From: an uncultured Lactobacillus sp. | GTDB taxonomy: Bacteria; Bacillota; Bacilli; Lactobacillales; Lactobacillaceae | Reading direction: 5' to 3' | Length of the DNA: 64,000 nucleotides | Assembly: GCA_910589675.1 (NCBI GenBank) | Contig: CAJUTO010000004.1 | Span: 42,088-106,087, forward strand | Position numbers and translations under genes: made by a program | Shown here: positions 1-64,000 of the stretch, in pieces | Position numbering within the stretch: position 1 is the stretch's first letter | Layout: every line of letters starts with the position of its first letter | Notes under the pieces: model-generated | Told to the model about the DNA's origin: nothing | The model's database searches: none | What the model saw: the letters and a program-made list of their open reading frames with translations, nothing else

Positions 1-37
1 TCGCATTAATTTAATGTTTAAAAGTTGATGAAACAAA

Positions 38-76
38 AACCGTTACTCATTTCGACGTTTAGAGTAACGGTTTTTT
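38..76. terminator. Bidirectional intrinsic terminator
   Basis: An 11-bp stem (AACCGTTACTC pairing with GAGTAACGGTT) is followed by six T on the plus strand and preceded by an A-run. It closes a transcription unit lying before this window and insulates the S-layer locus. Confidence 0.85.
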
Positions 77-142
77 ATATCTTCTAAAAGATGCAAGCAA
101 GTTCTAATCCTTACATCAATATAATACCACAAAAGTTCATTT

Positions 143-171
143 TTTCAAAAGCTAAAAATCCACGGTACAAT
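143..171 (+). promoter_or_regulatory. Candidate promoter of the first S-layer gene
   Basis: The -10 TACAAT lies at 166-171. The best -35 is a poor TTTCAA at 143-148 with a 17-bp spacer. The -10 context (TACAATATAAAG) closely matches the -10 of the second S-layer gene on the other flank. Transcription would give a leader of about 200 nt. The promoter lies outside the 251-bp inverted repeat, so it stays in place if the cassette inverts. Confidence 0.55.
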
Positions 172-218
172 ATAAAGCCCTCTTAGTAGAACTTCCAAGA
201 ATCCGCACCATGTCCTTA

Positions 219-237
219 CCCGCCTCCCCTCCCCCCC
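219..237 (-). other. G-quadruplex-type tract (G-rich on the minus strand) abutting the inverted repeat
   Basis: The plus strand has C-runs of 3, 2, 4 and 7 separated by single bases. Read on the minus strand this satisfies the four-G3-tract rule (237-235, 233-231, 229-226, 221-219) with loops of 1 to 5 nt. It is exceptional in this AT-rich sequence, lies between the promoter and the repeat, overlaps the repeat edge at 235-237, and has no counterpart on the second flank. Folding is inferred from the motif only. Confidence 0.6.
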
Positions 238-485
238 TTCAGCATGTTCAACTACCTCAGGAGAGTTATAAACTCCTGCCTCATGCTTGAATGGTTTTGT
301 ACATTATAGACTTGTTTTACTTGCTGAAGCCTTCTGCTCCTATTGCTAGTTTTTTGTTTTTCAAGGAGGATTTGACCACATGAAGAAAAATTTAAGAATC
401 GTTAGCGCTGCTGCTGCCCTCTTGGCTGTCGCTCCTATCGCTGCTTCTTCCGTTACTGCTAATGCCGCTGTTACTGTTAACAACG
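235..485 (+). repeat. Outer inverted repeat, copy 1 (251 bp)
   Basis: This stretch is identical, base for base, to the reverse complement of 4314-4564. It holds most of the 5' leader, the ribosome site and the first 35 codons of the S-layer gene. Identity breaks at a single-base difference at codon 36. Such shared 5' ends are the crossover sites of the S-layer gene inversion known in Lactobacillus acidophilus. Confidence 0.97.
238..291 (+). promoter_or_regulatory. Long stem-loop in the S-layer mRNA leader
   Basis: A core hairpin of CAGGAG (258-263) with CTCCTG (273-278) is extended by TTCAGCATG pairing with CATGCTTGAA. Long structured leaders that stabilise slp mRNA are known in this group. 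The same structure lies in the other repeat copy, so both genes share it. Confidence 0.6.
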
Positions 486-2131
486 TAGAGACTAATACTA
501 ACAATGAAAAACCAGCTGCCGGAACTGTAACTGTTAATGTTGCTTTAGATGCAGGTGTTGGTACTACTGCTGATGCTGCTGCAAAGAGTGTTAAAGTTAC
601 TGTAGACGGCGCTTCACTTGCTGCTCAAGTTAACTCAGACTCAGTTAAGATCGTTAATGCTTCTGACAACAAGCCAGTTAACGGTAACCTTGAAGCAGGT
701 GGGTCATACAAGGTTCAAGTTAGTGGCTTGAAGCTTCAAGGCTTAACTACTGGTAACACTTATGCAATTGCTGGTGGTACTGTAGATGGAAAGACTTCTG
801 CAAGTGCTTCTACTTTATTAAACGGTACTACTTTTGTTAGTGACCAATTTACTATCTACAACAAGGACTTTACTGGTACTCCAGTTGTTACTAACAACGG
901 TCAACTTGTAACTAGTGGTTCTATTGAATTAAGTAATTCAACTGCTACTGTTTCAGGCTTAGCAGAACAAATCGACAACAACTACAAAGTAGTTAAGTCA
1001 GACAGTTCAGCAAGTGCTGATCCAGTTGGATTTGAAAATCTTGAAACTGCAATTAGAACTGCTTTGAAGGACAGCAAGATTTCATTGCAAAAGAAGGACA
1101 ACAACACTTTCGATGTTCCAGCCGCTAGCTTCACAATTAATGCTGTTGGTTACCTTAACAACGGTCAATCAGTAAAATTCCCAATTACTGTTAAGGTTCC
1201 AAACAGACCTCAACCAACTAATGTTCCAGAACTTAAGCTTTCAAGTAGCGCTGCTAAGGAATACTCTAACGGTACTACTGTAAATACTTACACTCGTAAA
1301 GTTGCTGTTGGTTCAAACGTAACTGCAGATTCAATTGCTAGTGACTTTAGTGCAACTCTTCCTAACAACAAGAACGTTAGCTTGAAGATCAATGTTAAAT
1401 CAAGTAACTTAAACACTGCTGTTGCTGGTAACTACACTGTAGTACTTGAAGCTACTGACAATGCAGGTAAGACTGGTACTGCTACTGTTAACGTACAAGT
1501 AGGTAATCCAGGTGTTACTAAGACTGTTTCAGCAGGCTCTGAAACTGCTAAGATTGTAACTATTAACGGCAACAACGTAACTACTACTAACGACACTTTA
1601 GAAAATGGTGCTAAGGTTAATACCTTCGGCACTACAAATGTTGGCGGCGTTTCATATACTCGTCTTAACAGTGGAGATTCTAACCAATACGTTGAAACTA
1701 AATACGTAGATGGTTCAATTAAGAATGAAACTGGTGTTGAAAAGACCATTATGCACAACGCTTACTACTACACTAAGGCTCAAGCTGAAGCTGGTAAGGG
1801 TGCTGCTGGTGAACATGGTGATCTTGTAAAGCGTTACAACAAGGTAACTGTTGTAGAAAAAACTGTTTCAATTAACGGTAAGACTTACTACAAGGTTCCT
1901 AACAAGGATCAATACATTAACGCTGATAACATTTCTGGTACTCCACGTACTTTAAAGCACAATGCATACGTATACGCAACTTCAAAGAAGCGCGCTAACA
2001 AGCAAGTATTGAAGAAGGGTACCAAGGTAACCACTTACGGTGCTCCATACAAGTTCAAGAACGGTAAGTCATACTACAAGGTATTTGACAACACTGAAAA
2101 GACTTACGTAAAGGTTGCTAACTTCGAATAA
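380..2131 (+). CDS. slp: S-layer protein (SLAP-domain)
   Basis: This is a 583-residue secreted surface-array protein. A Sec signal peptide (residues 1-29, cut after ANA) starts [19 protein letters not shown] and is identical to that of the second S-layer gene. Residues 36 to about 450 are the Ala/Thr/Val/Asn-rich variable assembly region, with no cysteine. Two SLAP repeats follow (about 453-515 and 523-583, each opening with a HNAY-type motif); these bind cell-wall polymers. The start is set by AAGGAGG at 363-369. Codon use is strongly biased, as in a highly expressed gene. It faces a convergent paralogue and shares with it a 251-bp 5' repeat and a 66-bp 3' repeat. Which copy is expressed cannot be read from sequence, although this flank has the poorer -35. 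Confidence 0.96.
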
Positions 2132-2164
2132 TTTAAGTAATTAAATTTTTCAGAATCAGTTCTT
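2099..2164 (+). repeat. Inner inverted repeat, copy 1 (66 bp)
   Basis: It covers the last ten or so codons and the start of the 3' UTR of the first S-layer gene. It matches the reverse complement of 2680-2745 with one mismatch. It is a second potential crossover site nested inside the outer repeats. Confidence 0.92.
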
Positions 2165-2169
2165 AATAA

Positions 2170-2228
2170 AAACGAGGCTTCCGTCCAATGTCTTAACTTA
2201 ATGACATTGGGCATCAGCCTCGTTTTTT
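2170..2228 (+). terminator. Terminator of the first S-layer gene
   Basis: A long two-part stem pairs AACGAGGCT with AGCCTCGTT and, inside it, CCAATGTC with GACATTGG. Six T follow at 2223-2228. Confidence 0.9.
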
Positions 2229-2647
2229 GCTATTCTCAATTAAAATTTGAATTATTCTTAACTTATAAAAAGAAGCAAATGCTGCTATTTTCGATATTCA
2301 ATAATGATTTTGGAACTAAAGATTAGGTAGCTAGAGTAGTTATGGTAATTTTTTAATCAGAGTTGAAACTTTTACTCGATTAATGTTCCAATCAAGCATA
2401 GTATTATGATACGTTTTTTATGGTAATTAGGGATAAAATTTTATCTTTCTTCGATTTTCTTCAATTTCATAATCTCCACCTTAATGATTTTAAATTTTGA
2501 TCTGGCTAAAATGGTGTACATCCATGAAAGCTATTAAATGTTAGTATCAATACTTGCAGAATTTAGACATTCCTCTAATTTATTTAATTAGAAAACAAAA
2601 GGTGACCATACAAGTCGCCTTTTTTATTTCCCAGGAAATTTAAGTAC
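2229..2647. other. Spacer between the two S-layer genes
   Basis: About 420 bp with no supportable gene. The only clear signal is a plus-strand hairpin at 2598-2627 (GGTGAC/GTCGCC stem followed by six T), which looks like an orphan terminator. The rest is AT-rich and gives no recognisable protein remnant. Confidence 0.6.
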
Positions 2648-2672
2648 AAAAAAACAGGACCCGAGAGCCCTG
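2648..2672 (-). terminator. Terminator of the second S-layer gene
   Basis: A hairpin (CAGGGC with GTCCTG on the minus strand) is followed by a seven-T tract. It differs from the terminator of the first copy although the 3' UTR before it is shared. Confidence 0.85.
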
Positions 2673-2679
2673 TTTTTCG

Positions 2680-2745
2680 AAGAACTGATTCTGAAAAATT
2701 TAATTGCTTAAATTATTCGAAGTTAGCAACCTTTACGTAAGTCTT
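2680..2745 (-). repeat. Inner inverted repeat, copy 2 (66 bp)
   Basis: This is the counterpart of 2099-2164, with one mismatch. It covers the 3' end of the second S-layer gene and the start of its 3' UTR. Confidence 0.92.
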
Positions 2746-4419
2746 ATCAGTGTTGTTACCGATCTTGTAGTATTGCTTACCGTTCTTGAACTTGTATGAA
2801 GCACCGTAAGTGGTTACCTTAGTACCCTTCTTCAATACTTGCTTGTTAGCACGCTTAGTTGAAGTCTTGTAGATGTAAGCATTGTGCTTCAAAGTACGTG
2901 AAGTACCATCGATGTTGTCAGCGTTGATGTAAAGGTTCTTGTTAGCAACCTTGTAGTAGCTCTTACCGTCAATTGAAACAAGCTTATCTACAACTGAGAT
3001 CTTGTTGTAACGAGTAATCTTATCAGTACCAACACGCTTGCCGTCCTTACCGTAGTAGTAAGCGTTGTGCATAATGGTCTTTTCAACACCAGTTTCAGCA
3101 GTGAATACTGAAGTTTCTACGAATTGGTTTGAAGTCTTTGAGTTGATGCGAGTGTATGATACACCATCAATAGTTTTAGTATCGAAGGTTGCGATGTTTG
3201 CACCAGCCTTAACAGTATCGTTAGTCTTGGTTGCAGTATTACCGTTAATAGTGTAGATGTTACCTTCTTGAGCAACAGTCTTGTATGAAGCATCCTTAGT
3301 ACCAACAGTTAAGTTGAAAGTAAGAACAACTGACTTACCGTTAGGGTTCTTAGCAGTTACAGTAACTGGGTAATTACCTGCAACAGCAGTGTTAACCTTT
3401 GAAGTATCTACTGAAACGCTCAAGTTGTTTGAGTCAGTTGATGAAACAACAGCCTTGAATGCCTCTTCGATAGCTTTAGTGTTTACAGTACCGTTAACAT
3501 CTACATTGTTGAAGCTTTCATTTGGCTTCAAAGTAATAGCTTGTGAGTGATCATACTTAGTGTTGTTGTAAGTAATGATTGGGTTTTCGCTGTAGTTAGC
3601 AGCTGCTTGGTATGCGTTAACAAGAACTGGGAAGCTAGTAGTCTTACCGTTGTTAGCCTTAACAGTTACGTTAACAGTAAATGCGTTTGCAGGAGCAGCG
3701 AATTTACCATTAGCATCTGGCTTAATACCAGCAGTGTTAAGTGATGAGTTAACATCAGCAGTTACATTGCTCCAGCTAGCCTTTGCAGTACCATCGATTG
3801 CAGGTGCATACTTGCTTTCGATTGCATTAACGATAGCTGATACAGTGTTTTCCTTTAATGAAACAGCACCAGTTGAAACAACATTGTTACCTTCCTTAAC
3901 GTAAGGAGTACCAGTTAATGAAGCATCAGTTAATTGGAATGCGTCACTAGTAAAGGTTACGTTTAAAGCAAGTGCACTTGCGCTGTAGTACTTGTTAGCG
4001 TTTGCAGTAGCATTTACAGTACCACCAGCGATTGAGTAGTTAGTACCGTTTACTAAGCCGTTGAAGCCTAAGCCACTAACTTCAACTTGGTAGCTGTCAG
4101 TAGCGTTTAATTTAGTTGAAAGATCAGTGATCTTCTTACCGTTAGCTAATAAGCTTACATTAGCAGTCTTGAAACCAACGAGGCTTGCACCAGTTGCTGA
4201 TAACTTAACACTGTTGATTGCATCTTGGGCAGTAGTCTTGCCAGCAGTAGCAGTTAAATCAACGTTTACAGTAACAGCGTTTGCAGCTTCAGTTGGGTTT
4301 TGAGTTGCTGGTGCGTTGTTAACAGTAACAGCGGCATTAGCAGTAACGGAAGAAGCAGCGATAGGAGCGACAGCCAAGAGGGCAGCAGCAGCGCTAACGA
4401 TTCTTAAATTTTTCTTCAT
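2713..4419 (-). CDS. slp: S-layer protein (SLAP-domain), second copy
   Basis: This is a 568-residue paralogue in convergent orientation. Its signal peptide and first 35 codons are identical in DNA to the first copy. The middle (about residues 36-440) is divergent and would give a different exposed surface. The C-terminal SLAP repeats (about 443-500 and 508-568) are again closely similar. AAGGAGG precedes the ATG by ten bases. The better promoter of the pair (TTGCGT, 17 bp, TACAAT) lies on this flank, which suggests, as inference, that this is the main expressed copy in the orientation shown. Inversion through the 5' repeats would exchange the two genes between the flanks. Confidence 0.96.
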
Positions 4420-4564
4420 GTGGTCAAATCCTCCTTGAAAAACAAAAAACTAGCAATAGGAGCAGAAGGCTTCAGCAAGTAAAACAAGTCTATAATGTAC
4501 AAAACCATTCAAGCATGAGGCAGGAGTTTATAACTCTCCTGAGGTAGTTGAACATGCTGAAGGG
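4314..4564 (-). repeat. Outer inverted repeat, copy 2 (251 bp)
   Basis: This is the perfect reverse complement of 235-485. Its outer edge lies inside a perfect palindrome (4553-4572: ATGCTGA, AGGG, TCAGCAT), half within the repeat and half in the unique flank. Confidence 0.97.
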
Positions 4565-4621
4565 TCAGCATGCGTACAGACCACCTGCCTACAAGCCGTC
4601 CTATTACTTACCACGCTTCAT

Positions 4622-4650
4622 ATTGTACTAACCTGAAAGCAAAAACGCAA
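4622..4650 (-). promoter_or_regulatory. Promoter of the second S-layer gene
   Basis: On the minus strand the -35 is TTGCGT (4650-4645) and the -10 is TACAAT (4627-4622), with a 17-bp spacer. It lies outside the invertible repeat and gives a leader of about 195 nt. Confidence 0.7.
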
Positions 4651-4747
4651 GCGCAAATACCCCTCAAAACACATTTGTAATAATACTTTGGGCCTAAAAA
4701 TAACGATCTAAATTTTCATAATTAGGCGCAAAGGCAGATATATCAGT

Positions 4748-4770
4748 AAAAAGCGAGGGTCTCCCCTCGC
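4748..4770 (-). terminator. Terminator of the DUF1659-DUF2922 pair
   Basis: A perfect 7-bp stem GCGAGGG/CCCTCGC with a four-base loop is followed by five T on the minus strand. It stops transcription from 4930-5454 before the S-layer promoter. The 4771-4929 gap holds nothing else recognisable. Confidence 0.85.
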
Positions 4771-4929
4771 CTTAAAAATCTTAAATTCTTTTATTACAGA
4801 TTTTAAAAATTTTACAAAATATTAACAAAATTTGCTCATTTAGTAACATTTCGAGTTCTTCATTTACGCATTCTTAATCTGACTTTAAGAACTTTTATTA
4901 ATTCTATGATCTGCAACAATAACTCAATA

Positions 4930-5178
4930 CTAATCTTGCTTGTCCTCAGCATCGTTAAACACATCAGTAACCACACGTTCAACATATTGAGCAGACTGAG
5001 GAGTCTTATACATATCAACTTCTTCCTTTTCGAAGATATTTGCCCCGCTAATCACATTCATTGCTTGGCGCACAGTTTGTTCATCCAAGTTTTCTAATGG
5101 ATTAGCCACAGACAAGTTGGTCTTTTTATTTTTACTATTTAAAAATGTTAACTTCAAAGTTTTAGTAGTTTCTGCCAT
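4930..5178 (-). CDS. DUF2922 family protein
   Basis: An 82-residue acidic protein without signal peptide or membrane segment. The opening (TKTLKLTFLNSKNKKTNLSV) and the short helical tail fit the DUF2922 family of small Firmicute proteins of unknown function. Members usually sit beside a DUF1659 gene, as here (5230-5454, 51 bp upstream). The ribosome site AAGGAG lies just before the ATG. The pair forms one operon ending at the 4748-4770 terminator. No function is claimed. Confidence 0.8.
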   Translation of the reverse strand: MAETTKTLKLTFLNSKNKKTNLSVANPLENLDEQTVRQAMNVISGANIFEKEEVDMYKTPQSAQYVERVVTDVFNDAEDKQD

Positions 5179-5229
5179 GATGATTCTCCTTAAATTTGCG
5201 TTAGTTCTTTATTTTCATTAAGTGGATAA

Positions 5230-5454
5230 TTAATTTGCGCTATCGCTCACAAGCGCCACGCCATGCTTTTGAATTAAGACTGCGGCACCCAACTTATCGC
5301 CTTGTAAGCCAGAGATTGCATCCCCCACCTTACTAATTCCTTCCGCAGTCGCATCTTTTCTTACATTTTTCAAAATGCGCTTCTTAAATCCGTCGGTGTA
5401 TTTTTCATTGTTGAAAGTGTATTGCACTGATTGTTCAATTAGTTCCATGTTCAT
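5230..5454 (-). CDS. DUF1659 family protein
   Basis: A 74-residue cytosolic protein, first gene of a two-gene operon with the DUF2922 protein. The pattern of an N-terminal strand region (QSVQYTFNNEKYTDGFKKR) followed by a Gly-containing helix and a hydrophobic C-terminal strand fits the DUF1659 family. AAGGA lies 12 bases before the first ATG. A second ATG two codons on is a less likely start. Function is unknown. Confidence 0.75.
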   Translation of the reverse strand: MNMELIEQSVQYTFNNEKYTDGFKKRILKNVRKDATAEGISKVGDAISGLQGDKLGAAVLIQKHGVALVSDSAN

Positions 5455-5601
5455 GTTGTTTTTCCGTCCTTCATTTTTTTGAAATATAGATGAATTTTCA
5501 TAAGAATCACGCGCGAGATATCTTACACCACTAATAACGTCTGAAGGCTGTAATCTGTAACCAAGAATTTTATTATTCTAAAATTGGTTGAATTTCGAAT
5601 C

Positions 5602-5610
5602 TGTTATAAT
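5602..5610 (+). promoter_or_regulatory. Extended -10 promoter
   Basis: TGTTATAAT is a consensus extended -10 element 31 bases before the ATG at 5641. It overlaps the longest reading frame that opens at 5584, which argues for the internal start. Confidence 0.65.
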
Positions 5611-5640
5611 AAGGTAAAAACAAAAAAGGAGGCCACTATA

Positions 5641-6213
5641 ATGAAACGGGCCACCATTATCATTGCTAGTATTTTGGTAATTTTAGGAGCTGGCGGATTA
5701 TTCTACACCAAGCAATTTTCACAGAATTCGGAATCCACTCCTCAAAAAGCCACATATAATAGTAAAAATAAGAAAAAAACTGTTAAATCTACTTCTAGTT
5801 CTCAAAGCTCGGAATCTAGTTCAAGCAAGAGTCTAGACACGAGTTCTGCTGAATCAGGGTCAACTTTAAGTGAGGAACATTCTTCTGCTTCCCAATCCAG
5901 CTCAAAGACTGCTAGCTCTGCTTCTTCCAGCTCTAGTTCAGAAGAAAAGACTCACTCTTCTAAGCAATCAACCGGTAACGCTGGCAAAGTTAAGAACGGC
6001 GCGGGCGCCATGGGCGACCACAAGGTTAAAGGCGAAGAAGTCACCCAGCCAACCATTGACGCAATCAAGAAGCGCATGGATTCTTTAGGCTACAATTCCA
6101 GCGCCTGGAGTCCACAAGACGTGATCAACATGTACCGCAAGGCTGCCGACAATGGTCACGATTCTGTTGATTCAATCACTAAGGAAGACATCGAATCCTA
6201 TCTGAAGAAGTAG
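5641..6213 (+). CDS. Membrane-anchored Ser-rich protein
   Basis: A 190-residue protein beginning at the ATG preceded by AAAGGAGG; the upstream in-frame start at 5584 lies inside the promoter. An N-terminal membrane helix (residues 5-21) is followed by about 90 residues of Ser/Lys-rich low-complexity linker suited to crossing the cell wall. A compact conserved-looking tail (about 125-190) follows, rich in Asp/Lys and predicted helical (TIDAIKKRMDSLGY, VINMYRKAAD). The architecture suggests an exported, membrane-tethered domain. I do not recognise the tail and claim no function. Confidence 0.85.
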   Translation: MKRATIIIASILVILGAGGLFYTKQFSQNSESTPQKATYNSKNKKKTVKSTSSSQSSESSSSKSLDTSSAESGSTLSEEHSSASQSSSKTASSASSSSSSEEKTHSSKQSTGNAGKVKNGAGAMGDHKVKGEEVTQPTIDAIKKRMDSLGYNSSAWSPQDVINMYRKAADNGHDSVDSITKEDIESYLKK

Positions 6214-6459
6214 ACAACAGTTGCTTTTATCTGTTAAACTAGGTAGAATTACAGTTGGCTTTTTAGTATTTTTTATTTTACTTAAAGGAGCTGATTAACT
6301 GTTAACAAAAATCTGGAAAATATAGAGATTTGTAGATAAAAACAAAAGATTAAGCTTATTTAGAAAGTTAAACATGGAAAATAGGCTTTGATTCAATTTT
6401 TACTTGTTTTGCTTTATCTCTTTAGATAAACTTATGTTTGTATTTAAGGAGGTGAAGCA

Positions 6460-7614
6460 ATGATTAAAACACAAGTAGTTAAGCTAAAAGTTAATAAGAC
6501 CATGCAAAAGCATCTTGATGCTTTGTGCGATTATCGCAGATACTGCTGGAATAAAGGCTTAGAAACTTGGCAATTAATGTATGAAGCTCATACATTAAAC
6601 AAAAAAGACAATCCCAGTCCTAACGAACGCAGAGTTCGGGATGAATTAGTAGCTAATAAAGCCGACTGGCAATATGATTTGTCAGCTCGATGTTTACAAT
6701 TAGCTGTTAAAGACTTGGCTAATGCTTGGAAGAACTTCTTTGATAAAGCTCAGCCTGATTGGGGCAAGCCTAGATTTAGATCTAAGAAGGCACTTAGACA
6801 AGGCTTTAAAACTGATCGTGCCAAGATTGTGAACGGCAAGCTTCGCCTTGATCGCCCAAGAAACATTTCAAGAGATAGTTGGTTTGATCTAGCAAGTTAT
6901 GAAGCCTTAAAGATGGATGAAGTTAAGGTAGTAAGCATCTTCAAAGAAAAAGATAGTTATTACGCAGCTCTTCCTTATGAAGAAGAGATTTCAGCTAAGA
7001 CTAAAACTCATCAAAAAACGGCAGTTGATATCAATGTTGGTCATTTCAACTATACCGAGGGGCAAATCATTGTTTTGCCTGCTAAATTGCAAAAGCTGTA
7101 TAGACGTATCAAACATTATCAAAGAATGCTAGCTCGCAAAAGAAAGGTTAATGATAAGTTGGCTGCTAAATCCAATAATTACTTTGCAGTGAGAACCAAA
7201 TTGCAAAGAGATTATCGCAGAGTAGCTAATGTCCAAAATGATCTTTTACAGAAGTTTACTACTAAGCTTGTTAATGATTACGACCAAATTGTAATTGAAG
7301 ACTTAGCAATAAAGCAAATGATGATGACACATGTAGCTTCCAAAGGTATGCACAGATCGTCGTTTGGCAAGTTTAGACAAATCTTGACATATAAGTGTGA
7401 TTGGTATGGCAAAGAATTGATCTTAGCCGATAAAACCTACCCATCAACACAAAGGTGTGCTCAGTGCGGTTATGTTAAAAAAGGTGACGAGAAGATCACT
7501 TTGCAAGGCAATCAAAAACACAATACCAAGCATAATGAATATATCTGCTATGAATGTGGCTACAATAATGATCGAGATGAAAATGCAGTATTAAACCTTT
7601 TAGCTTTAGCATAA
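6460..7614 (+). CDS. tnpB: TnpB (OrfB), IS200/IS605-family RNA-guided nuclease
   Basis: This is a 384-residue TnpB. RuvC residues are visible in order: Asp in AVDINVG, Glu in VIEDLAI and Asp in DRDENAV. A Cys4 zinc finger (CAQC and CYEC) lies between the second and third. The start is fixed by AAGGAGG and a 7-bp spacer. No tnpA accompanies it, so it would depend on a transposase elsewhere or persist alone. Known TnpBs use a guide RNA from the element's right end; the DNA just after the stop (7615-7700) would hold it. The element ends could not be fixed. It differs from the two other tnpB copies here, so it is a separate lineage. Confidence 0.93.
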   Translation: MIKTQVVKLKVNKTMQKHLDALCDYRRYCWNKGLETWQLMYEAHTLNKKDNPSPNERRVRDELVANKADWQYDLSARCLQLAVKDLANAWKNFFDKAQPDWGKPRFRSKKALRQGFKTDRAKIVNGKLRLDRPRNISRDSWFDLASYEALKMDEVKVVSIFKEKDSYYAALPYEEEISAKTKTHQKTAVDINVGHFNYTEGQIIVLPAKLQKLYRRIKHYQRMLARKRKVNDKLAAKSNNYFAVRTKLQRDYRRVANVQNDLLQKFTTKLVNDYDQIVIEDLAIKQMMMTHVASKGMHRSSFGKFRQILTYKCDWYGKELILADKTYPSTQRCAQCGYVKKGDEKITLQGNQKHNTKHNEYICYECGYNNDRDENAVLNLLALA

Positions 7615-7750
7615 TAAAAAAATAAACGGGGCTGGCTAGACCCTTAAGCTGGAGGAGCTGGTTAATGTGATTACTCCTATATTGGAATATCAGAATACTA
7701 GTGAAGACGACAGCAAATGAAACAAAGAAAGGAAAAAATATATCTTTCTG
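7615..7750 (+). ncRNA. Putative right-end/omega RNA region of the lone tnpB
   Basis: TnpB families make their guide RNA from the sequence overlapping the 3' end of tnpB through the right end of the element. This stretch contains short pairings (GGG with CCC at 7629-7644) and no gene. Boundaries are uncertain and the assignment rests on family knowledge. Confidence 0.35.
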
Positions 7751-7781
7751 ATATGTAGAAAATTCGCATTCTTCTACATAT
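7751..7781. promoter_or_regulatory. 10-bp perfect hairpin upstream of the 7811 gene
   Basis: ATATGTAGAA pairs perfectly with TTCTACATAT across an 11-nt loop. There is no T-run, so it is not a simple terminator. It could be an operator or an mRNA leader structure for the next gene. Confidence 0.5.
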
Positions 7782-7810
7782 TTCTATGTTTTATATAGCA
7801 GTGCGGCACT

Positions 7811-8233
7811 TTGACTGAAGAAGAAAAAAACACTAATACAAACGAAGAAGAAAACGATGAATTAAAGGTTGTTATGCCTGAACCAAATCATGTTGTTATG
7901 ACCCCTGAAGTGTTCAAGGAACAACCTGATTACTTGAAGGTTTTCGCTAACTTCTACATTGCACAATTCGATCAACGCGACTTGGAAATCATGAACTTGT
8001 ACGACACTGATCATAATGTTGTGGACATCAACCACTACTTGATGGTGAACATTCACTTCCCACGCAAGACTTTGATCAAGAATGTTTTGCAATATCATGA
8101 TTACAACTTCAAGAACATCTTAGAAGAAATCAAGAAGGACGAAGACATCGATCCAGAAAGTATGACTACTTATGAATCATGGGCAGACTGGTACGAAGCT
8201 CGTCGTAAGAAGATTCCTGGTTCTTTATCATAA
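7811..8233 (+). CDS. Conserved hypothetical protein, TTG start
   Basis: A 140-residue acidic soluble protein. It has a charged, Glu/Asn-rich N-terminus (about 1-20), then a folded-looking region with aromatic and His-rich segments (residues 60-100) and a basic tail. No family was recognised. The only in-frame start close to the beginning is TTG at 7811 with no good ribosome site; an in-frame TAG lies just upstream. The first ATG (7873) would remove 20 mostly acidic residues. A strong terminator follows at 8250-8277. The unusual start may mean that the lone tnpB element upstream has replaced the original promoter and start region. Confidence 0.7.
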   Translation: MTEEEKNTNTNEEENDELKVVMPEPNHVVMTPEVFKEQPDYLKVFANFYIAQFDQRDLEIMNLYDTDHNVVDINHYLMVNIHFPRKTLIKNVLQYHDYNFKNILEEIKKDEDIDPESMTTYESWADWYEARRKKIPGSLS

Positions 8234-8249
8234 TTGAAGACCATATTGA

Positions 8250-8277
8250 GACACCTGCCTTTTGCGGGTGTTTTTTT
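8250..8277 (+). terminator. Terminator of the 7811 gene
   Basis: CACCTGC pairs with GCGGGTG across a short T-rich loop and is followed by seven T. Confidence 0.9.
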
Positions 8278-8283
8278 GTACAA

Positions 8284-8427
8284 AAAATACGGTCATTACG
8301 ACCGTATTTTTATAATTTATCCCAATGCGCTTGGCTAGTGATACATTGACGGTGTACCAAAATCAAAAGCGCAAAGTACCAAATGTTGGCAGCCCAATTG
8401 ATTAGCAATATTTACTAATTAACGTCT
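8284..8427 (-). ncRNA. Candidate small RNA (possibly with a 32-codon ORF)
   Basis: On the minus strand an extended -10 (TGCTACAAT, 8442-8434) and a strong terminator (ATACGGTC/GACCGTAT then six T, 8312-8286) bracket a unit of about 145 nt. It contains a direct repeat (TTTGGTAC twice) and GCGC arms that can pair. A reading frame from TTG to a TAA directly before the terminator encodes about 32 residues with a short hydrophobic run (WYFALLILV), but it lacks a ribosome site. It could be a regulatory RNA, or a small membrane peptide gene. It lies beside the toxin locus at 8488-8911. Confidence 0.5.
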
Positions 8428-8484
8428 AGTAATATTGTAGCATTTTTACATAAAAAATCTATTTTCTTCAAATCGTTCTTTCTT

Positions 8485-8493
8485 TGATACAAT
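8485..8493 (+). promoter_or_regulatory. Extended -10 promoter of toxin locus 1
   Basis: TGATACAAT, with TG one base before TACAAT. The transcript would start near 8500, just before the TATAGCGGT element (8516-8524). That element is perfectly complementary to ACCGCTATA (8779-8787) at the far end of the RNA. Confidence 0.6.
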
Positions 8494-8606
8494 ATTATTG
8501 AAACAGAAAAATTAATATAGCGGTGGAAATTTTCCTCTAGGAGATGATGCCAATGAAAATCTAAATTCTTGGTAAGAATCTTAAAGAAAGGAGTTTCCAA
8601 AACTTA

Positions 8607-8765
8607 ATGGATCATTTCATATGGTTCATGATTAGTTTGATGAGTATGCTCATGAGTGTGCTTTGGATATTGAATGTAATAATTAAAGAAGTAACTAAGC
8701 TTCTAAATTCTACACAAGAAATGTTGAAGTCCTTGAAGCAACTTATCAAAGAATTTCACTTTTAG
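8607..8765 (+). CDS. Small membrane protein, putative type I toxin (locus 1)
   Basis: A 52-residue protein with a Met/Leu/Ile-rich membrane helix (residues 4-27) followed by a charged amphipathic tail (about 28-52, several Lys/Glu). AAAGGAG lies at 8587-8593, 13 bases before the ATG. I do not recognise the family. The toxin role is inferred from the gene layout: a long leader containing GATGCCAATG, 5'/3' complementarity of the mRNA, a bidirectional terminator and a convergent antisense promoter downstream. All of these are matched at the TxpA/holin-like toxin locus at 11275-11625. Confidence 0.65.
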   Translation: MDHFIWFMISLMSMLMSVLWILNVIIKEVTKLLNSTQEMLKSLKQLIKEFHF

Positions 8766-8777
8766 TGAAATTAAAAA

Positions 8778-8818
8778 AACCGCTATAACGTTTTTGGACA
8801 AACTGTAGCGGTTCTTTT
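8778..8818. terminator. Bidirectional terminator shared by toxin mRNA and antisense RNA (locus 1)
   Basis: AACCGCT pairs with AGCGGTT. Plus-strand readout ends in CTTTT and minus-strand readout in seven T. The left arm also contains the sequence complementary to the toxin mRNA 5' end. Confidence 0.75.
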
Positions 8819-8900
8819 ACCATTACTAATCCACCGTTAAACAAACGGCTCTGTTTCTAAAGAAGTGCTATTGCCGTAGCACTTCTTTTTTATTTCAGAC
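8780..8900 (-). ncRNA. Putative antisense antitoxin RNA (locus 1)
   Basis: An extended -10 TGGTAAAAT lies on the minus strand (8911-8903). The RNA would open with a strong hairpin (AAGTGCTA/TAGCACTT, 8863-8884) whose loop carries GGCAA, complementary to the TTGCC/ATGCC-type element in the toxin leader. It would end at the shared terminator 8778-8818. The layout is that of convergent type I antitoxins such as RNAII of Fst systems. Confidence 0.5.
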
Positions 8901-9130
8901 ATATTTTACCACAAAAAAGTCAAACAACCGAACAAATCTACTCCTATACAGTGCAGAAATAGCCTCTTCCTACTTTCCATCCCTCAACCTATTTTCCTTG
9001 TCCCTCTCACCTAGCAACTTTTCTTCAAATTTGTCAAGCAATAAATCCTATGAGAACATAGTAAAAAAATCCTCATTTAGGGGTTGAAACATTAGGTTAA
9101 ATAGACGAAAATAGATATGTTTTAGAAATT

Positions 9131-9157
9131 GGAATGTCTCTCAGGCATTCCTTTTTT
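9131..9157 (+). promoter_or_regulatory. Leader terminator (attenuator) of kup
   Basis: GGAATG pairs with CATTCC across a nine-base loop and is followed by six T, only 39 bases before the kup ATG. No gene ends nearby on this strand, so the hairpin must lie in the kup leader and points to transcription attenuation. A weak promoter (TTGAAA near 9083) lies upstream. No known riboswitch consensus, including the c-di-AMP one, was recognised. Confidence 0.55.
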
Positions 9158-9196
9158 ACAAACGGGACTAATATTTTCGTTCGAGGAAGTACTAAT

Positions 9197-11233
9197 ATGA
9201 CACAGAATACACAAAAAAAGATGTCCGCCGCCGGACTATTAATCGCGGTCGGCATCGTTTATGGTGATATTGGGACGAGTCCTTTATACGTTATGAAATC
9301 CATCGTTGCCGGAAACGGCGGCATTGGTAATGTGAACCGTGATTTTATCGTCGGTTCAATTTCATTAGTATTGTGGACTGTCACTTTATTGACTACCCTT
9401 CAAACTGTGATTATCGCTTTGAAAGCGACTAACCACGGTGAAGGTGGGATCTTTGCTTTATATGCATTGATCAGAAAGCGTGCTAAATGGTTAGTTCTAC
9501 CAGCTCTGATTGGGGGAGCGGCCATTTTAGCCGATGGTACATTAACGCCAGCCGTTACTGTTACTACTGCTATTGAAGGGCTGAAGGGGATGGAATTTGG
9601 TAAAGGTAACATCCCCGTAAACACGCAATCGATGGTTATTACGATTACAATCATCATTTTGCTGTTCCTCTTCTTAATTCAGCGCATGGGAACCAGCATT
9701 ATTGGTAAAGCCTTTGGACCGATTATGTTCGTTTGGTTCACATTCCTTGGAATTGTCGGCTTTATGAATATGGCTGGAGACTGGTCAATTTTACAAGCTA
9801 TCAACCCATACTACGCAATTAAGTTGTTGTTTAGTCCATATAATAAAGCTGGACTTTTCATTTTAGGATCGATCTTCCTGGCAACTACTGGTGCCGAAGC
9901 TCTTTATTCCGACGTAGGTCACGTTGGTAAGAGTAACATCATCGGTTCTTGGCCATATGTATTTGTTTGTTTATCACTCAACTACTTTGGGCAAGGAGTT
10001 TGGATTTTACAAAACCCTAACTACCACACTACTGGTGACTTCAATCCATTCTTTGAAATCATCCCAAGCAATATTCGTTTAGCTGCCATTGTACTTGCAA
10101 CTATCGCAGCCGTTATTGCTTCTCAAGCTTTAATTACTGGTTCATTTACCTTGGTCGCTGAAGCCAGTGGACTTAAGTTCTTACCTAGAATGAACATCCT
10201 TTATCCATCAACCGAAAAAGGACAAATTTATATTCCATCTGTAAACAAAATGCTTTGTGCAGCTACCATTGCGCTTGTTTTGTTCTTCAGAACTTCGGCT
10301 CACATGGAAGCAGCTTATGGTTTGTCAATCACTATTTCAATGTTGATGACCACCATCATGCTTTATGAATGGTTGAGAATGCGTGGAAAAGGCGTCCAAA
10401 GATTAATTTGGGATTGGGCATTCTTGATCTTCTTTGGTTTCTTGGATGTCATGTTCATGATTTCAAGTTTGAGTAAGTTTACTCACGGTGGTTACGTTTC
10501 ATTAGTTATTGCTGGCTTTATCTTGGCAATTATGTATGTTTGGTATTACGGAAACAAGATCCGCGACAAGCGCGAATCACGTAACGCCTACGTACGACTT
10601 GATGAATACACCAGCATGTTGACGAACTTGAGTCATGATGAAGATTACCCAACTTATGCAACTAACTTGGTTTACATGGCTAAGGTTAAGTACAACAAGT
10701 TTATCAAGCGTGAAATCTTGTATTCAATTTTGGATAAACGACCAAAACGTGCTAAGGCATACTGGTTTGTAACTGTTAACGTCACTAACGAACCGTTCAC
10801 TGCTGAATATGCGGTTAACACTTATGGAACTAAAAACGTAATTAACGTTCAGCTATATCTTGGATTCAAGAAGCAAACTAGCGTAAATGTTTACATTCGT
10901 CAGATCGTCCATGATTTGATCGCTGACGGCACTATTGAGCCACAGCCACAGGAATACACAACCACTCCTGGACGTGATGTAGGTGACTTCTCATTCGTTA
11001 TCGTGAACGATGTTATCAGTCCACAAACTCAATTAACCGGTTGGGAAAAATGGATGGTCGAAGCTCGTGTTTGGCTTCAAAACTTATCCTCTAACCCAGC
11101 TAGCTGGTTTGGCCTGGAATATGCGGATACCGTGGTTGAACGTGTCCCATTGATCTTAGGTCAACCACATCCTTCATACATTAAACGAATTGCCCCAAAG
11201 GACTTTTCAAATATGAAGAAAAATAACGACTAA
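9197..11233 (+). CDS. kup: Potassium uptake protein Kup
   Basis: A 678-residue K+ (H+ symport) transporter of the KUP/HAK/KT family, in the cell membrane. The N-terminal signature GIVYGDIGTSPLYV is followed by about twelve membrane helices to near residue 450 and a cytosolic C-terminal domain. Start choice: the ATG at 9197 has GAGGA nine bases upstream, whereas the longer frame opens at an ATG (9134) inside the attenuator hairpin. Size agrees with the family. It is monocistronic, with its own leader terminator and a 3' terminator at 11241-11274. It sits between two type I toxin loci. Confidence 0.96.
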   Translation: MTQNTQKKMSAAGLLIAVGIVYGDIGTSPLYVMKSIVAGNGGIGNVNRDFIVGSISLVLWTVTLLTTLQTVIIALKATNHGEGGIFALYALIRKRAKWLVLPALIGGAAILADGTLTPAVTVTTAIEGLKGMEFGKGNIPVNTQSMVITITIIILLFLFLIQRMGTSIIGKAFGPIMFVWFTFLGIVGFMNMAGDWSILQAINPYYAIKLLFSPYNKAGLFILGSIFLATTGAEALYSDVGHVGKSNIIGSWPYVFVCLSLNYFGQGVWILQNPNYHTTGDFNPFFEIIPSNIRLAAIVLATIAAVIASQALITGSFTLVAEASGLKFLPRMNILYPSTEKGQIYIPSVNKMLCAATIALVLFFRTSAHMEAAYGLSITISMLMTTIMLYEWLRMRGKGVQRLIWDWAFLIFFGFLDVMFMISSLSKFTHGGYVSLVIAGFILAIMYVWYYGNKIRDKRESRNAYVRLDEYTSMLTNLSHDEDYPTYATNLVYMAKVKYNKFIKREILYSILDKRPKRAKAYWFVTVNVTNEPFTAEYAVNTYGTKNVINVQLYLGFKKQTSVNVYIRQIVHDLIADGTIEPQPQEYTTTPGRDVGDFSFVIVNDVISPQTQLTGWEKWMVEARVWLQNLSSNPASWFGLEYADTVVERVPLILGQPHPSYIKRIAPKDFSNMKKNND

Positions 11234-11240
11234 TCAAAAA

Positions 11241-11274
11241 TCCCATCAAACTGAAATAAGTTTGGTGGGATTTT
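11241..11274 (+). terminator. Terminator of kup
   Basis: TCCCATCAAA pairs with TTTGGTGGGA, followed by TTTT. The T-run merges into the extended -10 (TGTTATAAT) of the next unit, so kup ends exactly where toxin locus 2 begins. Confidence 0.85.
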
Positions 11275-11282
11275 GTTATAAT
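11274..11282 (+). promoter_or_regulatory. Extended -10 promoter of toxin locus 2
   Basis: TGTTATAAT. Transcription from about 11289 would begin just before GCTAGAGCAGT (11300-11310), which can pair with ACTGCTTTAGC (11498-11510 region) near the RNA's 3' end. Confidence 0.65.
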
Positions 11283-11388
11283 GTGATAAGTAGAACTTGG
11301 CTAGAGCAGTGACTATCCATTCAGAAGGAAGTGATGCCTATGGGACAATTTAACCATAGTCAGATTTCGTTTAGAAAGGACCAGTCAC

Positions 11389-11499
11389 GTGTCTGTTTCA
11401 GACGCGCTACAATTAATGCTCGATTTTGGCACATTCGTTATTGCCTTAATCGCCTTAATTGTTGAGCTGATCAAACTTCACGATCAGCGAAAAAAATAA
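11389..11499 (+). CDS. Holin-like/TxpA-type small toxin (type I TA, locus 2)
   Basis: A 36-residue protein: GTG start, VSDALQLMLDFGTFVIALI, more hydrophobic residues, then a basic tail ending RKK. The pattern SDALQLM-FGTF-ALIALIV-LIKL is that of the putative holin-like toxin family (relatives of Bacillus TxpA/BsrG/BsrE), membrane-acting toxins controlled by antisense RNA. AAAGGA lies eight bases before the GTG. The leader contains GATGCCTATG, also seen at locus 1. A longer frame (11334-11465) overlaps it out of phase and is probably not a product. Confidence 0.8.
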   Translation: MSVSDALQLMLDFGTFVIALIALIVELIKLHDQRKK

Positions 11500-11533
11500 C
11501 TGCTTTAGCTCTGGTATAGCTGGCAGTTATTTT
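11488..11533. terminator. Bidirectional terminator of toxin locus 2
   Basis: AACTGC pairs with GCAGTT, with an inner GCT/AGC pairing. T-runs follow on both strands. It would serve the toxin mRNA and the convergent antisense RNA. Confidence 0.7.
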
Positions 11534-11612
11534 TATCAATAAATATTATAATTGTCACTGCTTTTGCAGTTCTACTAAAGAAGTCATTGCCCAAATGGCT
11601 TCTTTTTTCATA
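11500..11612 (-). ncRNA. Putative antisense antitoxin RNA (locus 2)
   Basis: A consensus extended -10 TGGTATAAT lies on the minus strand (11625-11617). The RNA opens with a hairpin (GAAGCCATT with AATGACTTC, 11579-11602). On the plus strand this DNA resembles a segment of the toxin leader (GAAGTCATTGCC versus GAAGTGATGCC), so the antisense RNA is complementary to the leader. It ends at the shared terminator. The organisation matches locus 1. Confidence 0.6.
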
Positions 11613-11656
11613 TTCAATTATACCAACAAAATTTACTTTTGACTAACAATCAAACA

Positions 11657-11698
11657 AAAATCCCTCCAAACTTTCCAAATTCGGAGAGATTTTTTATT
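11657..11698. terminator. Bidirectional terminator, mainly for pepO
   Basis: AATCTCTCC pairs with GGAGGGATT (with G-U pairs), with T-runs on both strands. It lies 12 bases beyond the pepO stop. Confidence 0.8.
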
Positions 11699-11709
11699 TT
11701 TATCCAAAA

Positions 11710-13650
11710 TTACCAAATCACAACACGTTTATCTGGATCAAGCCACATACCATCTTCCGGCTTCACATCAAATGCCTTGTAGAATTCCTCTTGGCATTGT
11801 GATTGAACATTAGCTCTTTCTGGACCCGGTGCGTGCACATCAATCGAAACTTGCGTTTTGATACTTTCTGGCAATTGCTTAGTTGCCCAAACACGAGCAA
11901 AGTTTTCAAAGACTTCCTTCATATTGCCGTTCTCGCCCTTATTAGCTTCAACTGCAGCAGTTAAGCCACCTTGGTCCGCAATATTTTCAGAAACGATTTG
12001 CTTACCATTCAAAACCACTGGACCATATTTAATACCATCGAAAAGTTTAACCTCCGCTTGAGTCCGCTTTTCAAATTCCGCAAAGTCTTCCTCAGTCCAC
12101 CAATTCTTCAAGTTACCAAATTCATCAAACTTGGCACCATTATTATCAAAGGCGTGAGAAATTTCGTGCGCGATAACTACACCAATTCCACCATAGTTCA
12201 AACTACGTGATTGATGTAAGTCGTAGAATGGCTTTTGCAAAATGGCAGCTGGGAAGGTAATATCGTTTCTTTGAGGATCGTAGCACGCATTTACCAAGTT
12301 TCCTGGCATAAGCCATACGGTGCGGTCGACTGGCTTGTAAAGTTTGTCTAAATTGTATTGAACAAGAACGCGACCAGCTTCAGCTTCATTTGAGTAAAGA
12401 CTACCTTCAGGATCAACTTGCAAAAGATCATATACTTCTTCGATCTTTTCTGGGTAACCAATCTTCAAAATCAAAGCACGTAGCTTAACAATTGCCTTCT
12501 TTTTAGTATCTTCTGAAAGCCAATCATTTTCACTGATGCGCTTTTCATAAACATCAATCATTCGATGAATCATGTCTTCAACGTCGGCCTTGGCTTCAGA
12601 ACCAAAGTAAGTTTGACCATAGTAAACACCTACTACTTCACTGAACAAGCCGTTAGCGATGTAGTAAGCTTGTTTAACACCCTTTGAGAGTTCTGGTTGA
12701 CCAGATAAAGCTTGAGAAAATGGAAAGGCAGCTTCACGAAATTCTTGAGACAAAAGACTTGCAGCCCCATTAATAAACTTAGCAAGCATCCAACCCTTAA
12801 TTTCTTCAAAAGTATCTTCGTTAACAAGTTCTTCAAAGTGATCTAAGAAGCGCGGTTCAATGACAATAATTCTATCAGGCTTCTTGTCAAAGAGTTCACC
12901 CAAAAGGTGATCAAAATCAAATGAAGTTATCTTTTCTTCAAAGTCTTCAATTGACATTGGATTGTACATTGCTGGATAATCTGCACGCTCTTCGGAAGAC
13001 TTAGCCACTTTTGAAAGACGCTCATCAAACTTCAAAGCATTTTGAGCATACTTTTCTGCATCTTCTTCACTAATTCCAGCCATAGTCAGAAGCTTCACAG
13101 TTTGCTTCTTATAAATATCAAGCAACTTCTTAGCATCAGGACTTTTATAAGTTGTCGTATCTGGCAAAATCAAGTTTGGACGATCGAATTGAAGCACATT
13201 AATCTTAGTGTTCTTCATATCGGCATCAACATCAAGTGAGAATGGAACAGCGAAGTTTCTAAATAATTCACCACTCTGTTCATTAAGATCAGCTAAGCTA
13301 TTAAGGCTAGTCAAAATCTTCAAGTCAGCCTGAATTGGCTTAGCGCCATCCGCATTTCTCTTATCAAAATCACGAGCAAGCTTGTAAAGTTCCACAGCCT
13401 TTTTAAGATTTGGCACATCAGGAATCTCTTTTTTACCATCAGCAAAATCAGCAAAATCGCTCATCAATTCTTTTTCAATGTTCAAATCGATTCCGTCAAA
13501 ACTACTGATTCGAGAACGATCAGATGGAATTTCAGTGTGTTCGAGCCATTTAGAGTTAACAGCTAAATATAAATTATCTTGTGGACGGGCATTCAGATCA
13601 GCTTTGGTAATGTCGCCAACCCCGCCGCGAACCATCATTTTATTATTCAT
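11710..13650 (-). CDS. pepO: Neutral endopeptidase PepO (M13 metallopeptidase)
   Basis: A 646-residue zinc endopeptidase that cleaves oligopeptides. The zinc site HEISH lies near residue 495 (VIAHEISHAFDNNGA) and the third ligand in NIADQGG near 555. A C-terminal CxxxW is absent, as expected for the cytosolic bacterial forms. There is no signal peptide. The N-terminal M13 domain (about 20-400) is complete. AAGGAGG precedes the start. Length equals the known PepO enzymes of Lactobacillus. It is monocistronic, with its own terminator. Confidence 0.96.
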   Translation of the reverse strand: MNNKMMVRGGVGDITKADLNARPQDNLYLAVNSKWLEHTEIPSDRSRISSFDGIDLNIEKELMSDFADFADGKKEIPDVPNLKKAVELYKLARDFDKRNADGAKPIQADLKILTSLNSLADLNEQSGELFRNFAVPFSLDVDADMKNTKINVLQFDRPNLILPDTTTYKSPDAKKLLDIYKKQTVKLLTMAGISEEDAEKYAQNALKFDERLSKVAKSSEERADYPAMYNPMSIEDFEEKITSFDFDHLLGELFDKKPDRIIVIEPRFLDHFEELVNEDTFEEIKGWMLAKFINGAASLLSQEFREAAFPFSQALSGQPELSKGVKQAYYIANGLFSEVVGVYYGQTYFGSEAKADVEDMIHRMIDVYEKRISENDWLSEDTKKKAIVKLRALILKIGYPEKIEEVYDLLQVDPEGSLYSNEAEAGRVLVQYNLDKLYKPVDRTVWLMPGNLVNACYDPQRNDITFPAAILQKPFYDLHQSRSLNYGGIGVVIAHEISHAFDNNGAKFDEFGNLKNWWTEEDFAEFEKRTQAEVKLFDGIKYGPVVLNGKQIVSENIADQGGLTAAVEANKGENGNMKEVFENFARVWATKQLPESIKTQVSIDVHAPGPERANVQSQCQEEFYKAFDVKPEDGMWLDPDKRVVIW

Positions 13651-13728
13651 GCAGGAAAATCCTCCTTAATATTAAAATCAAAATTATCATAGTTTAATAA
13701 TATCATTTTTATTTCAAAAATACTGCCT

Positions 13729-14949
13729 CTACTTATAAATTGTTAGTTTCTTATGCAATTTTGCATAAAGTGGCACCATTAAAGCAATCATTAAGGCAAT
13801 CACAATCGCCGCTACCCAGAAAAATGGAATATAACCTGCACGATCAATCACTAAACCACCAAACAGTGGACCAAAGGCGCGACCTACGCCACTAGCAACC
13901 ATAATTGATCCTTGGTATTTTCCTTTGCTGGATTTAGGTGACAAATCGTTTACATAAGCGGGAATAGCTGGAAACGCAGTTGATTCACCCAAAGTTAAGA
14001 TAACCATCGACAAGGCAAAGTGAGCAAAGTCTTTAGCAAAAACCAATGTGATGAATGAGATTGAAAACATGCAAATTCCAAAAATAATTTGATGGAAAAT
14101 ATTTTTGAAAATTTTAGGGAAACGTGCCAATATTCCTTGCATGACCACAATAATTCCAGCATTAAGTGTCCATAATAAACTGTACAGATGGAATGGAATT
14201 CCCAGTGAAACCATATAAACTGATAAGTTAGATTCCCAGTTCATGTACATTAACCAAGTCACTGCCAAAGTAGTGAAAAAGGCCATGGACATAATAAAAT
14301 TGCGTTTTGGCATTGGTTCAGCCTTTTGACTAGCACCACTTTGGCCTTTTTTAACTCGCTCTTGATGAAAGGCGATGATTGGTTTGTAGTTGAAGATTGC
14401 ATTAACTAAAGCCACTACAAATAATGACGCCGCTATAATGAACAAGACCGTTACCGAATAGTCATAGAGATATCCTACAATCAAAGTTCCCGTTACTACC
14501 CCTAGATTTTGTGAAAAGTACAAAATATTAAAAACATATCGTCCGGGATATTTCTTTAAACTAGTCGCAATTGAATTAATTAAGGTACCATTCCATCCCC
14601 CTAAAAATCCGGTCAATGTCAGCCATATCCAATATTCCGGCCATCCATGAAAAGCAGCCATCAAAAACAGCACCACTGCATCCAGTCCTAATCCCCACAA
14701 AACAAGTGGATAAGGATTTAATTTATCATAAAGTCGTCCTGCAATAATTGAACCTAGGATATTAGCCGCACAATTGAAAAATAGTACGACACCAATCATC
14801 GAAAGACTAACATGCAATTGCTTATTTAAATAAACAGAAGTCAACGGCCAAATAAAACTAGCTCCAATCCACGTAACTAATTCTCCTAAAATTAGCCAGT
14901 GCAATTTAACTTCTGTATCTGAATTAAAATTCCCCCGCTCAGTTTTCAT
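13729..14949 (-). CDS. MFS transporter (multidrug-type)
   Basis: A 406-residue major facilitator protein with about 12 membrane helices in two halves and a cytosolic central loop (about residues 195-215, KKGQSGASQKAEPMPK). The Gly-rich helix patterns (GSIIAGRLYDKLNPY after the second helix) are those of drug/H+ antiporters of the MdtG/YttB type. AAAGGAG lies before the ATG. The substrate cannot be read from sequence. It is probably transcribed alone. Confidence 0.85.
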   Translation of the reverse strand: MKTERGNFNSDTEVKLHWLILGELVTWIGASFIWPLTSVYLNKQLHVSLSMIGVVLFFNCAANILGSIIAGRLYDKLNPYPLVLWGLGLDAVVLFLMAAFHGWPEYWIWLTLTGFLGGWNGTLINSIATSLKKYPGRYVFNILYFSQNLGVVTGTLIVGYLYDYSVTVLFIIAASLFVVALVNAIFNYKPIIAFHQERVKKGQSGASQKAEPMPKRNFIMSMAFFTTLAVTWLMYMNWESNLSVYMVSLGIPFHLYSLLWTLNAGIIVVMQGILARFPKIFKNIFHQIIFGICMFSISFITLVFAKDFAHFALSMVILTLGESTAFPAIPAYVNDLSPKSSKGKYQGSIMVASGVGRAFGPLFGGLVIDRAGYIPFFWVAAIVIALMIALMVPLYAKLHKKLTIYK

Positions 14950-15022
14950 TCAAATTCTCCTTTCGTTAATTGCCTAAGTGTAACAAAAAATAGTGACTCA
15001 AGTGAAGAGTCACCATTTTTCC

Positions 15023-16309
15023 CTATTCTAACTTCTTATCAAATTTTTCTTTATTTTCCAATGTCTTGGTACCAGCGATATTTTTAAACTTAGTAATATC
15101 TTGAACTGTTTCTAGACAACCCAAGTAATTATCTTGGGCATCCCGCACAGCAAAGAAAGATAGATAAATAATTCGACCTCTTACATTTACCCAAAAGTCT
15201 TCACTATCTGAATATCCTTTGTGAAAATCATCCAAAATTTTCAACACTTTATCAATACTTTTCGGTGGGTGACAACGAATAACCGGGCGCCCAATTACTG
15301 ATCTTGTTCGTGGAAATACTCTATCGGAATTAGAAAACCATTTTACTCGATCATGTGCGTCCACAAATGTTAGATCAATTGGCAACACATTGAAAATCGC
15401 CGGAATCTCTTTCAAACTAAGTGATCCCACTTCCAATTTAACCACAATATCTTTCATATTCGGTACAATTAAACTTGGTCCAGTGTTCGAATCACCAATT
15501 GGATAACTTTCATCACCCTTTAAAATATCCGATGACTTAATATTTGTATCAATATGCGACAGTTGACTAACATATTTATGAAAAGCCTGGACTATCTGTT
15601 TATTCAGATCTGATTTTTGATCCAAATATAGCTGATTTTCTTCAATTTCTTCCTTAGTTGGATCCCATCTTGGAGGAGTATCAATTAAACAATATCCGAC
15701 TTCAATTTCATCTTGCTTAACAATGTGCCAATCCTTAGTAGAAACAACATCTTCCAAAAGCGGCATACAAACAGCCTCTTCTTGAAAAACGAGTCTTAAT
15801 ACCTGATAAGCCATTTTTTCTACTAAAGCTTCTATAAAATATTTATCCGGCATTGGATTTTGACGAATTACAGATGCGACCTTTTTAACTAAATCTCGAA
15901 CATCATCATCCATTTGCCACAATTTTGAAGTCTGCTCTTCACTAGCGAGACCATTTTTAACAAGAAGCGGATAAATTGAAATTTCTTTACGTGAATAATG
16001 ATTTTTCAAATCATGTAAACGATCAACACCATTTTGAAGTTTAGCTAAAGCTGCACTATCTTTACCATCTTGTTGCCAAATTTTTAATTGAGGTAAAATT
16101 TCATTTTGAATCAAATTAGTGATTTGATCATTTTCTTGTCTAAAAGTATAGAGTGGATGGCCAGGAACCATACAGGCCGCTGCTTGATAACGCTTTGCTT
16201 TTTCTAAAAAAGAGGAGCCTTTAGAATAGTCGCCACCATCAATCAGAAATTGCAAAGTCTCTAGCAGATTTTTCTCTCTTTTTATACCTATATCCTTTGA
16301 ATTCACCAT
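15023..16309 (-). CDS. DUF438-hemerythrin-PAS protein A
   Basis: A 428-residue soluble protein with three parts: a DUF438 helical region (about 10-80), a hemerythrin-like HHE region (about 85-215; HDLKNHYSRKEISIYPLL gives the His/Glu pattern of a di-iron site) and a C-terminal PAS domain (about 290-410, FVDAHDRVKWFSNSDRVF). It is probably a redox, oxygen or NO-responsive sensor, but no output domain is present. It has a paralogue directly upstream (16460-17659) and lies downstream of a DUF59 protein and nrdDG, which suggests a role in anaerobic or iron metabolism. The role is inferred. Confidence 0.82.
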   Translation of the reverse strand: MVNSKDIGIKREKNLLETLQFLIDGGDYSKGSSFLEKAKRYQAAACMVPGHPLYTFRQENDQITNLIQNEILPQLKIWQQDGKDSAALAKLQNGVDRLHDLKNHYSRKEISIYPLLVKNGLASEEQTSKLWQMDDDVRDLVKKVASVIRQNPMPDKYFIEALVEKMAYQVLRLVFQEEAVCMPLLEDVVSTKDWHIVKQDEIEVGYCLIDTPPRWDPTKEEIEENQLYLDQKSDLNKQIVQAFHKYVSQLSHIDTNIKSSDILKGDESYPIGDSNTGPSLIVPNMKDIVVKLEVGSLSLKEIPAIFNVLPIDLTFVDAHDRVKWFSNSDRVFPRTRSVIGRPVIRCHPPKSIDKVLKILDDFHKGYSDSEDFWVNVRGRIIYLSFFAVRDAQDNYLGCLETVQDITKFKNIAGTKTLENKEKFDKKLE

Positions 16310-16459
16310 TGTCCGATCGTACCCTCTCTTCTACTGAAAGCTATTAATAACTAGTATAACTCATTATTCGCTTAGTATGAAAATAGTGTTAACTTTTAAT
16401 AATACCGGTCTCATCGAAATAATATCATTAGCTTTTAGTAAAAGTAAAGTCGAAAAAAC

Positions 16460-17659
16460 CTATATTTTTCGTTTTTCCGTCTTTTTTGCACGAATTTCTG
16501 TCACATCTTCAGCTACTTCAAGACAACCCAAGTATTTTCCTTCTTCATCCCTTACTGCGTAATAGCGCAAGTAAAGATATCGCCCCATCTTTCGTGGTTC
16601 AAACCAAAATTCGTATTTATCTTTCTTTCCAGTATGAAATTCATCAAAAATACGGTGAATAATTGGGCGACTTTTTGCTGGGTGACAGGAAAAGACAGAA
16701 TTTCCTAATACATTTTTTGAATGGGGATAAATAGATGCACCCCCTCCAAAATATGCCACCCTATCGTTTTTATCGATAAAAGTTAAAGCAAATGGCAAAA
16801 TATCTAAAATCGCCTCTAATTGCTTCAAGTTCAAGCTTCCTTCTTTGAAATTAATTGCCAAAGAAGTCAATTTATTAATCGAAATTGCGCCTGAAGTAGT
16901 TTCCGGCATTTTAGGCTTCCAATTCATCGGTGTAGCGATCAAAGTATAGCCGATTTGTTTTTCCTCAAGTTTCACGTTATACCAATCTTGAGATGTGGCA
17001 ACTTCATCAAGCATTGGAATCATAATTTCTTCTTCTTTAAAGATCATCTCTAACACTTCGTGACTCGCATTTTTTATTGCATCTGATAAAGACCGCTTTT
17101 CAGGATGAGCTTGATTTGCTAGATGTTGTGCATTTTTAATTAAGTTGCGAATATCATCATCCACTCCCCACATCACTTCCGGTGGCGCTGTAATTCCATA
17201 TTTATTCATTACTGGAAAAATAGAAGTTTCTTTTCGCCTATAATGCTTATCAATTGTCGCTAAATCTGAAAGTGCTTTTTGAATTTTAGCGATTAAATCG
17301 GGATTTGGATCTTCTTCCCATTTTTCTAAATTAGGCAAGAGATAATCATTAATTAACGATTTAATTACGATATTTTCTAGCTTCAAGGTATTTACTGGAT
17401 GACCCGGTTTTTCAAAATCGAGATTTAGTTCATTTTGCTTAATATTTCCCTTAAACACTTCCGCATGAACATTACACAAATATTGAATTTGACTAGGATC
17501 TAGCCCACCAGCAATTAATTCACGCTCAGCTTCTGTAATTTCAGAGACATCTACTTGATCAAAACGATCTTGAAACATCTTTTTAGCTGTATCAAAATCC
17601 CCACCATCATGAATGTAATGTAAAATTTCTAAAATTGCTTTTTGTCTATCTTCCTTCAT
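16460..17659 (-). CDS. DUF438-hemerythrin-PAS protein B
   Basis: A 399-residue paralogue of the next gene with the same order: DUF438, hemerythrin-like region (DKHYRRKETSIFPVM), and PAS domain (FIDKNDRVAYFGGGASIY). The start is placed at the ATG 17659 because the longer frame runs deep into the DUF59 gene. With this start the two genes overlap by 14 bp, typical of translational coupling. The ribosome-site candidate GAGGAGA lies inside the upstream gene. Co-occurrence of two such sensors with the DUF59-DUF1858 gene suggests that they act together. Confidence 0.82.
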   Translation of the reverse strand: MKEDRQKAILEILHYIHDGGDFDTAKKMFQDRFDQVDVSEITEAERELIAGGLDPSQIQYLCNVHAEVFKGNIKQNELNLDFEKPGHPVNTLKLENIVIKSLINDYLLPNLEKWEEDPNPDLIAKIQKALSDLATIDKHYRRKETSIFPVMNKYGITAPPEVMWGVDDDIRNLIKNAQHLANQAHPEKRSLSDAIKNASHEVLEMIFKEEEIMIPMLDEVATSQDWYNVKLEEKQIGYTLIATPMNWKPKMPETTSGAISINKLTSLAINFKEGSLNLKQLEAILDILPFALTFIDKNDRVAYFGGGASIYPHSKNVLGNSVFSCHPAKSRPIIHRIFDEFHTGKKDKYEFWFEPRKMGRYLYLRYYAVRDEEGKYLGCLEVAEDVTEIRAKKTEKRKI

Positions 17660-18215
17660 CAAATTTATATCCCTTCTCCTCAAGCTTCTTCTTAACGTCC
17701 TCAATATCAAACCCCATAGCTTTAGAGCCTAATTCCAAATTCATCACCCGTCCAACCGTATTGAGCATCCCTGGAATTTTGATTCTAGTAAACCCAATAT
17801 CATACATATCTTGGACAAAGTCGGGATACTCTTGGGCAAAAGTTTTAATTGAAGTATGCAAATCTAAGAGTTTTTCTTCTAAATGGGTCTTCTCAGATTT
17901 AATTTTTCCGACTCCTAATACTTTTTTGGCTGCATCACTCATACGATCCGTTGACCAAACTGGATACCAAACTAATTTGACATCTACGCTTTCAATACCT
18001 GGAGTTTTTAAAACAGCTTTTTTAATTTCTTGATCTAAATACTCATTTAAGGGGCATCCCATAGTGGTAAGTGTCATTGTCACTGTACAGTGACTATCTT
18101 CAATATCCACTCCATAAATTAACCCCAAGTTAACAATATCCACAAATAATTCTGGATCTTCTACATCTTGTAAATTACGAATAATTTGATCTGCGATTTT
18201 TACTTTATCTTGCAT
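17646..18215 (-). CDS. DUF59 (MIP18/SufT-like) - DUF1858 fusion protein
   Basis: A 189-residue protein. Residues 5-100 are a DUF59 metal-sulfur cluster assembly domain (LQDVEDPELFVDIVNLGLIYG, then TTMGCPLNEYL with the conserved Cys). Residues about 125-185 match DUF1858 (AQEYPDFVQDMYDIGF). DUF59 proteins help Fe-S cluster maturation. It is the first gene of a run with the two hemerythrin-PAS proteins. Its ATG lies nine bases after the T-run of the nrdG terminator, so expression may depend on read-through or on a promoter hidden in that hairpin. Confidence 0.82.
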   Translation of the reverse strand: MQDKVKIADQIIRNLQDVEDPELFVDIVNLGLIYGVDIEDSHCTVTMTLTTMGCPLNEYLDQEIKKAVLKTPGIESVDVKLVWYPVWSTDRMSDAAKKVLGVGKIKSEKTHLEEKLLDLHTSIKTFAQEYPDFVQDMYDIGFTRIKIPGMLNTVGRVMNLELGSKAMGFDIEDVKKKLEEKGYKFDEGR

Positions 18216-18223
18216 CTTTACCT

Positions 18224-18259
18224 AAAAAAATAAGGAGAAAACAAGCTTGTCTCCCCTTA
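18224..18259 (-). terminator. Terminator of nrdDG, overlapping the leader of the DUF59 gene
   Basis: TAAGGGGAGA pairs with TCTCCTTA (minus strand) and is followed by seven T. Only nine bases separate it from the next start codon, so it may also set read-through into the following genes. Confidence 0.75.
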
Positions 18260-18271
18260 CTTTCCTTTCAA

Positions 18272-18985
18272 TTATCTTTCTAATTTATCCCAAATAACAA
18301 CCTTATCAGCTTTAAGCGACTTTTGAACATCGATAATTCGCTGATTGCTGGAACCTCTAAACTGTAACGTTAAATCTTTCTTACTTTCCAAAAATCGACC
18401 ATCTACTAAAATATCAATCTTCGAAAGCATTTCTTTTTTGTCAGGAGTTTCTTGCATTAATTCATCCCAAGTATAACCTGACCAAGACCAAATGTCTTTT
18501 TTATTTCCAAATTCCTTACGAACTCGATTAATTAACTTTAAACAAACCCAGGTATTAAGAAATGGTTCTCCGCCAAGGAGTGTCAAGCCTTGTACATAAC
18601 TTTGTGAAAGATCATCGATAATCTTATCTTCAAGTTCTTGTGTATAAACTTTACCATAATTAAAGTTTTGAGCTGCTAAGTTATAGCACCCAGGACAATC
18701 AAACAAACATCCTGATACATAAAGACTACAGCGAACTCCTTCACCATCTACAAAATTGAAAGGCTTATAGTCAGCTATTTTATGCAAACTATAATCTTCT
18801 GTCCTCCATTCGCCCGGTTTAGGATTTTTTGGCATTTTTTGAGTCAATCTTTTTTTAGGTTTAATATCCTTTTTAGGCTTATATTGATTTGAATTAACAA
18901 AAACCGTATCTCCACCCACATTAATTTTTATCAAATTATTGCGAGTATCAGGTCCTTCTTGATTATTCTGATCTTTTTCTGGCAT
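18272..18985 (-). CDS. nrdG: Anaerobic ribonucleotide reductase activating protein NrdG
   Basis: A 237-residue radical-SAM activase that installs the glycyl radical on NrdD. The CX3CX2C cluster is at C93, C97 and C100 (CLFDCPGC). The core is the usual NrdG fold, but an N-terminal extension of about 65 polar residues (GPDTRNNLIKINVGG, then Lys/Pro-rich) precedes it. The start overlaps the stop of nrdD (TAATG), so the pair is translationally coupled. A terminator follows. Confidence 0.95.
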   Translation of the reverse strand: MPEKDQNNQEGPDTRNNLIKINVGGDTVFVNSNQYKPKKDIKPKKRLTQKMPKNPKPGEWRTEDYSLHKIADYKPFNFVDGEGVRCSLYVSGCLFDCPGCYNLAAQNFNYGKVYTQELEDKIIDDLSQSYVQGLTLLGGEPFLNTWVCLKLINRVRKEFGNKKDIWSWSGYTWDELMQETPDKKEMLSKIDILVDGRFLESKKDLTLQFRGSSNQRIIDVQKSLKADKVVIWDKLER

Positions 18986-21186
18986 TAGTATTGCTCATTT
19001 CTTCTAGTTTCGTCATTTGCCATTTGAGTTTCTAAACCTTGATTCATGTGCTTTACACGATGAGCGATTTCCTCATGACGACCATGAACCATTGGACGCT
19101 TCAAAGGATTTCCTAAATAACCACAAGTTCTTTTAACACAATCACAAGTCTTAGGATCATGATTTCCACATTCGGGACATTGAAAACCTTTTGCAGTAGC
19201 TTTAAACTCTCCAGCAAAACCACACTTATAACATTTATCAATTGGAGTGTTAGTTCCCAAATATCCCACCTTGTCATATGCCCAGTCCCAAACAGCTTCT
19301 AAAGCTGCCGGATTTTGCTTAAGGTTAGGATATTCACAATAATGAATAAAACCACCCGCTGCATATTTTGGATAATCCATTTCAAAACTTAATTTTTCAA
19401 ATGGAGTTGGATGCTTACGCACATCGTAGTGGAAAGAGTTTGTATAGTAATCCTTATCAGTAATATCTTTAATCTTGCCAAACTTATTTGTATCTAAACG
19501 GCAAAAACGGTCTGTTAAGCTTTCACTTGGAGTGGAATAGAGACTGTAATGATAATGGTTTGGATCTTCTTTTTCCCATTTAGCACATAATCCATGCATC
19601 TTTTTGACAATTTGGACGGTAAAATCATGGGCGTCCTTATTCTTTTCCCAATCAGGTCCATAAAATACAGTTCCTACTTCATAAAGACCAATGTACCCTA
19701 AAGAAATAGTTGCACGACCATTCTTAAATAGGTCGTTTACATTTCCATCTTCACTCAATCTCTTGCCAAAGGCGCCAAATTGATAAAGAATTGGCGCATT
19801 TACTGGAACAGCCTCAGTTACGCGATGAGCTTTAAATTTTAATGCTTCATGGGCTGTTCTCATTCGTACATTAAAGATTTTCCAGAATAAGTCCATATCC
19901 CCGTGTGATTCAATGGCAATGCGTGGCAAGTTAACCGTCACTACTCCGAGGTTCATGCGTCCAGAGTTAACCTCTTTACCATTTTTATCTTTCCATCCTT
20001 GCAAAAAGGATCGGCAACCCATTGGACACTTAAATGATCCAGTAATTTCTTTGATCTTGTCATACATCAATACATCGGGATACATTCTCTTAGTTGAACA
20101 TTCAATGGCCAACTTTTTAACATCATAGTTAGGCTCGCCTGGATGTAAGTTAAGACCCTTTTTGATAGTAAAAAGCAATTTAGGGAAAATCGCAGTTCGA
20201 TGTTCCTTGCCCAAGCCAGCAATTCGGATACGTAGAATATCTTTTTGGATTTCTTTTTCAATCCAAGAAGTTCCTAAGCCAAATCCCAAACTAGTAAAGG
20301 GAGTTTGACCTTGGCTAGAAAACATCGTGTTGATCTCATATTCTAGGCTTTGCATTGCATCATAAATATCTTTCTTAGTGCGTTTTTTAGCAAATGCTTC
20401 CGCCTTATCCTTATCATCAATTAATTCATAGGCAGCTTTTAAGTGCTTCTTATAATTCTTTTGAGCAAATGGGGCTAAAATTTGATCCGCTCTATCAAAA
20501 GAACATCCCCCATACTGACTAGATGCGACATTAGTGATGATTTGCGCAACTTGACTAGTAGCTACCCCAATTGAATTTGGACTTTCCATAAAGGCATTTC
20601 CAATCTTAAAACCATTGGTAAGCATTTCTTTAAAATCAATCAAGCAACAGTTTGACATCGGTGAAAGAGGGGTGTAATCAAGGTCGTGCCAATGAATATC
20701 ACCACGTAAGTGAGCCTTAGCAATATGTTCAGGCATCATAGTTAAACCGACGGTCTTTCCTACCACACCAGCAGTTAAATCCCGTTGGGTACTAAAGACA
20801 TCACTATCTTTATTGGCGTTTTCGTTAACAATAGTGGGATCTTTATGAACTAATCTTTCTAGTCGATTCTTAGTATCGGTTTGCTTTTCCCATTCTTCTT
20901 GATCTTTTTGGCGGTATGTCACATATTTCTTAGCTTCATCTAAGTAACCCAAAGAATTTAAGCTATCGTGAAAAGCTTGAGCTACTTCTTCCGCTTTTAC
21001 ATTTTGTGAAGACAAACGAGAAATAATTTCTGCCAAGATAGGTACTTTGACATCATCAAGATCTAAATTGTGAAGTACCATTTCCAATTTAAAAATCTCA
21101 AAAGGATATTTAGCACCATCCCGTTTGATGAAGGTTTTCGGCATTGTTAAATCTTCCAAGCGTGTGTTAATTTCTTGTTTTAGCAT
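18985..21186 (-). CDS. nrdD: Anaerobic ribonucleoside-triphosphate reductase NrdD
   Basis: A 733-residue class III reductase that makes dNTPs without oxygen. An ATP-cone lies at about residues 15-105 (IKRDGAKYPFEIFKLEMVL). The glycyl-radical loop RTCGYLGNP is near residue 688, preceded by the Cys zinc site (CYKCGF, CPECG). The start is taken as the ATG at 21186, 11 bases after AAGGAG; the GTG at 21195 lies only two bases from it. It is followed by overlapping nrdG. Two NrdR-like boxes flank the promoter. Confidence 0.95.
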   Translation of the reverse strand: MLKQEINTRLEDLTMPKTFIKRDGAKYPFEIFKLEMVLHNLDLDDVKVPILAEIISRLSSQNVKAEEVAQAFHDSLNSLGYLDEAKKYVTYRQKDQEEWEKQTDTKNRLERLVHKDPTIVNENANKDSDVFSTQRDLTAGVVGKTVGLTMMPEHIAKAHLRGDIHWHDLDYTPLSPMSNCCLIDFKEMLTNGFKIGNAFMESPNSIGVATSQVAQIITNVASSQYGGCSFDRADQILAPFAQKNYKKHLKAAYELIDDKDKAEAFAKKRTKKDIYDAMQSLEYEINTMFSSQGQTPFTSLGFGLGTSWIEKEIQKDILRIRIAGLGKEHRTAIFPKLLFTIKKGLNLHPGEPNYDVKKLAIECSTKRMYPDVLMYDKIKEITGSFKCPMGCRSFLQGWKDKNGKEVNSGRMNLGVVTVNLPRIAIESHGDMDLFWKIFNVRMRTAHEALKFKAHRVTEAVPVNAPILYQFGAFGKRLSEDGNVNDLFKNGRATISLGYIGLYEVGTVFYGPDWEKNKDAHDFTVQIVKKMHGLCAKWEKEDPNHYHYSLYSTPSESLTDRFCRLDTNKFGKIKDITDKDYYTNSFHYDVRKHPTPFEKLSFEMDYPKYAAGGFIHYCEYPNLKQNPAALEAVWDWAYDKVGYLGTNTPIDKCYKCGFAGEFKATAKGFQCPECGNHDPKTCDCVKRTCGYLGNPLKRPMVHGRHEEIAHRVKHMNQGLETQMANDETRRNEQY

Positions 21187-21228
21187 TTTGTTCACTACTC
21201 CTTAAGACATAGCTAAATCATATCATAA

Positions 21229-21276
21229 CTACAAGATGTTGTATTCTATATAAACTCCACCATCTATAAGTTGTAT
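21229..21276 (-). promoter_or_regulatory. nrdD promoter with two NrdR-like boxes
   Basis: Two 16-bp elements opening ATACAAC (21276-21261 and 21244-21229 on the minus strand) are spaced exactly 32 bp apart, which is three helical turns. A -10 candidate TATATA (21252-21247) lies between them. The pairing, spacing and position at the -35 and start site fit NrdR repressor boxes. The match to the published consensus is only partial, so this is an inference. Confidence 0.5.
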
Positions 21277-21383
21277 TAGGCAAAATTGCGATGTGAACGA
21301 CCTTCAGCAAATAAAAATTATTTTTTAAAAAATTTGCACAAAAAAGTAGGATATTCTTTGAATACCCTACTTCAATTAGTTTA

Positions 21384-22655
21384 TTAATTATTCTTCTTTT
21401 CGAAGTATTGTCCCTTGTTAACTTCAAAATATTGCTTGTATCTTGAGTAGTAATTATGGAACATGTATTTCATTAAAAGCCAACGTTTAAAGTTGCGATC
21501 TTTATCATAAAAGACAGTTGTACCATAGCGACCTTCATGAATTAATTCTTCTGCTGTACGTTTTGCTTCGTTATCAACAGCATATTCCTTAAAGATCTTG
21601 TTTGGTACTCCAAGCCAAAGAACGTGCTTAGACTTTAATTTATTACCATATACAGTCTTCTTATCCTTCAAATTATCTTCTACGTAGTCATCAATATACC
21701 ACTTAGCTAAATTGTAACCATTTAAAGTTACATAAAAACTTGAACGACCTTGACGCAAGTTAATTTCGAAGAACTTGTACTCCCCGTCACGTTCATCATA
21801 CTTAATATCAAAGTTAGCCATACCAGTGTAGTTCAATTTTTCAAGGAAAGTTTGAACTTGTTCGTATAACTTTTCATCATATTCTGGCAAGATGGTCATG
21901 TAGTTACCAATTGATTGAGGAGTTGGATCTTCAAGAAGTGGGTGACCTAAACACATCATCTTTACTTGGTGATTCTTATCAACATATGCATTCAAAGTAC
22001 GCATATTAGAGTCATCCCCTGGAATAAAGTCTTGCAAGATCAAGTCTTCTTTATATCCATGAGTGTAGATCTTATTTACGATATCAGCGAGTTCAGCTTC
22101 ATCATGAATTGTAAAAGTCTTCTTACGACCTTCAAATTGACAATTAAGCCAAGAAACAGGATCTTCTGGCTTTAATTCGACTGGATAATCAAATGGAATA
22201 TCTAAGTGCTTCTTAGCCTTGTATTCATCTATAGTGATGATCTTAGTCTTTGGATATGGCAAGCCATACTTTTCTGCAGTTTCGTAAAAGCCTTCTTTTG
22301 AAATAAGGACTTCCAACAAATCATAGTCAATGTAGGGAACGATGAATACTTCACTTAATTCATCCTTATGCTTTGCCAATAGTTCTGCATAACCATCCCC
22401 ACAAGCGATCAAAATTACAGGTTCCTTGTGATTCTTGTAAATTTCCATCTTCTTGTGCATTACATCCATGAAAGTTGGATCAGCACTAAAACCATGGTGG
22501 ATTTCAACATCCACAATTTTTGAATAACGAGTAGCAGCAAGTTGAATATCAGCTAGTGCTTTAACCTTAATTCCATAAGCTTCGTTAAATGAACGAGCCA
22601 TTCCATACACATTAATATCACTGCCAAGCAAAATTGGCGTAAACTTCTTAGTCAT
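21384..22655 (-). CDS. D-aspartate ligase (Aslfm-type ATP-grasp)
   Basis: A 423-residue ATP-grasp ligase. The sequence closely follows Enterococcus faecium Aslfm as I recall it: ILLGSDINVYGMARSFNEAYG, LIACGDGYAEL, QDFIPGDDSNMR, INLRQGRSSFYVTLNG. Aslfm adds beta-linked D-aspartate to the peptidoglycan precursor Lys side chain, forming the D-Asp/D-Asn cross-bridge of lactobacilli. The start is the ATG at 22655 or a TTG three codons earlier. It is second in an operon 22 bp after an asparagine-synthetase gene, which suggests that the upstream enzyme amidates the bridge. Confidence 0.88.
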   Translation of the reverse strand: MTKKFTPILLGSDINVYGMARSFNEAYGIKVKALADIQLAATRYSKIVDVEIHHGFSADPTFMDVMHKKMEIYKNHKEPVILIACGDGYAELLAKHKDELSEVFIVPYIDYDLLEVLISKEGFYETAEKYGLPYPKTKIITIDEYKAKKHLDIPFDYPVELKPEDPVSWLNCQFEGRKKTFTIHDEAELADIVNKIYTHGYKEDLILQDFIPGDDSNMRTLNAYVDKNHQVKMMCLGHPLLEDPTPQSIGNYMTILPEYDEKLYEQVQTFLEKLNYTGMANFDIKYDERDGEYKFFEINLRQGRSSFYVTLNGYNLAKWYIDDYVEDNLKDKKTVYGNKLKSKHVLWLGVPNKIFKEYAVDNEAKRTAEELIHEGRYGTTVFYDKDRNFKRWLLMKYMFHNYYSRYKQYFEVNKGQYFEKKNN

Positions 22656-22677
22656 TATTCTCAAAAAAACTCCCTAA

Positions 22678-24627
22678 TTAAAGTAACTTACCTTGTGAGA
22701 TCAAACTTGCAACTTCTGGTTGAACATGTTGGTATTTCTTAACAGTATTCTTGTAATCTACAAAGAATAATTTGTACCAAACAAGGAAGGTATAAATTGC
22801 CCAAATCTGACGACGATGTGAACCGTCACCCTTGTAGTTATCATCCAATAAAGCAATAATCTTCTTTTGATCGAAGATATCATTTACAAAATCAGCTTGG
22901 AAGAGTTCACGTACTTGCTTGTAGAAACGTGGTTCTTGAAGCCATTGTTTAATTGGAGTTGGGAAGCCTAATTTTGGACGCTTTGCCCATTCATCAGGCA
23001 ATACCTTTTCTGAAGCCTTACGAAGAGCATACTTAGTATCATGGCGGTTAACCAAATACTTAGTAGGAATACTATTTGCAAGTTCTGCAATCTTCTTATC
23101 AAGGTAAGGAACTCTAAGTTCAAGTGAGTGAGCCATTGAGATCTTATCGGCTTTCTGTTCAATATCGTTAAGCATAAAGTGGTGCAAGTCAATGTATTGC
23201 ATTTGCTTAACGTTATCAATATTTTTAACTTTCTTGAAGTCCTTTTGGTAGATGCCGTTAACAGTTAACTTGTTACGGTAACTTGGTTGCAAAATGTCGT
23301 TCGCATCTTTGGAAGTGAAGATAGTTGGGTAATCCATATCGTAGATAACTGATTGACCAACGTAGAATTCACTAGGTTCTGCCAAGTTAGTATACATGTG
23401 AACTTTTCCTGGGAAATTAGGCATCTTCTTAATCTTATGAGCAAGCTTAATCTTACTCTTCTTAGGAAGTTTCTTAAGTTCTGAAGTAAAGACCTTAATC
23501 ACATCGTTATGAGTGTGCATCCCATAGTTAACATATCCTGCAAAAAGTTCATCGGCACCTTCACCAGAAAGAGCAACAGTAACATGCTTACGAGCTAATT
23601 TACATAAGTACCACAATGGAATAATTGATGGGTTAGCATCAGGTTCGTCCATATGATATTGCATTTCCGGAAAGTCATGCATGGCTTCATCTGCATCTAC
23701 CTTATCACTGAAGAAGTTCCAGCCATTAATGTCAGATAATGCCTTTGCCTTTGAAGCTTCATCATAAGTAGAATCATCAAATGAAATAGAGAAAACGTCA
23801 TCTGGATTAAGAAGTGAAGTCAAGAAACTTGAGTCCACACCTTCGGATAAGAATGCACCAACTGGCACATCAGCGTTACGGTACAAATCAACTGTTTCCT
23901 TAAGATCTTCGTTGATCTTTTCTACAGTAGCTTCAAAACTTAAATTATTTTCTTTGTATTCTGCATCCCAGTATTGGTGAGTCTTCATTTCCCCATCTTT
24001 ATATTCAAACCAATGCCCAGCTGGGAAACGGTAAACTCCCTTAAAGAAAGTTTCATCAAGGTCATTATATTGGTTCATAAGATATGGTTTAACTGCTTCA
24101 ACGTTTAATTCGCGCTTAAATTTTGGATATTCCAAAAAGCTCTTAAGCTCTGAACCTACAAGCAAATGACCATTTTGGTTGCTGTAGTACATTGGCTTAA
24201 TACCAAAGAAGTCACGCGCACCATAAAGAGTTTTGTTATTATCGTCCCAAATAAGGAAGGCAAACATACCTCTTACACGCTTGAGCAAGCCATCCATACC
24301 CCATTCTTCATAACCGTGCAAAAGAACTTCAGTATCTGCCTTAGTAGTAAAAGTGTGGCCTGCATCAATTAATTCTTTTCTCAAAGGCTTAAAGTTGTAA
24401 ATTTCACCATTAAAGATGATTGCACGTGTTTTATCTTCATTATAAATTGGTTGACTACCGCCACGAAGATCAATAATAGATAATCTTCTAAAGCCTAGTG
24501 CAACTTCGTTATTAGTGTAGTAACCGTCAGAACTTGGTCCACGGTGTTTGATAGTAGCCATCATTTTTCCAATAACGGCTTGCTTATCATTTATTTCTGG
24601 ATCATAAAAAGCAACAATTCCGCACAT
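22678..24627 (-). CDS. asnB: Asparagine synthetase, glutamine-hydrolysing (AsnB/AsnH type)
   Basis: A 649-residue enzyme. Cys2 (MCGIVAF) is the N-terminal nucleophile of the glutaminase domain (about 1-210). The ATP-pyrophosphatase motif SEGVDSSFL and the SGEGADELFAGY motif lie in the synthetase domain (about 230-560). It makes Asn from Asp and glutamine or, like AsnH, amidates peptidoglycan D-Asp. Being co-transcribed with an Aslfm-type ligase favours the second role, but sequence alone does not decide. No T-box or other leader element was seen. Confidence 0.92.
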   Translation of the reverse strand: MCGIVAFYDPEINDKQAVIGKMMATIKHRGPSSDGYYTNNEVALGFRRLSIIDLRGGSQPIYNEDKTRAIIFNGEIYNFKPLRKELIDAGHTFTTKADTEVLLHGYEEWGMDGLLKRVRGMFAFLIWDDNNKTLYGARDFFGIKPMYYSNQNGHLLVGSELKSFLEYPKFKRELNVEAVKPYLMNQYNDLDETFFKGVYRFPAGHWFEYKDGEMKTHQYWDAEYKENNLSFEATVEKINEDLKETVDLYRNADVPVGAFLSEGVDSSFLTSLLNPDDVFSISFDDSTYDEASKAKALSDINGWNFFSDKVDADEAMHDFPEMQYHMDEPDANPSIIPLWYLCKLARKHVTVALSGEGADELFAGYVNYGMHTHNDVIKVFTSELKKLPKKSKIKLAHKIKKMPNFPGKVHMYTNLAEPSEFYVGQSVIYDMDYPTIFTSKDANDILQPSYRNKLTVNGIYQKDFKKVKNIDNVKQMQYIDLHHFMLNDIEQKADKISMAHSLELRVPYLDKKIAELANSIPTKYLVNRHDTKYALRKASEKVLPDEWAKRPKLGFPTPIKQWLQEPRFYKQVRELFQADFVNDIFDQKKIIALLDDNYKGDGSHRRQIWAIYTFLVWYKLFFVDYKNTVKKYQHVQPEVASLISQGKLL

Positions 24628-24711
24628 ATTTATCTTTCCCTTAAATTTACCTTTTTATATTTTATTATCAATCTCTTTTTAAATATTAATCGAACCTTTT
24701 TATTATAAGCT

Positions 24712-24747
24712 AAAGAAGACTAATAGCCAAATGCTCTAGTCTTTCTT
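24712..24747 (-). terminator. Terminator of the phosphoesterase gene
   Basis: AAAGACTA pairs with TAGTCTTCTTT on the minus strand across a 14-nt loop; the T-run is short. It separates 24752-26149 from asnB. Confidence 0.6.
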
Positions 24748-24751
24748 TAAA

Positions 24752-26149
24752 CTAAATAAAAAATATTCTTCTCTTGGAAGCGGCACCATAACCAAAGACT
24801 TGTAAACGATGGCGATTTAGATCGACATTTACTACATATCCAGCAAATTCATTATTATAATCCATCTTCCGATTCCAATTTTTATTATATTTTGTAGTTA
24901 AGGAATGATTTGGACCCATTAAAGCAGAACAGTTAAACAAAATATATTGAATACCATTAATACGGTATTGATCTTCTCGATGGCGATGCCCGCAAAAGTA
25001 AGCAATAATTCGAGCGTCTTTAATATTGGTGAAATCAAAATCATTAGACAATCTAAATTCTGGTGGAACACCTGCACTTGAATGCATTCGACCTTTTTCT
25101 TTTTGATTAAAAGCAACCAGTAACTCATGAAGAGAACGGCCATTATATTTCAACGCATTGGATCCTTTACGGTTAATTGGGTTAGCATGGCTCATAAAGA
25201 TGATCTTTTTGCCAGAGGACTTAGATAAGATCTCAATAATTTCTTCCATCTGATCTTCTCTAACCGCTAAAGTAATTTTAGTATCATATTTCTTTTGGCC
25301 TTTACTGTCTAACTCATAAGGAAGATCAGAGGTATTAATAGAGATGATTCTGACATCATCAAAATCATAATATCCTACCCCATGTTGACGCGAAATGTAG
25401 TGGATACGCGCTTGTTTATACATATCGGGCCACATGATATTTTCAAATTCGTTTTCAGGAAAAGATGCTTTTAAATCATGGTGTTCATCGAACTTATCAT
25501 TTTCATCATGATTTCCCTTAATCATCATGTAGGGAATTTTATCAGATTTAAATGCTTCTTTTAACTTATAAAGTTCACTTTCACTTATAAGCCCCGCATC
25601 GGAACCATCAATCCAGTCTCCTAAGTGAGCCTTCAAATTAAGCAAGCCTGATTCATCTAAATAGGAAAATTCGCGCACATGGGTTAGACCATTCCAGCCA
25701 TAAAAATCAGAACTATTTTTATCCTTGAAGTGAGTATCAGTAATCACACTAATATTAACTGAATTTTCTCCCTCACGAATATGACTTTTTACCTCGTCAG
25801 TAAACTGATCCAAGTAGCGTTCTACTTGATAACGACGACCTGTTTCAGTATTTTTAAAAGCACGGAAACGTCCTAAATCTTCATCAAACATTCTAACATA
25901 TTCAGGTGCGAGTTTCTGCGTACTCTCAGGACTTAATGCTTGATGCAATACCCCTTTTTCGTCTTTATAAACTGTTAATACATAGGGCTTGCCCCCTGGA
26001 GTATCCTCTTCTTGATCAACATGATACTCACCAATCGTGGTAAAACTTTGCATGGGATCGATCATTTTACTATCACGGTGTAAAGATGATCGTTTTTTTG
26101 CTCCCATCATTTTGTCAACTAAGCCTCTAGTTTGTCTAAATATCTTCAT
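24752..26149 (-). CDS. Calcineurin-like metallophosphoesterase
   Basis: A 465-residue protein with the metallophosphoesterase motifs in order: DTHF, GDWIDG, GNHDEND, SHAN and GHRHRED. About 145 residues precede the catalytic domain and do not match a family I know. No signal peptide was found, so it should be cytosolic. The ATG at 26149 is chosen because the longer frame starts inside the upstream gene's terminator; GAGG lies eight bases before it. The substrate is unknown. Confidence 0.85.
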   Translation of the reverse strand: MKIFRQTRGLVDKMMGAKKRSSLHRDSKMIDPMQSFTTIGEYHVDQEEDTPGGKPYVLTVYKDEKGVLHQALSPESTQKLAPEYVRMFDEDLGRFRAFKNTETGRRYQVERYLDQFTDEVKSHIREGENSVNISVITDTHFKDKNSSDFYGWNGLTHVREFSYLDESGLLNLKAHLGDWIDGSDAGLISESELYKLKEAFKSDKIPYMMIKGNHDENDKFDEHHDLKASFPENEFENIMWPDMYKQARIHYISRQHGVGYYDFDDVRIISINTSDLPYELDSKGQKKYDTKITLAVREDQMEEIIEILSKSSGKKIIFMSHANPINRKGSNALKYNGRSLHELLVAFNQKEKGRMHSSAGVPPEFRLSNDFDFTNIKDARIIAYFCGHRHREDQYRINGIQYILFNCSALMGPNHSLTTKYNKNWNRKMDYNNEFAGYVVNVDLNRHRLQVFGYGAASKRRIFFI

Positions 26150-26174
26150 ATCATTCGCCTCAAAGACAAAGAAA

Positions 26175-26196
26175 AAGTCGGTCATATTACCGACTT
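26175..26196 (-). terminator. Terminator of the 26204 gene
   Basis: AAGTCGGT pairs with ACCGACTT across a short loop, followed by TTTTTC on the minus strand. Confidence 0.85.
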
Positions 26197-26203
26197 GAAA
26201 AAA

Positions 26204-26689
26204 CTATGCATTATGTTCTAAAGCGTAAGTCGCAAGTCCTAGTGATAAGACAGCATCTTTAGATAGTACTTCCTCTAAATCTTTTGCCGCAATGGATTGA
26301 ACGGCACCAATAACCTTAAGACTGTAAGTGATAACATGATAATCAATTTCAGGATTATAAATATCATCTTCATAAGGATTTTCATGATTATAAGTTAAAT
26401 TGATTTCATCTTTATCAACATAGCCATCTACATGATTAGTCAAAATACGATCATGTAAGTCTACAAGTTTGTTTGAAAGTTTAATTAAAGTAAGCTTGTG
26501 ATCACTTTCTGCTTCGTAATATTGTTCTTCAGTCATATTGAAGTAATCCTTAATTGGATTGTTAAGGACATTCAAGCCATCGATTACTTTATAAACTGCA
26601 TCTGCATCAAAGTGTTGTTCGCCGCTTAAGATTTTATCTTGCGATAAAGCTAAATCATCGGCAAGCATCATGGTATCTAGTTTTTCCAT
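26204..26689 (-). CDS. Conserved hypothetical protein
   Basis: A 161-residue acidic, mostly helical cytosolic protein without membrane segment or recognised motif (MEKLDTMMLADDLALSQ at the start, LGLATYALEHNA at the end). The start is the ATG preceded by GAGGAGGG; the longer frame begins before that ribosome site. It is monocistronic, with its own terminator. No family was recognised and no function is claimed. Confidence 0.8.
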   Translation of the reverse strand: MEKLDTMMLADDLALSQDKILSGEQHFDADAVYKVIDGLNVLNNPIKDYFNMTEEQYYEAESDHKLTLIKLSNKLVDLHDRILTNHVDGYVDKDEINLTYNHENPYEDDIYNPEIDYHVITYSLKVIGAVQSIAAKDLEEVLSKDAVLSLGLATYALEHNA

Positions 26690-26760
26690 AAAACCCTCCT
26701 CGAAATTCATCCTATATTATAACAAAAAATCGCTAAGGGACTACTCCTTAGCGATTAATT

Positions 26761-27573
26761 TTAAACAAGTTTCTTCCGGATCCAACCTGAAATCCAGTCA
26801 ATGATGACTACCATTACAATAATTCCAAGTAAGATAATGCCCACCCGATTCCAATCACGCGTGTTTAAAGCAAACATCAATGGCGTACCGATACCACCAG
26901 CACCTACCAAACCAAGAATTGATGCAGAACGAACCGAAACATCAAAACGGTAAAGCGTATTTGAAATTAAAGCTGGCATTAAGTTTGGCATCGTCGCAAA
27001 CATGGCAATATTAAATTTAGAACCACCAACTGCAGTAATGGCTTCGTTGGCACCATCGCCCAAGTTTTCAATTGCTTCTGAGAACAATTTAGCTAGCATC
27101 CCTACTGAGTGGAATCCTAATGCCAAAACACCAGCTGCCGCACCAGGTCCAACTGCTTTAATAAACATTAACGCCAAAACAATTTCAGGGAATGATCTGA
27201 TTGCTGTCAAAATGAAGTGGCCTGACCGACTCACAAACCATTTCTTGTGCTTAGTATTAGCTGCCCAAAAGGCAAATGGAATTGAAATAATTGCGGAAAT
27301 AAATGTTCCTAAAAAGGCAATACAAAGGGTTTGCCATAATTGAGTAATTAAATCTTCGCCAGTTCCGTTATAAACATATTTCCATTCTGGATGGAAAAGA
27401 CCAGAAAAGATTGATCCAATCAACTTGTAAAAGTTGGGACTAAGTTTCATTGGCATCCCTGTAAAGGACCAAATAATTAGCAAAGCGGTAATTATAAATG
27501 TTGCCCAGTAGCCAACGCGTTTTTTCATGTTAACGGGCTTGACTGGCAATTTCTTTACTGTGTTAGTATCCAT
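26761..27573 (-). CDS. phnE: Phosphonate-type ABC transporter permease 2
   Basis: A 270-residue inner-membrane permease with about six helices and the ABC contact loop EAITAVGGSKFNIAMFATMP. It pairs with the 27573-28370 permease; stop and start codons of the two overlap (TAATG). It is the last gene of phnD-phnC-phnE-phnE. The system would import phosphonate, phosphate ester or a related oxyanion. No C-P lyase genes are nearby, so the true substrate is open. Confidence 0.9.
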   Translation of the reverse strand: MDTNTVKKLPVKPVNMKKRVGYWATFIITALLIIWSFTGMPMKLSPNFYKLIGSIFSGLFHPEWKYVYNGTGEDLITQLWQTLCIAFLGTFISAIISIPFAFWAANTKHKKWFVSRSGHFILTAIRSFPEIVLALMFIKAVGPGAAAGVLALGFHSVGMLAKLFSEAIENLGDGANEAITAVGGSKFNIAMFATMPNLMPALISNTLYRFDVSVRSASILGLVGAGGIGTPLMFALNTRDWNRVGIILLGIIVMVVIIDWISGWIRKKLV

Positions 27574-28370
27574 TATTTCATAACCGCCTCTCTAAATTTA
27601 GATGAAATGTAGTCAATAATGAAGACTACTAAGAAGATGACAAGGATGATTAAGCCTGTTTGGGCATAGTTGAATCTTCCCAAACTAATTTGAAGAAGAA
27701 CACCAATACCACCAGCTCCTACATAACCTAAAACAGTTGATGCACGGACATTAATTTCAAACGCGTATAAAACATAAGAAATAAAGTAAGTAATAACTTG
27801 TGGCAACACTGCTTCACAAATAATTTGAAGCTTATTTGCCCCAACGGCCACCATAGCTTCGATAGGACCGGGATCAATAGTTTCAATTGCTTCATAGAAG
27901 AGCTTAACTACTACTCCAAAAGTAAATACTGTTAAAGCTAAAACACCGGCCAATGGTCCAATACCCACAATTGCAGCGAAAATCGCACCAAGTAAAAGAT
28001 CAGGCACAGTTCTAATGATGTTCATAATGATCTTTAATACACCAACTACAATTTTGTTTTTAACAATGTTTCTTGCAATTGCAAACGAATAAACAAAGGC
28101 GATGATTGACCCTAAGAATGTACCTAAGATCGCCATCTTAATGGTTTCAATTAATGGATTTAATACAGTGGAAAAGTAGTTCCAATCTGGATGGCACATT
28201 TCAACAAAGATATCGCTAAATTGGCCAAAATTTTTAAACAAATCACTAATATGAGTATCGGTATCTTGAACAGATAAGAAGAAGCCTGCAACTAACACCA
28301 CAATCCAAACCAAATTCATGATTTTGAATTTTCTTTTTGGGAGTTGTAAATTCTTGTCAGAATTAGTCAT
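27573..28370 (-). CDS. phnE: Phosphonate-type ABC transporter permease 1
   Basis: A 265-residue membrane permease with the PhnE loop [21 protein letters not shown] and about six helices. The start overlaps the end of the ATPase gene by 8 bp, and its stop overlaps the second permease start. It forms the translocation pore with that permease. Confidence 0.9.
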
Positions 28371-29130
28371 TCTTCTTCTCCTTATCTACATAAATATCCT
28401 TAAAGACGGATTCTGGAGTTTCGCTCATCTTGCCGTCATAAACAATTTCGCCCTTGCGAACTCCGATCACACGATCACCGAATTCTCTGGCGAGTTCTAC
28501 ACTGTGCAAGTTAGCAATCACAGTCATGCCATATTCTTGATTTAACATCTTGAGATCTTTCATAACATGCTTTGAAGTACGTGGGTCAAGAGACGCAGTT
28601 GGCTCATCAGCTAAAATAATTTTAGGATCTTGGGTTAAAACACGCGCAATTGCAACACGCTGTTGTTGACCACCAGACAATTGATCCGCGCGAGTATAAA
28701 CTTTATCAGCTAAATCTACACGTTGAAGTGCTTCATAGGCCTTTTGTTTATCTTCCTTTGAGAAAAGATTAAAGGTCGTCTTCCAAGTTGGGTAATATGC
28801 AATTCGTCCGGCTAAAACATTTCTTAAAACACTAGAGCGTTTTACCAAATTAAAACTTTGGAAAATCATCCCAATTCCGCGACGGATTAATCTAAGTTCT
28901 TTCCCCTTTGCTTTGGTAATTGATTTACCATCAATGATAATATCCCCACTAGTAATGTCTTGAAGACGATTAATTGAGCGCAAAAGTGTTGATTTACCAG
29001 CACCTGATAGACCTACGATTACTACAAATTCACCCTTGTTAACTTTAAGATTAATATCGTTAAGACCTACAGTTCCATTATCATAAACCTTACGGACATC
29101 TCGTAATTCAATCATTGGCTTATCTGCCAT
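28363..29130 (-). CDS. phnC: Phosphonate-type ABC transporter ATPase
   Basis: A 255-residue ATPase. Walker [10 protein letters not shown], signature [13 protein letters not shown] and Walker [12 protein letters not shown] are all intact. The start is the ATG at 29130 ([16 protein letters not shown]), 13 bases after the phnD stop. The longer frame runs backwards into phnD and lacks a ribosome site. Confidence 0.93.
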
Positions 29131-29143
29131 TTTTTCATACCCC

Positions 29144-30079
29144 TTACTTTCCATCTTCTTCTTTTTCAATAATCTTGTCGTATTTACGTACAACGTCGAA
29201 GTCTGAATCCTTAACTGGTACATAACCTTGGTGGGTGTAAAGCGAAGAAATCATTGCTTTTCCTTCTTTAGATTCCCCAATTTCAATAAACGCTTTAGCA
29301 AGTTTCTTCTTGAATTTTGGACTCATATCACTTCTAACGGCAATCGTGTCATTTGGAATTGGCTTAGTGAAGTAAATTGGTACAACTCTCTTCATGATGT
29401 CTGGCACATCGCCTTTAACCAAGTTACGTGCATCTTCAAATACAAATGCCGCATCAGTATCCCCATTTAAGACATCCAAAACAGCTTGATCGTGACCCGT
29501 AACAGTTACTAATTTACAATCTTTTAAAACATTCAAGCCCTTTTCTTGCAATTCGGCCACTGGATAAACATAACCAGCTGAAGAAGTTGGCGTTTGAACC
29601 GCAATCTTCTTACCCTTCAAGTCTTTCCAGCTCTTAATCTTAGAATTTTTACGTACTACAATTTCTGCACGATATGAATTAACCAAATCCTTAGTAGCTT
29701 CCCCACCTGGTTGCTTAACACCAAATCTTAAAGCTTGCAAAAGGACATCGGCAGCTCCTTGCTTATGAGCTAAAACATATCCATCTGGTGGCAAGAAACC
29801 AACATCAACTTTTCTAGATTTCATGGCTTCTACCACAGTCGTATAGTCAATTGACATTGTCACATGAACCGGAATTCCTAGCTTCTTAGATAGCATTTTT
29901 TCCATTGGCTTAGCTCTAGCTTCGAGCTTATTCGCTGCCTGACTTGGAACAAAAGCCACAGTTAAAGTTTTGGGAGTAAAATCCTTTTTTTCGCTCTTTT
30001 GTTTATTAGAGCAAGCTGAAAGGACAACCGCCAAAACAATAGGAATTATGGTAAACAGTACCTTTTTTAGTTTTCTCAT
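29144..30079 (-). CDS. phnD: Phosphonate-type ABC substrate-binding lipoprotein
   Basis: A 311-residue lipoprotein. The signal peptide ends in the lipobox LSAC (Cys near residue 23), then the PhnD-type periplasmic-binding fold ([58 protein letters not shown]). It is first in the operon, after AGGGGG and a leader of about 200 nt (30080-30295) that holds possible regulatory hairpins. Confidence 0.92.
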
Positions 30080-30330
30080 TCTATCCCCCTACGACAGAAA
30101 AATGGCAACAAAAAAGACTCAACATGACACAAATAGTGTCATATCAAGCCTATCTTCAACTTTCTATTAAAAAACGAACAAAAATGCCGTCTTCAAAAAA
30201 AGGGAACACTGTGCCCACAGAAATGCAATTCACTCCAATTGTATTTCTTTTGATGTGCACAACTAATTCCCCCCTTTTTCTTTTATCAACGTTCATTTGT
30301 AATGATGATAACAGAAACATTCGGATTTTA
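30080..30330 (-). promoter_or_regulatory. Long leader of the phn operon
   Basis: On the minus strand a promoter candidate (TTGCTA, 17 bp, TTATCA, near 30330-30302) precedes about 215 nt without a convincing gene. Within it a hairpin GGGCAC/GTTCCC (one mismatch) is followed by seven T (30200-30194), resembling an early terminator. Nearer phnD lies a perfect palindrome, ATGACAC, five bases, GTGTCAT (30124-30142). The set could be an attenuator plus an operator. No known riboswitch was recognised. Confidence 0.4.
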
Positions 30331-30360
30331 GCAAGTACTATTTCAAAAATTTTTTCAATC

Positions 30361-30386
30361 AAAAAAGCCTGAGCACGCTCAGACTA
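30361..30386 (-). terminator. Terminator of the UspA gene
   Basis: AGTCTGAGC pairs with GCTCAGGCT on the minus strand, followed by six T. It isolates the stress gene from the phn operon. Confidence 0.9.
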
Positions 30387-30391
30387 AAAAA

Positions 30392-30883
30392 CTAATTTTT
30401 TCTCATAGTTGGCTTAATTGGATTATTGTCAATATCTGTTCTAACAATTAATACATCTGCCAATGCATGTTGGTTTACATATTCAGTAACTGAACCCATC
30501 AACATTCTTTCTACAGCGTTCAAACCAGTTGCACCCATCACAATTAAGTCGTCATGGTGGTCTTTGATAAAGTCATATGAAATAATACGTTTAGGACTAC
30601 CATAACGAATGTGGTAATCAATATCATCAAAGTTGAAATTATCGTGAGCCCACTTCTTCAAACTCTTCAAGTATTCTTCTGCATCTTGAGTCATTTGATA
30701 GATAGTGTCGCCAGAAATTAATGTGTCTTGCATTTCACCCATAAATTGACGAGTATCAATGACATTTAACACATCAACGTGAGCATTATCAGCAATCGCA
30801 ATTTTAACTGCTTTATCAAAGGCTCTTTCAGCTGATTCAGAACCATCAACAGGTACTAAAATACTTTCTTTCTTTTCTGCCAT
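30392..30883 (-). CDS. Universal stress protein, UspA family
   Basis: A 163-residue cytosolic protein of the UspA fold. The N-terminal ILVPVDGSE and the ATP-binding pattern GATGLNAVERMLMGSVTEYV (G-2X-G-9X-G-S/T) suggest the ATP-binding subgroup. The ATG at 30883 is nine bases after AGGAG; the upstream in-frame ATG touches the ribosome site and is unlikely. It is monocistronic. Confidence 0.9.
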   Translation of the reverse strand: MAEKKESILVPVDGSESAERAFDKAVKIAIADNAHVDVLNVIDTRQFMGEMQDTLISGDTIYQMTQDAEEYLKSLKKWAHDNFNFDDIDYHIRYGSPKRIISYDFIKDHHDDLIVMGATGLNAVERMLMGSVTEYVNQHALADVLIVRTDIDNNPIKPTMRKN

Positions 30884-31023
30884 ACCCTTCATCTCCTAGA
30901 TAAGTTTCCATTTACTTTATTTTAGCATAATTTTGAAAGCTGTTACTTTTTAGATAATTGTTTCTTTGAATGTTTGCTGTTAGAATTAAGGACAATGTTT
31001 TTACTTTGGAAGGGGGATTTTTT

Positions 31024-31827
31024 ATGTCCGAAAAATTAACTAATCAATTAATTGGTGTTACTAGTGGCCGCAACTTCCGTGAATTAGGCGGCTATCAAAC
31101 TATGTCTGGTAAAAAGATCAAAACCCACAAACTTTTAAGAACTGGGAATTTAGCCGATCTTTCTCCATTTGACTTAGATTTTTTAAAAGATTACGGGGTT
31201 AAATACGTAGTTGACTTTAGAAGTCGAGCTGAAGTTGATAAGCAACCTGATCGAGTTCCAGAAGGCGCAAAGTATGAATTTGATCCTGTTTTTAGTGAAG
31301 ACTTAACCAATTCATCAAAGAGTATCAATGATCTTGAAACTCAATCAAAAGATGACGCGAACTTTGGTTTTAATCATATGCTTTACGCTTATGAAGACAT
31401 GATCGAAAGTGACTCTGCTAAAAAAGCTTACCGTAAATTCTTTGACGCACTTTTGGCCAATGATAAAGATGGAGACGCACTTATTTTCCACTGTACTGCT
31501 GGAAAAGATAGAACTGGTTTCGGAGCGCTTTTAGCTTTAACAGCTCTTGGTGTACCACTTAGAGATATTAAGAAAGATTACTTACTTACTAATATCACTA
31601 CTAAAGACTTTATCGATGGTTTAATTGCTCGAGAAAAATCTAAAGGTAAGAATGATAATATTCTACAATCTATTCGCGATATTCAAAGTGTTCATCCTGA
31701 ATATCTTGATCACGCTATTAAAATCATCAATGACGATTACGGTAGTATTAACAATTACTTGCGCGATGTGATGCATCTTTCAAGTAGCGATATCATGGAT
31801 CTGCGCCGAATTTATTTGGAAAAATAA
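31024..31827 (+). CDS. Tyrosine-protein phosphatase
   Basis: A 267-residue enzyme of the bacterial DSP/tyrosine phosphatase group. The P-loop HCTAGKDRTG lies near residues 156-165, and GRNFRELGGY near 12-21 is the typical N-terminal signature of these proteins. The ATG at 31024 follows AAGGGGG; the longer frame has no such site. It could act on phosphotyrosine or phosphoinositide-like substrates. The gene stands alone and shares a bidirectional terminator with the convergent EIIA gene. Confidence 0.9.
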   Translation: MSEKLTNQLIGVTSGRNFRELGGYQTMSGKKIKTHKLLRTGNLADLSPFDLDFLKDYGVKYVVDFRSRAEVDKQPDRVPEGAKYEFDPVFSEDLTNSSKSINDLETQSKDDANFGFNHMLYAYEDMIESDSAKKAYRKFFDALLANDKDGDALIFHCTAGKDRTGFGALLALTALGVPLRDIKKDYLLTNITTKDFIDGLIAREKSKGKNDNILQSIRDIQSVHPEYLDHAIKIINDDYGSINNYLRDVMHLSSSDIMDLRRIYLEK

Positions 31828-31831
31828 TAAG

Positions 31832-31859
31832 AGTTGTCCTCCGGGGCAACTTTTCTTTT
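31832..31859. terminator. Bidirectional terminator
   Basis: AGTTGTCC pairs with GGGCAACT across a four-base loop, with T-rich tails on both sides, between two convergent genes. Confidence 0.8.
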
Positions 31860-32337
31860 AGAATTTTTGAAGTAAAAATTCGTAAATTGTATCAGGATCT
31901 TTAAAGCTAAACAAATTTTGTAACTCTTTTTCTGGAGTTTTTGCTAAAAAATCCATCACTTGACTTAATAGTTCAGCTTGACCATCTGGATGAGTATCCA
32001 AAAGCATAAATAAAAACTTTACCTCTAGTTTTTCTTGAGGTTTGATCATATTATTAAAAACTACTGGATTTTTCAAGCTTACTGGCACAATCAAATGCTT
32101 GTTGACAAATTCGCCTTCAGTGTGAGGAATTGCAACATTAGGCAAGTTTTTACCTAAAGTCTTGGTGCTCAATCCAGTGGGAAAGTTATGCTCACGCTCA
32201 ATAATATGTCCCAAGAAATTTCCTTTAACATATCCATTTTTTAGAAGTTCATCATAAGTATCTTTTAAAACTAAGTCTTGCGTGTCTTGATTGCTAATAA
32301 AAATCGCGTCCCGCGCAAAAATTTTTGAATTCGTCAT
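31858..32337 (-). CDS. PTS EIIA component, galactitol/fructose type
   Basis: A 159-residue cytosolic phosphocarrier. His72 in VAIPHTEGEF is the expected phosphorylation site. The surrounding pattern (FLGHIIEREHNFPTGL) is that of PTS EIIA type 2, closest to the galactitol subgroup. No EIIB, EIIC or regulator gene is next to it, so it is either an orphan that serves a distant permease or has a regulatory role. Confidence 0.87.
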   Translation of the reverse strand: MTNSKIFARDAIFISNQDTQDLVLKDTYDELLKNGYVKGNFLGHIIEREHNFPTGLSTKTLGKNLPNVAIPHTEGEFVNKHLIVPVSLKNPVVFNNMIKPQEKLEVKFLFMLLDTHPDGQAELLSQVMDFLAKTPEKELQNLFSFKDPDTIYEFLLQKF

Positions 32338-32457
32338 TTACTTTCCCCTTTTTTGTCTTTACTATTTCAACGGTAAAAGATCAAGACGTTTTTTTCAACT
32401 AAAAACATGATAAAGTTTAATTAATACGTAATTTTACTTTTATTTAAGGAGATACAA

Positions 32458-32934
32458 ATGGCAAAAACAAAAACTGTTTACTTTGGCGCAGGTTGGTTCA
32501 ATGAAAAGCAAAACAAAGCTTATAAAGAAGCTATGGAAGCTTTAAAGGAAAATCCTACTGTTGATCTTGAAAACAGTTATGTTCCTCTTCAAAACCAATA
32601 CAAGGGTATCCGCGTTGATGAACATCCGGAATACCTTCATGATATTGAATGGGCTTCTGCAACTTACCACAATGATTTAGTAGGTATTAAAACTAGCGAC
32701 ATTATGTTGGGCGTTTATTTACCTGATGAAGAAGATGTTGGTCTCGGAATGGAATTAGGATATGCATTAAGCCGCGGTAAATTCATTTTACTTGTTATTC
32801 CAGACGAATATTATGGCAAGCCAATCAACTTAATGAGCTGGGGCGTTTGTGACAATGCTATTAAGATGAGCGACTTAAAGGATTATGACTTCAACAATCC
32901 TCGTTTTGGCTTCTATGACGGTGCAGTTTATTAA
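32458..32934 (+). CDS. ntd: Nucleoside 2-deoxyribosyltransferase
   Basis: A 158-residue enzyme that swaps bases between deoxyribonucleosides in salvage. It follows the leichmannii/helveticus enzymes almost residue for residue: IYFGAG-type opening, ENSYVPLQNQYKGIRVDEHPE, GLGMELGYAL with catalytic Glu99, and the conserved FYDGAVY end. AAGGAG lies seven bases before the ATG. It is monocistronic. With nrdDG and prs it belongs to the nucleotide-supply theme of the window. Confidence 0.96.
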   Translation: MAKTKTVYFGAGWFNEKQNKAYKEAMEALKENPTVDLENSYVPLQNQYKGIRVDEHPEYLHDIEWASATYHNDLVGIKTSDIMLGVYLPDEEDVGLGMELGYALSRGKFILLVIPDEYYGKPINLMSWGVCDNAIKMSDLKDYDFNNPRFGFYDGAVY

Positions 32935-32942
32935 TTAAAAAA

Positions 32943-32985
32943 ATTGACCTCTTACTATTGTGCTTTAGTAAGAGGTCATTTTTGT
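32943..32985. terminator. Bidirectional terminator
   Basis: A 12-bp perfect stem TGACCTCTTACT/AGTAAGAGGTCA, with five T on the plus strand and a longer T-run on the minus strand. It ends ntd and would also end the minus-strand transcript from the 33230 promoter. Confidence 0.9.
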
Positions 32986-33228
32986 ATTCTATTATTTATC
33001 ATGAAAGTTGATCTTTCTATTTATATTTTTAATAATTGTTAGCGAAGTGAGTTAACTGTTATTAATTATTTCACCCTCATTTATACGAGGCTCTTATATA
33101 AATTGTCACTTCTTTGACTGCATTGCTTTAGTTAGCCCATTGGTATCACGAAGCCTTTCACAATCTCTTCTAACTATACTTCTCAGCCCATCGGAATCAC
33201 CTTTTCTTTATGTATTTCTTTCATTCTT
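32986..33228 (-). ncRNA. Short cre-controlled transcript with two micro-ORFs ending VIPMG
   Basis: The minus strand from about 33228 to the 32943 terminator contains no long ORF. Two tiny frames are seen: ATG at 33223 giving MKEIHKEKVIPMG, then GTG at 33161 giving MKGFVIPMG after AGAAGAG. Their DNA forms an imperfect direct repeat (GTGATtCCgATGGGCT and GTGATaCCaATGGGCT). Flanking GTTAG/CTAAC arms enclose the second copy. It may be a regulatory RNA, a peptide gene, or a leader whose operon was lost. I do not recognise it. Confidence 0.45.
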
Positions 33229-33234
33229 TACACT

Positions 33235-33275
33235 TATAATATACCTGATTTTCTTCAAAAAGTAAAGCGCTTTCA
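33235..33275 (-). promoter_or_regulatory. CcpA-type promoter (cre over the -35)
   Basis: TGAAAGCGCTTTAC (33275-33262 on the minus strand) is a near-perfect, palindromic catabolite-responsive element. It overlaps a TTTACT -35, with TATATT 17 bp downstream as -10. It faces away from nagA, whose terminator lies just upstream, so its target is the short transcript below 33228. Confidence 0.7.
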
Positions 33276-33290
33276 ATAAAATATTGCACT

Positions 33291-33326
33291 AAAAAAGTCC
33301 TATCTGTTTTCAGCAGATAAGACTTT
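33291..33326 (-). terminator. Terminator of nagA
   Basis: AAGTCTTATCTG pairs with CAGATAGGACTT, followed by six T on the minus strand. Confidence 0.9.
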
Positions 33327-33344
33327 TATTTTGCTTTTTCTGGA

Positions 33345-34499
33345 TTAAGCTTTGTATCTTGAAACACCATCTAAGTAGGTTTCTGACAAGGTCATATCTG
33401 GATTCAAAATCAAGAAGTCCGCATCTTTATCTGGCATAATTGAACCACAGTTAGCCAAAATGTGACTGCTCTTAGCAGGAACATAACTAGCCATCATTAC
33501 GGCCTCTTCTGGAGTTACAATGTTCCAGTCAACGACATTCTTAACTCCATCTTTCAATTGTAAAATACTACCGGCTAAATTATCGCCATCCTTCAAACGA
33601 GCCATCCCATCTTTTACATAAACTGGCAATTCACCTAACATGTAATCCCCATCTGGCATCATACCAGCTTCCATACAGTCTGTAATTAAAGCAATATGTT
33701 CTGGACCAACTGCCTTAATTAAAGCACGTACCATTGGCACTTGAACATGGTGACCATCACAGATTAATTCATCAGTCACATTGTTTAAAGCCATCGCAGC
33801 ATTAGAAATTGAAGCTGAATGGTGGCTTGGATCTGGCATTCCATTAAATGTATGAGTAAAAATACTTGCTCCAGCTTCAATACCTTCAACAGCTTGTTCA
33901 AAAGTTGCACTTGAGTGGCCTAAAGCAACCACAATGCCTTCTTTAACGGCTTCACGAATAAATTCCTTAGCGCCTTTTCTTTCAGGAGCCATCGAAATCT
34001 TTTTAAGCATCCCCTCAGAAGCAGTAAGCCATTTATTGAACTCTTCAATACTTGGATCTGTCATATATTTAGGATTTTCTGCACCCGCATGTTCTTCAGT
34101 AAAGAATGGTCCTTCAAAATGTATCCCTTGAATCTTGGCACCGCTTTCTTGACCGCGATAATTTGCAAACATTTCACAAATTTTAGTCAAAGTCTTGCTT
34201 GAAGCAGTAATAGTAGTAGGCATCCATGAAGTTACTCCCGCACTTAAAAGACCGTTAGAAATCTTATCAATTCCTTCCCAGCCGCTCTTCATCACGTCTT
34301 CTTTTAAAGAACCATGAATGTGTGTATCAACATATCCGGGAGCAACCCATTTTCCACTATAATCAACAATTTTTCCATCTGGCTTTTTATTTTCTGGATA
34401 GTAAAAACCAAACTTACCATTATCTTGAATTTCTAAATAACCGCCATTTTCAGTGCGATTTTCCAAAAAGAACTTATCAGCATGAATATAGTATGTCAT
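33345..34499 (-). CDS. nagA: N-acetylglucosamine-6-phosphate deacetylase
   Basis: A 384-residue amidohydrolase that removes acetate from GlcNAc-6-P in amino-sugar recycling. The metal site DTHIHG is at residues 59-63. ALGHSSATFEQA, THTFNGMP and CDGHHV carry further His ligands, and LITDCMEAG is the region of the catalytic Asp. The length is typical. It is monocistronic; no nagB lies next to it. It is divergent from the GH31 gene. Confidence 0.95.
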   Translation of the reverse strand: MTYYIHADKFFLENRTENGGYLEIQDNGKFGFYYPENKKPDGKIVDYSGKWVAPGYVDTHIHGSLKEDVMKSGWEGIDKISNGLLSAGVTSWMPTTITASSKTLTKICEMFANYRGQESGAKIQGIHFEGPFFTEEHAGAENPKYMTDPSIEEFNKWLTASEGMLKKISMAPERKGAKEFIREAVKEGIVVALGHSSATFEQAVEGIEAGASIFTHTFNGMPDPSHHSASISNAAMALNNVTDELICDGHHVQVPMVRALIKAVGPEHIALITDCMEAGMMPDGDYMLGELPVYVKDGMARLKDGDNLAGSILQLKDGVKNVVDWNIVTPEEAVMMASYVPAKSSHILANCGSIMPDKDADFLILNPDMTLSETYLDGVSRYKA

Positions 34500-34653
34500 A
34501 TTTTTGCTTCTTTCTATGTATTATTAATCTGATCTTCCATCTTCATTTTAGCTTATCCCATTGGTACTTACCAGTTTTAAGATATTTGATCAAAAAAATC
34601 TTCATTTTTTAGTTATAATGGGACTAGCAAAGTTTTTATAGGAAGAAAGAAAT

Positions 34654-37600
34654 ATGACACAAGATACGCAAATGAATAGACATCAATTAGGTCAACTGAT
34701 CGGTGCAAATAAGCGCGATCATTATTATGAATTGCATTATGCGACCGGAGAAGTTGCGCGTCTTTATATTCTGAGTGACGGGATTTTTCGTTATTTCCTT
34801 GATCCGGACAATAATTTTGACGAATCGCATACTTCATTTGTTGATCTTTCTAAATTTGATAACCATCTTTTTGAAAAATCTAGCCCACGTGCTACAAGCG
34901 ACTCTTTAATTATTCAAACTGGCAACTATCAGTTGATTTTCCAGCAAAAACCAGCGATTATGAGTGTTTTTGATGAAACTCTCCACCATACTCGCTTAGT
35001 ACAAGCCAGTCCACTTGAAATTGGTAATACAGATTCTGTAGAAATTCTCCATCAAAATAAGAATGAGTTCTACTTTGGTGGTGGATTACAAAACGGTTAT
35101 TTCAGTCATAAAGGTAAGGAAATCGAAATTAAGCGCGATCAGATTAAAGGAAAAGGCGGAGTTTTAACTCAAGTCCCTTTCTTCTGGTCTAATGCTGGAT
35201 TTGGTGAATTAAGAAACACCACCACTCTTGGCCACTATGATTTTGGTAGTAAACAAAATGATGTGACAATTTTAAGCCATAATACTCGAGTTTTTGATAA
35301 TTTCTACATTATTGGAAATTCTCCAAGCGATATTCTTAATAAGTACTACATTTTAACGGGTAGACCCTTAATGCCACCTAAGTATGCCTTTAAGTTAGGA
35401 TATGCTGGTAACTTTTTGTCTACACTTTGGCAACCAAGCGAAGCCAAGCAACGTAACGCCGAAATGTACGAAGATGAAACTTATTATGTTCCTACTGACA
35501 ATCCTGAAAATGCCAGTGGTAAAGCATCCCTTAATGGCGAAGATCAATATCAATTCTCAGCTCGCGCAATGCTTGATCGTTTTAAAAAAGAACGCTTCGA
35601 CCTTGGGTGGTTTATTCCAAATTACGGCGTAGAAAAGGTAGATCCACAAGCTATTTCTAGTTTTAACAATTATGCAAATTCTCAAAAGGTTGATCCTGGT
35701 ATTTGGACGACTGAAAGTGACAACATTCCTAATAATTCCTCATTTGTTGCTACAAATACTAGTGATGCCCAATTATTAAACAAGGATAAGCAGATTTTAA
35801 GGGAAAACTTGAAGAAAAAGCGTCCATTTATTCTCTCAAATACTGGCATTGCTGGGAGTCAAAGAAATTCTGCTTTGGCCTTTGGCGATATTGGGGGTAA
35901 TTGGGAAAACATTGCGACTCAAGTAGCCGGCTTTTTAGGTTCAAATCTTTCTGGAGAACCCATCTTAGGAAGTGCGGTGGATGGTACCGCTGGTGGTGGA
36001 AATGCCCAAATTTCAATTCGTGATTTTGAATGGAAAGCTTTTACCCCACTTTTATTTAGTATCGATAATCAAGGAAAATTCAGCAAAACTCCATTTGCTT
36101 ATAACGCCAAAATGACCCGCATCAATCGAGCTTATCTCAACTTAAGAGAACAGTTAAAGCATTATCTCTACACTTTAACTTACCAAGCACAATTAGGGGA
36201 ACCAATTATGCGAGCTTTGTTTATTGAATTTCCACATGAACAAGTTAACTACACTTCTCAAGTAGGTCATGAATTCATGCTAGGGCCAAATTTGTTAATT
36301 GCTCCAATTACCAACGGTCGAGAAGATAGCAATGGTAATAGCCGCAAGGACAATCTTTATTTACCAAATCATAGAACCATGTGGGTAGATCTTTTTACGG
36401 GAAATAAATATCTTGGCGGTCGCGTCTTTAACAAATTATCCTACCCTATTTGGCATTTACCAGTATTTGTCCGTGGAGGTTCCATTTTCGAACTTGGCAA
36501 TCGCAACTATTTACTTTATCCTCAAGGTAAGAGTGAGATCACATTTTATGATGACAATGGTTTTAATGATTTTAGCCACAATCATACTGAAACTCACCTT
36601 ACTTCAAATCTTGAATCAAGTAAGTTAAAAGTCACCATCGATCCAGTTCAAGGCAGTTATACTGGTATGGAAACCAATAATACTACCAACTTGAACATTA
36701 TGTGTGACACTTATCCTGATCGCGTAACAGTTAGAATTAATGATCAAGAAATCAACATGCAAGAATACGGCACAGTTGACACTTTTGGACATGCTAAAGA
36801 AGGTTATTTCTACAACACTAACTTTAGTTGGACACCTCAATTTGATCAGTATCAAGATCCTAAACACAAGCAAACTGCTTTACAAATTAAGCTTGCAAAC
36901 CGTGATGTGACTGATTCAAAAATTGAAATTGAAATTCAAAACTTTAATTACGGTAATGAAACTTTGGTGCACGCAATCACGGATTCACTTTTACGTTCAC
37001 CTAAGCAACCAATCATTGATCCTGAAAAGATTACCGCTCATTCTTTAACTGTTTCATGGCCTCAGCTAACTGATAAAGTTCAAATTGAAGTTAACGGCAT
37101 TTTATATGATGGGATTGATGGAGACTCATTTACTTTCCATGAACTAGAACCACATACTCGCTATATCATGCGTCTTCGTTATGTTTCAGGAAATAAAGTC
37201 TCTGAATGGTCAGACCCATTTGGTGCAATTACTAAACGTTCTGCGCTTGATTATGCAATTAAAAACGTTCAAGTAAACAGTAACTTAGAAAGTGATGCCC
37301 ATCATCCTTTGAACTACTTAACTGATCTTAAACTTGCTAGTGAATGGGAAACTACGGAAAGTGTTAGTGAGGATAATCCACTTACCTTAACCTTTACTTT
37401 TGCTCAACCAGAAAAATTAAGCCGGATGACTTATGTCCCACGCAATATTGATCACAAATCCGATCCCATTGAAGTTGGGGTTGAAATTTCTACCGATGGT
37501 GAAAACTTTACTCCTTATGGAGAACGTTTAACTTGGAAGGCAGATAGCAAGAATAAGGTTGTTGGGTTAAGAGATGTAACTGCTAAAGCAATTCGCTTAA

Positions 37601-37680
37601 CAGTTTACAAATCTTCTGGGGACAAGGTAGCCGGGAAAGAAGTTCTCTTTTTCAGAAACAAAAATTCAATTAATGACTAA
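34654..37680 (+). CDS. GH31 glycoside hydrolase with Fn3 and discoidin-like C-terminus
   Basis: A 1008-residue protein. Residues about 40-190 are the GH31 N-terminal domain, 210-560 the barrel (GRPLMPPKYAFKLGY; GIAGSQRN; FGDIGGNWENI, which carries the acid/base Asp; LSGEPILGSAVDG), then beta-sandwich parts. Near 790-860 lies an Fn3 domain (HSLTVSWPQL) and at 870-1005 a discoidin-like carbohydrate-binding module. There is no signal peptide, so it is cytosolic. The usual nucleophile segment is not recognisable (the barrel shows VATNTSDAQ where KxDxAW is expected), so activity and specificity are uncertain. Start: ATG after AGGAAGA. Confidence 0.85.
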   Translation: MTQDTQMNRHQLGQLIGANKRDHYYELHYATGEVARLYILSDGIFRYFLDPDNNFDESHTSFVDLSKFDNHLFEKSSPRATSDSLIIQTGNYQLIFQQKPAIMSVFDETLHHTRLVQASPLEIGNTDSVEILHQNKNEFYFGGGLQNGYFSHKGKEIEIKRDQIKGKGGVLTQVPFFWSNAGFGELRNTTTLGHYDFGSKQNDVTILSHNTRVFDNFYIIGNSPSDILNKYYILTGRPLMPPKYAFKLGYAGNFLSTLWQPSEAKQRNAEMYEDETYYVPTDNPENASGKASLNGEDQYQFSARAMLDRFKKERFDLGWFIPNYGVEKVDPQAISSFNNYANSQKVDPGIWTTESDNIPNNSSFVATNTSDAQLLNKDKQILRENLKKKRPFILSNTGIAGSQRNSALAFGDIGGNWENIATQVAGFLGSNLSGEPILGSAVDGTAGGGNAQISIRDFEWKAFTPLLFSIDNQGKFSKTPFAYNAKMTRINRAYLNLREQLKHYLYTLTYQAQLGEPIMRALFIEFPHEQVNYTSQVGHEFMLGPNLLIAPITNGREDSNGNSRKDNLYLPNHRTMWVDLFTGNKYLGGRVFNKLSYPIWHLPVFVRGGSIFELGNRNYLLYPQGKSEITFYDDNGFNDFSHNHTETHLTSNLESSKLKVTIDPVQGSYTGMETNNTTNLNIMCDTYPDRVTVRINDQEINMQEYGTVDTFGHAKEGYFYNTNFSWTPQFDQYQDPKHKQTALQIKLANRDVTDSKIEIEIQNFNYGNETLVHAITDSLLRSPKQPIIDPEKITAHSLTVSWPQLTDKVQIEVNGILYDGIDGDSFTFHELEPHTRYIMRLRYVSGNKVSEWSDPFGAITKRSALDYAIKNVQVNSNLESDAHHPLNYLTDLKLASEWETTESVSEDNPLTLTFTFAQPEKLSRMTYVPRNIDHKSDPIEVGVEISTDGENFTPYGERLTWKADSKNKVVGLRDVTAKAIRLTVYKSSGDKVAGKEVLFFRNKNSIND

Positions 37681-37685
37681 CAAAA

Positions 37686-37709
37686 AACGATCCATTTGGA
37701 TCGTTTTTT
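37686..37709. terminator. Bidirectional terminator
   Basis: AACGATCC/GGATCGTT with a four-base loop, A-run before and T-run after, lies between the GH31 gene and the convergent esterase. Confidence 0.9.
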
Positions 37710-38523
37710 ATCTCAATTCTTCTGTCAGCCACTCAATACTTAAATTAAACCATTTTGCCGCATGAGGGTTGTCTTGCCAACTTTGTCCTTCTTCCATCGT
37801 GGAATAACGGCCTAATGAAAAGCCATGTTTTCCTTTTTCAAAAATATGAGCTTCACATCTCACATCATGATCATTTAAAGATTTTATATATTCAATTGAA
37901 TTTGAAATAAGAACAACTGGATCATCCCATGCTTGGAAAACAAAAGTTGCCGGTGTTTCACGTGTTACACCTAAAGCTGTATCACGCAATTTAGGATCAT
38001 TCGGTAAATATTGCTCCGCACCCTGAGGCAAAGGAAAGCCAATATGTTCAATATTTACCAATGGATAACCAAGAATGGTTTTATTAGGTAAAACTTCTTC
38101 AGAATGATATCCATATTTTTCACTATATTCTTTACTATTAGCCATATAATTGGCACTTCCTGCCACATGTCCTCCAGCAGAAAAACCAATCGTTACAATT
38201 TTTTCAGGATCAATATTATAGTCTTGCGCATGATCACGATAATATTTAACTGTTGTCAAAACATCCAAAGCAGCATCAGGATAAATTGGGCCTTCTTGGA
38301 TTAAGTTATAATCCATAATCACACTATTGAAGCCATAAGCATTATAGCTCAATGCAACTGGCTCACCTTCTCTTTGTGATAAATGATCAAAACTCCCTCC
38401 TGGGATCACAATCATCAAAGGTCTCTTTTTTTCTGCTAAATTTGGATTATTTTCCAAAGTATAAGTATGAATATTAAATTTGCGATTATTAAAGTTAGTT
38501 AGTGTTAGATTTTCGACTTTCAT
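37708..38523 (-). CDS. Alpha/beta hydrolase (Aes/BD-FAE esterase type)
   Basis: A 271-residue cytosolic hydrolase. IVIPGGSFDHLS replaces the HGGG oxyanion motif, GFSAGGHVAG carries the Ser nucleophile, the acid is in FQAWDDPVV, and the His lies in KHGFSLG. The set matches acetyl-esterase/xylan-esterase-like lactobacillus enzymes. GAGG lies 8 bases before the ATG. The start overlaps the YibE/F gene by 29 bp, so the three genes 40389-37708 form an operon. Confidence 0.87.
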   Translation of the reverse strand: MKVENLTLTNFNNRKFNIHTYTLENNPNLAEKKRPLMIVIPGGSFDHLSQREGEPVALSYNAYGFNSVIMDYNLIQEGPIYPDAALDVLTTVKYYRDHAQDYNIDPEKIVTIGFSAGGHVAGSANYMANSKEYSEKYGYHSEEVLPNKTILGYPLVNIEHIGFPLPQGAEQYLPNDPKLRDTALGVTRETPATFVFQAWDDPVVLISNSIEYIKSLNDHDVRCEAHIFEKGKHGFSLGRYSTMEEGQSWQDNPHAAKWFNLSIEWLTEELR

Positions 38524-39283
38524 TTTTCACCTCATTATGGTCACTCATCCCCCTACTTAAGAAAAAGGTAGACAGTGGGACCGTCAAAATGACACCAATT
38601 AAGGAGTAAAGAATAATCAATGCCTCATTAACAAATAGTTTTTCATTTAAAACTTCTCCTAATGAATAGTGTAACCGAAAATACCACAAAAATAATGACA
38701 AAAAACTACCAAACATTCCAAATAAAATTGTATTCATGGATGTTCCTAACACATCATTACCAATTGCATTCCCACTGATCATTAAATTTTTACGGCTAAT
38801 TTCAGGATTATGTTTCTTAATTTCAAGTAAGCCTGAGCTCATCGCAACTGCCGCTTCTGCAATTGCACCAAGTGCTGAAAAAATAGCCACTGCTACGGCA
38901 ATCATCGGATAGCTTAACCCTGGCATCTGAGAAAGTCCAACTAAAACTTCCCCTGCTTCTGGTCCAAGACCGGCTGCTTGTGCCATCCATTGAAAAGCTA
39001 AAATGATCACACTTACAATCAAACATACTAAAAATGAGGAATAGAAAGAGTTTTTGGCTACGGTATAATCATGCGTTCCTAAATATATAATTGTCACCAA
39101 TTTAAGCGGAATAAAGATCAAAATCAAAATCGGGATATTTATTCCCCAAGAAATAAGCATAGCTACTAGAATTAACAAAATAGTATTAATCAACACACTA
39201 AAGAAACTTCTAATACCAGTTTCTCCGCCGACAATTGCCATCAAGATCGCTAATACAATAATTAAAGTTGTTAATGTACTCAT
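38495..39283 (-). CDS. YibE/F-family membrane protein (short)
   Basis: A 262-residue integral membrane protein with six to seven helices. The segment GLSQMPGLSYPMIAVAVAIFSALGAIAEAAVAMSSGL contains the conserved GAIAEAA motif of the YibE/F family, and SGNAIGNDVLGTSMNTIL the second family block. It is the partner of the longer YibE/F gene upstream, with which it overlaps by 4 bp. The transported or sensed molecule is unknown. Confidence 0.85.
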   Translation of the reverse strand: MSTLTTLIIVLAILMAIVGGETGIRSFFSVLINTILLILVAMLISWGINIPILILIFIPLKLVTIIYLGTHDYTVAKNSFYSSFLVCLIVSVIILAFQWMAQAAGLGPEAGEVLVGLSQMPGLSYPMIAVAVAIFSALGAIAEAAVAMSSGLLEIKKHNPEISRKNLMISGNAIGNDVLGTSMNTILFGMFGSFLSLFLWYFRLHYSLGEVLNEKLFVNEALIILYSLIGVILTVPLSTFFLSRGMSDHNEVKNESRKSNTN

Positions 39284-40389
39284 TCTAATTCGCCTCGTTT
39301 TTTATCTTTTAAGAACAACAAACTACATCCCGTTGCAAAAATAACCGTTAATACGATTCCAATCGCTGAAATTACGCTTTGAGTAGCCCCTAACGATAAA
39401 GTAAAACCAAATGCGGAGCCAATAGTATTATTGTCTCGCAAGTAAATGATTGTCATTGGCAATTCTTCTGCAATAAAAATTAAGACTAAAACATTAATCA
39501 ACGGTCCCATGATTTCTTGACCCATTGTGCGGCCACTAGTGATTAACTGCTTTGGAGTAATATCCTTCTTGGTTTGAACTAATTCATAAAGACTAGAAAC
39601 AATATCAGTTGCTTCATCCATTACAGCTCCCAAAATACCCAAAAGAGTTTGCGCTAAGAACAGCCCGCGTGGATCTTGCGTAGCATAATCACCAGTTTCA
39701 TATTTCATTTCCGATTCACCAGTTAATTTCATAATTAAATAGCAAAGTGCAAATGAAATAAACACCCCTAGTAAAGTTGCTAACCAAGTTGCCATCATCT
39801 TTTTATTTATACCTTGAACAATCGCCAAACTTATAAATGAAAAAACAACATCAGCTAAGCCAAACAACAGAATGATTTGAGTCCCATTCATTTTTACATC
39901 AAGTAAAATGACGCCATAGAATATTACCCAGCTGATCGCCATTGAAATGAGTAGAACGATAGTATGCTTACCTGCCATAAAAATCATCAAGGTCACTGTA
40001 ATGGTGACTAAGAGCGCCAAAACCCAATCTCTTTTGGGATTAACTAAAGCCAAGTCACCTTTTCTAAAATGAACAAAAATTCTCTGTTTGGCACGATACT
40101 TTTGGGTAACAAGCTGAGATGGATAATAAACATTTTTAACGGTATATGTTTTACCTTTATTTTCGCCGGATAAAATCTTCAAATGCAGAGTTTGTTCCCG
40201 AGTTTGATCGATATTGTTATAAACATCTTTATTAGTTTCGACTAAACGATCATGAATATGAGTATCCGTAATTAGCGCTACGTCATCTTTAGCATAAATA
40301 TCGGTTGCAAAATAGGTACATGCAGTCAAAATTAAGCCGATCACTAAAATTCCTAGCGCAATTAAATAGCGCCATTTCTTCTTTTTCAT
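39280..40389 (-). CDS. YibE/F-family membrane protein (long)
   Basis: A 369-residue membrane protein. One N-terminal helix (residues 8-28) is followed by an extracytoplasmic domain (about 30-120, LVTQKYRAKQRIFVHF) and seven or so helices bearing LLGILGAVMDEATDIVSSL and SGRTMGQEIMGPLIN, the YibE/F signatures. It is first gene of an operon with the short YibE/F gene and an esterase. Function is not established for the family. Confidence 0.87.
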   Translation of the reverse strand: MKKKKWRYLIALGILVIGLILTACTYFATDIYAKDDVALITDTHIHDRLVETNKDVYNNIDQTREQTLHLKILSGENKGKTYTVKNVYYPSQLVTQKYRAKQRIFVHFRKGDLALVNPKRDWVLALLVTITVTLMIFMAGKHTIVLLISMAISWVIFYGVILLDVKMNGTQIILLFGLADVVFSFISLAIVQGINKKMMATWLATLLGVFISFALCYLIMKLTGESEMKYETGDYATQDPRGLFLAQTLLGILGAVMDEATDIVSSLYELVQTKKDITPKQLITSGRTMGQEIMGPLINVLVLIFIAEELPMTIIYLRDNNTIGSAFGFTLSLGATQSVISAIGIVLTVIFATGCSLLFLKDKKRGELE

Positions 40390-40430
40390 CTTCTGGTTCT
40401 CCCTTACTAAATTCCTATCCCTATTAAAAA

Positions 40431-40459
40431 CAAAAGACGACCTTTTTTACAGTCGTCTT
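40431..40459 (-). terminator. Terminator of the MerR-HTH coiled-coil gene
   Basis: AAGACGAC pairs with GTCGTCTT across a ten-base loop, followed by TTGTTTT on the minus strand. Confidence 0.75.
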
Positions 40460-40466
40460 CAAAATC

Positions 40467-41201
40467 TTAAGAATTTAGAAACCTTTGCCACCAATGCTTT
40501 TTTCTTTTCATTGGTATTTGCATATCTTCAAGGGTACGATGCACATTTGCTGTAGCACGCTTTTTAGCATTCTCCTTAGCTTTAGTGATAATTTCATCGT
40601 GAACTTGATCTTCATCTTCATCTTCACTTTCAATCTCGCGTTCTTCTTCACGAGTTTGTGGAATTTCCACATTTTTTTCTTCCGGTGCTGCCAAAGCTGG
40701 CTTTTCTGCCTGATCCGCTGGTGCTGCAAGCTCTTTTTGCTTTTCTAATAGCTCTTGATTTTGCTTTTCCACTCTAGTTAATTGCTTTTGTAAAGAATCA
40801 ATTGCTTGATTTTGATTAGCAATTGTTTGTTGTAAAGTATTAAGCAATTTTACAACTTCTTGCGTATCCATCAGATCAGTAGCAATTGCCTGACTTTTTT
40901 CTTTTTCTGCGCGCTTCTTATCTTCAGTTTTTTTATCACTAACCGCATAAATTTGTCTGGCAGCTTCTTGGAGAGTTAAATTGCTCTTTTTTGAAAGTTG
41001 TTGGAAAGCGTCTAAATCACTAATATCTTGCTTACGATATAAACGTGCTTTTTGCTTAGTTCTCTCATAATAATCACTATTGCCCGTAACTTTTTCTACG
41101 ATCAATGAATACTTTCTCAGCGTAGCAACACTAATTCCTAGTTCTTTTGCAGCAACAGAAGGTGTTGCAAGTTCCTCAAAATCATGTTTGTTACTTGTCA
41201 T
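40467..41201 (-). CDS. MerR-type HTH, coiled-coil protein (RacA-like layout)
   Basis: A 244-residue protein. Residues 10-65 form a MerR-like winged helix (TPSVAAKELGISVATLRKYSLIVE). A coiled coil spans about 110-165 (repeating Leu/Gln, IDSLQKQLTRVEKQNQELLEK), then an Ala/Pro/Glu acidic stretch and a short basic aromatic end, KRKKHWWQRFLNS, that could dip into a membrane. The layout resembles RacA-like chromosome-anchoring proteins rather than a metabolite-sensing MerR. It is its own unit between ddl and the YibE/F operon. Confidence 0.75.
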   Translation of the reverse strand: MTSNKHDFEELATPSVAAKELGISVATLRKYSLIVEKVTGNSDYYERTKQKARLYRKQDISDLDAFQQLSKKSNLTLQEAARQIYAVSDKKTEDKKRAEKEKSQAIATDLMDTQEVVKLLNTLQQTIANQNQAIDSLQKQLTRVEKQNQELLEKQKELAAPADQAEKPALAAPEEKNVEIPQTREEEREIESEDEDEDQVHDEIITKAKENAKKRATANVHRTLEDMQIPMKRKKHWWQRFLNS

Positions 41202-41231
41202 GTCATCATACCCCTAACACTTTTTTAGAAT

Positions 41232-42314
41232 TTAATCATGCTTGTGAAGCAAATTCTTCTTATGGTCAAATCTTTCTTGACCTGCTTCTATTAAGCGAGT
41301 AATTAATTCTGTGTAAGGAATACCTGCTTCTTCAAAAAGCTTTGGATACATACTAATATTAGTAAAACCTGGCAAAGCATTAACCTCAGTCAATACCACC
41401 TTACCATCTGAGGTAAGCATAGAATCAATTCTAGCTAAGCCTGAACATTCAGTTGCTTGGTAAACCTTTAAAGCATTTGAACGAACAGTTTCTACAATAT
41501 CATCAGGTAAGTCTGCAGGAATTTGAAGCTTAGAAGTTGAATCATCATCATATTTATTTTCATAAGTATAAAATGAGCCTTTTGCATTGGTAATTTGTCC
41601 AACGCCTGCTACAATTGGATTATCGTTTCCTAAAACTGCAGTTTCAACTTCAGTACCAGGAACAGTTTCTTCAACTAAAACTTTGTCATCATATTTGAAG
41701 GCTTCTTCAAGAGCAGCTTCATATTCAGCTGCATTAGTTACATGACTAACCCCAACTGAAGAACCTTGGTTTGAAGGCTTAACAAATAAGTCAGTACCCA
41801 ATTTTTCGGCCACCTTATCATAGTTAAGCTTGTCATTTGACTTATCGTCAAATTCAAATCGTTTTACGGCAATCCAATTAGCCACTGGAACTCCAACACG
41901 TTGAGACAAAATCTTAGTGAATTCCTTGTCCATAGTTACAGCAGCTGCCAAGACATCATCACCAACAAATGGCTTGTTTAAAATTCTAAATAAACCTTGT
42001 AAACTTCCGTCTTCACCTAAGTTTCCGTGAACAATTGGGAAAAAGATGTCAATTTCTGGTAAATTAGCAAGTTCAACCAAGTTGGAAATGTTGTTTACTT
42101 TATATGGATTCTTTACTTGATAAGTTGGATCTTCTAAAACTTTAAAAGATTCTTCCTCGTTAGCAAAATATCCATCATTAGTAATCCAGATTGGATGTAC
42201 ATCAAATTTATCTTTGTCAATTGCTTTATAAATGTTGTGACCTGAAACGATAGATACTTCATATTCTGATGAGTTTCCACCGAAAATTAGTCCGACTTGT
42301 GTTTTTTTAGTCAT
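41232..42314 (-). CDS. ddl: D-alanine--D-alanine ligase
   Basis: A 360-residue ATP-grasp enzyme making the D-Ala-D-Ala (or D-Ala-D-Lac) end of the murein precursor. GGNSSEYEVS opens the N-domain, HGNLGEDGSLQGLF is the first signature and EVNALPGFTNISMYPKL the second. The active-site loop position (FYTYENKYDD, near residue 255) has a Tyr in the omega-loop region, while lactobacilli with D-Lac ends usually have Phe; the residue should be checked by alignment. It acts with the D-Asp ligase in wall synthesis. Confidence 0.94.
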   Translation of the reverse strand: MTKKTQVGLIFGGNSSEYEVSIVSGHNIYKAIDKDKFDVHPIWITNDGYFANEEESFKVLEDPTYQVKNPYKVNNISNLVELANLPEIDIFFPIVHGNLGEDGSLQGLFRILNKPFVGDDVLAAAVTMDKEFTKILSQRVGVPVANWIAVKRFEFDDKSNDKLNYDKVAEKLGTDLFVKPSNQGSSVGVSHVTNAAEYEAALEEAFKYDDKVLVEETVPGTEVETAVLGNDNPIVAGVGQITNAKGSFYTYENKYDDDSTSKLQIPADLPDDIVETVRSNALKVYQATECSGLARIDSMLTSDGKVVLTEVNALPGFTNISMYPKLFEEAGIPYTELITRLIEAGQERFDHKKNLLHKHD

Positions 42315-42464
42315 TTTGTTTTCTACCTCTTAATAATAGTTACCATTTCTTAATTATACGCAATAATGACCAGAAATGATGAAAAAGTAGGAACATTTTT
42401 TACTAAAGCCCTTTCACGATGGGTTATAATTAATTTGAATAGAAAAAAGAAAGGATGAATGATT

Positions 42465-43724
42465 ATGCTTCTACATAAGTTTTCATTGCTTGCAGCTTGC
42501 TTATTGATAGCTACGCCAGCACTTTCAGCTAGTACAACTGCCCAAGCCGCAACATTCAGCACAACTGAAATAAAACAAGTTCACCACTTTCAACAAGAAT
42601 ACGCCGATTTAAATAAAACTAACTATGATAGTTCTACTCTTTATTCAAAAACCCCGCATTTAAGCCGAAAGTTTAACGCTGGGCAAATTACAGATAAATA
42701 TGCGGATAGTCAACTTCAATATATTAACTACTATCGGAGTTTATTTGGACTGCCTCCAGTTAGTGAAAATAAAACAGCACAAAAGAATGCTCAAAAAACG
42801 GCGGCTGTTATGGCAGCCATTAATGCAAATCCGTTTGTTAATCAACATGGATTGCCAACTGAAACTCGTCCAGCTTATGTAAGTAAGTCAATGTGGAAGG
42901 TCGCTCAAGATACTTCTGAGACTTCTAATTTAAACTTTAACGTAAGTAACCAATCTGCTGGGGACGTGATTACAGATTTACTTACTGATCACTACAATCT
43001 TTCCGGATCGGACACAGGACACCGGGCATGGATTTTATCTACACGACTTTCTTCAACTGGAGTTGGAGCTGCTTACGGTACAAACGGTTATCGTTACTCG
43101 GTTCAAAAAGTGCTTAACGTTGATGACCTTTTCCGCGAATCCAGCCAACCTGTTGTAGCTTACCCAAGCACTGGAGTATTTCCGATTGAATTAACCAAAG
43201 GTAAGAACATCGCTTGGTCCCTTTATTTGTCAGATAAAGGGATTAAGAATGATCCTAAAATCACTATCACTGATAAGGATTTAGATCAAACTTACACAGC
43301 TACTAACGTTAAGAATTACAGTAAATCAGGCTATGGCAATTTCAAGAGCGTCATAACTTATTCCCCAGGCAAAACTCCTATTGTGGCTGGTCATGAATAT
43401 GAAGTCAAAATTGGGGATGCTTATACATACACTTTCAAACTCTTCAAGCAAGATACTAATACCAATGCAATGACTACTACAACGGCAGCAGTTGCCACAC
43501 CAAAACCACGGACATATCAATATGTATCATCACAACAACATGATACTAATTTGAAGTCTCCACTTTTAGTCCAAGGCGAAAAGTATTGGGCTACAACCTT
43601 GTCTCCCAAAAGCAAGTCAAATACACAAACTCCAAACTACTTTGACACACTGAAAAAGGGCCAATGGCACCGTAACTTTTTTGCGAGGCAAGCTTTTCTC
43701 AGCAAACAATTTTTACAAAATTAA
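42465..43724 (+). CDS. Secreted CAP (SCP/PR-1) domain protein
   Basis: A 419-residue exported protein. The signal peptide (residues 1-27, cut after AQA) starts at the second ATG, which is nine bases from AAAGGA. A CAP domain lies at about 75-200 (YADSQLQYINYYRSLFGLPPVSEN; HYNLSGSDTGHRAWILST; STGVGAAYG). The rest (about 215-419) is an Ig-like beta region and a basic tail, without LPXTG or SLAP. It may be cell-wall-associated. It is divergent from ddl, with a TATAAT at 42424. Confidence 0.87.
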   Translation: MLLHKFSLLAACLLIATPALSASTTAQAATFSTTEIKQVHHFQQEYADLNKTNYDSSTLYSKTPHLSRKFNAGQITDKYADSQLQYINYYRSLFGLPPVSENKTAQKNAQKTAAVMAAINANPFVNQHGLPTETRPAYVSKSMWKVAQDTSETSNLNFNVSNQSAGDVITDLLTDHYNLSGSDTGHRAWILSTRLSSTGVGAAYGTNGYRYSVQKVLNVDDLFRESSQPVVAYPSTGVFPIELTKGKNIAWSLYLSDKGIKNDPKITITDKDLDQTYTATNVKNYSKSGYGNFKSVITYSPGKTPIVAGHEYEVKIGDAYTYTFKLFKQDTNTNAMTTTTAAVATPKPRTYQYVSSQQHDTNLKSPLLVQGEKYWATTLSPKSKSNTQTPNYFDTLKKGQWHRNFFARQAFLSKQFLQN

Positions 43725-43738
43725 TTGACTGAATATGC

Positions 43739-43773
43739 AAAAAACGAAGGATTTTATCAATCCTTCGTTTTTC
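43739..43773. terminator. Bidirectional terminator
   Basis: AACGAAGGAT/ATCCTTCGTT stem with A and T tails, between the CAP gene and the convergent glnQ. Confidence 0.9.
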
Positions 43774-43774
43774 T

Positions 43775-44512
43775 TTACAATACTTTTGATAAGAAATCTT
43801 TAGCACGCTCACTTGTAGGATGTTCAAATACTTCTTCTGGCGTCCCTTTTTCTTGTAGATAGCCATCAGCCATAAACCAAATTTCATCAGCTACTTCACG
43901 TGCAAAGCCCATTTCATGAGTAACAACTACCATCGTCATCCCCGAATTAGCCAAATCCTGCATTGTCTTAAGAACTTCGCCAACCATTTCTGGATCTAGT
44001 GCACTTGTTGGCTCATCAAAAAGCATCATTTCTGGTTCCATTGCTAAGGCTCTAGCAATTGCAACACGTTGCTGCTGACCACCCGAAAGACTAGTTGGAT
44101 ACTGCTGAGCACGATCTTTCAAGCCAACCTTATCTAAAAGCTCTAAACCTAACTTTTCAGCATCCGCATCGCTCATTCCCTTAACCTTCATTGGAGCCAA
44201 TTTGATATTTTCAATCACGTTCATATTAGGAAATAAGTTAAAGTTTTGAAATACCATTCCCATTTTTTCACGCAATTCATCGAGTTCTTTTCCGTCATTC
44301 AACTTAGCCAAGTCAGTTCCATCAAAAATAATCTTTCCAGCAGTTGGAGTTTCTAACACATTCAAACACCGTAAGAAAGTACTCTTTCCAGAACCTGAAG
44401 GTCCAATAATACAAATCACTTGACCTTTATTAACTGTTGCCGAAATATCTTTTAAGACTTCGTTCTTACCAAAATTTTTCTTAAGATGTTCGATTTCAAT
44501 CATTTTAGTCAT
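43775..44512 (-). CDS. glnQ: Amino acid (glutamine-type) ABC transporter ATPase
   Basis: A 245-residue polar amino-acid ABC ATPase. Walker [10 protein letters not shown], signature [13 protein letters not shown] and Walker [13 protein letters not shown] are intact. It overlaps the permease gene by 8 bp. It energises uptake of glutamine or a related amino acid with the fused binding/permease protein upstream. Confidence 0.94.
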
Positions 44513-45995
44513 TGTGTTTCATCCGTTTCTCGAAGTAATTCAAAATTCTAGATAATGTGAACGTCATAATGAAGTAAATAATCATCGCAATAAATAATGG
44601 CAATACTCCACGATAAGTAGAAGTTTGAATCAATTCAGTTTGATACATTAACTCAGTTACGCCAATTACAGAAACTAACGAACTATCTTTTAACAAAGTA
44701 ATAAATTCGTTGCCTAGAGCTGGCCAAATATTCTTAAGTGCCTGTGGAATAATTACATAGCGATATGTTTTATTTTGGCTTAATCCCAAAGATCTAGCTG
44801 CTTCAGTTTGACCTTTGGCAATTGAACTAATTCCTGACCGAATATCTTCTGCAACATAGGCTCCTGAGTTAAGTCCAATCGCAATAATACCTGCAACAAC
44901 AGCTGACAAATTTGAAATTAAGGCACCTACTCCAAAGTACACAAACAAAATTTGTACCATTTGTGGGGTCCCTCGAATAAATTCGATATAAGCAACTGCA
45001 ATTCCATGAGCTACTTTATTCTTAGACAATCTCATCAAAGCTAATAAAGTACCTAAGATTACCCCAATTAAAACGGAAAAGATAGTAATAACAATAGTGT
45101 AACCCACACCTTTAACAAAGTAAGGTGCGTATTTCATCATCGTATTAGTTTTACGTGCGGTTTGCATATACTTAGCTGCTTGAGGAAGATATTCTTTTTC
45201 AATTAAATCTTCTTTTTGCACACGATCAATAGTTTTATTAACTGCTTTAACTAACCCAGTTTGACCTTTCGCAATTGCAACGGCATTTCCGGCTTGTTGT
45301 TCTCTCAAATCACTTCTTACAGCGATTAAATTTTTATTGTTTTGTGCATATGCCTTAGCAGTCAATTCTTCCATCACAACGCCGGACATTTTACCGGATT
45401 GAAGTGCCAAAACCAAGTTATTAATCTTACCTAAACCCTTAACTTTGGATTTCTTCATTTGCTTCTGGATAAGTTGGTATTGCATACTACCGGTTTGAGC
45501 ACCAACAGTTTGACCCGCAAAGTCCTTGATCTTTCTGTATTTATTTTGATCACGCTTATTAATTAAGAAATATTCACCACTTGGTTTGTAGTAAATCTTA
45601 GAAAAATCTACACTTTGCTTTCTTTCTGGACTTGGAGTCATGGCTGAAATAACCATATCTACTTTTCCAGTTTCTAGTGCAACTAATAAAGAATCGAAGC
45701 TCATATTCTTAATTACGAGCTTAGCATGCAAATCTTTAGCAATATCCTTGGCAAGTTCAATATCTACCCCAACATACTTTGTCTTGCCATCAACACTAGT
45801 TGTAAATTCCAATGGTGGATAATCTGCTGATGTACCAACCACTAACTCCTTTGATTTTTCCACTTTTTTCAACACAGAATTATCTGCTACTTTATCAGCA
45901 GCATAACTTTTAGTATTCAATGTAAAAAAAGCAGAGATCATTATTACCATAGAAATAATGATCTTAAACGCTTTTTCCTTTCTCAAAATCCTCAC
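44505..45995 (-). CDS. glnP: Amino acid ABC transporter, fused binding protein and permease
   Basis: A 496-residue fusion. A signal-anchor (about 1-30) leads to one SBP domain (about 40-265, [29 protein letters not shown]). A permease domain follows (about 290-490, [40 protein letters not shown], the EAA loop). Such fusions are normal for Firmicute GlnP. The start is uncertain: GTG 45995 has no clear ribosome site, and TTG 45986 is nearer to GAGG. It forms a two-gene operon with glnQ. Confidence 0.92.
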
Positions 45996-46064
45996 CCACT
46001 ACTATGATTAAAAAATAATTAAACGATTTATTAAGTATATAAGGATTCTATATTTTTTGCAAGC

Positions 46065-46092
46065 AAAAACTAGAGCACAATAGCTCTAGTTT
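46065..46092 (-). terminator. Terminator of the TetR operon
   Basis: AACTAGAGC pairs with GCTCTAGTT, followed by TTT on the minus strand. Confidence 0.8.
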
Positions 46093-46093
46093 A

Positions 46094-46930
46094 TTAACTA
46101 TTATTAGCTGTAGCTTGCCATGGAATAGCACATAAGACATAAATAACTACCCCAACGATTACATATTCTAAAAAGATACTACTACTAATTTCCATTAAGT
46201 ATCCTAATCCAGCTAGTGGTAAAGTTTCAACATTAAAGAGGACAGGAATGATGGCTAAAATTCCAAAAATTAAAATCATCCAGAATCCAGCCCACATCCC
46301 CGCAGCCGTGGCAATATGAATCACCATTTTAGTGTTAGTTCTTGAATGCAGATCGCTCAGTAAAGAAAATAGAGTGACTATAGTAACTATAACAATTACA
46401 ATATTTACCAAAAGTAAAATGATAGCGATATTTGCACCTAAAGTAACAATATTTAAATCAAAAGCTTGAATAACTGCATAAACAGCATTATCACGTTGCT
46501 TTTTAAGTTTACTTTGGACTCGCTGCGCCTCACTTGAAGAACCTTTATCAATATTCAAATTAATATCATGCAGGACTTGGTTGGCTAGTTTAGTATTATT
46601 CACTTTAAACCAGTGAAAGCCTAAAGAGTAATCAATTATATGATCTGCAATAGGTTGTGTTTGTTGGATAGTTAGTAGATTTGCGTTATCTTCATGTTCT
46701 GCTCCGATAAGATCAGCCAAAGTATCAAAATGACTGTTAATTTGGCGTACAACAATTGCTCGATTATTGCTCATTCTAATTTGTCGTTTCATAAAAATCG
46801 GATTGAGAAATGTTGTCGTAATCATAGTTAGAATAGCTATCAAAAAGACTACAAAAATTAAATTACGTTTGTAGCTCTTTAGTTGCTCATAACCTACTCT
46901 GCGCAAATCAGCTCGTGATCCATCCGCCAT
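46094..46930 (-). CDS. Membrane protein downstream of TetR regulator
   Basis: A 278-residue protein with one N-terminal helix (about 20-42) and three C-terminal helices (about 170-200, 215-240, 250-272). A helical extracytoplasmic part (about 45-165) rich in charged residues lies between them. No family was recognised. It starts 15 bp after the TetR gene, so it is probably the regulator's target and could be a stress or export-related protein. No function is claimed. Confidence 0.75.
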   Translation of the reverse strand: MADGSRADLRRVGYEQLKSYKRNLIFVVFLIAILTMITTTFLNPIFMKRQIRMSNNRAIVVRQINSHFDTLADLIGAEHEDNANLLTIQQTQPIADHIIDYSLGFHWFKVNNTKLANQVLHDINLNIDKGSSSEAQRVQSKLKKQRDNAVYAVIQAFDLNIVTLGANIAIILLLVNIVIVIVTIVTLFSLLSDLHSRTNTKMVIHIATAAGMWAGFWMILIFGILAIIPVLFNVETLPLAGLGYLMEISSSIFLEYVIVGVVIYVLCAIPWQATANNS

Positions 46931-46944
46931 TAAAAATTTCCCCT

Positions 46945-47631
46945 TTAACTGATAATGTCTTTTCCTTCATCAAACATTGAATCGATAGCTTGATGAACTA
47001 CTTGCATATCAGCTGATTCAATAATTTCATGACCTTCATCTAAAGCCTCTTTAATTTCATCTTCTGAGCAATGTAAAAAGCTATACATAAGTGCACTAGT
47101 TGCATAATTTGCAAGGTCTTCTGCAGATAAATGATGCTTCTTTCTATCATGGTACAAACGGCCAATTCCAGTAGTTACAAAAGCAATTCCGGCCTCAAGT
47201 TCATCATTATCAAGATCCAACCCTTCAAATAACTTATTAGTCTTGATCCATTCATTAAGCATTGCACCCCAACTATCCAAAGTTGAATTATTGGTAAATG
47301 CTTCGGAAATGATTCGATCTAAGCCCTCATCGTGCATCCCAAGCACTGCAATTGTATAAATAAAGGCTTTAGTTTGCGCATAAGGTGCCTTACCATCCTT
47401 TGGAGGATTGTAGTTATTTACTTGTTCACCTAAGGTATTAAATAAGTTATGTACTATATCATTGGTCAACTTTGCTTTATGTGGATAATATGATTGCAAC
47501 AATGATTTAGAAATGCCTGATTTCTCAGCAATCATTTGCAATGAAACTTTATCCATCCCGTTTTCTCTAACAAGACGAAAAGTATTACCTAAGATAATTC
47601 TTCGTCTCTTCATATTCTTTCTTCTTGCCAT
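46945..47631 (-). CDS. TetR/AcrR family transcriptional regulator
   Basis: A 228-residue regulator. The HTH is at about residues 12-55 (LVRENGMDKVSLQMIAEKSGISKSLLQSYYPHK). The C-terminal ligand domain is helical and acidic. It is co-transcribed with a membrane protein, a common self-controlling arrangement. The ligand is unknown. Confidence 0.87.
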   Translation of the reverse strand: MARRKNMKRRRIILGNTFRLVRENGMDKVSLQMIAEKSGISKSLLQSYYPHKAKLTNDIVHNLFNTLGEQVNNYNPPKDGKAPYAQTKAFIYTIAVLGMHDEGLDRIISEAFTNNSTLDSWGAMLNEWIKTNKLFEGLDLDNDELEAGIAFVTTGIGRLYHDRKKHHLSAEDLANYATSALMYSFLHCSEDEIKEALDEGHEIIESADMQVVHQAIDSMFDEGKDIIS

Positions 47632-47713
47632 AATCTATCCTCATTCCTCTGTCTATATTTATTTCATTATATCAATTTAGATACATATATGAATAGAAAA
47701 AAGCACAAAATCA

Positions 47714-47745
47714 AAAAATAATCCCAAAAATTAGGGATTATTTTT
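47714..47745 (-). terminator. Terminator of prs
   Basis: AAATAATCCC pairs with GGGATTATTT, with six T on the minus strand. Confidence 0.85.
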
Positions 47746-47769
47746 AATATCTATTCTATTAGAAATTAT

Positions 47770-48756
47770 TTACTTTAAACGATTTTGTTCATCAAAAATT
47801 TGGTGAATTGAACGATCGTTGTAAACGTAATCAATACCGCGTGCAAGCAATTGATCAACTGAAATACGAACCATTCGATCTGGGTAACGGCTGTGCTTGA
47901 TAGTGTCAGTTACTACGATTTGTTCAATTGGCAATTCGTTAAGCACTTCAGTAGCATCCTTTGATAAAAGAGCATGAGTAGCTGCAACGTATACCTTTTT
48001 AGCACCAGCTGCTAAAACTGACTTAGTTGATGCAGCAATTCTTGAACCAGTATCAATCAAATCGTCAACAATAATACACTTCTTGCCCTTCACGTCCCCA
48101 ATCATGTCGTGAACTTCAGTGTCGTAACGAGCACCTCGTTGGTCAACAATAGCAATTGGTGCATCGAAGTATTGACCAAAGTTACGAGCAAGCTTTGCAC
48201 CTGAGTGATCTGGTGAAACTACTACTACATCATCGTCTTCCTTAACAGCAATACCATTGTCTAAGAAGTATTGTGCAAGAAGTGGCATTGCGTGCAAGTG
48301 ATCAACTGGAACGTTGTAGAATCCTTGAATTTGTGAAGCGTGCAAGTCAACTGCAATTAAACGATCCATGCCAGTCAATTGAAGCAAGTTAGCGATCAAC
48401 TTAGCAGTAATTGGTTCACGAGAACGAGTCTTAGTATCTGAACGTGAATATGCTAAATATGGAATTACTACATTAACATTATGTGCTGAAGCACGGTGAA
48501 GTGCATCAAGCACGATTTCAAGTTCCATAAAGTTTTCGTTAACTGGATCTTGAATTGATTGAATTACGAATACATCGCACCCTCTGACAGATTCACCGAT
48601 GTTAACTTGAATTTCCCCGTCACTAAAGTGGTGGACAGCAGTTTCAATTAAAGGTTGATCTAAAATTGACGCAATCTTTTCATTTAATGCAGGGTTACCG
48701 CCTAACCCAATTAACTTCATTGGGTGCAATAATTGATGGAGTTCTTCCTTCTTCAT
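47770..48756 (-). CDS. prs: Ribose-phosphate pyrophosphokinase
   Basis: A 328-residue PRPP synthetase. The ATP-flexible-loop region AYSRSDTKTRSREPITAKLI, the metal-binding SPDHSGAKLA and the PRPP-loop CIIVDDLIDTGSRI are visible. The Lys/Arg of the usual KR motif (normally RSDRKARSREP) reads KTRSREP, so the first Arg is changed to Thr. Lactobacilli often have a second prs; this may be that paralogue, which should be tested by alignment. It is monocistronic. Confidence 0.93.
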   Translation of the reverse strand: MKKEELHQLLHPMKLIGLGGNPALNEKIASILDQPLIETAVHHFSDGEIQVNIGESVRGCDVFVIQSIQDPVNENFMELEIVLDALHRASAHNVNVVIPYLAYSRSDTKTRSREPITAKLIANLLQLTGMDRLIAVDLHASQIQGFYNVPVDHLHAMPLLAQYFLDNGIAVKEDDDVVVVSPDHSGAKLARNFGQYFDAPIAIVDQRGARYDTEVHDMIGDVKGKKCIIVDDLIDTGSRIAASTKSVLAAGAKKVYVAATHALLSKDATEVLNELPIEQIVVTDTIKHSRYPDRMVRISVDQLLARGIDYVYNDRSIHQIFDEQNRLK

Positions 48757-48846
48757 AGCTACCTCTTTTTAATAAAAATTACATTCAGATCTATTATAAC
48801 TAAAAAGTGGCCTAATTGCTTGAAAAACCACAAATCTAAGAAAAAA

Positions 48847-48876
48847 TCCAAAATTCTCGCTAGCGAGAATTTTGGA
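48847..48876 (-). terminator. Perfect 30-bp palindrome acting as a terminator
   Basis: TCCAAAATTCTCGCT is repeated inverted without mismatch or loop. It is followed by six T on the minus strand, eight bases after the stop of the 48884 gene. Confidence 0.85.
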
Positions 48877-48883
48877 AATATTT

Positions 48884-49291
48884 TTAGTTCCGTTTTGATT
48901 TAATCATTAATCCCAAGCCAATAATCAAAGAAAACTCAGGGATTACGATCGCAATTAAGGAATTATTCTGGTCACGAAGCAAAACTAATACGCACAAAGC
49001 CGCAGTCAAAAATGCAATTGCGATATCTTGAAGATTAAGCTGCTTGTTTTGCTTAGTAATGCGACTAATAACTAAAAAGACAATTCCAAGAATTAATAAA
49101 ATCATCCCTAACCACATCAACAAAGAAGATGTTTCAAAATTACTCATCACCGGAATTAATGATAGTAACAATACACTTGCAAAAATCACAAAAACTATTC
49201 CGGCGCTAAAGAAGCTAAATTTTTCCTCGCGCCTTTTGAAACCAAATATCATTGCCAAAATTGCAATGAATAAGTTGATTAATATCGTCAT
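48884..49291 (-). CDS. Small membrane protein
   Basis: A 135-residue protein with four membrane helices (about 1-14, 25-47, 52-75 and 82-130) and short polar loops (GFKRREEKF, RITKQNKQLN). The start is at the second of two adjacent ATGs, seven bases after AGAGGG; the longer frame has no ribosome site. No family was recognised. It is monocistronic and may be a small stress-type membrane protein. Confidence 0.7.
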   Translation of the reverse strand: MTILINLFIAILAMIFGFKRREEKFSFFSAGIVFVIFASVLLLSLIPVMSNFETSSLLMWLGMILLILGIVFLVISRITKQNKQLNLQDIAIAFLTAALCVLVLLRDQNNSLIAIVIPEFSLIIGLGLMIKSKRN

Positions 49292-49325
49292 CATTACACC
49301 CTCTTTTATAATTTTCACCATTATA

Positions 49326-49356
49326 CAAAAAAGCCGCCTCATTTCGAAGTGGCTTT
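49326..49356 (-). terminator. Terminator of the 49369 gene
   Basis: AAGCC(A)C-type stem closed by TTTTTT on the minus strand. It closely resembles the terminator at 50097-50128; the two may derive from one duplicated segment. Confidence 0.7.
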
Positions 49357-49368
49357 TAGCAAATTACA

Positions 49369-50031
49369 CTAATAAAATATCTGTGTCACGGATCCTACTT
49401 TTACAATTGGAGCTTTTACAGCCGGGCTTGCCTTTTTACTAGTTTGGAAATATCTCACCGTAAAGTTGCCTTTCTTGCCTTTCAATTGATCTTGAGTAAA
49501 GGAAATTCGGGTCTTAGTTGATTTAACTTTTTGAGAATAGAACTTTTTCCCTTGATAGTAGAATACTAGAGTGCCTTTATTTTTAGCTGTTGTTAAGTCA
49601 TAATTAATTGCTTTGGAAGTTCGATGAGACTTTTCAACAGTGGGAGTTGGTGCTGCATAACGATTTGCAGTTAATTTAACAATTGGCGTAACGCGCTTGT
49701 TAGCTTTATTAACCGCATATAAGGAAATTGTCTTGTAGCCTGTAAACTTCACCTTGGTATCAAATTCATGCTTAGCGTTGATATTAGTTGTTGCAAGCTT
49801 TTTGGTGCCATACTTCACTACAACCTTGTTACCTTGAGTGGCCAATCCTGAAATGTGGAGAGATTTAGCTTTAGAGTTGTAGTGAGTTGAGACTTTTTGC
49901 AAGACAGCTTTAGTTTGAACTTTTTGTATTGTTTTAACTGAAGCGGCACTTGCGGTGGTAGAACTTAGGTTGCTTAGTCCCATCAATGACACAGACAATC
50001 CTGCGATTACCATTAATTTTGTTGTTTTCAT
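49369..50031 (-). CDS. Secreted basic protein
   Basis: A 220-residue exported protein with a signal peptide (residues 1-29, cut after ASA). The mature part is strongly basic (many Lys) and beta-rich. It has two similar-looking modules: about 40-110 (KAKSLHISGLATQGNKVVVK) and about 140-215 (KNKGTLVFYYQGKKFYSQ). No anchor motif is present; the charge suggests adhesion to the wall. No family was recognised. Confidence 0.8.
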   Translation of the reverse strand: MKTTKLMVIAGLSVSLMGLSNLSSTTASAASVKTIQKVQTKAVLQKVSTHYNSKAKSLHISGLATQGNKVVVKYGTKKLATTNINAKHEFDTKVKFTGYKTISLYAVNKANKRVTPIVKLTANRYAAPTPTVEKSHRTSKAINYDLTTAKNKGTLVFYYQGKKFYSQKVKSTKTRISFTQDQLKGKKGNFTVRYFQTSKKASPAVKAPIVKVGSVTQIFY

Positions 50032-50096
50032 GTTTAATCCCCTTTTCTTACCCCAATTTTACTCTTTCTGTTCAATTTTGAAGCATTTTCTTACGA

Positions 50097-50128
50097 AAAA
50101 AGCCACCTCTTTTCGAAGTGGCTTTTAC
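50097..50128 (-). terminator. Terminator of the 50141 gene
   Basis: AAGCCAC pairs with GTGGCTT, followed by six T on the minus strand. Confidence 0.8.
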
Positions 50129-50140
50129 TTATGTGATTTA

Positions 50141-50779
50141 TTAATACCAACTTGGCTTCTCGCCTTCAGTACCAGGTTTACCAAGACCAATTGATTCTCT
50201 TACATCTTCTTTTGGATTCTTAATCAAATGATAAATATAAGCTGCAACAGACTTTCTTGAAACTTCAGTATCCTTGATTTCTTCACCCTTCTTGGACTTT
50301 TCATAATCAACTTCATTCTTGTCAGTCATCCAAGTTGGACGAATAATCGTGTAATCAAGATCAGAGTCTTCAATTCGCTTCGCAGCCTTGGCGTATTCAG
50401 TGATGTAATCGCCTAAAGTTTCCTTGTTCCATTCACCGAACTTGCCTGGAACTTCATCATAAATGCCTAAAGTTGAAATCCAGATCAGACGCTTTACATT
50501 TGCATTGTGCATTGCTTCAATAGTAGCTTCTGCTTCAAGATCGATATCATCCTTACCACCTAAATTAGCATAAACAATATCTTGACCCTTCATTGCCTTT
50601 TCAAGTTGAGCTGCATCTGTCGCACTACCTTCAAAGATAGTAGCTTCATTAGCCTTATCAGCTATTCTTTTTGCATCCCTCAAAAACAATGAAGTCTTAA
50701 CATCCTTATCTGCAAACATAAATCTTTCTGCAATCTGTGCAACTTGTCCGTGAGCACCAAGTACAACAACTTTAACCAT
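50141..50779 (-). CDS. NAD(P)-binding Rossmann protein (NmrA/atypical SDR)
   Basis: A 212-residue protein with the dinucleotide motif VVLGAHGQVAQI near residue 5 and the YxxxK-like YAKAAK near 135. The fold is the atypical SDR used by NmrA-type or flavin-reductase-like proteins. The start is the ATG preceded by AAGGAG. The substrate is unknown and the gene is monocistronic. Confidence 0.85.
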   Translation of the reverse strand: MVKVVVLGAHGQVAQIAERFMFADKDVKTSLFLRDAKRIADKANEATIFEGSATDAAQLEKAMKGQDIVYANLGGKDDIDLEAEATIEAMHNANVKRLIWISTLGIYDEVPGKFGEWNKETLGDYITEYAKAAKRIEDSDLDYTIIRPTWMTDKNEVDYEKSKKGEEIKDTEVSRKSVAAYIYHLIKNPKEDVRESIGLGKPGTEGEKPSWY

Positions 50780-50854
50780 ATTTTTCTCCTTTTTTGTAAA
50801 CACCTTTACCTGTATTTTAGCGCAAGTTTTTTAAAAAGGTAGACCAATTACTAA

Positions 50855-51511
50855 CTATCTGCAAAAATCTTTAATCAAATCTAGCAATTTCAAACTTTTA
50901 ACAGCATAACTATTGTGGGTTTGGCGTGGCATTAAAATCAAACGACCATTTGGGATAATCTGACTATACCAACGAACATGTTCAACTTTAACCCAGTCTT
51001 TTTCACCCACTACACACAAAGTTGGAATCTCAATTTTCTTCATTGCATCTTCAGACATGAAACTTTCAGTAAGCTCCACTCGACTATCGCGATCAAGTCT
51101 AAGAAAACGATGAAATCCTTCCGTTAAATAGTGATATGGGCGAATTCCTGCCCCATTGACAAAGACTCCTGCAACAATCATCTTCTTGAAAATGTGCGCA
51201 TGTTGACTGGCCAACATCATCGCAACCAAGCCACCCGCATCAAAACCAAAACAATAACATCCCTCTAGGTGAAGTTGCTTGATAAAGGTGTACACATCCT
51301 CAACTTCAGTTTGATAATGTTCTGCACTATCTCCTTGACTAAGTCCATGTCCTCTCATATCTAGTACATAAACTGTGTAGTATAAAGACAGCGGCGAAAC
51401 AATTTTATCAAACATTCCACCATCTAAGTGATGCCCATGAAGCAGCAATAATGGCGCTCCCTTACCTAATTTATGATAATAAAGATCTACGCCGTTAACC
51501 TTTTCTTTCAT
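50855..51511 (-). CDS. Alpha/beta hydrolase with Asp at the nucleophile position
   Basis: A 218-residue hydrolase. LLLLHGHHLDGGMFD is the oxyanion loop. The nucleophile elbow reads GFDAGG (GAT codon), so Asp replaces Ser as in epoxide hydrolases and haloalkane dehalogenases. The acid is in VVGEKDWVKV and the His in RQTHNSYAV. The start ATG 51511 follows AAGGGA. It overlaps the end of the glycosyltransferase gene by 17 bp, so the two are coupled. The substrate is unknown. Confidence 0.83.
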   Translation of the reverse strand: MKEKVNGVDLYYHKLGKGAPLLLLHGHHLDGGMFDKIVSPLSLYYTVYVLDMRGHGLSQGDSAEHYQTEVEDVYTFIKQLHLEGCYCFGFDAGGLVAMMLASQHAHIFKKMIVAGVFVNGAGIRPYHYLTEGFHRFLRLDRDSRVELTESFMSEDAMKKIEIPTLCVVGEKDWVKVEHVRWYSQIIPNGRLILMPRQTHNSYAVKSLKLLDLIKDFCR

Positions 51512-52319
51512 TATTGTTCCCTTCACTAATCAAATTTTGATTTGTGTGATCTTGTTTGTGTTCTTTTCTTTGCTCAATTAAACTAGCAAAAATTGTCTTC
51601 CAAACATACCAATTGGCTTTTACATTATCTGGCACCATTTTTAGATTAAAGTGGTGAACCATGCTATCCTCACGCTGCCAGTAATGATAAAGAGGCACTG
51701 CATTATAATAAAAGCCATTAGTATTAGCAATGTAGTGAACGTTAAATATTTGATCTTCCATAAAAGCCAATCCTTCTACAAAAGTCATATGATACTTACG
51801 TACAACGGCAGTCTTATAGCCTTTATTCCATGTATAGCCCTTAACTGGTGAATTAAAGATGTTGGTCATCTTGCCATAAGTTCTCAATTTTGACAATACA
51901 CCGTCATTTGGACTTCCCACTACCTTATTATGTCGATGTGGTGAATCGATAAAATAGCCACAACTTACCATTGCTACATTAGGATGATCATGAAAAGCGC
52001 GCACAAAATAAGCGGTATATCCTGGCTCTACCCAATCATCTCCATCATGGAAAGTAAAATATGGTGTGTCTACATTTGCCATACCAACATTGCGTGCGTC
52101 AGATAAACCACCATTTTTCTTATTTAGAATTCTAAAATAGCGAAATTTATCACGATATTGCTCTGCTACTTCTACTGTTTTATCTTTAGAACCATCATTA
52201 ACGATCAACAATTTAAAATTAGGATCTTCTTGCTTAGCCAGTTGATCTAATGCCTTAGCTATATATTTTTCCATGTTATATACCGGCATGATGATGGTTA
52301 ATTCAGGTTGCCCGTTCAT
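51495..52319 (-). CDS. Glycosyltransferase, GT2 family
   Basis: A 274-residue cytosolic or membrane-associated GT-A enzyme. The opening TIIMPVYNMEKYIAKALDQL, the nucleotide-sugar pocket (IVNDGSKDKT), the DxD-like motif DGDDWVEP and the catalytic region (FMEDQIF, ED) are present. No membrane segment is seen. It would add a sugar to a surface polymer or lipid carrier. It is coupled with the hydrolase downstream. Confidence 0.88.
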   Translation of the reverse strand: MNGQPELTIIMPVYNMEKYIAKALDQLAKQEDPNFKLLIVNDGSKDKTVEVAEQYRDKFRYFRILNKKNGGLSDARNVGMANVDTPYFTFHDGDDWVEPGYTAYFVRAFHDHPNVAMVSCGYFIDSPHRHNKVVGSPNDGVLSKLRTYGKMTNIFNSPVKGYTWNKGYKTAVVRKYHMTFVEGLAFMEDQIFNVHYIANTNGFYYNAVPLYHYWQREDSMVHHFNLKMVPDNVKANWYVWKTIFASLIEQRKEHKQDHTNQNLISEGNNNERKG

Positions 52320-52421
52320 AGCTTTCCCCCTTATATTGCTACTATTATAACATGGAACCTATTATTACGGGTTTAGTAAGAAATGCATCCTTTTCTAAAC
52401 TAAATCTTTACCTTTCTAAAC

Positions 52422-52452
52422 TTGACGTGCTACTTATTCCTACATGTATAAT
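52422..52452 (+). promoter_or_regulatory. Promoter of the DUF1002 gene
   Basis: TTGACG and TATAAT with a 19-bp spacer; ATG of the -10 region gives a TG just before it. AAGGAG at 52462 serves the start at 52475. Confidence 0.55.
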
Positions 52453-52474
52453 TAAGTAAATAAGGAGAAAAATT

Positions 52475-53428
52475 ATGAAAAAACCGATATTTTTTACTGT
52501 TTTAGCTACTTTCGTAGCAGGTATTTTTGCAATTAGCCAAAATACGGTCTATGCTGATGAAACTCCTGTAGTTACATTAGGAAGTTCTTTAACTGAATCA
52601 CAAAAAAGTGGTACTTTAAAAACTCTCACTGCTCCTTTAAATGGAGCAAATTATCAAACTATTACAGTTACTGGAAGTGATGTAGTAAAATACCTCAATC
52701 CGTCAGGAGACAACTTTACTACCAATTCTGGTGTCTGGTCCAGCGCAATGATTCAAAAAACCAGCGCTGGTAGTGGAATAAATGTCAAGATTTTGGATTA
52801 CGATGGCAAAAACAATATTACAACTATTACTGCCAACCAATACAAAAACGCAGCCTTAACTGCTGGAATTTCGGATGCCAATATCTATGTAACCAGTGCA
52901 ATTCCAATCGATGGATCGGGTGCTTTAGCGGGAGTATATGCAGCCTTTGCCAAAAACGGGGATGCCTTAAACCAAAAACAGGTTAATGCTGCTCAAGACG
53001 AAATGAATACCCTTAGTGGCATCACAAGAGAAAATAAATCAAAAGATGGCTACTCAGATGCACAATTAAACAATGCAGTTGCTGGTGCAAAAAGTGACAT
53101 GGCTAAAATTGGAAACAATATTTCTGATAGCCAAATCCGCGATATTGTTAATAACCAAATCAAAATTAATCACCTGGGAAATACTATTAACAATAACCAG
53201 AAAAATCAAATTGTAAATATTTTAATTGAAGTTCGCGATTCAGGTGCTTTAAAGAATAAAAATTTCAAAGCCCAAGCTGCCGAACTTTCTAAACAAATTG
53301 AAAAAAATGCTCAAAATATCTTTAATAAGTTCAACACTCCTGAAAACAGAAATTGGTTCCAACAAATTTGGGATAGTGTGGTAAACTTCTTTAGTCATTT
53401 ATTTGGTACAGTAATTATTTCAAAATAA
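52475..53428 (+). CDS. Secreted DUF1002 family protein
   Basis: A 317-residue exported protein. The signal peptide (1-27, cut after VYA) is followed by the DUF1002 domain (about 30-290). It shows the family pattern of a Thr-Val beta part (LGSSLTESQKSGTLKTL) and a helical part (DAQLNNAVAGAKSDMAKIG). The tail (WFQQIWDSVVNFFSHLFG) is amphipathic. DUF1002 proteins are extracellular in Firmicutes, of unknown role. It has its own promoter and terminator. Confidence 0.9.
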   Translation: MKKPIFFTVLATFVAGIFAISQNTVYADETPVVTLGSSLTESQKSGTLKTLTAPLNGANYQTITVTGSDVVKYLNPSGDNFTTNSGVWSSAMIQKTSAGSGINVKILDYDGKNNITTITANQYKNAALTAGISDANIYVTSAIPIDGSGALAGVYAAFAKNGDALNQKQVNAAQDEMNTLSGITRENKSKDGYSDAQLNNAVAGAKSDMAKIGNNISDSQIRDIVNNQIKINHLGNTINNNQKNQIVNILIEVRDSGALKNKNFKAQAAELSKQIEKNAQNIFNKFNTPENRNWFQQIWDSVVNFFSHLFGTVIISK

Positions 53429-53435
53429 CACTTTT

Positions 53436-53477
53436 AAAAAGATCTAGTGTGTACAAGCTACACTAGATCTTTTTTTG
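53436..53477 (+). terminator. Terminator of the DUF1002 gene
   Basis: AAAGATCTAGTGT pairs with ACACTAGATCTTT, followed by T. Confidence 0.92.
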
Positions 53478-53799
53478 ATTTCTTTTTTATTTTATAGATG
53501 TTTTTTATCAAAATTGGTCTAGTAAACTTTTCTTTTGCTTTCAATAACAAGTAATAAGCGTAAATATTTTTTGGTATAGATATTTTTGTGATAAAAATAA
53601 CTATAGAATCAAAAATAACACTAGCCATTACTATTTTTTAAGACTTAGCAGTTGTTTACTTATTAACTAATATCAATAACATTTTTCCAAAGAAAGGAAA
53701 TGCTTCTATATAAAGTTTGACAAGCAATGAAAGCGGTTTTATGATGAGCATACATTGTGAGTCTAAATCTATCAATCGAATTGGAAAGAAGGATTTTGA
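53478..53799 (+). promoter_or_regulatory. Region before ribD: cre-overlapped promoter
   Basis: This 320-bp stretch holds no gene and no FMN riboswitch. A consensus promoter (TTGACA 53717-53722, 17-bp spacer, TATGAT 53740-53745) has a cre-like box, TGAAAGCGGTTTTA (53728-53741), inside the spacer. Control by CcpA is therefore likely. The AT-rich 53478-53700 part shows nothing else. Confidence 0.65.
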
Positions 53800-54807
53800 A
53801 TGGATACTGATCAAAAATACATGGAAGTCGCACTAGAAGAAGCAGAAAAGGGACGCTATAACGCTTGGAAAGATCCTTTAGTTGGTGCAGTCGTAGTCAA
53901 AAATGATCAAATATTAAGCAAAAGTTACCATAAATGTTTTGACGGTCGTCATGCAATCATTAATGCTTTTGATAAATTGAATGATGACCAACTGAAAGGC
54001 TCTACCCTCTACACCAATTTAATGCCATGTGATGATTATTATCAAAAGCCATCCTGCACTAATCTTATCATCGACAAAGGCATCAAACGCGTCGTAATTG
54101 CTCAAAAAGATCCAAATTCTACTGGAAAAAAGAATCTTGATAAATTTAAACAAAATGGAATTGAAGTAACTTTGGGCGTTTTAAAAGATGAGGCAAAAGA
54201 TTTGAATAAATTCTATAATTACTTCTACGAAAATGGTCGTCCATGGATTACTATTAAACAAATTAACAGTCTAGATCATAAAATTTGCGCCGCGGGCAAA
54301 AGAGATAAAATCAATAACCAAGTAGTTTCTGACCGTGTTCATAAAGAAAGAGCTGACTATCAAGCAGTAATGATTGGATCCTCAACTGCAATTATTGATA
54401 ATCCAAGTCTTTTGATCAATGTTCCTTCTAATTATCCTCCGATTAGAATCGTAATTGATCGCCGGGGCCGTCTTCTCAACCACCCTGGATTAAACTTACT
54501 CAATGACAATAAGAGCGAAACTTGGATTTTTACTCAAAACATCAATTTGAAAAAACAACATTTTAATTCTAACGTTCGCGTTTTTGAATTAGATAGCGAT
54601 GATATTAATGAAGTAATCGAAATTTTAGCTACTGAAGAAATTCAATCAGTGTATGTCGAAGGCGGTCCTACTCTTGAAAAAGTTCTTCTTGATCATGATC
54701 TAGTTAATGAGGTGATTAATTATTTAAGTCCAACTTATTTTGGAGATATTGGTCTTGAAGGAGCTGTCCCTTCTCACAATTTGAAACGTCAACTACCCCA
54801 GAATTAA
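53800..54807 (+). CDS. ribD: Degenerate RibD-like bifunctional deaminase/reductase, 3' end cut by an IS
   Basis: A 335-residue homologue of RibD. The deaminase half (1-145) has His51, Cys77 and Cys86 of the zinc site, but the usual HAE motif reads HAI, so the catalytic Glu is missing, and LEPC reads LMPC. In the reductase half SLDGK reads SLDHK; the VEGGPTLEKVLL segment is intact. The last residues are encoded by the terminal palindrome of an IS605-type element (54796 on), so some 20-25 C-terminal residues are lost. No other rib gene is nearby. A deaminase activity is improbable. Confidence 0.85.
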   Translation: MDTDQKYMEVALEEAEKGRYNAWKDPLVGAVVVKNDQILSKSYHKCFDGRHAIINAFDKLNDDQLKGSTLYTNLMPCDDYYQKPSCTNLIIDKGIKRVVIAQKDPNSTGKKNLDKFKQNGIEVTLGVLKDEAKDLNKFYNYFYENGRPWITIKQINSLDHKICAAGKRDKINNQVVSDRVHKERADYQAVMIGSSTAIIDNPSLLINVPSNYPPIRIVIDRRGRLLNHPGLNLLNDNKSETWIFTQNINLKKQHFNSNVRVFELDSDDINEVIEILATEEIQSVYVEGGPTLEKVLLDHDLVNEVINYLSPTYFGDIGLEGAVPSHNLKRQLPQN

Positions 54808-54968
54808 TTCTGGGGCTTAGTGGCTCGTTAGCTTGCGCTAACCAGAACACCAACTTGCTTAGATACGGACTTGACTTACCAGCAATAGTCTTTTGGCTAT
54901 TGCCGATAGAGGCCGTCTAATTACCAAAGCCTTTTAAGTCCGCGAGTTGCTAACGGACTGCAGCCTTT
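54800..54968 (-). ncRNA. Putative omega (guide) RNA region of the IS605 tnpB
   Basis: On the minus strand the 3' flank of tnpB contains several clear stems (for example GTTAGC/GCTAAC around 54829-54841 and a pairing around AATAGCC/GGCTATT) up to the terminal palindrome. Known TnpBs take their guide from the element's right end, with the spacer being flanking DNA, here ribD. Confidence 0.45.
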
Positions 54969-56300
54969 CTAGGCTGCTTTTTTTATTTTAGGATTTTGCC
55001 ACTTGCTTAATCCTTTTTCTAAGATGTTCACTGCCGCATTCCAATCACGAATATGGGGCATTCGACAAATTGGACAAGTCCACTCCCGATCTTTAAGCGT
55101 TAACTTCTTATAACCGTTTTGGCCCATAATACTGCCACAAGCATGACAGCGTTGAGTAGTATATTTAGGATCAATTGTTTTGAACTCTTTACCATATAGA
55201 TCTGCCTTATAAGCCAGCATATTAAGGAAACTACGCCAGCCGACATCAGAAATTGATTGCGACAAGGCATGATTCTTTAACAGGTTCTTGCTTCTTAATT
55301 CCTCGGCAACTACTAAATCGTGGTTTTTGATTAATGCAGTTGAGAGTGCTTGCAAGAAGTCTTCACGCTGTCTGCGAATCTTATCGTGCAGTTTAGCGAC
55401 TATTAGACGCTGTTTTTGATAATTCCTTGCCGTCCCCAAATTTTGTCCTTCTTGCTTAGCACGTCTTTGTCTGCGAGACAAGACACGTTGGGCATGGGCC
55501 AGCTTCTTTTTGGTTTTGCGGTAAAATCGTGGATTAGCGACCATTGCTCCGTTAGATGCTGTTAGGAAGTTATCTAAATTGAGGTCAATGCCAATTTGAC
55601 TTTGCGTCTTAGGCAAGTCTTTAACAAAGGCAATATCGCTGCCTAACTGCATTGATAAGTAGAACTGGTCATCAGCGGTCTTTTTTATCGTGACTGTGCC
55701 AATTCTAGTTGGAATCTGCTTAAGCAAGCGCTCTTTAATTAGTTTTCTAAAACCAGCAATGCGGACAATTCCCAGCTTAGGCAATTTAATATGTTTAGCA
55801 TCAATAAATCTAGCTGTCCCGTTATCAAGATAGGCTTCTGACTGCTTAGGATATTGACAGTTGGTCTGATATGACCAGTCGCTGCGTTTTTTGTGAAAAG
55901 TCGGAATTCCGTGTCCCATCTTGCGATAATTTTTCCAAGCCTTGTGATAGTTTTGAATCGCATTGGCAAGAGCGAGACTATCGATTTCTTTAACACGTAA
56001 AAAGCTATAAGCATCACGAATATTCTTAGGCTTAGCCAATAATTCATGATTGATGACTACTGTTTCTGCCAGTTGGACTTCATAGCTATTAAGAGCAGAA
56101 AAAGCAAATGGCATTGCATTACTTTGCTTAACAGCTAAATAGCGTTTAGCATGATAACTAGTCCGATTGCGTCCTACATAAGAGTTGTAGACAAAGCGCT
56201 GCGCATCATAGTTTAGTTTAATGATTTTCTTTTGCTTAGAACTAGGATAAAAGCGAAGCTTAACGCCAAAATGATAGGCTAAACTGCTCATTCTTTTCAT
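54969..56300 (-). CDS. tnpB: TnpB (OrfB), IS605-family RNA-guided nuclease
   Basis: A 443-residue TnpB. RuvC Asp in GIDLNLDNF, Glu in VVAEEL and Asp in RDWNAAV are intact. The zinc finger is CHAC and CPIC. An N-terminal helix-rich domain opens with FYPSSKQKKIIKLN. The start ATG 56300 is eight bases after AAGGAGG; the GTG at 56309 overlaps that site. It is divergent from tnpA. It is distinct in sequence from the tnpB at 6460. Confidence 0.94.
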   Translation of the reverse strand: MKRMSSLAYHFGVKLRFYPSSKQKKIIKLNYDAQRFVYNSYVGRNRTSYHAKRYLAVKQSNAMPFAFSALNSYEVQLAETVVINHELLAKPKNIRDAYSFLRVKEIDSLALANAIQNYHKAWKNYRKMGHGIPTFHKKRSDWSYQTNCQYPKQSEAYLDNGTARFIDAKHIKLPKLGIVRIAGFRKLIKERLLKQIPTRIGTVTIKKTADDQFYLSMQLGSDIAFVKDLPKTQSQIGIDLNLDNFLTASNGAMVANPRFYRKTKKKLAHAQRVLSRRQRRAKQEGQNLGTARNYQKQRLIVAKLHDKIRRQREDFLQALSTALIKNHDLVVAEELRSKNLLKNHALSQSISDVGWRSFLNMLAYKADLYGKEFKTIDPKYTTQRCHACGSIMGQNGYKKLTLKDREWTCPICRMPHIRDWNAAVNILEKGLSKWQNPKIKKAA

Positions 56301-56399
56301 GTATTTCACCTCCTTGTATTATTGTAATTTGATTATATCCTATGTATGTCTTATAATCAACATTAAATAGATACATAATAGACGAAAGGATATTAGACT

Positions 56400-56864
56400 A
56401 TGAATAATAAGAGAGACAAAATAAAAGACGCAGGCTATGAAAAACACTACGTCTATAATGCACACTATCATTTAATTTGGTGTACTAAATACCGCAATCC
56501 AATCTTTACTAATCAAAACCTGGCACAAGAAATGCAAGAGCTGCTCAAACAAGTAGCCGCAGATAATCAAATCAAAATCGAAAAAATGGAAATAATGCCT
56601 GAGCATATTCATTTGCTTATTAGCTTTAGGCCATCAAAATCAGGCTCAAGCGTGGTCAAAGCACTCAAAGGAAGAAGTGCTTTTTTATTCTTACAGAATC
56701 ATCCCGAAATCAAACAAAGCAAGATGTGGGGCGGTCATTTATGGTCACCAAGCTATTATTTTGGCAGTGTAGGAAATATGTCTAAAGAAGTAGTAGAAAA
56801 GTATATCAATGATCGGATTTACAATGCCGTCAGAGATGGCAAGCCCTATCCATCCCCTCACTAA
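56400..56864 (+). CDS. tnpA: IS200/IS605 Y1 transposase TnpA
   Basis: A 154-residue HUH-type transposase: the opening YHLIWCTKYRNPIF, HIH in MPEHIHLLI (the metal site), and the nucleophile Tyr in VEKYINDRIY. The stop codon lies in the loop of the terminal hairpin. Length equals the family. It probably gives an active element, as both genes are intact. Confidence 0.94.
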   Translation: MNNKRDKIKDAGYEKHYVYNAHYHLIWCTKYRNPIFTNQNLAQEMQELLKQVAADNQIKIEKMEIMPEHIHLLISFRPSKSGSSVVKALKGRSAFLFLQNHPEIKQSKMWGGHLWSPSYYFGSVGNMSKEVVEKYINDRIYNAVRDGKPYPSPH

Positions 56865-56928
56865 AGTAAGGGGATTTCCGGGCTGTTTTCATTAAAAAAG
56901 CGGCCTCAACCGATAGCAAGTTTTGACT

Positions 56929-56962
56929 AAAAGAAGCGTCTGGAAATCCAGACGCTTCTTTT
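56929..56962 (-). terminator. Terminator of rnhA
   Basis: AAAAGAAGCGTCTGG pairs perfectly with CCAGACGCTTCTTTT across a four-base loop; T/A tails on both sides. Confidence 0.92.
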
Positions 56963-56963
56963 A

Positions 56964-57683
56964 TTACATTTCTTCATCCATATATTGATTAAGCAAACCA
57001 TCTACGAATTCATTTCCCGGGTGATTAGCATGACCCTTTACCCATTCAAAATGAGCATCAGGGAAATTAGCGAGGAGCTTATCAATTTTTTTCCATTCTT
57101 CTACATTAGCAAGTTCACCGCTAGATTTTTTCCAGCCACGTTTCTTCCAGCCTTCAAGCCAGCCTTCAGTAATTGGTTGTAAGACATACTTTGAATCAAG
57201 TCTGAACATCAGCTTCTTTTCATTGAAACCAAGTTCGATCAATTTTTCTAAAGCATTGATAAAACCAGTTTGTTCCATCTTATTATTAGTTGCACCGTAT
57301 TCGCCACCACTATTTGAAATTCTCTTGCCATCCCATTCGATTAAATATGCCCAAGCAGCCTTATCAGTTGGAGCAACTGAACCACCTTTTACACCAGCTC
57401 CAGAATTCCGAGTACCACCATCTGTATAAATGTAGGCAAAATAATCATCTGACTTTGGATTAAGTTTGATGATTTTATTTGCGGCCTCATTTAATGCACT
57501 TTCGTCTTTTTCCATAACTCTGTCACGCTCCTCTTTACCAAAATTCATATATTCTGTAGCATCAGTGACCTTATCAAAAGACTTATACTCAGCTCCAGAA
57601 AAGCCATCAACTTGCTTTTTGGCTTCTTCCCAAGTTCGATAAATACCTGGCTTACGTCCACTTTTTACTGCGTAAAATTTCAC
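56964..57683 (-). CDS. rnhA: Ribonuclease HI with hybrid-binding domain
   Basis: A 239-residue enzyme cutting RNA of RNA:DNA hybrids. The start is the GTG at 57683, eight bases after GAGG. The longer frame adds 12 residues without a ribosome site. Residues 1-45 are the RHBD (KFYAVKSGRKPGIYRTWEEAKKQVDGF), then the catalytic domain from about 95: YTDGG (Asp), NKMEQTGFINAL (Glu), LDSKYV (Asp) and the ending GHANHPGNEFVD (Asp). It is monocistronic. Confidence 0.93.
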   Translation of the reverse strand: MKFYAVKSGRKPGIYRTWEEAKKQVDGFSGAEYKSFDKVTDATEYMNFGKEERDRVMEKDESALNEAANKIIKLNPKSDDYFAYIYTDGGTRNSGAGVKGGSVAPTDKAAWAYLIEWDGKRISNSGGEYGATNNKMEQTGFINALEKLIELGFNEKKLMFRLDSKYVLQPITEGWLEGWKKRGWKKSSGELANVEEWKKIDKLLANFPDAHFEWVKGHANHPGNEFVDGLLNQYMDEEM

Positions 57684-57760
57684 TCTAATCACCTCATTGA
57701 AAAAATTATCTTCGTCCATGATAGAATAGACTTAATAGTTCTATTTTAAGGTGGGGCAGC

Positions 57761-58690
57761 ATGTTCTTCAACTCTAAAAAATACACTCAAGAAGCTGAAA
57801 AAAATCGACGACATGACTTAAGCAATGAGCCAAGCATGTTTAATATGATTTCATTAGGATTATTAGCTTCATTTATACCTACGCGATTTCTTCTACATTT
57901 ACATAAGCAACATATTGAAAATAAAGCTACCATTGAAGAAAAAAGAGGAAATTTTGAACAGACTCCGATTATTTACTTTCATGGTTTTCGCGGAGGAGAT
58001 TATACTACCAAGGTCATGATTGAACAGGCCTGCAAAGACAAAGGAAATGATAAATTTTTAAAGGTAACTGTCGATTTATTAGGGAATTTCAAGCTTGAAG
58101 GAACTTGGACAGGCGATAAACAACCTATTGTACAAGTGGCATTTAGACAAAGAATTGTGGGGATTTATGGCATAGATTATTATATGAGCTTTTTACTGCC
58201 GTTTTTGGCAAAACGCTACAAATTCTCCACTTATACTGCAGTTGCGCACTCTTTAGCTTCTCCATGTATTGTCAGAACGGAAATAAAATATGCAAAAAAG
58301 AAAAAATTTCCCCATTTAAATAAATGTGTCTGTATTGCAGGTCCTTTTAACGGGGTTACCTACTTAGGAGATATACCTAACGTTAACATTCTTAACGAAA
58401 AAGGACGTCCTAATTTGATGAACCCGCATTATTTGTATTTACTTTTTAGAAAACGGCGTTTCAATCCTAATATTGCTTTTTTAAATATTTACGGTAATGT
58501 TTTAGACAATACCAATACGGATAAGTTTATTTCTGTCACATCCGCAAAAAGCATCCGCTACATTTTAGCTCCTAATGCTCACCTTTATCAGGAAGTTGAA
58601 ATTCGAGGCAAAGATGCCGAACATAGCTGGATGCATGATAATCCCTTTGTAATTGATATTGTTAATAAATTTATTGGAATAAAGAAATGA
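57761..58690 (+). CDS. DUF915-type alpha/beta hydrolase
   Basis: A 309-residue protein. A short hydrophobic segment (about residues 27-45) is followed by the hydrolase part: IIYFHGFRGGDYT (oxyanion), VAHSLASP (Ser nucleophile, GxSxG degenerate) and HSWMHDNP near the end (His). The pattern is the DUF915 family, membrane-near hydrolases of Firmicutes. It is first gene of a run with the Zn-peptidase and cls at 58704-60881. Confidence 0.83.
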   Translation: MFFNSKKYTQEAEKNRRHDLSNEPSMFNMISLGLLASFIPTRFLLHLHKQHIENKATIEEKRGNFEQTPIIYFHGFRGGDYTTKVMIEQACKDKGNDKFLKVTVDLLGNFKLEGTWTGDKQPIVQVAFRQRIVGIYGIDYYMSFLLPFLAKRYKFSTYTAVAHSLASPCIVRTEIKYAKKKKFPHLNKCVCIAGPFNGVTYLGDIPNVNILNEKGRPNLMNPHYLYLLFRKRRFNPNIAFLNIYGNVLDNTNTDKFISVTSAKSIRYILAPNAHLYQEVEIRGKDAEHSWMHDNPFVIDIVNKFIGIKK

Positions 58691-58703
58691 TGAGGTAATA
58701 AAA

Positions 58704-59405
58704 ATGTTTATGCCAATGTTTTACGATCCATATTTTTGGGTAATATTGATTTCTATAGCAATTAGTAGTTGGGCTTCAATTAATGTCAACTCAACTTTTG
58801 GCCGCTATGCTGATGTTAACAACCATAACGACATCACTGGCGCAGAAGCTGCCGAAATGATTTTAGCAAATGCCGGAATTCAAGATGTAAAAGTCCAACC
58901 AATTTCAGGACAATTGACAGATAATTACAATCCTCAAACTAAAACTCTGAGTTTGTCAGAACCCGTTTATAATTCAACTTCAATTTCAGCCGTTGGCGTT
59001 GCAGCGCACGAAGTGGGACATGCCATTCAAGACCACACTCAATATGCACCGATGACTTTTCGCTCGGCTTTAGTGCCCGTAGTTAATTTAGGTTCAAATT
59101 TAGCAATGCCTTTAATTTTAATTGGTTTATTTTTCGGTCTCAATCAAATTTTTATCAAAACTGGAGTTCTTTGCTTTGCGGCAGTATTAGTCTTTCAACT
59201 AGTAACTTTACCCGTTGAATTTAATGCTTCCGCACGTGCTTTAAAGCAATTGAAGATAACTGGAATTCTAGATAATCAGGAACTTAGTTCTGGCAGAGAA
59301 GTTTTAACAGCTGCTGCTTTAACCTACGTAGCTGCGGTAGTTTCATCTTTACTTCAAATATTCCACTTAATTTTACTATTTGGCAATCATAATCAAGACA
59401 ACTAA
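58704..59405 (+). CDS. Membrane zinc metallopeptidase (YugP-like)
   Basis: A 233-residue membrane protein. HEVGH (His102, Glu103, His106) is preceded by the family pattern ISAVGVAAHEVGHAIQD, and PVEFNASARALKQL near 175 carries the third ligand. There are three or so membrane helices. It fits the neutral zinc metallopeptidase family, usually near lipid or surface genes. It starts 14 bp after the hydrolase and 19 bp before cls, so it is operonic. Confidence 0.9.
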   Translation: MFMPMFYDPYFWVILISIAISSWASINVNSTFGRYADVNNHNDITGAEAAEMILANAGIQDVKVQPISGQLTDNYNPQTKTLSLSEPVYNSTSISAVGVAAHEVGHAIQDHTQYAPMTFRSALVPVVNLGSNLAMPLILIGLFFGLNQIFIKTGVLCFAAVLVFQLVTLPVEFNASARALKQLKITGILDNQELSSGREVLTAAALTYVAAVVSSLLQIFHLILLFGNHNQDN

Positions 59406-59423
59406 AACTAGGAGGATTTTAGG

Positions 59424-60881
59424 GTGCTTTGGCTTCACGACATAGCAAGAATCATCATCATTACTAATACCATTTTAGCCTTTTACATCGTCTTTCATAG
59501 AAGAAGATCAGTTTCTACAACTTGGGCTTGGCTGATTATTTTATTAGTTTTGCCAATTATCGGTCTGATTCTGTATGCCTTTTTTGGACGGGGTATTTCC
59601 CAGGAAAATATTTTTGCAATCAATAAACAGCATCACTTGGGACTTCGCAATGTTCAAAAAGCCATCGCCAAAGCACCAAAAAAAATCAGTCCCTCCGACA
59701 CTTCTAATAAAGGAAAAATTGCCATTAATTTTTTCAATAAAGATGGCTATTCTCCAGTCACTAAAAATAATCACGTTACTTTGTACAGTGATGGAAAAGA
59801 AATGTTTAGGGACATGATCAAAGATATCAAAAATGCCAAAGAAACTGTTAATGTGGAGTTTTATACTTTCTATAATGACGATATTGGTAATCAGATTCTT
59901 GATCTTTTAATAAAAAAAGCCCGAGAAGGTATCCAAGTCCGCGTAATCTATGATGCCTGGGGTTCTCAAGGAGCTACTAAAACTTGGTTTGATCAATTGC
60001 GCGATGCAGGAGGGCAGGTTTTACCCTTTATTACTTCACGTAATATGATTACCAGATATCGAATCAACTATCATCTACACCGAAAAATTGTCATTATTGA
60101 CGGACGTATTTCGTGGACTGGCGGTTTTAATATTGGCGATCAATATTTAGGTAGAAAAAAGAAATTCGGTTATTGGCGCGATAGTCACGTAAGAATCGTA
60201 GGTTCAGCCTCACTTCTACTTCAAGAACGTTTTGTAATGGACTGGAATGCTTCAATTCAAAATGATGAACAAATCATTACTTTTAACGAAATGTTTTTCC
60301 CTGATCTTGATGAGCATGACATTACACCAGGAGATGTCGCCACTCAAATTATTTCTGATGGGCCTGACCGCTACGAACCTTATATGCGAAATGGGATGAT
60401 GAGATTGATGCTACTGGCTAGAAAAAGACTCTGGATTCAAACTCCTTATCTAATCCCAGATGATGCCATGTTTGCAACTTGGCAAACGATTGCCTCATCG
60501 GGTGTTGATGTAAGAATTATGATTCCCTCAATGCCAGACCATCCTTTTATTTATCGCGCTAGTCAATGGTATGCTAACGAATTAACTCGCTATGGTGTCA
60601 AAATTTATATTTATAATAATGGTTTTTTACACGCCAAAACAACAATTATCGATGACAAATATTCTACTGTCGGATCAATGAATCAAGATTATCGTTCATA
60701 TGACTTAAACTTTGAAGATATCGCCGTCTTTTACGATAAAAAATTTACCCAGGAAATGGCGGAAACTTTTAAAAAAGACATGGAAAACTCTACCTTATTA
60801 ACTAAAGAAATGATTGCTAATCAAGGTCGATATTTACGAACTTTACAAAGCTTTTCTCGAATGCTCTCTCCAATCTTATGA
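59424..60881 (+). CDS. cls: Cardiolipin synthase
   Basis: A 485-residue enzyme joining phosphatidylglycerols in the membrane. Two N-terminal helices lead to two PLD/HKD motifs: HLHRKIVIIDGRISWTGG near residue 217 and FLHAKTTIIDDKYSTVGS near 402. The GTG start has AGGAGG eight bases upstream. It is the last gene of the run with the Zn-peptidase and DUF915 hydrolase. Confidence 0.96.
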   Translation: MLWLHDIARIIIITNTILAFYIVFHRRRSVSTTWAWLIILLVLPIIGLILYAFFGRGISQENIFAINKQHHLGLRNVQKAIAKAPKKISPSDTSNKGKIAINFFNKDGYSPVTKNNHVTLYSDGKEMFRDMIKDIKNAKETVNVEFYTFYNDDIGNQILDLLIKKAREGIQVRVIYDAWGSQGATKTWFDQLRDAGGQVLPFITSRNMITRYRINYHLHRKIVIIDGRISWTGGFNIGDQYLGRKKKFGYWRDSHVRIVGSASLLLQERFVMDWNASIQNDEQIITFNEMFFPDLDEHDITPGDVATQIISDGPDRYEPYMRNGMMRLMLLARKRLWIQTPYLIPDDAMFATWQTIASSGVDVRIMIPSMPDHPFIYRASQWYANELTRYGVKIYIYNNGFLHAKTTIIDDKYSTVGSMNQDYRSYDLNFEDIAVFYDKKFTQEMAETFKKDMENSTLLTKEMIANQGRYLRTLQSFSRMLSPIL

Positions 60882-60906
60882 CAAAGCAGACTTAATAGTC
60901 TGCTTT

Positions 60907-61392
60907 TTAAATAATATTTTGTACTTCTATTCTGGCATCAGAACTTAGACGCTGACGCAAAACCCCAATTACCATATTCACTTCTCCGTTAAAGCGTAAG
61001 TAATATTGTCGTTCTTTAACAGTTTGCAAAATACAAATTACCGTAGGCTTTTTAGGATTAGGCACATTAATCAAACGCACAAAGCTAATATCTGAGTAAC
61101 GAACTGTTCGTTTAAAATAACCGGAAACGACTGCCCGTTTATCTGCAAAACCAGTAAAGCCATCAATGATACTAATGAACAAAAATAGAGCCAAAAAGAC
61201 GTTGATCCCAGGATCACCTTTTTCAATATAATTCCAAGTAAAGGCTAACCAAATAAAAATAATTGCCCAAATAATTGATGATAAACGATAACGTCCTCTT
61301 ACTTGTATGCTAGCTTGCCAATACCAACTATAGCAAGCATAAACCAATAATAATAAATCGATAGTATAATAAAAAGTAGATAAGCTAGTCAT
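60907..61392 (-). CDS. Small membrane protein with cytosolic domain
   Basis: A 161-residue protein with three membrane helices (about 8-25, 37-55, 60-80) and a C-terminal cytosolic beta-rich domain (about 90-160, SFVRLINVPNPKKPTVICILQTV). The layout recalls PH-like small membrane proteins of Firmicutes but I do not recognise the family. It is a single gene, convergent with cls. AGGAGG precedes the start. Confidence 0.75.
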   Translation of the reverse strand: MTSLSTFYYTIDLLLLVYACYSWYWQASIQVRGRYRLSSIIWAIIFIWLAFTWNYIEKGDPGINVFLALFLFISIIDGFTGFADKRAVVSGYFKRTVRYSDISFVRLINVPNPKKPTVICILQTVKERQYYLRFNGEVNMVIGVLRQRLSSDARIEVQNII

Positions 61393-61481
61393 AATAACCT
61401 CCTTAAATAAAACACTATGTTAATTATAACAAAGGCAATAATTTATAATTGAGTTAGAAGTATTAGAAAGTGTACATAAAA

Positions 61482-62186
61482 ATGGATAATGCAGAAAAAA
61501 TTGTCGAACTTAAAAATGATATTGACAATGCCAATCACATTGCCTTTTTGACTGGAGCTGGGGTATCTACTCATTCTGGTATCCCTGATTATCGTTCAAA
61601 AAATGGGATTTACAATGGTGTAAAAGAAAGTCCGGAAACCATTTTGAGTGAAAATACTCTCTTTAATCGTCCTGCGCTTTTCTACAACTTTGTAATGAAT
61701 AATATGTACTTTCCAAATGCCAAGCCTAATCTAATTCATGAAAAGATCGCTCAAATTTGTAATCAAAAGGGTGATTTAATCACTCAAAACATTGATCAAT
61801 TAGATGAAAAGGCTGGCAACAAACATATAGTAGAATTCCACGGAAATTTATATAACATATATTGTACAAAATGCCATCAAACTTTGTCTTATAATGAGTA
61901 TGCAGACAGTTATATTCATAAAAACTGTGGAGGAATAATTCGGCCAGGAATCGTTCTTTATGGTGAAGGAATTAATCCTGAAACTCTATCAAATTCTATC
62001 AATATTATGCAAAAATCAGATCTCGTTATTATTTGTGGAACAAGTTTTGTCGTTTACCCATTTACCCAACTATTGGCTTATAAAAAGCCAACCGCTAAAG
62101 TTTGGGCTATTAATAAAACTGCTATTAACGCCCCTGAAATTAATGAAATCATTGCTGATGCTCTCGATATTTTTAAGAAATTGTAA
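61482..62186 (+). CDS. NAD-dependent protein deacetylase (sirtuin)
   Basis: A 234-residue SIR2 enzyme: GAGVSTHSGIPDYRS (NAD pocket), TQNIDQLDEKAG and catalytic His in EFHGNL. The zinc site is CTKC then NCGG; the usual third Cys reads His (YIHKNC), so the zinc ligands would be C-C-H-C. The ATG 61482 is 11 bases from AGAAAG; a GTG 12 bases upstream is less likely. It acts on acetyl-lysine, with the target unknown. Confidence 0.93.
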   Translation: MDNAEKIVELKNDIDNANHIAFLTGAGVSTHSGIPDYRSKNGIYNGVKESPETILSENTLFNRPALFYNFVMNNMYFPNAKPNLIHEKIAQICNQKGDLITQNIDQLDEKAGNKHIVEFHGNLYNIYCTKCHQTLSYNEYADSYIHKNCGGIIRPGIVLYGEGINPETLSNSINIMQKSDLVIICGTSFVVYPFTQLLAYKKPTAKVWAINKTAINAPEINEIIADALDIFKKL

Positions 62187-62264
62187 TTGAATTACTTGCG
62201 AGATATTGATATTCTTTACATAAGTTTTTATGATGGCCTTTTTATACTCAGGTGGTGAAATAAC

Positions 62265-62783
62265 ATGACAGAAGTTTTTTACTATGATACTACTACTATT
62301 AATGATCAAGAATATTTTTTAGCTGCTACCAGTTTAGGAATAGCTTATTTAGGATTAAAAAGTCAAGATAATTCTACCCCTATATTTGGCTTTTATCCGA
62401 ATAAAATGCTCATTCATGATCCAAAAAGACTAGAACCTTATGTTAAAGAATTAAAAGAATATTTTGCCGGAAAAAGACGAAAATTTAATGTGCCAATTGA
62501 TATTTCTGAATTTGGTACTGCTTTTCAAAGAAGCGTTTTAGAAGTTGTCAAGAAAGTACCCTATGGTACTACCGTAAGCTATGGTGATATTGCGACTTCT
62601 TTAGAAAATGCGCGGTCAGTTCGTGCAGTGGCGCATGCGGTGGCTCTTAATCCTGTCTTGATTTTTATTCCTTGTCATAGAATAATTATGTCAAACGGTA
62701 AACCAGGTGGATATCGTTTAGGACCAAAGGAAAAGATTCGTTTAATCAATTTAGAAAAGAGCTATTTACGTGAATATTCTTAA
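62265..62783 (+). CDS. ogt: Methylated-DNA--protein-cysteine methyltransferase
   Basis: A 172-residue repair protein taking alkyl groups from O6-guanine. The active site PCHRII has Cys near residue 137. The family helix region is visible (EFGTAFQRSVLEVVKKVPYGTTVSYGDIA). It overlaps terC by 14 bp, so the two are coupled. Confidence 0.95.
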   Translation: MTEVFYYDTTTINDQEYFLAATSLGIAYLGLKSQDNSTPIFGFYPNKMLIHDPKRLEPYVKELKEYFAGKRRKFNVPIDISEFGTAFQRSVLEVVKKVPYGTTVSYGDIATSLENARSVRAVAHAVALNPVLIFIPCHRIIMSNGKPGGYRLGPKEKIRLINLEKSYLREYS

Positions 62784-63558
62784 AATGTACGCACCTTTTT
62801 TTGATGGAAATAATTGGCTGCATGTCTTAACTAGTAGCAACGACTGGGTAATAATTCTTACCCTTATTTTAATGGAATGCTTATTGTCAGTCGACAATGC
62901 AGTGGTATTGGCTGCACAAACTCAAGTACTTCCTAATAAATCTGAACAACGTAAGTCTTTAGTTTATGGACTATGGGGAGCTTATCTGTTTCGCTTCATC
63001 GTCATTGGAATTGGAACCTATTTAATCAATTTTTGGGAAATCAAATTACTTGGAAGCATTTATTTATTCTATTTATGTATTAAATTTTTCTACGATCAGC
63101 GCCATCCTCAACAAGCAGCCGAACATGAAAAAGAAAAGGAAGCTGAAAGAGCTGCTCATCACAAAAATAAAAAGCAAAAAAAGCACGTTCTTTCTTTATT
63201 CTGGCGCACAGTCGTCTCCATCGAAGCTATGGATATTGTCTTTTCAATTGACTCAGTTTTAGCAGCATTAGCCGTTTCAGATAATCCAGTTGTTGTTTTA
63301 ATTGGAGGTATGATTGGAATTTTGTGCATGAGAGGTGTGGCTGAAATTATCATCAAACTCATGGATATTATTCCAGAATTGCAACCCATGGCGTATGTTT
63401 TAATTGGAATTATCGCTTTGAAACTGCTCTTGGAACTTCCACCATTCAACATTGAAATTCCTAACGCTGCTTTTGCAGCAATCGTCTTCTCGGTTTTAGG
63501 CTTAACGATTGCATTCCACTTTGTTCGCGTTAAAAAGCACGGTCAAAAACATCTATGA
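62770..63558 (+). CDS. TerC family integral membrane protein
   Basis: A 262-residue protein with about seven membrane helices and the TerC signatures SVDNAVVLA (near 43) and AMDIVFSIDSVLAAL (near 155). A His/Lys-rich cytosolic loop (about 115-140, HEKEKEAERAAHHKNKK) lies between halves. TerC proteins are linked to tellurite or metal (Mn) handling. The GTG at 62770 is taken as start; an ATG 15 bases on is an alternative. An IS-type end hairpin lies directly after its stop. Confidence 0.9.
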   Translation: MNILKMYAPFFDGNNWLHVLTSSNDWVIILTLILMECLLSVDNAVVLAAQTQVLPNKSEQRKSLVYGLWGAYLFRFIVIGIGTYLINFWEIKLLGSIYLFYLCIKFFYDQRHPQQAAEHEKEKEAERAAHHKNKKQKKHVLSLFWRTVVSIEAMDIVFSIDSVLAALAVSDNPVVVLIGGMIGILCMRGVAEIIIKLMDIIPELQPMAYVLIGIIALKLLLELPPFNIEIPNAAFAAIVFSVLGLTIAFHFVRVKKHGQKHL

Positions 63559-63564
63559 ACTACA

Positions 63565-64000
63565 CCGGCACTAAAGTACCGGGTTTCTGGGAACACTAAG
63601 TAGTGTTTAGGATCTTACAGAAGATATTGCTATCGTCATACCTAACTCACGGAACTTAGCTATTTACCACGGCCAGTTCCTGACCATTTAGCGTTGCTTT
63701 ATGCAAGATATTAACTGCCGCATTAATATCTCGATCATAATGAACCTGACATTTAGGACAAGTCCATTCTCGAATTTCCAGCGGCTTGGCTCCGCTGTTA
63801 AATCCGCATTTAGAACAGATTCTGGAGGTGTTCTTGGGATTAACGGCAATTAATTCCTTGCCGTATCGTTCACACTTATACTCCAGCATTTGTCTAAACA
63901 GGCTCCAAGAAGCATTGGCAATTGCTTTGGCTAGGCAGTGATTGCCTAACCAAGTGCGTTGTCAGCTTATGGAGATAATCTTTGCGTTTGTTGGCGACTT
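63565..64000. mobile_element. Partial IS200/IS605-type element, cut by the window end
   Basis: A terminal hairpin at 63565-63582 (CCGG, cACTAAAGTa, CCGG) shares its ACTAAAGT core with the tnpA-side end of the 54796 element. A second hairpin (AACACTA/TAGTGTT, 63592-63607) and a decayed tnpB follow. The other end lies beyond the window. Confidence 0.7.
63656..64000 (-). pseudogene. tnpB: Decayed tnpB (deletion plus frameshift, truncated by the window)
   Basis: The C-terminal part (63656-63957, reading up from LGNHCLAKAIANASWSLFRQ) has the zinc finger CSKCGF, CPKC and the RuvC Asp DRDINAAV. The remaining window bases (63962-64000) encode KRKDYLHKLTTHLV in another frame. Between the two, the usual 20 or so residues with the RuvC Glu (IEDL type) are missing, and an in-frame TGA occurs. 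It cannot give a working nuclease from this frame. Confidence 0.8.

Follow-up and report, generated by a model that had tools for sequence, protein, structure and literature searches.

Is the protein encoded beside ddl in an uncultured Lactobacillus sp. an ordinary regulator of the MerR family, or does it link the chromosome to the cell membrane? To our knowledge, few proteins are recognized as DNA-membrane tethers, namely RocS, RacA acting through DivIVA, and Noc. The gene lies within a stretch of 64,000 nucleotides, here called the window, and a sequence-only reading had suggested for its product a role as nucleoid-membrane tether of RacA type. Judged from its sequence and structure prediction, the product is probably a peripheral membrane protein that tethers chromosomal DNA to the cytoplasmic membrane, RocS-like in this respect, while forming a separate family without DUF536. 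The argument draws on the following features:

40467..41201, minus strand: whole gene, a 244-aa ORF with ATG start, comprising a MerR-type winged helix-turn-helix (wHTH), a coiled coil, an acidic linker and a membrane-targeting-type tail
41232..42314, minus strand: ddl, D-alanine-D-alanine ligase, upstream neighbour of the tether-candidate gene across a 30-bp gap
40941..41171, minus strand: MerR-type wHTH, residues 11-87 (Pfam MerR_1 under cut-off, pLDDT, Foldseek)
40725..40865, minus strand: coiled-coil-type helix, about residues 113-159 (AlphaFold2 helix 112-158 in numbering without Met1)
40602..40724, minus strand: acidic low-confidence linker, about residues 160-200 (block pLDDT 41-60)
40518..40538, minus strand: conserved short motif RTLEDMQ, residues 222-228, a possible docking site
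40470..40508, minus strand: basic/aromatic tail KRKKHWWQRFLNS, residues 232-244, a candidate amphipathic membrane-targeting sequence
40433..40460, minus strand: terminator-like hairpin after the stop codon of the tether-candidate gene

Gene neighbourhood and domain layout

The 244-residue ORF, preceded by a Shine-Dalgarno-like AGGGG 9 nt before its ATG and ending in the basic/aromatic C-terminus listed above, sits beside ddl on a 106-kb contig. Because ddl lies 30 bp upstream and a hairpin follows the stop codon, the two genes probably form one transcript, with yibE/yibF, further downstream, probably outside it; the 2.2-kb stretch contains three terminator-like hairpins, where chance alone would give 1.2. 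At window positions 42459-43724 (+), a CAP-domain protein (Pfam CAP, E 1.8e-9) is transcribed away from ddl. For comparison, we used relatives found through one HTH peptide pattern, of which 96 were confirmed and the best 80 of the 96 kept; these named relatives are titled Lactobacillus, Agrilactobacillus, Companilactobacillus, Lapidilactobacillus and Loigolactobacillus. The ddl gene is upstream in 38 of the 80 loci, which are all 38 with E ≤2e-46 (L093-L129, L135). Neither ddl nor yibE/yibF was present in the available flanks of the remaining 42, four of which are titled Lactobacillus (L131, L133, L143, L171).

The MerR-type head of the protein is weak in Pfam and clear in the predicted fold. 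MerR_1 matches at E 9.5e-4, with 19.7 bits against a gathering score of 21.6, and reaches E ≤0.01 in 23 of 31 relatives. In an AlphaFold2 model built from 50 sequences (mean pLDDT 77.9, pTM 0.43; numbered without Met1), a winged HTH is predicted with residue blocks 11-80 averaging above 90. Helices follow at 112-158 and 194-217, separated by a low-confidence stretch at ~161-193, and the tail contains a short helix at 236-241 with block means of 78 and 70. The four parts named by the sequence-only reading, a MerR-HTH head, a long coiled coil, an acidic linker and a membrane-seeking tail, are thus recovered, the last as a candidate defined by its sequence pattern and the short modelled helix. 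Searching the PDB with Foldseek gave 215 matches at E ≤10. The lowest E-values belong to MerR regulators, among them HiNmlR (5d90, E 7.8e-4), and the highest target-normalised TM-score among the best 50 of the 215 belongs to the DNA-binding domain of RacA (5i44_K; TMt 0.87, rmsd 1.3 Å, 69 columns, E 5.8e-3). As this score favours short chains, the match speaks for the same fold rather than for closest kinship. A sequence search of the PDB returned only MerR regulators and coiled-coil proteins, with weak E-values.

MerR_1 and the best Foldseek hits are what one would expect of an ordinary MerR-family regulator acting on a few promoters, such as those of its own operon or of the neighbouring yibE/yibF, with the tail serving protein contact. 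The top NCBIfam match, the repressor HspR (E 2.8e-5, though 24 of 105 bits; matched weakly by 28 of the 31 relatives), and the annotation of some plasmid relatives as 'MerR family transcriptional regulator' point the same way. We nevertheless consider this reading unlikely. Pfam and NCBIfam find no effector or metal-binding domain at the C-terminus, whereas the protein does have a 47-residue helix and a membrane-type tail; moreover, the tail is kept although no ddl or yib genes were detected next to 42 of the 80 named relatives, and two plasmid relatives lie directly behind rep.

Returning to the layout of a putative tether, the head and tail are kept across relatives, whereas a variable segment and the linker diverge. 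Pairwise identity averaged over 50 aligned rows is 54% in the head, 53% in the tail and 44% in the TLEDMQ region, as compared to 32% in the coiled coil, 28% in the helix before TLEDMQ, 17% in the linker and 8% in the variable segment. The linker, which in the window protein bears the acidic run ESEDEDEDQ, reaches 35% in the 29 Lactobacillus rows. Ratios of pN/pS, which are rough because they come from the five rows of the window group with pS near saturation, are 0.22 for the HTH, 0.32 for the coiled coil, 0.14 for the helix, 0.07 for the TLEDMQ stretch (residues 217-228 without Met1) and 0.23 for the tail, and 0.62 and 0.69 for the two variable parts. A TLxxMQ-like motif recurs in 54 of the 80 named relatives. 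Elsewhere in the genus, the TLxDMQ DNA pattern occurs at seven places, all of which were followed up and attributed to chance: six lie in longer ORFs (by eye, three prenyl-synthase-like, two DegV-like and one integrase-like) and one in a frame of 33 residues.

To gauge how unusual the C-terminal tail is, we used as controls the 643 other ORFs from the loci of the 80 named relatives. Because these relatives had been gathered by an HTH pattern, the search did not itself select for the tail. A WW pair falls within the last 12 residues of 78 of the 80 relatives and of 4 of the 643 controls, and the pattern [K/R]..phi-phi-x-[K/R]-phi-phi lies within the last 14 residues of 70 relatives and 13 controls; the relatives are interrelated, so that these counts are not independent draws. 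Twelve of the 13 fitting controls form one ABC-ATPase group, and in the window the pattern occurs in 2 of 53 ORFs, the tether candidate and that ABC ATPase. Scoring for amphipathic, basic and aromatic tails picks out 64/80 relatives versus 26/643 controls, and the muH of the last 11 residues of the window protein is 0.47, with 0.23-0.48 in six comparison tails (RocS-type and plasmid). The hydrophobic residues vary from tail to tail (WWQRFL, FWSRLF, LFSRMF, IWHKLF). By eye, 18 of 20 distant relatives from the class-wide search end basic-aromatic, some loosely (for example TLRMLFGLLPKKHKEA), and two (L225 and L229) are without such a tail. In the G148 orthologue (L011), an internal TAA leaves 183 residues and the tail is lost, meaning either that the tail is dispensable or that the stop is a sequencing error. 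What counts against a tether is the moderate model confidence of the tail helix, and the two Trp of the tail could serve protein contact.

Such contact is the core of a further alternative, in which the protein is a tether whose tail sits on a protein of the pole or septum, for instance DivIVA, FtsZ or a capsule kinase, instead of on lipid. This would be the logic of RacA from Bacillus subtilis, which reaches the membrane through DivIVA, without a lipid-binding tail of its own, and acts in sporulation (PMC6593407). The window protein resembles RacA in its predicted MerR-type DNA-binding fold followed by a coiled coil, and its TLxxMQ motif suggests a partner. On the other hand, a tail of MinD/RocS pattern whose hydrophobic residues vary would be expected of a lipid anchor rather than of a precise docking peptide, and we judge anchoring by protein to be quite unlikely. 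Kinship with RacA was addressed with NF009646 (displayed as PRK13182.1-1), which we take to be the RacA profile. It has no match in the window genome, and among 14 control genomes only B. subtilis matches, below cut-off; membership of the RacA family was rejected on this ground. Of the proposed nucleoid-membrane tether of RacA type, the tether remains plausible and the RacA-like DNA-binding fold holds, whereas the attribution to RacA does not, given the unmatched profile, the anchoring of RacA via DivIVA and the closer functional match offered by RocS.

Occurrence in the genus and on plasmids

Within the genus, 68 of 75 genomes match, with one copy each, including all 60 good genomes (≥90% complete and ≤5% contaminated); the seven without a match are G646, which is 7% contaminated, and six genomes only 57-79% complete. 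At family level, the single sequence finds a match in 68 of 301 genomes, covering 12 of 40 genera. Profile searches matched 54 of 299 genomes of the class at E ≤1e-6 and 85 of 395 genomes of the order at E ≤1e-3, 48 of the latter at E <1e-12. The other 37 order-level matches were rejected as family members, since they have E ≥9e-6 and many cover the coiled-coil stretch alone, some the HTH. No phage relatives were found by tblastn against phages at E ≤1e-3; phrog_3470, whose function is unassigned, matches residues 10-241 at E 1.5e-9. In the open-access literature searched, we found no paper on this Lactobacillus protein.

On contig C16 of the window genome lie the genes for ParA and two ParB-type proteins, one of the latter Noc-like by our naming. 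A chimeric window contig, considered because of genome G037 labelled 'same species', was not supported, the ParA/ParB contig being distant as well (72% DNA identity). The label itself looks wrong, with 72% at the ParA/ParB locus and 57% in the tether-candidate protein. Contig C1 of genome G343 carries six relatives of near-equal score at a spacing of ~5.97 kb (at 1515, 7481, 13446, 19410, 25369 and 31308), representing either a concatenated plasmid or a fault of assembly.

Relatives were also detected by tblastn on 13 plasmid records from Carnobacterium, Planococcus, Parageobacillus and Pediococcus, four of which were examined in detail; in two of these four, rep directly precedes the relative. 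On Carnobacterium pCP1 the relative lies 66 bp behind rep and carries KKGLFSRMFKKK, with 11 more residues to the C-terminal end, and on Carnobacterium pA1P2 it lies 13 bp behind rep, with KKGIFSRLFHKKE at the C-terminal end. These two proteins share with the window protein their tblastn kinship, a MerR_1-type head and a KKG-[LI]-FSR-type C-terminal stretch, but are shorter and plasmid-borne. On the Planococcus plasmid, three annotated genes separate rep from a relative ending in GLWARIWNK, and on the Pediococcus plasmid, where the stretch has no annotated rep, the annotation splits the relative into two short ORFs. Repeats upstream of rep on pCP1 and pA1P2 are spaced by 22 bp and look like ordinary iterons. 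The rep-adjacent position suits a partition or rep-accessory role. That the Lactobacillus gene is just a leftover of this kind without a chromosomal role, as the 13 plasmid records and the weak matches to NCBIfam NF038291 (plasmid replication DNA-binding protein; 10 of 31 relatives, best E 4.9e-6) could be read, is highly improbable in view of its single copy in 60/60 good genus genomes, the low pN/pS of head and tail, and its constant position after ddl in the 38 nearest named loci.

Comparison with RocS, pSK1 Par and Noc

RocS of Streptococcus pneumoniae is described as a regulator of chromosome segregation built from an N-terminal wHTH of MerR type, a coiled coil and a MinD-like amphipathic C-terminus (PMC11500499, PMC13042908). 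It is needed for the chromosomes to segregate and has ParB as an interaction partner. According to these sources and PMC13404961, a single RocS tail is insufficient for membrane binding, oligomerisation being required, and DUF536 is required for segregation in the pneumococcus, which is stated to be without ParA (PMC11500499). By its sequence, the window protein has a similar layout, with a wHTH leading into a coiled coil and a tail of MinD/RocS pattern. Unlike RocS, it is devoid of DUF536 and its conserved glutamines, it has an added acidic linker and TLxDMQ motif, and its genome has ParA. DUF536 (PF04394) gave no match in the window protein at E ≤1 in Pfam and is not among the 25 of 28 Pfam families listed for the 31 aligned relatives. 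It occurs in 0 of 15 genomes of the window genus and in 74 of 301 genomes of the family, where 11 of 12 retrieved loci come from contigs <20 kb.

DUF536 proteins are carried by 20 genomes of the genus g43, whose streptococcus-like nature is presumed and for which the count has no denominator. Thirteen of the 20 were aligned and three checked in Pfam, which assigns three RocS-type heads to HTH families other than MerR_1. The g43 tails resemble the window tail (KKGFFARLFGK, KKGFWAKLFGK, RKGFWSRLFGN). The genus is absent from the 54 class-wide matches of the window-family profile, with 15 g43 genomes listed as unmatched, and in the order-wide search one g43 genome (G529) gave a weak match at 2.5e-4 over the coiled-coil part. 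Profile-profile comparison aligned HTH columns and nothing else: 17 for the streptococcus-like set, at a probability of 82.9, and 18 for the plasmid-type DUF536 set, at 95.6. As the match to the RocS-type set comprises only 17 HTH columns, the likeness may be convergent: such a machine was built twice, or has diverged beyond recognition. Because DUF536 is absent and the profile match is confined to HTH columns, membership of the RocS (DUF536) family was rejected.

Aromatic ends were also seen elsewhere. DUF536 proteins of lactobacilli and other Lactobacillales (L052-L062, L195, L199), mostly on short contigs, have the tails WWKFW, WWHFW and WWQIW, and our reading is that they are plasmid Par-like proteins with an aromatic anchor. 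In the window's own genome, two proteins next to genes that by eye look capsule-kinase-like (L205, offsets 2070-2841 (-); L206, offsets 2117-2891 (+)) have the basic-aromatic ends KKKKRFWIF and KKKKKFWLF.

Par of the staphylococcal plasmid pSK1 is another protein of similar build, with a wHTH, a coiled coil and a RocS/MinD-like tail; according to PMC11500499 it is plasmid-borne and predicted to contain DUF536, whereas the window protein is without DUF536 and lies beside ddl. The pSK1 Par structure 8csh is absent among the best 50 of the 215 Foldseek matches. Noc, finally, is a DNA-membrane tether in which a DNA-binding protein carries its own amphipathic membrane helix, a combination that the window protein may share through its candidate helix. 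Noc differs in its ParB-type fold and in the N-terminal position of the helix, and the window genome encodes the Noc-like ParB paralogue separately. Since this Noc-like gene is present and Noc is itself a tether, no second tether is required; given ParA and two ParB-type proteins, the window protein would constitute an additional link, not the sole segregation system.

A putative link between nucleoid and membrane

The feature set exceeds chance, to judge from its conservation as a single copy across the genus, the low pN/pS in the HTH, coiled coil, TLEDMQ motif and tail, and the rarity of the tail in controls. For the RocS-like tether that we favour, we infer DNA binding, oligomerisation, membrane binding and a role in segregation. 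The MerR-type wHTH would bind DNA and the coiled coil would make dimers or higher oligomers, in which several copies of the weak WW tail would jointly enter the inner leaflet. The long acidic linker would give the DNA-binding and membrane-binding ends room to separate, and the TLEDMQ motif may serve to dock a partner. In this way, the protein would contribute to nucleoid organisation or segregation alongside the cell's own ParA and ParB-type proteins.

More tentatively, and with a conviction well below that for the tether itself, we envisage a Bacilli-wide family of one-protein DNA partition systems, on chromosomes and, beside rep, on plasmids, that would combine a RacA-type DNA-binding domain with a lipid-binding tail of RocS/MinD type. 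In Lactobacillus, a plasmid-type member might have become a fixed chromosomal gene behind ddl, gained the TLxDMQ motif for docking a cell-cycle partner, and now provide a further tether in addition to ParA/ParB. On this view there would be at least two independent solutions, RocS being one of them, with both the direction of this change and the independence hypothetical.

If the tether reading is true, all good Lactobacillus genomes searched encode an unrecognised nucleoid-membrane link, present beside ParA and two ParB-type genes. The absence of DUF536 would test whether this domain is necessary for such segregation or merely one route to it. Finally, the relatives adjoining rep genes on plasmids hint that there is a class of single-protein partition systems that has received little study.
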